Source of the DNA: a virus
Virus record (IMG/VR): IMGVR_UViG_3300020202_000204
Coordinates: 1-25,804 of that record
Strand: one strand, 5' to 3'
Length of the DNA: 25,804 nucleotides
Part shown: in pieces, positions 1 through 25,804 of the stretch
Layout: each line of letters begins with the position of its first letter
Position numbering within the stretch: position 1 is the stretch's first letter
Made by a program: the position numbers and the translations under genes
Notes under the pieces: model-generated
Told to the model about the DNA's origin: nothing
Databases searched by the model: none
The model's input: the letters and a program-made list of their open reading frames with translations, nothing else

Positions 1-5
1 CTCAG

Positions 6-560
6 GTGGCAAGGAATGATGAGATGTTTGAAGCGATGGTTGAACTAGCAGGGAAATGTCGTTCGTGCGCTGGCGTCGCTCGGGATAGCGATGGAGAAAG
101 CTGGTTAAATGCTGAGTGCCCAGAGTGCTCTCCTCTGTGGAGAGTTATTGACCGTATCAAACCGACATCCGACAAAACCGCAGGGGAAGACGTTTCAACT
201 CCCCCACCAGCAAAGGCGGTAGATGGGTGGATAAGCGTCGAGGAGAGGTTGCCGGACGTGAAGGAGGGGCGAGAAAAGACGGTCATCGTTACTTTCAAGA
301 GCGAATTAGGAAGGGATTGCGTTGGCGAGGCTCATTATCTCAACCGTTACGAGTTGCTTCTAGGTTTCGATTACGAGCCGAAACCAGAGGATGAGTATGA
401 CGAGGATGATTGCACCATGAAGTGGACTGGATTCTGCTGGCTTACCGATGAGAACAGCGATGAGGAGTTTCAAAAGATTACCCAGAAAATCACTCATTGG
501 ATGCCAATGCCTCCCCCACCAGTTTCACCAGTTGAAGATCAGAAGGTGAGGGAAGGATGA
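6..560 (+). CDS. Zinc-ribbon plus DUF551 domain phage protein
   Basis: Protein of about 184 residues, starting at a GTG at position 6. The frame is open to the window edge, so the true start may lie outside. Residues 18-41 hold two CxxC pairs (C18/C21 and C38/C41), a likely zinc ribbon. After a Pro/Thr-rich linker, residues 74-171 match the DUF551 pattern: it opens with GWISVEERLPD and closes with THWMPMPPPP. DUF551 proteins are common, uncharacterised small proteins of phage accessory regions. The gene ends in a 4-base overlap with the next start (ATGA), so the two are probably translationally coupled. DUF551 assignment is firm; function is unknown. Confidence 0.8.
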   Translation: MARNDEMFEAMVELAGKCRSCAGVARDSDGESWLNAECPECSPLWRVIDRIKPTSDKTAGEDVSTPPPAKAVDGWISVEERLPDVKEGREKTVIVTFKSELGRDCVGEAHYLNRYELLLGFDYEPKPEDEYDEDDCTMKWTGFCWLTDENSDEEFQKITQKITHWMPMPPPPVSPVEDQKVREG

Positions 561-928
561 GCCCCGATAAGCAACGTATTGAAATCGCAAAGGCGTGTGG
601 ATGGAAGATTTGTAGCGATAACTTTTTCAAGTGGATTGTTTCTCCAGATGGACGAAAAGGACATTGCTGCGGAATCCATCTTAGTGACGGGGAGGTTTTC
701 GAGAATTGCTTCCAGCCTCACATTGAGAAGCTGGTAATTTTACCCGACTACCTCAACGACCTCAACGCGATGCATGAGGCGGAGAAGGTTCTTCCCAAGG
801 AAAATAGATATGCAGAATGGTTGGTATCGGTTTGCAAGACGATGAACTGGAAGAAGCTTTTGTCAGCCACCGCCGCCCAACGCGCCGAAGCCTTCCTTAA
901 AACCTTCAACCTTTGGGAGGAATCATGA
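557..928 (+). CDS. Phage ABA-sandwich domain protein, copy 1
   Basis: Protein of 123 residues with the layout of phage ABA-sandwich proteins: an N-terminal PDKQRIEIAKACGW helix, a central LPDYLNDLNAMHEAEK segment, and a C-terminal ATAAQRAEAFLKTFNLWEES helix. This family is widespread in phage early or accessory regions and has no known biochemical role. The start overlaps the stop of the previous gene (ATGA) and follows a GAAGG ribosome site. A second copy lies in the C-terminal half of the gene at 1209-1922, so this is a local duplication. Family call is confident from motif order; function is unknown. Confidence 0.75.
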   Translation: MSPDKQRIEIAKACGWKICSDNFFKWIVSPDGRKGHCCGIHLSDGEVFENCFQPHIEKLVILPDYLNDLNAMHEAEKVLPKENRYAEWLVSVCKTMNWKKLLSATAAQRAEAFLKTFNLWEES

Positions 929-1212
929 TCCCTCTCCAAATACCAGCCTTCGAGCGACCGGAGCAATGGACGAAGGGAAGCTTCATTAATCTAAACGACG
1001 ACGGCTCTTATTCTTACTGTCTCACGGAATGGGTTTCTAGAGCTTTTAAAGGAGAAGACCGCACGCATGAAAGGGGAAGGGCTATTACAGCCTTAGTCCA
1101 AGCTGCATACCCCATAGCTGTATTCACGTTCAACGACCGCCAAGAAACTACCTTTGCCGACGTGCAAGAGGTGATCCGTAAGGCCAATGAGAGGCTGGCT
1201 AAAGAGGTATGA
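925..1212 (+). CDS. Hypothetical phage protein, 95 aa
   Basis: Small soluble protein of unknown function. The ATG at 925 is preferred over an upstream TTG at 913: it overlaps the previous stop (ATGA) and has GGGAGG at 915-920 with good spacing. No membrane segment or cysteine motif is present. The C-terminal half has an FTFNDRQETTFADVQEVIRK stretch that looks like one strand followed by a helix. It sits between two ABA-sandwich genes and ends in an overlap with the next gene, so it belongs to the same polycistronic unit. I do not recognise the family. Confidence 0.7.
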   Translation: MIPLQIPAFERPEQWTKGSFINLNDDGSYSYCLTEWVSRAFKGEDRTHERGRAITALVQAAYPIAVFTFNDRQETTFADVQEVIRKANERLAKEV

Positions 1213-1922
1213 ACATAGCCATTTCTAGGGACGGAAACAAAGATTTAGGCCACCAGTTGCGAGAGCATATTGAATGCGCCATCTGCAAGAAATCTATAGA
1301 GAAGCTTGAGGTCTGGATGGATCACTACAAGCGCATGGTGTGCATGGAGGCCCAATGCCACGGAGAAACGGATTATTCCGAAATATGCGAATTTGACCTT
1401 TGGGAGATCATGAGAAGGAAAGTAGATGCCAAAGCGCAGGCCTTCACAAAGAAGAAGTTGGAAAACTTAGCCCTTCCCCAGCATTGGGGGAACAACACAA
1501 GAAGAAGGAAGAAAATGAATCCAGATAAACAAAGAATCGCAATTGCGGAGGCGTGTGGGTGGAGCAATTTCCGCGTGTCCACAATCGGAAGGAATCAAGT
1601 GTTGTGTGGAGAAAAGCAAGGAGTCTTCCTTCTCCTTGTCCCCGACTACCTTAACTCCCTAGAAGCCTGCCATGAGATGGAGAAATTTCTGAAGGGTGAC
1701 TTTAAGGATGAGTCTTCCCAGAAAGCTCTTTATGTTGAGAATTTAGTTTTTGCATGCCACGGCCACCCAGACGAGATGGTCGATATCTGGAATTGGCATT
1801 TGATTCACGCGCCTGCTGCTCAGCGATGCGAAGCCTTCTTAAAAACAATCGGCAGGTGGGAGGATTCAAACGATGGACAATCTCCTATCCACAAACAACC
1901 TCTCTCAACTCCCCATGAATAA
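1209..1922 (+). CDS. Zinc-finger protein fused to ABA-sandwich domain, copy 2
   Basis: Protein of 237 residues in two parts. Residues 1-102 contain a possible zinc site (C23/C26 and C45/C50, CxxC-x18-CxxxxC) and end in a basic stretch, NTRRRKK. Residues 103-225 are a second ABA-sandwich domain, paralogous to the 557-928 product (shared PDKQRI-IA-ACGW, PDYLN and AAQR-EAFLKT motifs). Met103 (ATG at 1515) follows a purine-rich GAAGAAGGAAGAAA tract, so the ABA domain may also be made separately from an internal start. The fusion may come from loss of a stop between formerly separate genes. Function is unknown. Confidence 0.7.
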   Translation: MNIAISRDGNKDLGHQLREHIECAICKKSIEKLEVWMDHYKRMVCMEAQCHGETDYSEICEFDLWEIMRRKVDAKAQAFTKKKLENLALPQHWGNNTRRRKKMNPDKQRIAIAEACGWSNFRVSTIGRNQVLCGEKQGVFLLLVPDYLNSLEACHEMEKFLKGDFKDESSQKALYVENLVFACHGHPDEMVDIWNWHLIHAPAAQRCEAFLKTIGRWEDSNDGQSPIHKQPLSTPHE

Positions 1923-2157
1923 ATCCTCCCCCTCACTCACCCCCAAGCAAAAGAGAGAAGGGCTGACGGACGACCTTCCGTTTGAATGGTATCGAGAAGA
2001 AAACTTCTGCAATTCGCTGGCCGTGCGATTAAAGGGCGGCGGAGGATACACTCATAGAAATGTAGAGATAATTATCCTTCTAACCAAAATCTTAGAAGAA
2101 CTTCGCAAGCTCTCCGCTCCTGTGCCGCTCAAAGCGGGGAAGAGGAGGAAGGGATGA
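1873..2157 (+). CDS. Hypothetical phage protein, 94 aa
   Basis: Small protein whose start lies 50 bases inside the previous gene in another frame. The ATG at 1873 has a clear GGGAGG site at 1858-1863. A second in-frame ATG at 1915, close to the previous stop, is a weaker alternative. Residues 15-33 are Ser/Pro/Lys-rich; a central segment, RNVEIIILLTKILEELRKL, looks like an amphipathic helix; the tail KAGKRRKG is basic. Ends in an ATGA overlap with the next gene. Family and function not recognised. Confidence 0.6.
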   Translation: MDNLLSTNNLSQLPMNKSSPSLTPKQKREGLTDDLPFEWYREENFCNSLAVRLKGGGGYTHRNVEIIILLTKILEELRKLSAPVPLKAGKRRKG

Positions 2158-2414
2158 AAGTCTCAGATATGCCGATGCTGGATTTGACCGATGCGATCAA
2201 GCGGGATGATGCTTATAGGCAATACGTGATCGACAATGTTATTCGCGACAGGATGGATCTAGGAAATGTAATCGGAAAGCTGGTTGTTGATTCTCGATAC
2301 GATGATCCAAAGGAAATCCATGAGAGAACGGTGCAAGTCGTAAAAGCTGTCAGGATAATCCAAAGCCTGACTCGTGATGCCTATGAAGTTGTTAAGAAGA
2401 AGAACCTAATTTAA
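2154..2414 (+). CDS. Hypothetical helical protein, 86 aa
   Basis: Small soluble protein, probably all alpha-helical and charged. It begins at an ATG overlapping the previous stop and preceded by GGAGGAAGG, a strong ribosome site. No cysteines and no membrane segment. The protein ends in VVKKKNLI. About 50 bases follow before the next start, the first real gap in this operon. That gap is pyrimidine-rich and shows no hairpin. Function unknown. Confidence 0.65.
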   Translation: MKVSDMPMLDLTDAIKRDDAYRQYVIDNVIRDRMDLGNVIGKLVVDSRYDDPKEIHERTVQVVKAVRIIQSLTRDAYEVVKKKNLI

Positions 2415-2465
2415 CCCCTCCTCCCCCTTTACCCGCATTAGGTGGGAAGAAATAGAAAGAAGATT

Positions 2466-2720
2466 ATGACGACTGATGCATTTTGGAAATGGCAAGAATC
2501 AAGCGGCAAGAAAAATGACGGCTATGATCTTGGCTTACTGCGTGAAGGATGGGATGCAGCAACGCGAGAGTCATTGAGAGATTTTAGATCCATCATAGCC
2601 GAGCGCGACAAGTACAAGGCCGCTCTAATCGAATGCCTCCACATAGCGCAACGTGGATCTAGATATAACTCTCTCGGACAGACTGTTGAAGACATTGCAA
2701 CCGAAGCCCTCAAATCCTAA
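2466..2720 (+). CDS. Hypothetical small phage protein with GWDAA motif
   Basis: Protein of 84 residues from the ATG at 2466, which has AGAAAGAAG just upstream. A GTG at 2442 would add eight basic residues but has a poorer site. The protein opens FWKWQESSG and carries LLREGWDAA, a pattern seen often in small phage accessory proteins that accompany DUF551 genes, followed by a charged helix. Molecular role unknown. Confidence 0.6.
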   Translation: MTTDAFWKWQESSGKKNDGYDLGLLREGWDAATRESLRDFRSIIAERDKYKAALIECLHIAQRGSRYNSLGQTVEDIATEALKS

Positions 2721-2748
2721 CCCCATGCCAAACGAGAAAGAGAACGAG

Positions 2749-3237
2749 ATGAAAAGACCCAAGTATGACACCTACGAATCGGCCTACGTAGAGGAGTTGA
2801 AGGCGAAGCTAAAAGCCGCTCATGCGGTCGTTTCGCTCGCAGTCGAATTTACGTCGCATTCCTTATACGGAAGCCCGGCCATGAATCTTGCGAAAGCCAT
2901 TGATGCCTATAACTACTTGGAGCCTCACCCATCCACCATTAACGATCCACAAACCCCCACCAAAAAGCTTGTCACTTTGCCAGCGGAAACCGTGGAGAAG
3001 ATAAGGAGAGTTCTTGAGCGTCATCATAAATGGCATCAGGACCAAACAGACCCAGCTACCCTGCTTATCGTCGATGAAAATGGAGACAAGCAAGAAGTTG
3101 AGTTGATCCTTGCTGATGAATACGCCGATAGCAGCCTTTACGACCAGACCATTGAAGCACTCTCCCTCCTGCCTCTCGAAGACCACGACGAAGCCAAGCG
3201 TAGGCGGGCCACCAACACTGGAAATGAGAGCAAATGA
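2749..3237 (+). CDS. Hypothetical phage protein, 162 aa
   Basis: Soluble protein, mostly helical and acidic towards the C terminus. The ATG at 2749 follows a purine-rich GAGAAAGAGAACGAG tract. An in-frame ATG at 2725 lacks a ribosome site, and the TTG at 2653 lies inside the previous gene. Two parts can be seen: an N-terminal helical region with YESAYVEELKAKLKAAHAVV, and a C-terminal region after a Pro/Thr linker with a possible strand pair around TLLIVDENGDKQEVELIL. Joined to the next small gene by an ATGA overlap. I do not recognise it. Confidence 0.6.
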   Translation: MKRPKYDTYESAYVEELKAKLKAAHAVVSLAVEFTSHSLYGSPAMNLAKAIDAYNYLEPHPSTINDPQTPTKKLVTLPAETVEKIRRVLERHHKWHQDQTDPATLLIVDENGDKQEVELILADEYADSSLYDQTIEALSLLPLEDHDEAKRRRATNTGNESK

Positions 3238-3410
3238 AATCCACCAAAGAAAAACTCGATACCTACGAAGTACTCTCAGCCAACACCATGCCCCCTCAAC
3301 TTACAGCTATGGACATCGTTATCGCAATCCTTGCATGCCTCGCCCTGTGCGTCATCGGCCTCGTCGTAGCTCTAAAAATCTCAGGCTACTTCATCAAGCC
3401 AAACTTGTGA
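3234..3410 (+). CDS. Small single-pass membrane protein, 58 aa
   Basis: Reading frame of 58 codons starting at the ATG that overlaps the previous stop (ATGA) and ending at a TGA that overlaps the next start (GTGA). Residues 27-48 form one strongly hydrophobic segment rich in Ile, Leu, Val, Ala and Cys. The N-terminal 25 residues are hydrophilic and Lys/Asp-containing, and the tail after the membrane segment is short and basic. The exact coupling at both ends is the main reason to call it a gene. It opens a run of tiny envelope proteins. Role unknown; a holin-like or regulatory membrane peptide is possible. Confidence 0.6.
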   Translation: MKSTKEKLDTYEVLSANTMPPQLTAMDIVIAILACLALCVIGLVVALKISGYFIKPNL

Positions 3411-3595
3411 AACCCAGCAAACAAAAGTTCATCGTCATCCCTCCCTGCAAACACTGCGGAGGCGAGCGCATCCGTCAACCAGCGGGGAACATCGCCTGCC
3501 CGCCTTGCAACCGAAAGAAGTCTAGGGAGCAAAGATTAACCATGGCGGCTGTGAATTATTCCGGTGACAACTACTTTAGCGACCTTGGATTATGA
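3407..3595 (+). CDS. Small C4 zinc-ribbon protein, 62 aa
   Basis: Protein of 62 residues beginning at a GTG that overlaps the previous stop. It has two clear metal-binding pairs, CKHCGGE and CPPCNRKK, about 15 residues apart, in a basic context, as in small nucleic-acid-binding zinc ribbons. The frame stays open upstream to 3110, but that extension overlaps two other coding frames and is Pro/Arg/His-rich without protein-like character, so the short start is preferred. Ends in an ATGA overlap. Likely a DNA- or RNA-binding accessory protein; this is inference from the zinc pattern. Confidence 0.6.
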   Translation: MKPSKQKFIVIPPCKHCGGERIRQPAGNIACPPCNRKKSREQRLTMAAVNYSGDNYFSDLGL

Positions 3596-3732
3596 GACTC
3601 TTCATCGTCACAGGAATATCCGCGAGCCTGCTTTTCTCATTCGCATCCTATCTTTGCATGTTTGATCGAGCGCAATGGGCTTCGCTGGCATCTCTAACCT
3701 TCTTCATGTGCCTTAGTGAATGGAGCCGCTGA
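3592..3732 (+). CDS. Tiny membrane protein, 46 aa
   Basis: Frame of 46 codons whose ATG overlaps the previous stop. It encodes two hydrophobic stretches (about residues 3-23 and 28-42), short for two full spans but enough for one span plus a membrane-associated helix. The N terminus could also be read as a signal peptide, but no good cleavage site is present. Ends one base before the next ATG. Supported by position, coupling and hydrophobic composition; function unknown. Confidence 0.5.
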   Translation: MRLFIVTGISASLLFSFASYLCMFDRAQWASLASLTFFMCLSEWSR

Positions 3733-3733
3733 A

Positions 3734-3841
3734 ATGATCGAAATCCCATCTTATACCGAGATCTTTGCCACGCTCGCTCTAATCCTCATTCCACCAATCA
3801 TAGCCGGACTCCTCGCCTACAAATGGACTCAAAGCCGATGA
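3734..3841 (+). CDS. Tiny single-pass membrane peptide, 35 aa
   Basis: Frame of 35 codons starting one base after the previous stop and overlapping the next start. Residues 9-29 form one hydrophobic helix with two prolines in its centre (LILIPPIIAGLL), followed by a short basic tail, KWTQSR. The layout (acidic outside, basic tail) suggests a type I-like or tail-anchored peptide. Too short to assign; its place in a chain of coupled genes is the main evidence. Confidence 0.45.
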   Translation: MIEIPSYTEIFATLALILIPPIIAGLLAYKWTQSR

Positions 3842-3987
3842 AGGAATATTTGAAAGACTGCCTGCATGCTATCGCGTGGGCTCTGGCACTAAATGCCATC
3901 TTCTACGCCACATGGTTCTTCTGCGAGTCTGCACAGACAAAGGTTAACAATCGCGGGCGGATAGAGGCTCCTCTTAAACGCAGATGA
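3838..3987 (+). CDS. Small membrane protein, 49 aa
   Basis: Frame of 49 codons with ATGA overlaps at both ends. An in-frame ATG at 3823 would add five residues. One hydrophobic segment at about residues 9-29 is rich in Ala, Leu and aromatic residues and holds Cys8 and Cys29 near its borders. The C-terminal 20 residues are strongly basic and hydrophilic. The shape resembles small phage holins or pinholins, but no sequence family is recognised. Confidence 0.5.
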   Translation: MKEYLKDCLHAIAWALALNAIFYATWFFCESAQTKVNNRGRIEAPLKRR

Positions 3988-4283
3988 AAACACTTGCAGA
4001 AATCATACTCAGCCTACTTCTGATGCCGATCCTGCTTCCATTGCTCTTCATTACGGCTGGATTTGCCATTACTTGGGATGCAGTGGCAAGTCTCAGACCG
4101 AGAAGGGAGCCAATTGTTTACCCACTGGATCACGTAATTGAACGAACCACCTTTACTGTAACCATCGCAAGCCCTCGAAGCCCCTGCCATGGAGATCTTT
4201 TACAGGTTGGCCATAACACATTTCAAGAGCTGAGGAATATCGAGAAACAGAGCAAAGGCGTTTACAAGGCGAGGCTTGTATGA
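3984..4283 (+). CDS. N-terminally anchored membrane protein, 99 aa
   Basis: Protein of 99 residues. Residues 5-32 form a long hydrophobic N-terminal segment (rich in Leu, with MPILLPLLFI), followed by a basic LRPRRE stop-transfer patch and a soluble C-terminal domain of about 60 residues that looks beta-rich. The soluble part has one cysteine (SPCHGD). The gene is ATGA-coupled on both sides. Topology, inferred from the positive-inside rule, would place the C-terminal domain in the cytoplasm. No family recognised. Confidence 0.6.
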   Translation: MKTLAEIILSLLLMPILLPLLFITAGFAITWDAVASLRPRREPIVYPLDHVIERTTFTVTIASPRSPCHGDLLQVGHNTFQELRNIEKQSKGVYKARLV

Positions 4284-4408
4284 TGGGTGATTGGCTCTTT
4301 TGGGATAAGTACGACACGCTTATTGCGATAACTATATTCAGCCTTTTACCTCTTACGCTCTGGATTGCGTTTTCCCTCTACACTATATTCAAAAGACATC
4401 GCAACTAA
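4280..4408 (+). CDS. Tiny single-pass membrane protein, 42 aa
   Basis: Frame of 42 codons that begins MMGDWLFWDKYD, has one hydrophobic span at about residues 14-36, and ends in a basic KRHRN tail. The start overlaps the previous stop; the stop lies five bases before the lipoprotein gene. Either of two adjacent ATGs (4280 or 4283) could be used. Acidic N terminus and basic C terminus predict N-out/C-in topology. Function unknown. Confidence 0.5.
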   Translation: MMGDWLFWDKYDTLIAITIFSLLPLTLWIAFSLYTIFKRHRN

Positions 4409-4413
4409 ACTTT

Positions 4414-4890
4414 ATGAAAACACTGATATATCTACTGGCAATCACATGCATGATAACAGGCTGCTCCAAGCAGCCACCACCGAAGCCACAAGTCACTCAA
4501 CCGTACTTTGAAGGCTTTGAAGCCTATCAAGTGCCGGAAGCCCCACCTTCTACCGTAAAATGGCGAGGTGAAGTCAAGATCGACAACGAAGTGAAGCGCA
4601 CAGGCAATTCCTCACTGCGCATGACCACTAAAACCAAGCGCGAGCCCAACGTGTTCTATTACCTCTCATTCAAGCATGGCAAAGCAGGGAAGAAGCTCAC
4701 CTTTTGGGCGAAGGGCAAGGATAACTCATGCTTTTGGGTGTCTACTGAAAGATCATGGAATGCCCGTGTTTATGTGGACATGCTCACAAGCGACTGGAAG
4801 CAGTACGAGGCAACGTGCCTTGAAGATACACTCTACATCGTGAGCGAAGGAGCTGGAACCGTTTGGGTGGATGATATTCGTATCCAATGA
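4414..4890 (+). CDS. Lipoprotein with jelly-roll carbohydrate-binding-like domain
   Basis: Protein of 158 residues with a lipoprotein signal peptide and lipobox ITGC, lipid-modified Cys being residue 17. Serine follows the cysteine, which in most Gram-negatives favours outer-membrane sorting. A Pro/Lys-rich linker leads to a beta-sandwich-like domain (about residues 32-158) resembling CBM4/9- or galactose-binding-type jelly rolls: it opens with YFEGFEAYQ and closes with AGTVWVDDIRIQ, the usual last strand of such domains. A phage-encoded surface lipoprotein could bind host glycan or mask a receptor. Lipoprotein status is well supported; ligand binding is inference. Confidence 0.7.
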   Translation: MKTLIYLLAITCMITGCSKQPPPKPQVTQPYFEGFEAYQVPEAPPSTVKWRGEVKIDNEVKRTGNSSLRMTTKTKREPNVFYYLSFKHGKAGKKLTFWAKGKDNSCFWVSTERSWNARVYVDMLTSDWKQYEATCLEDTLYIVSEGAGTVWVDDIRIQ

Positions 4891-5093
4891 AGAAGATTCT
4901 TTTTGCCGCATTGTTTTTCGTCATTTTCCCTATTGGAATTCTATATCTCCAATCATGGCTTTTATGGAAGATTCCGCATGGTCCCCATTGGTGGACTGGG
5001 CCAACCTTGGTTGTTCACCTTCTAAGTAATTTTGCGCTTTTTGTGGGATCGATATCATTCGGCATTTACCAGATTAGCAAGAAAACACAATGA
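4887..5093 (+). CDS. Two-span membrane protein, 68 aa
   Basis: Small protein with two hydrophobic spans (about residues 5-23 and 41-62) separated by a loop rich in Trp, His and Pro (WKIPHGPHWWTGP). Both ends are basic, which fits both termini in the cytoplasm. Coupled by ATGA overlaps to the lipoprotein upstream and the O-antigen-ligase-like gene downstream. The size and two-span shape are compatible with a holin-like protein or an accessory subunit of the neighbouring transporter-sized protein. No family recognised. Confidence 0.6.
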   Translation: MKKILFAALFFVIFPIGILYLQSWLLWKIPHGPHWWTGPTLVVHLLSNFALFVGSISFGIYQISKKTQ

Positions 5094-6154
5094 CCCATCT
5101 AGCCCTATTCACACTCTTCTTCTTCCCCGCTATGACCCTTGTAGGTCAGACGGCACGAATGATCACCGTTGCCATGTGTCTGCTCTGCTGTCATCCACGC
5201 ATTGAAAAGAAGCTGGCAGAACCAGGCATCCTGCTCATGGTATGGCTGGCATGGGCTACTCTCTGCTCATGGTATGGCAACAGCTTCGATATGTCTCTAT
5301 TCGGCTATTACAAGCGATTTGAAGGGCTTTCCATGTGGCTCCTTGCCGTGTCCTTTGGCTGGTTATTTTGGCGTTCATCCAGCCTTAACAGGCTTTACCT
5401 GTCCATCGGCGCAATCTTTGCCGTCTGCCTCACGGTCATGCTTATAGAGCCTAAAATATATGGCGGAATCATCTATGGACATATCACCATAGCCGCCTTT
5501 GCTGCCATAGGCTCCTGCATCCTCATGGCGAAACATCCAGCCTTCATCGCCTGCGCTATTCCTTTCGCGTTCATTACTGGAAATAGGTCAATTGTGATTG
5601 CATTGCTGTGTGGTGGTGGCTGCTACTTGGCTTTAAACTGGAAGAAGCTGCCAAGGAAGCTCATCTATGCCATGGCCAGCCTATTCCTCATAGCCGCCCT
5701 TGGAGTCCTGCCAAAGCTGCTCACGATGGACATCAGGAGCCTAGGCAAAGGCGTGCGCACCCAAGTTGCAATGGAAGCCGTTCAATACATCGCTATGAAG
5801 CCTGTTATGGGTTACGGCATCGACACTCAAAGCACCTTATTCGGCAAGAATGAGCATGAGAAAATAACTCATGAGATAAGAGGTAGGGTTTTAGAGCTTC
5901 AAATGGACTTGGACCGCTGCCATAACATTTTCTTGGATGTCACCATGCAAACAGGCTTCGTAGGGCTCGCTATATGGCTCTTCCTGCTTACGAGGATGGC
6001 TTATAGGGCGTTTTGTTATCCATCTGAGGTCAACACGGCTTGTCTGTGTGGAATGGCTGCGTTCATAGGCTTCAACTTGGCAAATCCCTGTGGAATTCCA
6101 TCTATCTTTTTAGCCTGTATTTGTATAACTGGAATTGAGAAGGAAAAGCTATGA
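5090..6154 (+). CDS. O-antigen ligase-like (WaaL/PglL/Wzy superfamily) membrane protein
   Basis: Polytopic membrane protein of 354 residues with about ten predicted spans. The last large periplasmic loop ends in HNIFLDVTMQTGFVG (residues 278-292), an exact match to the H-[NSQ]-x9-G-x-x-[GTY] signature of O-antigen ligases and related O-oligosaccharyltransferases. His278 would correspond to the catalytic histidine. Other family features: KRFEGLSMWL (75-84), TGNRS (163-167), Arg223, and KPVMGYG (237-243). Enzymes of this family join lipid-linked glycans to lipid A-core, protein or growing polymer at the periplasmic face. In a phage it could alter host O-antigen and so block superinfection, or change the receptor. 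Somewhat shorter than typical WaaL (about 400). Acceptor substrate cannot be told. Confidence 0.78.
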   Translation: MTHLALFTLFFFPAMTLVGQTARMITVAMCLLCCHPRIEKKLAEPGILLMVWLAWATLCSWYGNSFDMSLFGYYKRFEGLSMWLLAVSFGWLFWRSSSLNRLYLSIGAIFAVCLTVMLIEPKIYGGIIYGHITIAAFAAIGSCILMAKHPAFIACAIPFAFITGNRSIVIALLCGGGCYLALNWKKLPRKLIYAMASLFLIAALGVLPKLLTMDIRSLGKGVRTQVAMEAVQYIAMKPVMGYGIDTQSTLFGKNEHEKITHEIRGRVLELQMDLDRCHNIFLDVTMQTGFVGLAIWLFLLTRMAYRAFCYPSEVNTACLCGMAAFIGFNLANPCGIPSIFLACICITGIEKEKL

Positions 6155-6396
6155 ACTGCCCAACCTGCCGCCAAAAAGTTAGCGCTCATCACATGTTACT
6201 TGAGCAAATTAAGGAAATTCAAATTAAGCACGTCAAAAAACCAGAGATGCGGGCTTATCTCGGGAAGCAAGAGAGGGAGGAGTTGAGCAACGATTTAAAG
6301 CCGTGGTTTTATGCTAATCTTGAAGGAGTCCATACGATTTACGGATGCCGAATAGTGCCGGTGGACTTACATAGCTATTTGAAGGTGGAAGCATGA
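6151..6396 (+). CDS. Small zinc-site protein, 81 aa
   Basis: Soluble protein beginning MNCPTCRQKVSAHH, a CxxC pair next to two histidines that could bind zinc. The rest is a charged helix followed by a beta-rich end with YGCRIVPVDLHSY. Joined by ATGA overlaps to the ligase-like gene upstream and to the next gene. No homologous family recognised; probably a small cytoplasmic accessory protein. Confidence 0.6.
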   Translation: MNCPTCRQKVSAHHMLLEQIKEIQIKHVKKPEMRAYLGKQEREELSNDLKPWFYANLEGVHTIYGCRIVPVDLHSYLKVEA

Positions 6397-6635
6397 CCGA
6401 AGAGGAGCTAAGAGCAATTAAAGCCGTCTTCGAGGCTGAATCCAGGAAGCGAGGAGGCAAAATAGATGTCGGCATCAGTAAAGAAGGATGGCGCATTTAC
6501 ATCCTGCTTAGGCTGCGTAGCGATACAGATACCAGTGAAGACCTTATTTGCCGCTATAACATATCAGCAATCGCACCACTGGAGCCGCAAGCTGTAAAGT
6601 ATTTCGACAGCTTTGAGAAGAATCTAAAAATATGA
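6393..6635 (+). CDS. Hypothetical protein, 80 aa
   Basis: Soluble, mixed alpha/beta protein. It has an N-terminal acidic helix, MTEEELRAIKAVFEAESRK, then two probable strands around KIDVGISKEGWRIYILLRL. No cysteine motif other than Cys53 and no membrane segment. ATGA-coupled upstream and downstream. Family and function not recognised. Confidence 0.55.
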   Translation: MTEEELRAIKAVFEAESRKRGGKIDVGISKEGWRIYILLRLRSDTDTSEDLICRYNISAIAPLEPQAVKYFDSFEKNLKI

Positions 6636-6982
6636 AACCTATATTTATTACACTGTTTTGCTTTCTGCTTGTTGGCTGTGAAGGCAAGATCGTTCCAGCC
6701 ATCGCTAAAATACAAGGGTATGAGGTCGTAGGCTCGTTCAAGGGAACGGTGGTTTATCACGATAATTCAAACTTTGAATTCCAAGGCGTCTGCTCAATGA
6801 CCACAACTGAGGATTATAGAGTAGTTAACTGGGTTGAGCTTGATAACGGAAAAACCACATGGGCTTATGGCCCTAAAATGTGTGATGTCGGGACGAGAGT
6901 GATTGTTGACATCTATGTCATGCGCGAAGGGCTTTTCAGTGGAGAAGATTTTTACAGGCAGACTTTCAAGATTATTGAATAA
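6632..6982 (+). CDS. Small lipoprotein, 116 aa
   Basis: Protein with a clear lipoprotein signal peptide ending in lipobox LVGC (Cys16). The mature part of about 100 residues looks beta-rich and has two cysteines (CSMTT and MCDVG) that could form a disulfide in the periplasm. The last residues (FYRQTFKIIE) look like a terminal beta strand. It is the second lipoprotein of this island and probably acts in the envelope. It is too large and too ordered for a typical o-spanin, and no inner-membrane spanin partner is obvious. Function unknown. Confidence 0.65.
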   Translation: MKPIFITLFCFLLVGCEGKIVPAIAKIQGYEVVGSFKGTVVYHDNSNFEFQGVCSMTTTEDYRVVNWVELDNGKTTWAYGPKMCDVGTRVIVDIYVMREGLFSGEDFYRQTFKIIE

Positions 6983-7041
6983 ATGAACACCCAAACCCTT
7001 CTAGCGGATCAGGCTAGGACAAAACCCGAAAGGTTTATCCT

Positions 7042-7476
7042 ATGGCGATCCGTACACTGGTCAAAGTCGCAGTCCTAATCTCACTCATGGTCTACGCTCA
7101 GGCCCATATGAGCGAACAGCTACAGTCAAGAGGCCGTCAGCTTGCATTTCTGCGAAACCTGCCACACCGCTATCTTGGAATGCTCTACTACTCGTGGCTA
7201 CTCCAACAGCACCGAACCGATTACTTGGCGCAATACGCCATCAACTGGAACATTGCCGTTCGTGACCGTGGAGCCATCTTGGAAGGTATGACAAAGCCCG
7301 TGGTGACGCTGCTCATCCTAAAACAGATGCAAGATCATCCAGAAGATGAAGCCTTGCGACGACTCGGAAAGCTTATGGTCAAACAGGAGTTTAAAGACCG
7401 CGCTGAGAACCTAATGCCCGCGCAACCTGTGATCGACACTGCTCCGACTGTGCTAGGTGAGTCTTTACCCCGATAA
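7042..7476 (+). CDS. Secreted helical protein, last gene of the plus-strand block
   Basis: Protein of 144 residues with a Sec-type signal peptide: basic start, hydrophobic core of about 12 residues, and a cleavage motif AQA after residue 21. The mature part is helical and rich in Leu, Arg and Gln, with HRYLGMLYYSWLLQQHR and a Pro-rich tail. The start follows CGAAAGG at a workable distance. It is the only gene after 3.2 kb not coupled by an ATGA overlap; about 59 bases separate it from the lipoprotein gene. Its last 86 bases overlap a minus-strand frame. Unknown family; likely periplasmic. Confidence 0.6.
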   Translation: MAIRTLVKVAVLISLMVYAQAHMSEQLQSRGRQLAFLRNLPHRYLGMLYYSWLLQQHRTDYLAQYAINWNIAVRDRGAILEGMTKPVVTLLILKQMQDHPEDEALRRLGKLMVKQEFKDRAENLMPAQPVIDTAPTVLGESLPR

Positions 7477-7537
7477 GGATTAAGCCGCCTACGATCACAA
7501 TTGCGCCGAGGATGGAGAGAGCGAGGAAGAGGATCAT
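7391..7537 (-). CDS. Tiny membrane protein at the end of the structural operon, 48 aa
   Basis: Frame of 48 codons whose ATG overlaps the stop of the 681-residue ejection-type gene (ATGA). Residues 2-24 are one continuous hydrophobic helix with Gly-Gly near its end (ILGAIVIVGGLILIG). The rest is a hydrophilic, basic tail with one Cys. It overlaps the 3' end of the plus-strand gene 7042-7476 by 86 bases on the opposite strand. Coupling and hydrophobicity support it, but the tail may be shaped by the opposing gene. Could be a holin-like protein; not assigned. Confidence 0.4.
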   Translation of the reverse strand: MILFLALSILGAIVIVGGLILIGVKTHLAQSEQCRSQVARALGSQRGL

Positions 7538-9579
7538 TTAGATTCGATGGCTTTTTTAAGGATCAAATCGCGCTCGGTGGGAGTCATGTCTTTTCGATCT
7601 TTGGATTCTGAAACTATCCCCGAAAGCTTGGCGATCAACTCATTTGCTTTGGGTGAGGTTAATGGGGTCTGAATGGCCTCCGTTAAAAACTTTGTGCCCC
7701 AATTGCTTGTATAAAGCTTGGCTAGCACAGGAGGAGTAATGGCAACCGCGCCACCCGCTAAAGGATTGTGCATAAACAAGCTGCCGACGCCCGCGCCATA
7801 GCTGAATGTAACAACTTGAGGAGCTGTTCCAGATGGATTGCCAACGCGCTTTTCCATCTTTGAAACAGATTCCGCAACTTTCCAAAACTTTTGGATCTCA
7901 GTCACCTTTTGCTTTCCGAACACGGCTTCAAGGTTCTCAGGGGTGAACTTTGCAAGACTTGTTCCAAACTTATCGGGAGAGAAAGCGTCGATGCCATCTG
8001 TTTTTAAGATTCTTTCCATGACCGCACGTTGCACGGGCTGGAATCGGTTCACTCCAAGGGCGGACTTCAATCCGTTAATTTCTTGGACGGTCCCAGGCTG
8101 CGCAATCATGTCGTAGACCAAGCCGGGATCTTTCTGAATGATTCTTTGGATTTTAGGATCGTTAAAGATTCGAGCCCCCTTGCCGTAGAAACCGTTAGCA
8201 AGCTCGAATGTCTGTTGAACCTGTCCACCTTGAAGCCGCGCAAAATCACCCAGACTCTTATCCATTTCACTCTTAATCATACCGAGCTTTCGCGCAACCT
8301 CGCCGCGCTCATTCTTCACTGCGCTGTTGATTTCGTCGTTCAATGCCGCTCGAATATCTAGGAATGTCCGAACATCTGTTGATTTTGGCAAGGCTTTGCC
8401 TGTGGGGTCAGCTTCGCCAACGAATGTTTTGAGTTGCGCAACCAGCTTTGAAGATCCAAGCCCCTCCTTATTGACTTCTCGCTCAATAAAGTCCTCTGCC
8501 AAGTCCCGAGAGCGACCCAATTGAATCTGCGTTCCTTTTGGCACAGACTGCTCAAATTTATCGTACAATTTTGATGCCGTAACTTTGAATCGGCTTTCCC
8601 GTGAGGCAATGCGCGATTGCACAACATCGCCAAAAGTCTGCTCGCTCATCCTTTGGCCGCTGTCATCAAGAAGGCTGTTAGCTTTATTGGAAAGTCCTTC
8701 CTGCACCGCTTCTCGCCGCGCCTGCATGATTCCAGAGGATAGGGGGACATTCTGCAACGCCTTCTCAGTCAAACCAAGCTGCCTTGATCCTGACGCCTGC
8801 GCTGCTGTAATAGGGATGTCCATACTCTTCGCCGTCTGGATGAGTTGGCCCGCTTCAGGATTGATCTTGCCCGCCAAAACCTTTTGAAGCAAAGCAGGAG
8901 AGCCAAGAGCCGCTGGCAGAATCGCACTAAGAGCCCCCGTTTTCAGCGCATCCTTGCCAATCTGCATTTTGTCATTAGCAAGACGGTCAATGCCGCCCTC
9001 CTTGATACTTTCACTAGCACCCATGCCACCGCCAAGGATGCCAGCCGCGCCGATTCGTCCAAGATTGCTTGTTACTTGAAACACCTTGCCCGCAGGCACC
9101 ACGCCGCCAACAAGATTGCCCGTCAACACCGTGCCGGGATTCTCTTCAGCAACGCGGTTAACGCCGAGCGCATCCACAGCTTCAGGCGATGCCATCTTGG
9201 CCTTGAGAAGTAAATCTTGAATGATGCGAGCAGGCCCAGAGGTGAAGCCGCCGCCTACTGTGGCAGCTAAAGCGCGAGGAATTGCACCTTGTCCTTTGAC
9301 GCCTACCTTTTGATCTGGAAAGCCGCCATTAACCAACATCAGCCGCTCAGGATCACGCGCTACAGCTCGTTCTTGTGCGATCTTAAGAGCTTCCTCTCGT
9401 GTGGTCGTGCGCCCGATGCCAGCATGAGGAACGCCGCCTTGGTCAACAGGAGCCGCCGCCGATTGCTGCCCATCGAAATGCTCGATTGCCTCGTCAACGT
9501 CCTGCTCGTTCGGCTCATTCTCAAAGTCAACCTTGTAAGTCTTGCCCGTCTTCGCGCTCTGTAGTTCGTATGTGGGCAT
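7534..9579 (-). CDS. Large internal virion / DNA-ejection-type protein
   Basis: Protein of 681 residues, the largest and one of the last in the structural operon. The N terminus (MPTYELQSAKTGKTYKVDFE, then a DVDEAIEHF helix) resembles the short leading domain common on phage internal virion proteins. Then come a Gly/Ala-rich region with hydrophobic glycine-zipper-like stretches (about residues 150-235) and long charged helical regions. No lysozyme or transglycosylase active site is visible. In podoviruses the genes after the tail hub encode ejection proteins that leave the capsid and form a channel across the envelope. Role is inferred from position, size and composition. Confidence 0.6.
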   Translation of the reverse strand: MPTYELQSAKTGKTYKVDFENEPNEQDVDEAIEHFDGQQSAAAPVDQGGVPHAGIGRTTTREEALKIAQERAVARDPERLMLVNGGFPDQKVGVKGQGAIPRALAATVGGGFTSGPARIIQDLLLKAKMASPEAVDALGVNRVAEENPGTVLTGNLVGGVVPAGKVFQVTSNLGRIGAAGILGGGMGASESIKEGGIDRLANDKMQIGKDALKTGALSAILPAALGSPALLQKVLAGKINPEAGQLIQTAKSMDIPITAAQASGSRQLGLTEKALQNVPLSSGIMQARREAVQEGLSNKANSLLDDSGQRMSEQTFGDVVQSRIASRESRFKVTASKLYDKFEQSVPKGTQIQLGRSRDLAEDFIEREVNKEGLGSSKLVAQLKTFVGEADPTGKALPKSTDVRTFLDIRAALNDEINSAVKNERGEVARKLGMIKSEMDKSLGDFARLQGGQVQQTFELANGFYGKGARIFNDPKIQRIIQKDPGLVYDMIAQPGTVQEINGLKSALGVNRFQPVQRAVMERILKTDGIDAFSPDKFGTSLAKFTPENLEAVFGKQKVTEIQKFWKVAESVSKMEKRVGNPSGTAPQVVTFSYGAGVGSLFMHNPLAGGAVAITPPVLAKLYTSNWGTKFLTEAIQTPLTSPKANELIAKLSGIVSESKDRKDMTPTERDLILKKAIESK

Positions 9580-10694
9580 TATTGAGCTAGCTTATATTTG
9601 TTGCCGTTCTTCGTGGCTGGAACTGAGGATGCTCCATTTTTTTCGCGCAATCCTAAATCCTCAATATTGACGCCGTTCCGCTTTGCAATTCCCTTATAAA
9701 CATCGGCACGCTCATCGTAACGCTTCTGAGCCGCACCATAGAACCGCTGGGAAAGCTCAAAGAGTGCCTGTCTATCCGCTGGCTGTAAGCCAACACCGCC
9801 CGATAACACCTTGTCGGCAATACCTGCGATTCGGTTGAACAATGCTTGATCGTTGGCTGTTCTCAGATATTCCGAAGGCATGACAACGGAATCAGGAGCG
9901 ATCATCTTATTGAAGACGTTAATCAGGGATTGATCCACTGCGAGGAAGTTATTCGTCTTTTGCGCTTCCTGCATCGTCTCTTTCATCAAATCAAATTGGC
10001 CATCAATGATGGTGAAATCCTTGATTGTCTTGTCCTGCTGGATGTCATCACGTAAGCCCGCCGCCGTTTCCTGCCCCTTGAGCTTGATTTTGCTTTCTTG
10101 CTGTATCTCTGCAAGGCTCTTCGCGCTTGCTCTGTCCTTTTCAGACTCTCCGGCTCTAAAGGCTTGCTTATCTTCTTCAAGGCCCGCTGAAGCCTGCGCC
10201 TGTGCCGCAATGGTGCCAGGCATAGCAGGACCACCGCCCTGTGATGGTAGAATGTTTTCGTAAACCGTTGTTCCATCTGGAAGTGTTCGAGTAACAACCC
10301 CCAAGCCTGAATGCACTTTCGGCATGTTCGCTTTTACTCCCCAAATAGCTTTGTTCTTTTCAATCGCTTCGTTGAGCAGCCGTTGATTCTCTGCATCCCG
10401 AGCCGCCTTACTAAAAGCAAACCCATCAAAGCCCGTAGCCTGCAAATCCCCACCCATTTGCTGCCCAGGTTGCAATGGAACAATTCCCGTTTCAGGATTG
10501 ATCAAAGCCTTCAACCGCAACTCATTGGCAAGCTTGCGCTGTTCATCCTCTAGCTGAAAATTCCTCGCAGTTCGTTCCTGTAAGGTCGTTCCACGGTTCA
10601 TTACCCGATCAAGCGACTCTCCGATGCCGGAAAGACTTTGGTTGATGATGTTCCCGGCCTGTCCTGCGCGAATGATGTTATCCCATTTAGACAT
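9579..10694 (-). CDS. Internal virion-type coiled-coil protein
   Basis: Protein of 371 residues, helical and rich in Gln, Ala, Lys and Glu. It starts with an amphipathic, Gly-containing helix (MSKWDNIIRAGQAGNIINQ) and has coiled-coil-prone stretches at about residues 40-65 and 165-230. No membrane segment. The stop overlaps the next start by one base (TAATG). Lying between the Gly/Met-rich 314-residue protein and the 681-residue protein, it fits the middle member of a three-protein ejection set such as T7 gp14-gp15-gp16, although no sequence similarity can be claimed. No Shine-Dalgarno sequence is seen before its ATG. Confidence 0.5.
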   Translation of the reverse strand: MSKWDNIIRAGQAGNIINQSLSGIGESLDRVMNRGTTLQERTARNFQLEDEQRKLANELRLKALINPETGIVPLQPGQQMGGDLQATGFDGFAFSKAARDAENQRLLNEAIEKNKAIWGVKANMPKVHSGLGVVTRTLPDGTTVYENILPSQGGGPAMPGTIAAQAQASAGLEEDKQAFRAGESEKDRASAKSLAEIQQESKIKLKGQETAAGLRDDIQQDKTIKDFTIIDGQFDLMKETMQEAQKTNNFLAVDQSLINVFNKMIAPDSVVMPSEYLRTANDQALFNRIAGIADKVLSGGVGLQPADRQALFELSQRFYGAAQKRYDERADVYKGIAKRNGVNIEDLGLREKNGASSVPATKNGNKYKLAQ

Positions 10695-10699
10695 AGATT

Positions 10700-11644
10700 T
10701 TAACCGTAGTAAGGCTGATTCCAGCTCATTGTTGGGCTTTTCATTTGCGGGTTAAATCCTCCAGTTCCACCACCGCCGCCACCAAACGCACCCGCCAAGT
10801 TACTCGCTCCACCCATGGCACCCATGCCAGCCATAGGATTACCCATGGCCGCACCAGCCGCACCGCCTGCAATCTGTCCCAAGCCTTGACCCACTTGTAG
10901 CCCGAACATAATATCTTCCTGCAACGGATTGCTAGTGTTTGCATGCTGCCATTGTGCTTGATGCTGCTTCATCTGGTTAGCCGCATTGATGTTGTTAGCA
11001 TTCATTCCAGCTCCCTGCATTCCAAAGCCCATCATTTGCCCAGTCGAAGGAATCAAGTTACCAGCCATGCCGCTAACATCAGGCGCGCCGAAAGGCGTCA
11101 TGCTTTGAACCTGTCCCATTTGATCTAATGGATTACGACCGGAAAGCACCTGTAAGGCATTGGCCACTCGTGCTTGCTCCCGTGCGAACCGCTGAGAGGC
11201 AAGAAAGGCTGTTTCATCCAAGGCGTCACTCTGGCCAGTCCCAAAGCCACGATTGACCTGTGCCTGACGGAAATCCTCTGTCATATGGCGTTGCTCATCA
11301 GGATTTAAATTCCCGCCAAGTGAAAGATTGCCAGCAACCCGCTCCATTAAGGATTCGCGCAACTTGAAGCCGCTAGGGTCAGCTTGCTTCACTCTATCCA
11401 ATGCCAGCCCGATCAATGCAGGACCGCCTACGCGCTGATTTTGAATGAAGTGCTGCAACATCTGAGGAGCCTGTGCCCCTTGGATGTCAGTCATCTTCTG
11501 CCCGTACTGGTCAAGTAGGGGCATTGCCGATTCGAAATTAGCTCTATTGGCCGCTCCTGCGTCGGCCGATAATTGACCTATGGTTGGTGCCGGTGCAAAA
11601 GCCTGCATTTCGGGTGATTGGGGGGTTACTTCTTCACCGCACAT
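10700..11644 (-). CDS. Gly/Met-rich internal virion-type protein
   Basis: Protein of 314 residues with a strong ribosome site (AAAGGAG seven bases before the ATG), unusual in this operon. The N-terminal two thirds are helical (for example RHMTEDFRQAQVNRGFGTG). The C-terminal third is very rich in Gly, Met, Ala and Asn, including GGAAGAAMGNPMAGMGAMGG and a run of six glycines. Such small, Gly-rich, mildly hydrophobic proteins directly after the tail hub are typical of the first ejection protein in podoviruses. Function inferred from order and composition only. Confidence 0.5.
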   Translation of the reverse strand: MCGEEVTPQSPEMQAFAPAPTIGQLSADAGAANRANFESAMPLLDQYGQKMTDIQGAQAPQMLQHFIQNQRVGGPALIGLALDRVKQADPSGFKLRESLMERVAGNLSLGGNLNPDEQRHMTEDFRQAQVNRGFGTGQSDALDETAFLASQRFAREQARVANALQVLSGRNPLDQMGQVQSMTPFGAPDVSGMAGNLIPSTGQMMGFGMQGAGMNANNINAANQMKQHQAQWQHANTSNPLQEDIMFGLQVGQGLGQIAGGAAGAAMGNPMAGMGAMGGASNLAGAFGGGGGGTGGFNPQMKSPTMSWNQPYYG

Positions 11645-11645
11645 A

Positions 11646-12005
11646 TTATGCTCCTTTGAAAAGGGTTAAGTTCATATCTTTAAAGTCCAGTCGTGGAAGC
11701 AGCTCACTCCAGTCAGATTTAGGATTTACGGCTGTAATGCTTTCGCCATATTGAATGTCACTCCATGCCTTCAACGCCTTGATCATCTCGAGAGCCACGC
11801 GCCCCTTTCCGTGCTCAGGATGGAATGCCACCGTCAAAACAGGCGTCTGGATCAATTGGGTGTAGCCAAGCCACTTTCCTGACCCATCCACCGCAACAAG
11901 CGTTACACGCGCAGGATTCGGCTTGTGATCAAAGCTTTCAGCAAAGCCGATAAGCCTATCCCATTCTTTTGACCCAGGTACTACGCGAACGAATTTAATG
12001 CTCAT
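11646..12005 (-). CDS. GNAT-like acyltransferase, small
   Basis: Protein of 119 residues from the ATG at 12005, two bases after the fibre gene stop; the frame can be extended to 12038 but only by overlapping that gene. Motifs loosely fit a small GNAT fold: VTLVAVDGSGKWLGYTQ as the strand pair before motif A, LTVAFHPEHGKGRVALEMI as the acyl-CoA-binding loop region, and LLPRLDFKDMNLTLFKGA as the C-terminal strand. The usual Q/RxxGxG/A signature is degenerate (HGKGRVA). Small GNAT-like proteins occur in phage tail regions, with unknown targets. Moderate to low confidence in the enzyme activity. Confidence 0.45.
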   Translation of the reverse strand: MSIKFVRVVPGSKEWDRLIGFAESFDHKPNPARVTLVAVDGSGKWLGYTQLIQTPVLTVAFHPEHGKGRVALEMIKALKAWSDIQYGESITAVNPKSDWSELLPRLDFKDMNLTLFKGA

Positions 12006-12007
12006 AG

Positions 12008-12922
12008 TTATTTGAATGCGTTGACCTTCAAGAGCCACTTGGTGTTATCAATGGCGAGTGATGCGCCAGTACCTTTGTCTAAGATGTAAAACGTGTTTGC
12101 CGTGTTCCCATAGCGAAGAACCAGGGTTGTGGTAGTTGGGACAATGGCAACACCAGTGTTTTGCCCTGATAGAACCGTTGTAAAGGAAACAGCAACCTCA
12201 TCATTCGCTGAATAGCCGCCTTCCGTGGAGGTATTAATTAGCTTTGCAAAAACAAGCGAGGGCGTGTCCCCAAGCCCATGAGTCAGCGTTACAGTCCCAG
12301 CCGCCGTGATCACAACGCCCGTACTCATATAAGCCTTAGAGAAAGGCGTGATGGTCGTGTCTAGGACGCCTGAAGGGTTAAGCTTAACCACCTTTCCAGA
12401 GTCAGCCGCACCCGCGCTGTTCGTGGTTCCAGATACAGCCGCCGACGAAACCTGATTATTGGCATATGTCAGCGTTGTGCTAGGCCCAGCATAGTTTATC
12501 GTCGTGTTGACGTTCGTGTGCCAGTGTGTGCCAGAGCGGAAATTCAGGTTCGTGTTTAGCTCAATCTCTGTAAGCGTGTTTGTAACAATGTTGTTGGCTG
12601 TGATCGTCCTAGATCCGATGTCTGAGCCTGTAAGCGTGGCGTCCAACACCTTCGCGCTCGTCACCGAATTAGGCGCGAGGTCAATAGCTCCGATAGTTCC
12701 ATCTGTGATGTCCCCTGAAACGATGTCGGAAATCGTTGCGTTGTTAATCGCGTTGTTGAGGTGGTAATACTGAACCGTCTGGTTTGTCGTGAACGTGACG
12801 CCAGTTGTTACCGTAGCCGCATGAGTGGAAGGCAGCGGGTTTGCCATCCAAGAAGCAACGAAGCTACCGAATAACGCCCCAATGAAAAGAGCCGCGAAGA
12901 ATTGTTGTTTAGTGCATTTCAT
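12008..12922 (-). CDS. Fibre-like repeat protein with an N-terminal signal peptide
   Basis: Protein of 304 residues. The N terminus has Lys residues, a hydrophobic core (ALFIGALFGSFVASW) and a THA-A cleavage-like site near residue 35. Residues 66-122 hold loose repeats with the rhythm D-I-x-D-G-T-I, N-S-V-T-S-A-K and T-I-T-A-N-N-I, as in trimeric phage fibre shafts. The C-terminal part is beta-rich and Thr/Ser/Asn-rich. Placed just after the tail hub, it fits a receptor-binding fibre. A Sec signal on a virion fibre would be odd, since virions assemble in the cytoplasm; the hydrophobic segment may instead anchor or interact within the particle. Fibre role is inferred. Confidence 0.55.
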   Translation of the reverse strand: MKCTKQQFFAALFIGALFGSFVASWMANPLPSTHAATVTTGVTFTTNQTVQYYHLNNAINNATISDIVSGDITDGTIGAIDLAPNSVTSAKVLDATLTGSDIGSRTITANNIVTNTLTEIELNTNLNFRSGTHWHTNVNTTINYAGPSTTLTYANNQVSSAAVSGTTNSAGAADSGKVVKLNPSGVLDTTITPFSKAYMSTGVVITAAGTVTLTHGLGDTPSLVFAKLINTSTEGGYSANDEVAVSFTTVLSGQNTGVAIVPTTTTLVLRYGNTANTFYILDKGTGASLAIDNTKWLLKVNAFK

Positions 12923-12924
12923 CT

Positions 12925-14469
12925 CTAGTAACCTCGTGTTAAAGCGTTGTGGATCTTTGCCCGCAAAGTCATCTGTTTAAGCGACAGCAAGCCGCCAGTG
13001 TGCGAAAGTCTTGGCTGCCAGAATCGGCTTTGACCAATGCCGAAGAAGGTTAGCGGGATGAAATCGAGCACCCCACCAGAGCCGAGCGTTACAGGCAGCG
13101 TGAAGGGCAATGACACACCATCTGATCCAACCGCTTCTGTTTGAAGAAGAGCCTCTACGCTGTCGTCCAGAGCGTAGGAAATAGTAATGTCACCGTAAGT
13201 GTCCACAACCTGCAATTCGCCATCCAAAACAGTCTTGTCATGGCGTTGCGTGCCAAAATCGAGCGAACGCATATGAACTTCAGAAGTAATCGCCGTTCCA
13301 TCGTCGTCCTCGCCGTCAAACATGAGGTATAGAGCACCGTCGAGAGCGTCCATGTAATAAAGCTGCTCACGGTTGTTGAAATTGGTCACAACCCATTCCC
13401 CGGGCCGCATATTGTTCCATTCACCCACACACACAGGAATAAGACCGGAAGGGCTTTGAATCTGGTGAAGCATGTCAAAGGCAATGACCCCGTTGTTGTA
13501 ATTGGAGTTATCAAGGCACGCGCCCACGAGCAGGTAATTGTCGAACCACACCCCACGGGTTTTATTTCTTCTTGTGGCCTTAATCCTGCCCATGAGGTTG
13601 GGGTTCCAGTAGGTAATCGGCTGCGACACCCCGAAAGCCTTGTCAAACTGAGTGCGCTTGATTGACCGGATATGGCCATCAGCGGACATGAAAAAGGCGT
13701 CATCTCCAACGACTGTCACCCATGGCGAAATACTGCCTATCTCAGTGTCGAGCGTGTTCTTGGTCCAATTGCTCACGGAGGCATCTGACACAAGAAGCTC
13801 ATGTGAGGTTTTGCGCGTGAAAGCTAAAATCGTGTTGTTTCGATACATGGCAAGAGCTGTTAGTCCTTCGTTACCCTTGCTCGAAATGCGCGCCTGATTC
13901 GCCGCTCTATCCCATGTGGTGAGGTCATTGACGCTGCACACATAAACTGTATCATCGGTTCCAGCCGTGTCAGTCTTGCCAGCGAAAAGCTTGCTTGATT
14001 GCGGACAGTTCACCAAAGCCCTAGGCGGGTCTGTGTTGGTGTTTAACTCATCCGTCAACGTCACCGCTGAGCCATCCCAACTTCTCACGTTGTCATCTAC
14101 GCCCGCAAATATGGCAATCTTCCCATTGAGAATACCAAATGAAACAGGGTTCGATGTGTTCGTAAGCTGCACCGTTGGATCTATCTCGGTAAAGTTCGCC
14201 GCGCTGCCTTCCCACTTAAAAACACGTCCACCATTCACTTCGATAATGAAGAATGACGAAGGATTAGGACTAAACCAGCAAGCCCCTTGAGGATTCGCAC
14301 CAGGGGAATTAACCTTCTTAGTCCTGCCTCTGCGATTATCGAATAAGCCACCGGACCGAATCTCCATGTTGAGCCCGTAGCTGTATTGATTCTCCAATAG
14401 CTCAGAGGCATGGTCACGATCACGTTGACCACCCGAAAAGGACTTCAAAGTTACAGAGGGATATTCCAT
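12925..14469 (-). CDS. Tail hub / stabilisation protein, beta-propeller-like
   Basis: Protein of 514 residues. It starts with a Gly/Arg-rich segment (KSFSGGQRDRDHASELLENQ, then a GLNMEIRSGGLFDNRRG loop) typical of podovirus tail-hub proteins of the T7 gp12 / P22 gp10 kind. These open with a line about the gene feature positions in the polypeptide, followed by repeated blades with W/F-containing strands. Repeats around residues 65-330 carry motifs such as VFKWEGSAANF, VRSWDGSAVTL and YYMDALDGALYLMF. The hub seals the tail channel below the adaptor. It lies directly after the adaptor-like gene, as in podovirus tail modules. Confidence 0.72.
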   Translation of the reverse strand: MEYPSVTLKSFSGGQRDRDHASELLENQYSYGLNMEIRSGGLFDNRRGRTKKVNSPGANPQGACWFSPNPSSFFIIEVNGGRVFKWEGSAANFTEIDPTVQLTNTSNPVSFGILNGKIAIFAGVDDNVRSWDGSAVTLTDELNTNTDPPRALVNCPQSSKLFAGKTDTAGTDDTVYVCSVNDLTTWDRAANQARISSKGNEGLTALAMYRNNTILAFTRKTSHELLVSDASVSNWTKNTLDTEIGSISPWVTVVGDDAFFMSADGHIRSIKRTQFDKAFGVSQPITYWNPNLMGRIKATRRNKTRGVWFDNYLLVGACLDNSNYNNGVIAFDMLHQIQSPSGLIPVCVGEWNNMRPGEWVVTNFNNREQLYYMDALDGALYLMFDGEDDDGTAITSEVHMRSLDFGTQRHDKTVLDGELQVVDTYGDITISYALDDSVEALLQTEAVGSDGVSLPFTLPVTLGSGGVLDFIPLTFFGIGQSRFWQPRLSHTGGLLSLKQMTLRAKIHNALTRGY

Positions 14470-14474
14470 CGCGT

Positions 14475-15197
14475 TTAAACCCCTGTCTTACTCGTGAAAT
14501 TCACGTTCGATTTAAGCCCGATTTGCATCCGTGGAATGATTCGCCGCTTAGCTGCGCTCTGTACTTCCTGAGCGTCTACGAGGAGCCTGATTGCATTCTC
14601 GAACTTGGCTTCGTGCTTTGCCGCCTGAGCGTGATCTTCCCACCAGTAAGTAAACATGTCAGCCGTTGCACCTTCGATAAGGGCGTCAGAATCGCCAAGA
14701 ATCCATGTTTCATCGTTCGTCAGGTCTTGAAACCCAGCCTTACCCCAAAAGCTTAGGGTTGTGGCTGCTGTGTAAGATCCGAGAAGGTGAATACCGCTCT
14801 GCCCTCGATTGATGAAGTTAACCGGAGACGTTGAGGAAGCCCATGCGCCTGCGTCTACGCTATTCACCGCGCCGATATCTTCAGGTAGTAACGGGTTATC
14901 ACCTTCACGAACGGCTCCAATCTCATAGAAAGCCGCATCTCTACCTCTTCCATCTGTATCGAAACCGCTTTCAATAGAGATACTGGCAAGCGTGATAGCC
15001 TTTATCGTTGCCGCAACTGACTTCGAGCCTAGAATGACGTACTCTCTCCACAAACGCCGAGCCCACACGTTTTTAGCGCGTTGGTTGATATGCTGCTTGA
15101 TGTCAACAAGCGCATTCGTTGCGGGCGTGCTGCTGTTGTTAGGGATGCGAGAATTTCGCAACACCTTGAGAGCAGCCTGTGAGAGTGTGTCACTCAT
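14475..15197 (-). CDS. Tail tubular A / head-tail adaptor-like protein
   Basis: Protein of 240 residues lying immediately before the tail hub gene, the place of the adaptor (T7 gp11 / P22 gp4 type) that forms a ring between portal and hub. The N-terminal half is helical (SQAALKVLRNSRIPNN; INQRAKNVWARRLWREY). The central part is loop-rich with DTDGRGRDAAFYEIG, and the end is helical again (WWEDHAQAAKHEAKFENAIR) with a basic finish. That helix-loop-helix layout and length fit the family. No Shine-Dalgarno sequence is seen. Assignment rests on order, size and general fold rather than a diagnostic motif. Confidence 0.6.
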   Translation of the reverse strand: MSDTLSQAALKVLRNSRIPNNSSTPATNALVDIKQHINQRAKNVWARRLWREYVILGSKSVAATIKAITLASISIESGFDTDGRGRDAAFYEIGAVREGDNPLLPEDIGAVNSVDAGAWASSTSPVNFINRGQSGIHLLGSYTAATTLSFWGKAGFQDLTNDETWILGDSDALIEGATADMFTYWWEDHAQAAKHEAKFENAIRLLVDAQEVQSAAKRRIIPRMQIGLKSNVNFTSKTGV

Positions 15198-15201
15198 TCA
15201 C

Positions 15202-15423
15202 TTAGGCAATATTAGGAGCTTCTTCGGTATAACCGACCTTGCCTTTCAGGCGTGACTCAGGGGATTCAGGCTCACTTGCGACAGGCTGGCCTTCAACCGA
15301 AGTCACTTCGATATAAGAGCCGCTTTCGTCTTCTGTGAGCTTATAGGAAACTTCCAGCTCGCCTTCAGCTTCAAGTTGACCCTTCAAAGCTTCAGGAATT
15401 GCAATACAGTTAGGTTTATTCAT
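15202..15423 (-). CDS. Small acidic protein, 73 aa
   Basis: Soluble acidic protein. It opens MNKPNCIAIPEALKGQLEAEGELEV, and the second half is rich in Glu, Ser and Pro. Likely a few beta strands followed by a disordered tail. Its start overlaps the stop of the 29-codon gene upstream (ATGA), and four bases separate its stop from the adaptor gene start. Unknown role; possibly a small head-completion or assembly factor, from position only. Confidence 0.55.
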   Translation of the reverse strand: MNKPNCIAIPEALKGQLEAEGELEVSYKLTEDESGSYIEVTSVEGQPVASEPESPESRLKGKVGYTEEAPNIA

Positions 15424-15509
15424 AATTTTCTTTCTTGGTTATCGTTGTAATCGTCGTAATCACTCAGCAAATAGCCGAGTAACGCCGCAAAATATAAAAT
15501 GGCTTTCAC
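15420..15509 (-). CDS. Tiny membrane peptide, 29 aa
   Basis: Frame of 29 codons that starts with a GTG overlapping the stop of the upstream 50-codon gene (GTGA) and ends with a TGA overlapping the start of the downstream gene (ATGA). It fills the interval between them exactly. It encodes one short hydrophobic helix (KAILYFAALLGYLL) followed by an acidic, Asp/Asn-rich tail (SDYDDYNDNQERKL). The exact tiling makes translation likely; what the peptide does is unknown. Confidence 0.45.
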   Translation of the reverse strand: MKAILYFAALLGYLLSDYDDYNDNQERKL

Positions 15510-15658
15510 TTGCGCTTCTTGTCTTTGGGTTTCTCAGGTTTCGGAGGAGGATTGCACCAGTGACAATCCCGCTGGTAGGCAATCCTGTGGTGGTAGCAGC
15601 CTGACCGAAGCTCCTTAAGCCGCTGGGAGATGGCTGGATCATTGGTTTCGTTCGTCAT
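15506..15658 (-). CDS. Small Cys/His protein, 50 aa
   Basis: Frame of 50 codons whose ATG overlaps the stop of the alpha/beta hydrolase gene and whose stop overlaps the next start. It carries a compact cluster, CYHHRIAYQRDCHWC, with three Cys and three His, likely to bind a metal. A Pro/Lys-rich basic tail follows (PKPEKPKDKKRK). Probably a small nucleic-acid- or protein-binding zinc peptide; inferred from composition. Confidence 0.5.
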   Translation of the reverse strand: MTNETNDPAISQRLKELRSGCYHHRIAYQRDCHWCNPPPKPEKPKDKKRK

Positions 15659-16272
15659 GGCGTTACCCCCGTAATCATTTCAAAGCTGTCCTCGAAATTC
15701 TCATCATCCCACCATGCCGAGTGCTTATAATCCTTCCAGATGGTGCTTAAATGGATTGAGGCATAAGACGACACATTCTTAGGCCCAGACCTACCTAGGC
15801 TTCCGTAGCCATAACCAGCCCAACCAGCGAGAAACTTACTAATCCTTGCCCAAAATAGAGCTTCATCAATCTTCGAGCAATAGAGCTTCATTTTGCCGAT
15901 GCGGTCCTGCACCAAAGCGTCGTTGAAGCCGTTCTTATCAAAATCAGCGTCACAAGCAGCCGCTACAAGATGGGCCTCCTCAATGCGCACAGGAGTAATC
16001 CTAACTGCACGGCTAAAAAGCTCGCCGCCATTGGAGTGGGTGATAACCTTCAGCCTGAAATCAGGAGCAAGGCTTTCAAGAACCCGCGCTGCTTCCTCTG
16101 ACTTGCTGTTTAACTTGGTCTTTGTGCGTATAGGAGCAAACTCGCTATCAATCTCACGAGCTGGTTGCTTCAAATGCTTCTCAATCCAATCGCAACCGCT
16201 TGGCGACCAATTGAAGTTATCTTCAGCATCCGTCATGATCCCAGGAAATAGGCACCACTTGATAGGCTTCAT
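15655..16272 (-). CDS. Alpha/beta hydrolase (esterase/lipase-like)
   Basis: Protein of 205 residues with alpha/beta-hydrolase features: an early strand and oxyanion-type loop (WCLFPGIMT), then the nucleophile elbow VITHSNGGE (residues 76-84) with Ser80 as the likely nucleophile, an Asp candidate at 108 or 110 (ACDADFDKNG), and a C-terminal His candidate at 184 (YKHSAWW). The elbow is T-H-S-N-G-G rather than the usual G-H-S-x-G-G. Neighbours are small membrane proteins of a likely lysis set, so an envelope lipid esterase (comparable in role to mycobacteriophage LysB) is one reading; modification of a surface glycan ester is another. There is no signal peptide. Enzyme class is fairly secure, substrate unknown. 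Confidence 0.68.
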   Translation of the reverse strand: MKPIKWCLFPGIMTDAEDNFNWSPSGCDWIEKHLKQPAREIDSEFAPIRTKTKLNSKSEEAARVLESLAPDFRLKVITHSNGGELFSRAVRITPVRIEEAHLVAAACDADFDKNGFNDALVQDRIGKMKLYCSKIDEALFWARISKFLAGWAGYGYGSLGRSGPKNVSSYASIHLSTIWKDYKHSAWWDDENFEDSFEMITGVTP

Positions 16273-16499
16273 TTGCCCTCCTTCTTCGTGTGATTAGCGT
16301 CAAACAGCCGTCCACGATCACCAGGTAGCGGAAACGTCGCCTTGAGCCCCACAAAGTCCTCTTGCTCCTTCGCTGTCATGTATTCCCAAGGCTTAGGCTC
16401 CTTAATGCCGCCAGCGCGGTCTAAGTCGGCTGTGGAAGCCTTCCACAAGCTCACTTTGCCGGATAAAAACCAGCTTTTGATTTTATCGATAAGGCTCAT
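16269..16499 (-). CDS. Hypothetical soluble protein, 76 aa
   Basis: Protein of 76 residues from the ATG at 16499, which overlaps the stop of the 26-codon membrane peptide. A TTG at 16517 would add six residues but lies inside that peptide gene. It begins with an amphipathic helix (MSLIDKIKSWFLSG), then a charged body with KPWEYMTAKEQEDF, and a basic end. Its stop overlaps the hydrolase start (ATGA). It sits inside the suspected lysis cluster. No family recognised; no peptidoglycan hydrolase motif. Confidence 0.5.
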   Translation of the reverse strand: MSLIDKIKSWFLSGKVSLWKASTADLDRAGGIKEPKPWEYMTAKEQEDFVGLKATFPLPGDRGRLFDANHTKKEGK

Positions 16500-16576
16500 T
16501 TGAGGAGTTCGAAACAAAATAGGGTTACGATCCCGCCAAGAAGCAGAAGTGCGTCATGAATAAGTTGATTAATCAT
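16496..16576 (-). CDS. Tiny membrane peptide in lysis-like cluster, 26 aa
   Basis: Frame of 26 codons with ATGA overlaps at both ends: its start overlaps the stop of the XhlA-like gene and its stop overlaps the next start. It encodes one hydrophobic helix (LLLLGGIVTLFCFELL) after an eight-residue polar lead. Placed right after an XhlA-like protein, it resembles a minimal holin-partner peptide. The exact tiling argues for translation; function is inferred. Confidence 0.45.
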   Translation of the reverse strand: MINQLIHDALLLLGGIVTLFCFELLK

Positions 16577-16788
16577 GGAAAAAGCTTCGCAATCTTCTCC
16601 TTGAAAAATTCGATGACAATAACTCCAGCCGCAATGAATCCAGTTGCGTGCCAGACCTTTTTCTTCACGTCCTCCACATCTTTCTCGACCTTGGAAGTAC
16701 GGTCGTGGATTTCGATCATCTTCGACTTAATCCAACGCACATCCGTGTGCGTTTCGATCAGGATCGTCTTGTCATCCTTTTCGCTCAT
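16573..16788 (-). CDS. XhlA-like holin-associated membrane protein, 71 aa
   Basis: Protein of 71 residues. Residues 8-45 are a charged coiled-coil (HTDVRWIKSKMIEIHDRTSK, then VEKDVEDVKKK), and residues 46-61 are a C-terminal membrane span (WHATGFIAAGVIVIEFF) with a short basic tail. This is the layout of haemolysin XhlA-type phage proteins, which work with a holin at the inner membrane. The start overlaps the previous stop by one base (TAATG). Together with the next two small genes and the alpha/beta hydrolase it forms a probable lysis or envelope cluster. Family-like layout is clear, role in lysis inferred. Confidence 0.6.
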   Translation of the reverse strand: MSEKDDKTILIETHTDVRWIKSKMIEIHDRTSKVEKDVEDVKKKVWHATGFIAAGVIVIEFFKEKIAKLFP

Positions 16789-16964
16789 TAAGCCTCTACA
16801 GTTCCATTGATTGCCCCAACTGAAGGACCGCTATTAACCACGACCTTTGTAGATTCTCCAGAAGAGACGAGCTTGATGCAGGCTAAAAGATACTCAGCTG
16901 TTGCTCCGGTTACAGAAATGTTTCCTTGGCTTGCGTTTCCCACTTGATTGATGTTGATAGTCAT
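16788..16964 (-). CDS. Small beta-rich protein, 58 aa
   Basis: Frame of 58 codons, starting MTININ and rich in Ser, Thr, Val, Asn and Gly (QGNISVTGATAEYLL; KVVVNSGPSVGAINGTVEA), probably all beta. The stop overlaps the next start by one base (TAATG). The composition resembles small decoration or fibre-tip-like proteins, but there is no family match. It lies 25 bases after a secreted-protein gene and precedes the XhlA-like gene. Confidence 0.5.
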   Translation of the reverse strand: MTININQVGNASQGNISVTGATAEYLLACIKLVSSGESTKVVVNSGPSVGAINGTVEA

Positions 16965-16989
16965 ATATTTTTTTAGTGTTTTTCTTTAG

Positions 16990-17325
16990 TTATTTCTCTG
17001 ATTGAGGCTTCCAGTCTTCCGTGAGCTTCACAGGCGTTTCTTCCGGTACGTGCTGAGTTACTCCCTGCACTTGAAGTGCCCACTCGTTGCGCGTTGGATG
17101 CTTTAAAATAGGAGCGTGGTGAAGGGTCGTTGACTCCGCTTTTGACGCATGGAGCCCGCCACCAACTTTCACACCTTCCTTGGGATATCCAAGGGCTGCA
17201 TCAAGCTTGGCTTGGATGGCTTGAATCGCAGCAAGATCAGTTTTAACAACGTAATCTTTCGACATGTCCTGAGCAAAGACATGACCAGCGGCAAAGAGGA
17301 TTGAGAGGATTTTAATAATGCGCAT
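16990..17325 (-). CDS. Secreted small protein, 111 aa
   Basis: Protein with a clear Sec signal peptide: basic MRIIK start, hydrophobic core (ILSILFAAG) and a VFA cleavage motif after residue 18. The mature part starts with a helix (DLAAIQAIQAKLDAALG), then a loop region with KHPTRNEWALQVQGV, and ends charged. The start lies 14 bases inside the preceding gene. It is one of four tandem secreted products downstream of the capsid gene. Not recognised; the signal peptide is well supported. Confidence 0.6.
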   Translation of the reverse strand: MRIIKILSILFAAGHVFAQDMSKDYVVKTDLAAIQAIQAKLDAALGYPKEGVKVGGGLHASKAESTTLHHAPILKHPTRNEWALQVQGVTQHVPEETPVKLTEDWKPQSEK

Positions 17326-18295
17326 ATCTATTCTTGAGATAGGTTTCGACCACTTGGCGGTCTGACGTAGAAAGAGCCGCGCTGTACATAATCACCTCTA
17401 CGATATCCCCAGCAAGAGAACTGGCATCAGCACCGACAGTGGCATCAGAAGCTTCCGCTCCTATGGTAAACCAATCAACAGTAGAGGCGGGATAACTAGA
17501 AGAAGCTGCATTTTCCTCAACTAAAGTACCATTCTGCCAAATATCCCATTCTGAGGAGGAGCGAACATAAGAACGTGTATAGAATGTGTTTGCACTCATC
17601 GCCTCACCTGCGCCTAAGTTATCGGGTGCAAATCCAAGCCCGCTAGTTGCTGAGGTTCCTGTGCTAAAACACCAACGAGATGTCGCGTCATCTCTTATAC
17701 TCAACAAGCGTTCTTGAGTGTCTTGTGCGGCCCCTGTAGAGACTACAAAGAAAATTGTCCAGCTAGCCATGTCAGGCACGACAAGAGTATTTCGTCGAAG
17801 GTGATCTGGTCCGCCCACACCTGGACCTTCAAATCGAATGGCGGGAAAACCGTTAATAACGCTCGAGACTAAGGTGGGCTGATAACCCGCATTAGCTTGT
17901 GCTAGATTGTGCCCATTCCCACTCTGGTCTGCCCATGCGCTAACATCAGACCCGTTTAGGGTAGTTCCACTATCTGACTTGTACCAAGCGAAGAGGCCGG
18001 TAATGTCATCTGGAGAGTCGGGAGCAGCGGGAGCTGCCGCGCTAGCCGGAAAGGCATCCGTCAATTGATTCCGAGACTCTCTACAAACCGTGGCGCAAGC
18101 CTGAATATCTGCGTCACTCGTGGCAATCGCCGCGTTAAGCTTTACCCTCTGCTCACCGTCCAATGTCTGAACACCGCTTGCCGTACCATTGGCAATAATC
18201 TTATTTACCTGCTCCCTGTCTAGATCATCTCCAAGCGCAACCGAGCCCGCTACGAATAGCAGGAGCAGCAACAAATCATGGAGCCAATTACGCAT
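17312..18295 (-). CDS. Secreted protein with LamG / concanavalin A-like jelly-roll domain
   Basis: Protein of 327 residues. A signal peptide with a long Leu-rich core (LLLLLLFVAGS) ends near ALG, residue 22. A helical region (about 25-80) and an Ala/Pro linker follow. Residues 99-327 look like a LamG-type jelly roll: it opens with ITGLFAWYKSDSG, then WADQSGNGHNLAQ, and ends GDIVEVIMYSAALSTSDRQ with a last helix LKNRYAHY. Such domains bind glycans or calcium and are frequent in both phage structural proteins and secreted bacterial proteins. The start overlaps the previous stop by one base. A signal peptide on a capsid-proximal gene is unusual. Confidence 0.68.
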   Translation of the reverse strand: MRNWLHDLLLLLLFVAGSVALGDDLDREQVNKIIANGTASGVQTLDGEQRVKLNAAIATSDADIQACATVCRESRNQLTDAFPASAAAPAAPDSPDDITGLFAWYKSDSGTTLNGSDVSAWADQSGNGHNLAQANAGYQPTLVSSVINGFPAIRFEGPGVGGPDHLRRNTLVVPDMASWTIFFVVSTGAAQDTQERLLSIRDDATSRWCFSTGTSATSGLGFAPDNLGAGEAMSANTFYTRSYVRSSSEWDIWQNGTLVEENAASSSYPASTVDWFTIGAEASDATVGADASSLAGDIVEVIMYSAALSTSDRQVVETYLKNRYAHY

Positions 18296-18759
18296 TATTC
18301 CCGTTTCAGCGGATAACCGACTTGGATTGAAATATTGCTAACGCTTCCCGCAAATGAGTTTTCAATCTGTCCCACCGCTAAATACTTCGCGCCCGATAGG
18401 TTGAAGCGGTCTGAGACTGTGATTGTTGAGCCATTAATCGAATTGCTGATAACAAGCTTGATGTTACTCAAAGCTGCCGAATCGTAAGCGTTCGTGGTTG
18501 TTCCAGAGCCGCTTGCAGTGATGAGTTTCGCCGTCAGCGCGCCGTTAGTCGTGGCTGCATACCCCGTAGCTGTCAGGTACACCCGCACCCACTCGTTGCC
18601 ATCGCTAAGCAGCTTCACCGTCGAGGCTGTGGTGTTCGTGGTGTTCGCCGCCATGTTTGTTACGGTCGTCGCCAGTCGGAACGCCTCCGAAGACTGCGCC
18701 TTTACGTCCTGAACCAACAGCCCAACCAAACAGACAACCGCAATAAGAAATCGTTTCAT
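18295..18759 (-). CDS. Secreted beta-rich protein, 154 aa
   Basis: Protein with a Sec signal peptide (MKRFLIAVVCLVGLL core, cleavage motif VKA after residue 21). The mature part is rich in Thr, Ser, Asn and Ala and looks all-beta, with LLSDGNEWVRVYLTATGYA, TVSDRFNLSGAKYLAVGQI and NISIQVGYPLKRE. The composition and length resemble the neighbouring 199-residue secreted protein, so both may be decoration- or surface-type proteins. It follows a strong hairpin terminator and has no Shine-Dalgarno sequence before its ATG. Function unknown. Confidence 0.6.
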   Translation of the reverse strand: MKRFLIAVVCLVGLLVQDVKAQSSEAFRLATTVTNMAANTTNTTASTVKLLSDGNEWVRVYLTATGYAATTNGALTAKLITASGSGTTTNAYDSAALSNIKLVISNSINGSTITVSDRFNLSGAKYLAVGQIENSFAGSVSNISIQVGYPLKRE

Positions 18760-18774
18760 AATGAATCAAGGAAA

Positions 18775-18805
18775 GGGCGAGGAAGGCGTTAAACCCTCCC
18801 CGCCC
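18775..18805 (-). terminator. Rho-independent terminator after first secreted gene
   Basis: Inverted arms 18775-18786 and 18794-18805 with a 7-base loop. In minus-strand RNA the 12-base stem pairs without a mismatch, using two G-U pairs; in plus-strand RNA the same positions are A-C mismatches, so the structure belongs to the minus strand. It is followed there by TTTCCTTGATTCATT, a T-rich but interrupted tract. It begins 14 bases after the stop of the gene at 18819-19418 and just before the next start. It probably ends or attenuates the capsid transcript. Confidence 0.7.
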
Positions 18806-18818
18806 GAATCCGGTTTAC

Positions 18819-19418
18819 TTAGTTTTTGATGCGAACACCGCTAATGCTGAGACGGCACGAGGTAGTATTACCATCGAGCGTCAGAGCAGAGGGCAGGTCT
18901 GACGGAAGCCAGATATCTGCAACCCCAAGCGTGGAAGAAACCACATTAGGAGCATGCCGTCGTGAGACAGCCTTACAGGGATAGATCTTATCCGCTGTGG
19001 TAGTTGCCGCACTTAGCGTTTCCTGAATGGTGACAGACGTAGCCGCGCTAGCTGTGGTCCGATACAGGTAGTACGTGTTCGTTGACACATCATAGAAGAT
19101 CACATACTCAAGTGCCGCCACATGAGTAGGCGTATCATTGTCGAACCATAGAACAGAGCCGGACGCCGTTGCCGACGTAATGGACTGTTCAGATTCGGCC
19201 TGATGTATGTCAATCGTGCCTGTGGTGACCAACGTGTCGAGGTCATAACTCACATCGGTGATGTGAGCAATACCCGCACCGCGTGGAACAAACACAGTTG
19301 CCGACGCAGTGCCGTTTGCAGAGGTGTTGAATACACTTGTAATGTAATCATCAGCTTGCAGAGGCAGCGCGAAGGCCAGAGCCAACGCCATCACTAATTT
19401 AACGAGGATGTTATTCAT
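18819..19418 (-). CDS. Secreted beta-rich protein directly after capsid, 199 aa
   Basis: Protein with a textbook Sec signal peptide (KLVMALALAFALPLQA, cleavage after residue 22, then DDY). The mature domain is Thr/Ser/Ala-rich and probably all beta, with SVFNTSANGTASATVFVPRG, VIFYDVSTNTYYLYRT and a final strand CRLSISGVRIKN. It is the first gene after the major capsid gene, where head decoration proteins usually lie. Either it is a decoration-like protein that acquired export, or a phage protein displayed on the cell surface. AAGGAA lies 13 bases before the ATG, a marginal ribosome site. Confidence 0.6.
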   Translation of the reverse strand: MNNILVKLVMALALAFALPLQADDYITSVFNTSANGTASATVFVPRGAGIAHITDVSYDLDTLVTTGTIDIHQAESEQSITSATASGSVLWFDNDTPTHVAALEYVIFYDVSTNTYYLYRTTASAATSVTIQETLSAATTTADKIYPCKAVSRRHAPNVVSSTLGVADIWLPSDLPSALTLDGNTTSCRLSISGVRIKN

Positions 19419-19451
19419 AATCTTTTTAAGTTTCCTTTATTTGTTTACGAA

Positions 19452-20420
19452 TTAGGCCGCGTTGTAGTGAGACTTGAGCTGCACGATCTTTGTCGGATCG
19501 AGCACGATTCCACCGAATGGGATACGGTAGGAGATGTAGTAGTAAGCCTTTGACTTGCTGAGGTATGGATTGATCCAGAACTCAGGAGCGAAGCCGCCAC
19601 CCTTGGAAGTTCCACCAAAACGGCTGGCAGCGTAACAATCACCTTCAGCGAAGATGTAGTTGGTTACGATCTGGCCGCTGTCATCGCGTGTTCCTTCCGT
19701 ACCGGCTGCGGTCTCACGGAAAGGCTCGTGCATAAGATGGATAGTCGCTCCACCCCATTCACCGAGTTTTCCAGTGCGCATTTCCTTGCCTCCCGACTGC
19801 TTCGAGAAGTCACGGAAGCTTGCATCATACTCAAACAAGCTCTGTCGGCTCCAAGGATTAATCACAACGTGATACGGTCCTTTGTGCCCCTGCTTGATCA
19901 AGTAACTGATACCAGCTTGAATGTCGGTCTCACGGAAGTAATCATCCGAGGTAAGAGCCCCAAAAGAGCCTTTACCGTTGGCGTACATCTCATGAGCCTT
20001 CGTGAACGAGTTGTTGCCGCTGGAGCTTCCTGCGTTGATGGCAGTAGTCAATCGGCGGTTCGCAGTGCGTTCAGCCTGTTCGCGCATCTTGACGTAAGCT
20101 TCCTTAGCGTTCTTGATGAGCCGCTGTTTGTCAGCGTAGTAAACGATCTTGAGGGCTTTCGAGAACTCAGTCAGTTCGACTTTGTACTCGGTCATCGCCA
20201 TCGTTTCATCAGTGGCAGGGTCTACGCCTTCAGCCACGTCTTCAGCAAATCCTAGTTTGCTCCATCGGAATACGTGCATTACGTCTTTCCGACCATCTGG
20301 AATGGTAGGTTTATCTGCCATTCTCAGAAGAGGAGAATCATATTCCCGCTCTTCCATTGCCTCTTCAGTGAAATAATCCTGAATTGCCGCCAAGTCTGTA
20401 CTGAGTTCACCATTAGCCAT
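19452..20420 (-). CDS. Major capsid protein, N4-gp56-like HK97 fold
   Basis: Protein of 322 residues. Features of the N4 gp56 family of HK97-fold capsid proteins: an N-terminal helical arm, then VFRWSKLGFAEDVAEGVDPA (E-loop/P-domain region), a spine helix KNAKEAYVKMREQAERTANR followed by LTTAINAG, a central KGPYHVVINPWSRQSLFE, and a C-terminal strand region ending IPFGGIVLDPTKIVQLKSHY. Length is typical. The gene lies after a scaffold-like gene, the usual order. It has no Shine-Dalgarno sequence (AT-rich leader, AACAATAAAAT), surprising for the most abundant virion protein. Expected to form the icosahedral shell. Confidence 0.9.
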   Translation of the reverse strand: MANGELSTDLAAIQDYFTEEAMEEREYDSPLLRMADKPTIPDGRKDVMHVFRWSKLGFAEDVAEGVDPATDETMAMTEYKVELTEFSKALKIVYYADKQRLIKNAKEAYVKMREQAERTANRRLTTAINAGSSSGNNSFTKAHEMYANGKGSFGALTSDDYFRETDIQAGISYLIKQGHKGPYHVVINPWSRQSLFEYDASFRDFSKQSGGKEMRTGKLGEWGGATIHLMHEPFRETAAGTEGTRDDSGQIVTNYIFAEGDCYAASRFGGTSKGGGFAPEFWINPYLSKSKAYYYISYRIPFGGIVLDPTKIVQLKSHYNAA

Positions 20421-20474
20421 ATTTTATTGTTCTGTTGTGAACCGAGCACGCACCCCGCCGCTGAAATGATGAAC

Positions 20475-21428
20475 CTAGACCCCAAGCTTGGCTTCGAGCC
20501 GCTCCAAAGCTGTCTTGCCTTCTCCAGGCTTGGACACAATTGGAGCCGCGCCTTGACCTGCGGGCTGAATTCGTTTCTGCGTTGAGTTAAGTTGCTCGGT
20601 AAGTTTCTTTACCTGCTCCTTTAATGCGCCGACTTCAGAGGCATGACTTTTATCCCTGAGTCGCATGGCAGCTATGTCAGCAATGACCTTGTGACCATCA
20701 GCAGAACGGCGGTTAATGACCTCTGGAAACGCTTTGGCGATCTTATCAGCCTCTTTCCATAGCTCGCTGTCCTTGTTCCTAAGATCAGGATGCTTCGCTA
20801 AGGTTTTGTTCCAGTTATCACTTAGAGTCTTGTTGAAACTCTCGACTTTCTGACTATTCTCTATCTTCCAGAACTTGAGATCCGTATCATACTTGTCCCA
20901 TTCAGCCTTGGCATCGATTGCCGCCTGCATCGTTGCTTCATCACCAGCGGCCTTTGCGTCATTGTAAGCCTTGGCAATCTGCTCTCGTGTGTACGCTGGC
21001 TTTGTAGGCTGCGCTACAAACACGGGCTCAGACTGGCCTTGTGGCTCGCCTGACTTGGCTTGCTGTTGTTGTGGAACTTGCGCTTTCGCCTGACGGATCT
21101 CTTCAAGAATCCTCTTATTCTCCGTGAGCATCGACTCGAACTTCTGTTGACGCTTCTCGTAGTTGGTTAGAGGCTTCTTAGTCTGGTTTTGGTCATTCTT
21201 ATTCTGACTCTGCGCCTTGTTGCTGGCTTCGTCTGTCTGTGAAGTCAGCGCATTATCGGCCTTTTCATTATCCCTTGTTTGGGATTGTTGTTGATCTGCG
21301 TTATCGGTTGAGCCCGATTGGCTGGAGTCGATCCGGCTTTCTCCGTTATTACTCGGATCAGATTCAATGGGATCAAACAGGTCCGTAGAGCTGTCTAATG
21401 CCATTGTTGATGTGTTGTTATCGTTCAT
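20475..21428 (-). CDS. Scaffolding-like protein
   Basis: Protein of 317 residues directly upstream of the capsid gene. The N-terminal 90 residues are low-complexity (Ser, Asp, Asn, Gln). Coiled-coil regions follow at about 90-125 (YEKRQQKFESMLTENKRIL), and again near the C terminus (EVGALKEQVKKLTEQLNSTQ). It ends in a charged helix, KTALERLEAKLGV, as capsid-binding tails of scaffolds do. Highly charged, soluble, no cysteine. Its ATG has no Shine-Dalgarno sequence within 20 bases. It follows a terminator, so it probably heads a separate capsid transcript or depends on read-through. Confidence 0.75.
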   Translation of the reverse strand: MNDNNTSTMALDSSTDLFDPIESDPSNNGESRIDSSQSGSTDNADQQQSQTRDNEKADNALTSQTDEASNKAQSQNKNDQNQTKKPLTNYEKRQQKFESMLTENKRILEEIRQAKAQVPQQQQAKSGEPQGQSEPVFVAQPTKPAYTREQIAKAYNDAKAAGDEATMQAAIDAKAEWDKYDTDLKFWKIENSQKVESFNKTLSDNWNKTLAKHPDLRNKDSELWKEADKIAKAFPEVINRRSADGHKVIADIAAMRLRDKSHASEVGALKEQVKKLTEQLNSTQKRIQPAGQGAAPIVSKPGEGKTALERLEAKLGV

Positions 21429-21544
21429 TTGTTTTTGACTTATTAGTTTTCTCCAATGCTTCAGAAGTCACTCTGCGCATCGGGTTGGTTGGCTTTACAG
21501 AGGAGTGGACGCCATCCCGCTCTCTCGAAAATCTCTGACCAGCA

Positions 21545-21585
21545 AAATGAAAAGAGCCGATAACCCGTTAGGGCTACCGGCTCTT
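21545..21585 (-). terminator. Strong rho-independent terminator before scaffold gene
   Basis: Arms at 21552-21566 and 21571-21585 give a 15-base-pair stem with a UAAC tetraloop in minus-strand RNA, including two G-U pairs that would be A-C mismatches on the plus strand. The stem is followed on the minus strand by TTCATTTTG, giving CTCTTTTCATTTT, a good uridine-rich tail. It separates terminase-portal genes from scaffold-capsid genes. No convincing promoter was found in the 120 bases between it and the scaffold start. Confidence 0.85.
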
Positions 21586-21601
21586 CAAAGCTGGCGGAGT
21601 T

Positions 21602-21650
21602 GCTAGTTGAAGCTAGCTATATGACCGTTCGAGGGATCAGCAAGAACGGT
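21602..21650 (-). other. Two small hairpins upstream of the terminator
   Basis: Two further inverted repeats lie between the 17-codon basic peptide and the terminator: ACCGTTC/GAACGGT (21624-21630 with 21644-21650, 13-base loop) and GCTAG/CTAGC (21602-21606 with 21613-21617, 6-base loop). With the terminator they make three consecutive hairpins in about 100 bases. They could be an RNA processing or stability site, or a protein-binding RNA. No tRNA cloverleaf could be drawn through them. Confidence 0.45.
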
Positions 21651-21661
21651 TCCAAAATTAG

Positions 21662-21715
21662 TTAGTAGCGTTTGCCTTTCTTTTTAGGCTTAACAGGCCG
21701 TTTACGACTTGCCAT
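21662..21715 (-). CDS. Candidate tiny basic peptide, 17 aa
   Basis: Frame of 17 codons that starts inside the end of the upstream gene (ATG at 21715) and encodes MASRKRPVKPKKKGKRY, ten of 17 residues being Lys or Arg. Very short basic peptides near portal or scaffold genes occur in phages and may neutralise DNA, but no family can be shown. No clear ribosome site; it may be translated by coupling to the upstream gene. Chance occurrence cannot be excluded. Confidence 0.3.
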   Translation of the reverse strand: MASRKRPVKPKKKGKRY

Positions 21716-22100
21716 AAATTGCGTTACTGTTAATGCGACTGTTATTGTTGACCATTTTCGCGAACATATCTTCGAGCCTAGTTTCTGTCAACTTACGATC
21801 TGCTATCTCTTTTTTAGACGCACTAAGCATGACCAACATGCGCGCCATAGACTTCCATGCCTTAGATTCTGCCTTGATATCAGCCAAGTCCGGCTTTGCG
21901 ACCTTAGTTACTTCGCTAGCCACCTTGACGCTATTCCACGCCATGGCCTTTATAAGCTTCTTTCCTGAATCAGTCCTCAGGTAGTCATTTAATGCGGTGG
22001 AATCGTCGTTCTCCCAGTTGATCTCTGCGAAATAGTCTAGAACAGGCTGGCGTACGTAGCTGGCAGCTAGCTTGATGATGAATCGTTTAAAGATGTTCAT
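21702..22100 (-). CDS. Hypothetical helical protein between portal and scaffold, 132 aa
   Basis: Protein of 132 residues, almost entirely helical and charged. It has an N-terminal amphipathic helix (MNIFKRFIIKLAASYVRQ) and Lys-rich helices (SVKVASEVTKVAKPDLADIK). No cysteine or membrane span. Its start overlaps the portal stop (ATGA), so it is translated with the portal. Position suggests a head-assembly factor; there is no protease motif. Family not recognised. Confidence 0.6.
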   Translation of the reverse strand: MNIFKRFIIKLAASYVRQPVLDYFAEINWENDDSTALNDYLRTDSGKKLIKAMAWNSVKVASEVTKVAKPDLADIKAESKAWKSMARMLVMLSASKKEIADRKLTETRLEDMFAKMVNNNSRINSNAIYGKS

Positions 22101-24010
22101 GCCACCGCCAGTTGTGGAGCTACTGCCGCATGTGCCGCCTGATCCAACTGATCCATCATTGCGGTAATCTGCTCGTAGCCCTGTTTGTTTGTCTTCTTAA
22201 GCTGCTCCCGTTGCATCAAGAGATACTGCGAAATCTGTCCAAGCTTCTGAGGCTCGACTTGCTGGCCTGATTGCATGAGCTTCTGCAAGGTCTGAATGGC
22301 CACCTGCGCCTTGACCATTGGATCTCCACCCTGCTTAGGTACAATCTGGCCATGTACAAGAGCGTTAGTCATATCGTTGAGAGCATCCCGCGCTGAATCC
22401 ATCTGCGCTTGTCCGTTCTCCATCACAAAACGTTCCACGCGCTCAGGCTCGGAGTTTTCCACCACGTTCTTGTACAACTCTAGGATATTGGCCGTGTTCG
22501 GCTGCGCCTCATTCGCGGTAATTCCAAGGTTAAACAGCGCAATGGAGTTGTTAAGCTGCGCCTCACGGTTCAGAGCGTCAGCGGAGCCGTTGACCTCAAC
22601 GAAGTAATCATCTGAAAGCAGGTTCTTATCGAACTGCGCAAAGCCTTCCTTGGTCATGAAATCCCACTCCTCAATTTGATCTTTGAACTCGTTGAGCAAG
22701 CCGAGCTGCTTCTTCATAATCTGGCCGATAAACATCTTCCAGTTAGACAGCTCAGACTCAGTGTTTAAGTTATTCTGAAATGCAATGGCTTTGACCTCTG
22801 TAGCCGTTCTCGCTTCTCCAAGCGTGTTAGCCTTGCCAAGCCCAAAGTCAGGGCTTCCCACCCATCGCTCAAAGATGCTGCGCTGAAAATTGATCTGCTC
22901 CACGAACTCCACGGGAACCTCGCCCATATCAACCTTTGTCAATTGACCGGGGAGAATGGTCCCAGGCTCGAAATCAAGGTTCTGAGTCGTGGACGGCATC
23001 GAGTCCGGCGTTGTGGGATAAAACACCGGACTGGAGAATAATTGAAGGGTGTTGAGCAACCCGCGCCACATGGCAGAGATGGAGTATTCAAGCTCCGTTG
23101 CCTTCTCTGTGATGCCCTGCGAGCTGTAGAAGTGAGGTGTGATCTCCTCGTACTTGCTGGACTCAAACATGTACCTATCAGCCTTCACCATGGACTCGTA
23201 AGGATAGCCAAAGGGGTCTATGAGCTTCAGCGAGGGATCATCAGGTAGGATATACTCCATCATCATCTTCCCGCTGTCTTTGTGCCTAAAATGCTTTTCC
23301 CATAACACAATACTGTTTGTCTTGGCCTTGCTGCGGCTAATCCCCATCCGGTCGTAGGAATGCCGCTCAGACTCGCCGCTGTCAGAGTCGTTCGTGTTAA
23401 CGTCACCATCCGTGAATTTCTTCAAGAATGCTTCTAAAGCCGCCTTGTCCGGCGTCGTATCCATGAACCGCTCTTTAACCCAGCTAACAGACTTTTCGAG
23501 CACATGCGCACAGTGAGGGGCTTCGTGGATATCGTGACAATCAGAGGGAACGATGAAGAAAATAGGAGGAATAGACTCGTGGATGATCTTGCCTTTCTTC
23601 GTATCAAAGAAGGTCTTCATGATGCAAAGACCGTTCTGCATCTGTTGCCATGCAGAGTATTGAATCTGCTTCTCGAAGTCAGTGCGTTGCTTCGTGTAGA
23701 AATCAAAGTAACCAGACACCAAGGGAGCCTTGTCGATCATCTCCTTCTGCCGAGCAATCAAGGTCGTGATATTCTTACTCGAATGAATCAGCTTATTCCT
23801 GAGTGGCAATTGCTGCGTAATGGTCATCTGCGCCAGCAAGTACCGATGATTAGCCGCTCCAGGCCACGGATAAGACATGATATCAGGACGATCTAAGCCG
23901 TAATACTGCGCGAAGAGCTGCGCTATCCGCTTCTCCCATTCCTTCCGGGCATCCAAAGCCTCCATCGTCTCATCATAAGACTTATACTTACCTTTGAGAA
24001 TGGACGCCAT
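22097..24010 (-). CDS. Portal protein (podovirus type)
   Basis: Protein of 637 residues, a normal length for podovirus portals, placed after the terminase and before scaffold and capsid. Typical regions: an N-terminal wing with DIMSYPWPGAANHRYLLAQM, a central beta-rich wing with IPPIFFIVPSDCHDIHEAPH, a stem/crown part with KANTLGEARTATEVKAIAFQ (helix leading into the channel), and a long Gln-rich C-terminal barrel helix (MDQLDQAAHAAVAPQ). The portal forms the dodecameric DNA entry ring and binds the terminase. GAAAGG lies 10 bases upstream of the start. Internal regions are acidic around residues 205-215, probably a loop. Confidence 0.88.
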   Translation of the reverse strand: MASILKGKYKSYDETMEALDARKEWEKRIAQLFAQYYGLDRPDIMSYPWPGAANHRYLLAQMTITQQLPLRNKLIHSSKNITTLIARQKEMIDKAPLVSGYFDFYTKQRTDFEKQIQYSAWQQMQNGLCIMKTFFDTKKGKIIHESIPPIFFIVPSDCHDIHEAPHCAHVLEKSVSWVKERFMDTTPDKAALEAFLKKFTDGDVNTNDSDSGESERHSYDRMGISRSKAKTNSIVLWEKHFRHKDSGKMMMEYILPDDPSLKLIDPFGYPYESMVKADRYMFESSKYEEITPHFYSSQGITEKATELEYSISAMWRGLLNTLQLFSSPVFYPTTPDSMPSTTQNLDFEPGTILPGQLTKVDMGEVPVEFVEQINFQRSIFERWVGSPDFGLGKANTLGEARTATEVKAIAFQNNLNTESELSNWKMFIGQIMKKQLGLLNEFKDQIEEWDFMTKEGFAQFDKNLLSDDYFVEVNGSADALNREAQLNNSIALFNLGITANEAQPNTANILELYKNVVENSEPERVERFVMENGQAQMDSARDALNDMTNALVHGQIVPKQGGDPMVKAQVAIQTLQKLMQSGQQVEPQKLGQISQYLLMQREQLKKTNKQGYEQITAMMDQLDQAAHAAVAPQLAVA

Positions 24011-24046
24011 GCTTAGGCGACCTTTCGTTTACAATCGCGCTAACTG

Positions 24047-24277
24047 TCAACTCTTTTTACGCTTCAAAGCCGCTGCCTCTTCATACCCTGCGTTGGCCTG
24101 CTCCCTGAACCCTGCGAACCTAATCCCATGTTCTCTCTCCAACCGTAAGCAAGCTATCTCTAACTTTCGCTTCTCTGTTAGGTTAAGCGGGCGCACGTTA
24201 AACACCTCATCGTCAATCTTGATCGTCCTATCCATAGATACGATGATATCCTCGTCAAAGATATCGTTGTTTTTCAT
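24047..24277 (-). CDS. Hypothetical protein, 76 aa
   Basis: Small soluble protein. It has an acidic start (MKNNDIFDEDIIVSMDRTI), a strand-turn DDEVFNVRPLNLTEKRKLE that loosely recalls tail-assembly-chaperone-like domains, then a charged helix and a basic end (ALKRKKS). Its ATG overlaps the previous stop and has AAAGG seven bases upstream. Lies between terminase and portal, where small packaging or head proteins are usual. No firm family. Confidence 0.55.
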   Translation of the reverse strand: MKNNDIFDEDIIVSMDRTIKIDDEVFNVRPLNLTEKRKLEIACLRLEREHGIRFAGFREQANAGYEEAAALKRKKS

Positions 24278-24456
24278 GGTTTGACCTTTGGTTTTGGTAG
24301 TTTCTCAATCATTTCAATAATCTGTTCCTTCGTGAAGCCGAGCATGTGCGCCGCATGGCAGAAGTTCTTCACAAGCTCCTTTCTTTGAAAGACTTTGAGA
24401 TCGTTTAAGGCTCGATTTACGAGCTGTGGTGCGTCTGGTTCTGTGTTTGGTTGCAT
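24274..24456 (-). CDS. Small protein after terminase, 60 aa
   Basis: Protein of 60 residues, helical (VNRALNDLKVFQRKELVKN, then LGFTKEQIIEMIEKL), with one Cys and a basic, Pro/Lys-rich tail. A strong site, GGGAGAGG, lies eight bases before its ATG, and its stop overlaps the next start. The helix-turn-helix-like spacing and position next to the terminase make a packaging accessory or small-terminase role possible, but most small terminases are longer and lie upstream of the large subunit. Unassigned. Confidence 0.5.
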   Translation of the reverse strand: MQPNTEPDAPQLVNRALNDLKVFQRKELVKNFCHAAHMLGFTKEQIIEMIEKLPKPKVKP

Positions 24457-24460
24457 AAAA

Positions 24461-25804
24461 TCATCCTCTCCCTAGGTACTTGCCGCCGACCATGCCGACG
24501 CCGTTGTTGTTTCGGCTCATGATATCCTTGGCGTGGCTATCGTCGTACCACTGCGATGTCTTGCGCACCGCCGACCATGCCGCGCTAGGCTCCATGGCAC
24601 ACATTACAAGGGCATCAGCGTAATCGGGTGACTTAGCACCACGCCTGCGCATGGTTTCTTTGCTTTCCAGTACGGTTTGACCCTGTGAGTTTGTCGTGTA
24701 CTGCCGAGACGTAACTTGCCCGATTAACTTGGGATGGTTTGGCAGGATGATCTTGCGCTCAACAATCTTCGATGACAGGACGCCGTACATTTCAGCATTC
24801 TTCCGAGCATACTTACGCCCATCATTCGCTTTCCCTCCAAAGTCCACCCGATGAACCGCCGTCCTGCCGTCTTCAGACTTCACCACCTCTGCTATGCGTG
24901 AGGCTACAGGGCTTCCAGAACCGCCAATATCAACAAAGAGGTGATGAGGCTTAACCTCACGAATGCGATTCATCACGCGCCCTACAACTTCCATCTCATT
25001 ATCTGATGGAGGGCAGCTCCAAGGGTCCATCACCTTATTTCCGCGCCTGTGAATCATTACACATTCATCACCGTCACGCTTAGCCGCTGACACGTCCAAG
25101 GCTGCTACAATCTGCCCGTCATCCTCCCATTGCGGTTCGTGCCTCAAGATGTCGTTCACCGCTTCAATTGTGATAAGCACTCGTAAATCCACGTCTGAAA
25201 ACTCATTTGTGATCATGGACTTGACCAAGGCAGAGCTTGGACCATGAGTAACCAGTTGCTCCTCAATCCACCTCTGAGGAATCCAAGGACAATCAGCCGC
25301 GTTAATCTCATGGATCTGCCAGAACTCACGAAGGCGCGTAAAGCAGTCATAGAACCGACCGCTCATAAGCCCCTTGGATGAGATGAAGATGGTAAGCTTG
25401 GGTTGCCAGCGGTTCGTAGCATCAATGATCTCGTCCTTCATGGACTTTACCTCGTCCAAGATACGAATCATGAATGGAGCGTGAAGTGACTCCACGGCAC
25501 CCACATCCTTAGCTGTGAACCACCGCGCCCAGTTGCCGTTAGGAGCTTCCATCTTGCCGACGACGCACTTCCAATCGCCGTAACGAGGCTGCATCTGGTG
25601 AGGAATCAAATACCGATACAAGGCTTCACACTGCCTATCGACGTGAGACGTGAATCCCACTCCACAATTGGGAATGGTGTCCATGAAGTACCGGATCAGA
25701 TCGCCGATGATTTGCGTCTTACCAACGCCATTGACGGCGCCAAGGGCAAGATTGCGAGGGAAGTCTGCTAAGTTGAGCGTTAGATCTTCTCGGACGACTC
25801 TACA
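24461..25804 (-). CDS. terL: Terminase large subunit (partial, 5' end outside window)
   Basis: The frame is open to the right edge, giving 447 visible codons; an internal ATG at 25684 is not the true start. The ATPase Walker A motif AVNGVGKT lies at 25715-25738, upstream of that ATG. Counting from it, Walker B is IRILDE at residues 73-78, and the RNase-H-like nuclease carries its three acidic sites in AALDVSAAKRDGDE (Asp197), HLFVDIGGSGSPV (Asp252) and KSPDYADALVMC (Asp354/357). The enzyme cuts concatemeric DNA and pumps it through the portal. The missing part is probably a short N terminus. All catalytic motifs seen are intact. Confidence 0.96.
   Translation of the reverse strand, partial: CRVVREDLTLNLADFPRNLALGAVNGVGKTQIIGDLIRYFMDTIPNCGVGFTSHVDRQCEALYRYLIPHQMQPRYGDWKCVVGKMEAPNGNWARWFTAKDVGAVESLHAPFMIRILDEVKSMKDEIIDATNRWQPKLTIFISSKGLMSGRFYDCFTRLREFWQIHEINAADCPWIPQRWIEEQLVTHGPSSALVKSMITNEFSDVDLRVLITIEAVNDILRHEPQWEDDGQIVAALDVSAAKRDGDECVMIHRRGNKVMDPWSCPPSDNEMEVVGRVMNRIREVKPHHLFVDIGGSGSPVASRIAEVVKSEDGRTAVHRVDFGGKANDGRKYARKNAEMYGVLSSKIVERKIILPNHPKLIGQVTSRQYTTNSQGQTVLESKETMRRRGAKSPDYADALVMCAMEPSAAWSAVRKTSQWYDDSHAKDIMSRNNNGVGMVGGKYLGRG

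Follow-up and report, generated by a model that had tools for sequence, protein, structure and literature searches.

Gene content of the locus

The window analysed here, a stretch of 25,804 bases of viral DNA, is divided between two opposing gene sets: plus-strand genes at positions 6-7476 converge near 7.5 kb with minus-strand genes, and from this point on the minus strand encodes a portal of SU10 type (PF23899), a terminase, a capsid-like protein and tail proteins. The attribution of this DNA to a phage, made in an initial annotation drawn from the bare sequence, is upheld. Fourteen plus-strand genes are called across 3234-7476, where they are tiled with four-base overlaps at ten of the thirteen internal junctions, in agreement with the short overlaps that the same annotation had noted at most gene borders. 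In a chained-ORF test, 15 ORFs with a minimum length of 30 codons were found to span this interval with a summed length of 4,269 nt, while the longest chain in 300 dinucleotide shuffles, which served as the control, reached 1,017 nt. A hydrophobic segment or a lipobox is present in 11 of the 14 products, the soluble exceptions being encoded at 3407-3595, 6151-6396 and 6393-6635. The locus had been described as at least eleven consecutive genes for membrane, lipoprotein or secreted products; this is correct as to their number, but the genes are not consecutive, since three soluble ORFs interrupt them.

Upstream, at 6-3237 on the plus strand, lie eight soluble phage accessory genes of the same operon, the first of which (6-560, plus strand) matches DUF551 (6e-9), a family known from lambdoid accessory operons. 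Membrane genes account for none of these eight and for 11 of the 14 at 3234-7476 (Fisher p = 0.001, with the boundary chosen by eye). Plus-strand genes run unbroken upstream of 3234; the string constitutes the distal part of a longer operon, not an island of its own, and its upstream boundary near 3234 is a switch in gene type, not an operon edge. A four-base overlap also joins the gene at 3234 to its upstream neighbour. A search for promoter-like sites returned 6 where 9 were expected, and the promoter type that was sought may not be that of the host.

The string, entirely on the plus strand, opens with a single-TM protein of 58 aa (3234-3410), followed by a soluble, zinc-ribbon-like protein of 62 aa with a CxxC...CxxC pattern and a GTG start (3407-3595), which breaks the run of membrane genes, and then by micro-membrane proteins of 46 aa (3592-3732), 35 aa (3734-3841) and 49 aa (3838-3987), an N-terminally anchored protein of 99 aa (3984-4283) and another micro-membrane protein of 42 aa (4280-4408). 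Beyond these are found a 158-aa lipoprotein (4414-4890) with the lipobox ITGC at residue 17 and a CBM4/9-like beta-sandwich predicted through a homologue, a two-TM protein of 68 aa (4887-5093) that overlaps both of its neighbours, and a polytopic membrane enzyme of WaaL type (Wzy_C, O-antigen ligase family) of 354 aa (5090-6154). The operon is completed by a soluble CxxC-bearing protein of 81 aa (6151-6396) with a weak match to phrog_15741, a family of unknown function, a soluble protein of 80 aa that has neither a hydrophobic segment nor a lipobox (6393-6635), a small lipoprotein of 116 aa with the lipobox LVGC at residue 16 (6632-6982) and, as the last gene, one for a secreted or signal-anchored protein of 144 aa with unassigned function (7042-7476).

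The Wzy_C-family enzyme and the CBM-type lipoprotein

Judged by its sequence, the 354-aa protein is a true member of the Wzy_C/O-antigen-ligase family: it matches the PF04932 profile with E = 2.2e-14 and 53.9 bits, the curated cut-off being 31.7, which confirms the earlier call of an O-antigen-ligase-like protein. On the same profile, 58.6 bits are reached by its homologue in the related viral contig G001 (see below), 50.0 by E. coli WaaL, 21.9 by Wzy-beta of Pseudomonas phage D3 and 16.2 by VG_p25 of Variovorax phage VarioGold. Family membership rests on the Pfam profile and on motifs, because, when compared in pairs, the enzyme and E. coli WaaL score no better than shuffled sequences; a PDB sequence search returned no match, and Wzy_C is not accompanied by any Pfam domain specific to PglL. 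In an alignment of the C-terminal parts, R166, R223 and H278 of the enzyme correspond to R215, R288 and H338 of E. coli WaaL, with R223 falling a few columns off when four sequences are aligned over their full length, and the HN...G (HX10G) motif is kept. It has been reported that in O-ligases the two arginines and the histidine are the Und-PP-binding and proposed acceptor-activating residues (PMC10920833), that the histidine of the motif is essential in WaaL (PMC4815439), and that most polymerases of the clan carry Asp or Glu at the position of the O-ligase His (PMC10920833). The histidine favours a ligase over a polymerase without settling the choice, because D3 Wzy-beta carries the His motif too. 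Hydropathy indicates 8-9 hydrophobic segments, the solved WaaL structure having 12 TM helices, and a loop of ~70 residues that contains both R223 and H278; an AlphaFold model of the enzyme built from two sequences reached a pLDDT of 37 and was discarded.

The 158-aa lipoprotein itself gives no Pfam match. Its homologue in G001 (30% identity, E 9e-10) matches PF02018 (CBM_4_9) narrowly, at 26.5 bits against a cut-off of 25.9, and it is by way of this homologue that the jelly-roll lipoprotein of the initial annotation finds support. An AlphaFold model of the window protein is of low confidence (pLDDT 58), and a Foldseek search with it, in which the CBM4 structure 1gui came out on top (E 1.4e-3) among mixed matches, was used as CBM support only. 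This lipoprotein is likely to bind carbohydrate. The two proteins differ in their anchoring, which is by a lipobox in the window and by an N-terminal membrane anchor in G001. A match to the Cor superinfection exclusion lipoprotein (phrog_1119, E 7e-4) was rejected, as it spans residues 1-41, mostly signal peptide and lipobox.

Conservation in a related phage

When 2.9 million viral contigs were scanned with patterns of the ligase, a method that detects close relatives only, a single relative that encodes the enzyme was returned, namely viral contig IMGVR_UViG_3300020215_000037 (G001), with 70% identity; scans of bacterial genomes for the ligase, likewise confined to close relatives, returned none. 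When the terminase, a 681-aa protein, the 144-aa protein, the portal and the capsid were used for scanning, one extra fragment of 5.9 kb (L004) was retrieved, which ends short of the ligase region. The genome of G001, ~41.15 kb in size, appears to be complete and either circular or permuted, because its ends share 127 identical bases (L007:1-127 and the end of L008) and the 681-aa gene spans the join. It shows matches to a tyrosine recombinase (integrase) and a Cro/CI-type repressor, and it carries genes for a DNA cytosine methylase and for annealing by ERF. The repressor is separated from the ERF operon by a stretch on the strand opposite to the latter (L003:616-1909, plus strand), in which a 161-aa lipoprotein and a polyvalent-protein-kinase-like gene are encoded, possibly another pair expressed from the prophage.

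In G001, an operon of ~13 kb that starts near ERF has the ligase as its third-last gene and runs towards the late genes in the convergent arrangement also seen in the window. A PAPS-reductase-like gene and the cytosine methylase lie within this operon, other small TM genes are scattered through it, and other genes, the methylase among them, are found upstream. Of the plus-strand ORFs of the window operon, just three have matching ORFs in the G001 region (overlapping-frame echoes aside), namely those for the CBM-type protein, the ligase and the 144-aa protein, and these keep their order, with a lipoprotein between the ligase and the 144-aa gene. The 144-aa protein is 71% identical between the two phages (E 5e-72) and has no match in 50,697 phage records. 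At the position of the 116-aa lipoprotein, G001 places a lipoprotein of 76 aa with 29% identity, not significant by BLAST; this gene is conserved in position and type only. Both the ligase and the 144-aa gene are under purifying selection, with dN/dS of ~0.12 for the former and ~0.08 for the latter and synonymous sites near saturation; capsid and portal give 0.04-0.05. A small minus-strand TM ORF that overlaps the end of the 144-aa gene (7391-7537) occurs at the same place in G001 (L002:11632-11754, minus strand).

At 3234-4408, the six ORFs for micro-membrane proteins are all without a match among the ORFs of the G001 region, and no counterpart was found there for the 68-, 81- and 80-aa ORFs, an unrelated soluble ORF of 52 aa standing in place of the first. 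The six upstream ORFs are likeliest to be lineage-specific accessory genes, not required parts. A reading in which the ligase and every one of the micro-membrane genes act together as a conserved unit is not supported. The refuting test named in the initial annotation has a split outcome: the small ORFs lack conservation, but the ligase does not stand alone, being accompanied in G001 by its CBM-type, lipoprotein and 144-aa neighbours. One comparison, between the two phages with this gene set, thus supports an envelope core of three to four genes and lends no support to a unit of eleven.

Phage relationships and possible host

Neither the portal nor the capsid nor the ligase gave a tblastn match in the 50,697 phage records. 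For the terminase, the top two matches come from Akkermansia phages (28% identity) and hint weakly at a host among the Verrucomicrobiota. The phage of the window is short-tailed and presumably temperate; matches to an integrase and a Cro/CI-type repressor are present in G001, and the window, a fragment, is without them.

Two further genes on the minus strand are worth recording. The product of 15655-16272 is alpha/beta-hydrolase-like, with an HSNGG nucleophile-type motif and a DUF900 match just below the cut-off; its gene lies near a small membrane ORF (16573-16788) and has an equivalent at the same place in G001 (L003:19103-19708). It could be a lysis-associated esterase that replaces an ordinary endolysin. 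In the structural region, 17312-18295 encodes a protein that contains a Laminin_G_3/concanavalin-A-like lectin domain (PF13385, 28.7 bits) and is a candidate virion component for binding host glycans.

Proposed function and alternative explanations

Enzyme family and precedent from other phages suggest that the distal end of this operon is directed at the envelope and remodels the surface polysaccharide of the host, most likely excluding other phages, a reading to which we assign a probability of about 0.6. The 354-aa enzyme would reside in the inner membrane and, by means of two arginines for phosphate binding and a histidine in a periplasmic loop, would take a lipid-linked glycan and transfer or polymerise it as WaaL-family enzymes do. 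The surface polysaccharide of the host, assumed here to include LPS, would be changed, and the receptor would most likely be hidden or altered, such that other phages could no longer superinfect. A glycan of the same kind is probably the ligand of the CBM-type lipoprotein, which would act in the periplasm or at the outer membrane and may help or guard the change. With regard to timing, early lytic expression is as plausible as expression from a prophage, and the start of the G001 operon near the ERF recombinase gene, which points to early lytic and not to prophage expression, weakens a simple lysogenic-conversion reading. A more daring version, in which the ligase, its own glycan-binding lipoprotein and a secreted partner would be switched on early as a set and re-cap the surface before the decision between lysis and lysogeny, in a host group without known phage seroconversion, is speculative and rather unlikely.

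Other explanations have to be weighed against surface remodelling as proposed here. The enzyme might be a polymerase of the D3 Wzy-beta type that competes with the host polymerase and alters linkage or length, with one of the micro-membrane proteins acting as an Iap-like inhibitor. Wzy-beta of phages D3 and epsilon15 has a Wzy_C domain and causes seroconversion, and that of D3 cannot complement a waaL mutant despite its His motif (PMC4815439); small membrane ORFs also lie close by in the window. On the other hand, the window enzyme far exceeds D3 Wzy-beta on the Wzy_C profile (53.9 versus 21.9 bits), it has the histidine of the O-ligases where most clan polymerases have Asp or Glu (PMC10920833), and no micro-ORF is conserved alongside it, and we regard this explanation as possible though doubtful. 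A similar standing is given to the view that the string belongs to a general early-infection takeover operon, whose small membrane proteins serve in superinfection exclusion, lysis timing or host inhibition and whose ligase is an unrelated passenger. The unbroken plus-strand genes upstream, the start of the G001 counterpart near ERF together with its cytosine methylase and PAPS-reductase-like gene, and the dispersal of small TM genes through that operon are all consistent with such a takeover role, whereas the ligase has retained its CBM-type and secreted neighbours in G001 despite turnover in the remainder of the operon.

PglL/PglS-like enzymes belong to the same superfamily, and the enzyme could also be an O-oligosaccharyltransferase that glycosylates protein, for example pilin or the neighbouring lipoproteins. 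Two lipoproteins and one secreted protein are indeed co-encoded with it, but its Wzy_C domain comes without a PglL-specific one, and protein glycosylation is considered improbable. Chance carriage of freshly acquired host genes does occur, but that the ligase is a recent acquisition from a host and useless to the phage seems very improbable in view of its dN/dS between phages with nearly saturated synonymous sites, its identical genomic place in the window and in G001, and a GC content that matches the rest of the window. Searches with NCBIfam and PADLOC returned nothing meaningful and thus gave no support for a known defence system.

Phages that rewrite the surface sugars of their hosts determine which other phages can attack, and the well-studied cases stem from few bacteria. 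The present ligase lineage, undetected in sequenced isolate phages, and its conserved CBM-type partner provide, from an uncultured group, a small testable set of three or four genes, and the comparison with G001 shows which of the many tiny membrane genes may be disregarded.

Comparison with known systems

Phage D3 (wzy-beta, iap, oac), which the initial annotation had named as an example of O-antigen modification by a phage, stands as the proper comparison. It is a temperate phage with a polytopic enzyme of the Wzy_C superfamily, and its genes lie just past the structural genes, with wzy and iap opposite in strand to the late genes; it has been shown that D3 Wzy-beta and Iap alter O-antigen linkage and that D3 lysogens resist superinfection (PMC4815439). 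In contrast to the window, the D3 genes occupy both strands near attP-int and include an O-acetylase, the D3 enzyme scores only 21.9 bits on Wzy_C, and no CBM lipoprotein is annotated in D3. A D3-type seroconversion module with homologous Wzy-beta, Iap and Oac was rejected for the window, as the tblastn search with its enzyme gave no match in the phage records, D3 included, and none of the 14 ORFs besides the ligase itself is of O-acetylase size. A D3-type enzyme is present in 12 of the 50,697 records.

To the initial annotation, a phage O-antigen gene set with so many micro-membrane proteins was without a known parallel, and here VarioGold provides a published case, if on a smaller scale. In VG_p25-p28 of this phage, a ligase-family gene ends a co-directional run of signal-peptide and TM genes that faces the late genes in convergent orientation; the authors who described the phage suggest that these genes are regulated jointly as a moron-like cluster (PMC9658991). 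The VarioGold ligase gene differs from that of the window in having only three neighbours, in adjoining attP-int and in a signal-peptide companion, VG_p26, that has no Pfam match; moreover, its enzyme groups with that of D3 (31% identity), a lineage in which BLAST finds no match for the window enzyme. E. coli K-12 WaaL (CAZy GT121 type) shares with the window enzyme PF04932, the R, R and H catalytic positions and a long periplasmic loop near the C terminus, the last being predicted from hydropathy in the window enzyme, but it is the product of a bacterial core-LPS gene and has 419 aa compared with 354. In D3 and VarioGold the gene is situated near attP-int, whereas here it lies at the end of an ERF-led operon. 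In conclusion, the strategy is one already known in phages, while the lineage of the enzyme and its neighbourhood are new.

Follow-up and report, generated by a model that had tools for sequence, protein, structure and literature searches.

Background

Serotype-converting phages such as epsilon15 alter the sugar coat of the cells that they infect. The ligase WaaL binds an undecaprenyl-diphosphate glycan donor by means of arginine and histidine residues, which also drive the inverting transfer. The seroconverting O-antigen beta-polymerases of phages epsilon15 and D3 contain the Wzy_C domain, whose presence in phage polymerases is linked with beta-linked products, and the superinfection resistance of D3 lysogens is due to Iap and Wzybeta (PMC4815439). 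Three residues, R215, R288 and H338, are essential in E. coli WaaL, and the genes of PglL-type O-oligosaccharyltransferases commonly adjoin the genes of their targets (PMC3643930).

We analyzed here a phage gene of the same superfamily. The DNA under study (hereafter the window) makes up an entire IMG/VR virus record, 25,804 bases long, which is classed as linear and is probably a fragment. Its features around the enzyme gene are the following, where the relative is the closely related phage described below.

4414..4890, + strand: lipoprotein with a beta-sandwich (carbohydrate-binding-module-like) domain; lipobox ITGC; 32% identity to the protein of the relative
4887..5093, + strand: 68-aa protein with two hydrophobic segments; start/stop overlap (ATGA) with both neighbours
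5090..6154, + strand: Wzy_C / O-antigen ligase superfamily integral membrane protein, 354 aa; Pfam PF04932, profile matches to PDB 7tpg and 9rmk, AlphaFold2 model best matched by WaaL 7tpg
5585..5587, + strand: R166 in GNRS, opposite R191 of 7tpg and R215 of E. coli WaaL; replaced in some of the viral proteins
5756..5758, + strand: R223, opposite R265 of 7tpg and R288 of E. coli WaaL; kept in all 26 aligned viral Wzy_C proteins
5810..5818, + strand: G241-Y242-G243; G241 and G243 invariant in the 26 proteins
5921..5965, + strand: signature H278-N-x9-G289-F-V-G292, read directly from the sequence; same 15-residue pattern in the epsilon15 beta-polymerase
6151..6982, + strand: run of three small genes that overlap one another and the 3' end of the Wzy_C gene; no conservation in the relative

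Results

The enzyme belongs to the Wzy_C superfamily

The reading frame at 5090-6154 (+ strand) has an ATG start, and residues 278-292 of its product, HNIFLDVTMQTGFVG, fit the pattern H[NSQ]-x9-G-x-x-[GTY] exactly, just as the initial annotation had reported; Arg223 and the GYG motif, which it had also listed as kept, are present too. The pattern arises in 0.8% of shuffles of the 354-aa protein, so that the motif on its own carries only moderate weight. It is preceded by a conserved Arg and a G-x-G in one long loop (R223, G241/G243, H278...G292). The protein is a true member of the Wzy_C (PF04932) superfamily: residues 152-297 match the Pfam model with E = 2.2e-14 and 53.9 bits against a curated cut-off of 31.7, and the counterpart in the relative reaches E = 7.8e-16 and 58.6 bits against the same cut-off. 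That it is an enzyme of this class appears highly probable to us. It has no PHROG match, and down from an E value of 1 its Pfam and NCBIfam matches, on which the PglL-specific comparison was based, include no PglL model.

IMG/VR was searched with a DNA pattern that encodes HN-x-[FY]-L-[DE]-x3-E-x-G-x-x-G, which found 47 contigs, some of which may include host DNA. A Wzy_C match is present in 46 of the 47; phage-associated Wzy_C genes are therefore common, and it is not unusual for a phage to encode the motif. When the proteins of both phages were aligned with 24 other viral Wzy_C proteins (26 sequences), R223, G241 and G243 were invariant. These three residues lie outside the search pattern through which the aligned proteins were chosen, whereas the H, N, L, G and G positions lie inside it.

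The profile of the two-phage family matched that of the other viral Wzy_C proteins with a probability of 96.8 over 300 columns. The joint 26-protein profile matched PDB 9rmk, an oligosaccharyltransferase (E 2.5e-22), and PDB 7tpg, WaaL (E 9e-22), which together with the Pfam match bears out the family, O-antigen ligases and O-oligosaccharyltransferases, originally proposed. This wider profile was needed because the two-sequence profile of both phages matched no solved structure and the single enzyme sequence found among solved structures only an unrelated chain (E 0.84). The initial annotation had made its reading depend on His278 standing at the conserved position, and the profile alignment indeed puts R166, R223 and H278 opposite R191, R265 and H313 of 7tpg (chain positions counted from the printed alignment); the equivalents of all three essential residues of E. 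coli WaaL are thus present. Searches with tblastn gave no close relative of the enzyme among 50,697 phage records, plasmids gave weak fragments only, and genome contigs scanned for exact peptides of the enzyme and of the terminase gave no match.

Predicted fold and topology

The AlphaFold2 model of the enzyme has modest confidence (pLDDT 63, pTM 0.67) and poorly defined N-terminal helices. Its best solved match in Foldseek was 7tpg (E 2e-3, the only convincing one), which was also the top match with VIA-align (Z 11.7, rmsd 6.1 over 305). FtsW and RodA, which have a related fold, follow closely with Z 11.0 and 9.2, so that the comparison with WaaL suggested at the outset gives a WaaL-like fold only as a tentative prediction. 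The fold of 9rmk was outside the structural comparison list, so that its absence there is not evidence against it. A large loop of about residues 212-280, with R223 and with H278 at the expected position at its end, is predicted to be periplasmic, because of the model and of the positive charges that flank it (K185-K190, R302, R306).

A related phage and the genome setting

One close relative was found among IMG/VR contigs, IMGVR_UViG_3300020215_000037 (41,281 b; L002 below). The two phages share 86% identity in the portal and 85% in the terminase. In the relative the counterpart of the enzyme lies in the same place, also has 354 aa, is 70% identical and keeps all key residues, R223 and G241-Y242-G243 being identical. 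By the Nei-Gojobori method dN is 0.21 and dS 1.74 (dN/dS about 0.12), which indicates purifying selection on the enzyme gene, and its reading frame is intact in both phages. In both, it stands at the end of the + strand early/accessory block and faces the - strand structural block; the Wzy_C domain is thus encoded in an accessory region between early and late genes.

Genes for a tyrosine integrase and an HTH repressor-like protein are present in the relative, and the lineage is therefore most likely temperate; the window, probably a fragment, has no recognisable integrase. The best named match of the terminase is an Akkermansia phage (29% identity), for which reason the host is probably a Verrucomicrobia-type bacterium (Verrucomicrobiota). 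In contrast to this resemblance of the terminase, adaptor and portal (14475-15197 and 22097-24010, - strand) match the Pfam models SU10_adaptor and SU10_portal of SU10-type podophages.

Neighbouring genes

The lipoprotein gene 4414-4890 is the first of the overlapping gene run. Its counterpart (L002 4250-4849) passes Pfam CBM_4_9, and a low-confidence model of the window protein shows a beta-sandwich whose nearest folds include CBM29 and CBM4 (Z about 7). The enzyme aside, it is the only upstream gene of the cassette that is kept in both phages, and its product could be a binder of the altered glycan or a target of the enzyme. Where the window has the 68-aa protein, the relative has an unrelated 52-aa ORF whose product is not a membrane protein. 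A small TM ORF upstream of the Wzy_C gene is found in only 7 of 43 other contigs, and the idea that such an ORF typifies phage Wzy_C genes was therefore rejected.

On the other side of the enzyme gene, the last of the three small genes (6632-6982) encodes a predicted lipoprotein. In both phages the + block ends with a gene (7042-7476, + strand, in the window) for a conserved (71%) protein with an N-terminal membrane segment. Promoter and terminator scans of 3600-7600 gave chance-level results, and Rfam gave no match in the window. Elsewhere, long phage Wzy_C proteins of about 660-690 aa (L026, L029, L030, L031, L043) are encoded behind a small single-TM protein that resembles holin-like lysis proteins; the product of 16573-16788 in the window is similar in kind.

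Proteins with signal-peptide-like N termini

Several proteins of the structural module whose genes closely follow that of the probable capsid protein (19452-20420), within 16990-19418 and 12008-12922 (- strand), have signal-peptide-like N termini. They are those of 18819-19418, 18295-18759, 16990-17325 and 12008-12922, all on the - strand, and to these can be added 17312-18295 (- strand), which by eye begins in a similar way, matches a PHROG virion protein and has a lectin-like Laminin_G_3 domain. The same proteins are encoded in the relative (L003 14601-15191, 15252-15704, 15701-16480 and 20538-21482), and these N termini suggest an export of apparent virion proteins in a tailed phage. The structural module also encodes an alpha/beta hydrolase-like protein (15655-16272, - strand, weak DUF900 match; Ser_hydrolase-like at L003 17272-17877 in the relative), possibly an envelope lipase or esterase.

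Signal-peptide ORFs also adjoin Wzy_C genes in unrelated phage contigs (L016, L051, L054, L055, L056, L020, L036), and several of them have Ser/Thr-rich virion-like sequences. They are commoner beside Wzy_C (17/105) than far from it on the same contigs (16/227; p=0.008 in a permutation test based on a crude signal-peptide predictor).

Discussion

Comparison with described systems

The epsilon15 beta-polymerase (AAO06084) carries exactly the signature of the window enzyme (H315-N-x9-G-A-I-G) and, like it, passes the Wzy_C cut-off. The signature therefore marks the superfamily and not a ligase, and the label of WaaL signature that the initial annotation had attached to it is not supported; ligase, polymerase and protein O-glycosylase are indistinguishable by the H[NSQ]x9GxxG motif. 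Both phage proteins have about 10 TM segments, and epsilon15 is temperate, as the relative of the window phage most likely is. Beyond the domain there is no direct sequence kinship between the two enzymes, and only for epsilon15 are host, genetics and product known. In fact, the two-sequence profile picks out neither the epsilon15 nor the D3 polymerase (E above 1), which argues against a special kinship with the polymerases.

Directly upstream of its polymerase gene epsilon15 encodes a 66-aa two-TM inhibitor of the alpha-polymerase (AAO06085), and the 68-aa protein of the window has the same placement. Their likeness consists of this placement and of the two hydrophobic segments, with no sequence similarity claimed, and the parallel is suggestive only; an inhibitor/polymerase pair is not conserved in the window lineage, because the relative keeps the Wzy_C gene without a small TM protein. 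The cassette of the window differs also in its CBM-like lipoprotein, none being annotated beside the epsilon15 or D3 polymerase genes. Wzybeta of D3 is likewise a phage-borne Wzy_C-type polymerase and part of a conversion unit, but its Wzy_C match is below threshold (21.9 bits) and it has one residue fewer between HN and GxxG than the window enzyme.

WaaL (PDB 7tpg, E. coli WaaL) shares with the enzyme the superfamily, the three Arg/His sites, the signature and the periplasmic loop, and is its closest solved fold. Identity is about 12-14%, however, and the enzyme model has fewer resolved TM segments. A PglL-type O-oligosaccharyltransferase (PDB 9rmk) shares superfamily and signature, and here too a possible exported target is encoded nearby; the window enzyme is shorter and lacks a match to PglL-specific regions in Pfam and NCBIfam.

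What the enzyme may do

Superfamily membership, the key residues kept, the position of the His and purifying selection together make it likely that the protein is active and acts on host glycans. The original suggestion that the conserved sites are functional thus stands as a prediction. Most likely the enzyme modifies the surface sugars of the cell that the phage infects, and it is more likely polymerase-like than an LPS ligase; the full reading, a polymerase-type conversion of the host surface, is one that we hold with middling confidence.

A true WaaL-type ligase, which would pass O-antigen of the host, or a different glycan, to lipid A-core and replace or compete with the host ligase, seems to us improbable. 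We know of no phage ligase of the WaaL kind that has been demonstrated, whereas phage polymerases have been. The three Arg/His sites essential in WaaL (PMC3643930) and the closest solved fold speak for such a ligase, but the signature is common to polymerases and glycosylases (PMC4815439). The protein might also be a decaying or non-enzymatic relative that acts as an inhibitor only by occupying the host glycan machinery, as its short length (354 aa) and modest model with ill-defined N-terminal helices would allow; strong purifying selection, intact frames in both phages and the retention of all catalytic-site residues make this the least probable of the readings.

We regard as unlikely, though less so than these two, a PglL-like protein O-oligosaccharyltransferase that moves host lipid-linked glycan to phage-encoded exported proteins, first of all to the lipoprotein two genes upstream. 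This lipoprotein has Ser/Thr in the Pro-rich linker behind its lipid anchor and is the only other 5' cassette gene kept in the relative, the phage encodes several exported Ser/Thr-rich proteins, and PglL genes often lie beside those of their targets (PMC3643930). The best PDB match of the profile is the oligosaccharyltransferase 9rmk, but 7tpg scores equally well, and no PglL-specific model of Pfam or NCBIfam was matched. The excess of signal-peptide ORFs near Wzy_C genes also points in this direction, but the predictor is crude and a clustering of envelope genes is to be expected anyway. A version in which a periplasmic O-oligosaccharyltransferase decorates the phage's own exported proteins with host lipid-linked glycan, these being the CBM-like lipoprotein, the signal-peptide proteins encoded in the structural module, or both, has in our judgement a slim chance; if it were true, such phages would possess a system for protein O-glycosylation, which would recur in the form of Wzy_C genes beside exported virion-like proteins.

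According to the preferred reading, that of surface conversion, the gene would be a phage accessory (moron, lysogenic-conversion) gene for an active inner-membrane glycan transferase of the Wzy_C superfamily. The Arg and His residues of its periplasmic loop would bind a lipid-linked donor as in WaaL, and, probably in the lysogen, the enzyme would take surface-glycan units that the host has made on a lipid carrier and join them in a way unlike that of the host. The most likely reaction would be a polymerisation, as by the seroconverting beta-polymerases of epsilon15 and D3, and the 68-aa membrane protein may interfere with the host enzyme. The outcome would be a changed surface polysaccharide and the exclusion of further phages.

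Significance

A phage-borne Wzy_C enzyme is of an already known kind, of which this protein is a further member. To take H[NSQ]x9GxxG as the mark of a ligase is an over-reading, as a known phage polymerase carries the signature too. The literature searched gave no report on phage conversion of surface glycans for an Akkermansia-phage-like lineage, and a glycosylation of exported phage proteins by the enzyme, if it takes place, would be new. Phage-encoded Wzy_C enzymes are hereby extended to a most likely temperate lineage whose terminase is nearest to those of Akkermansia phages.
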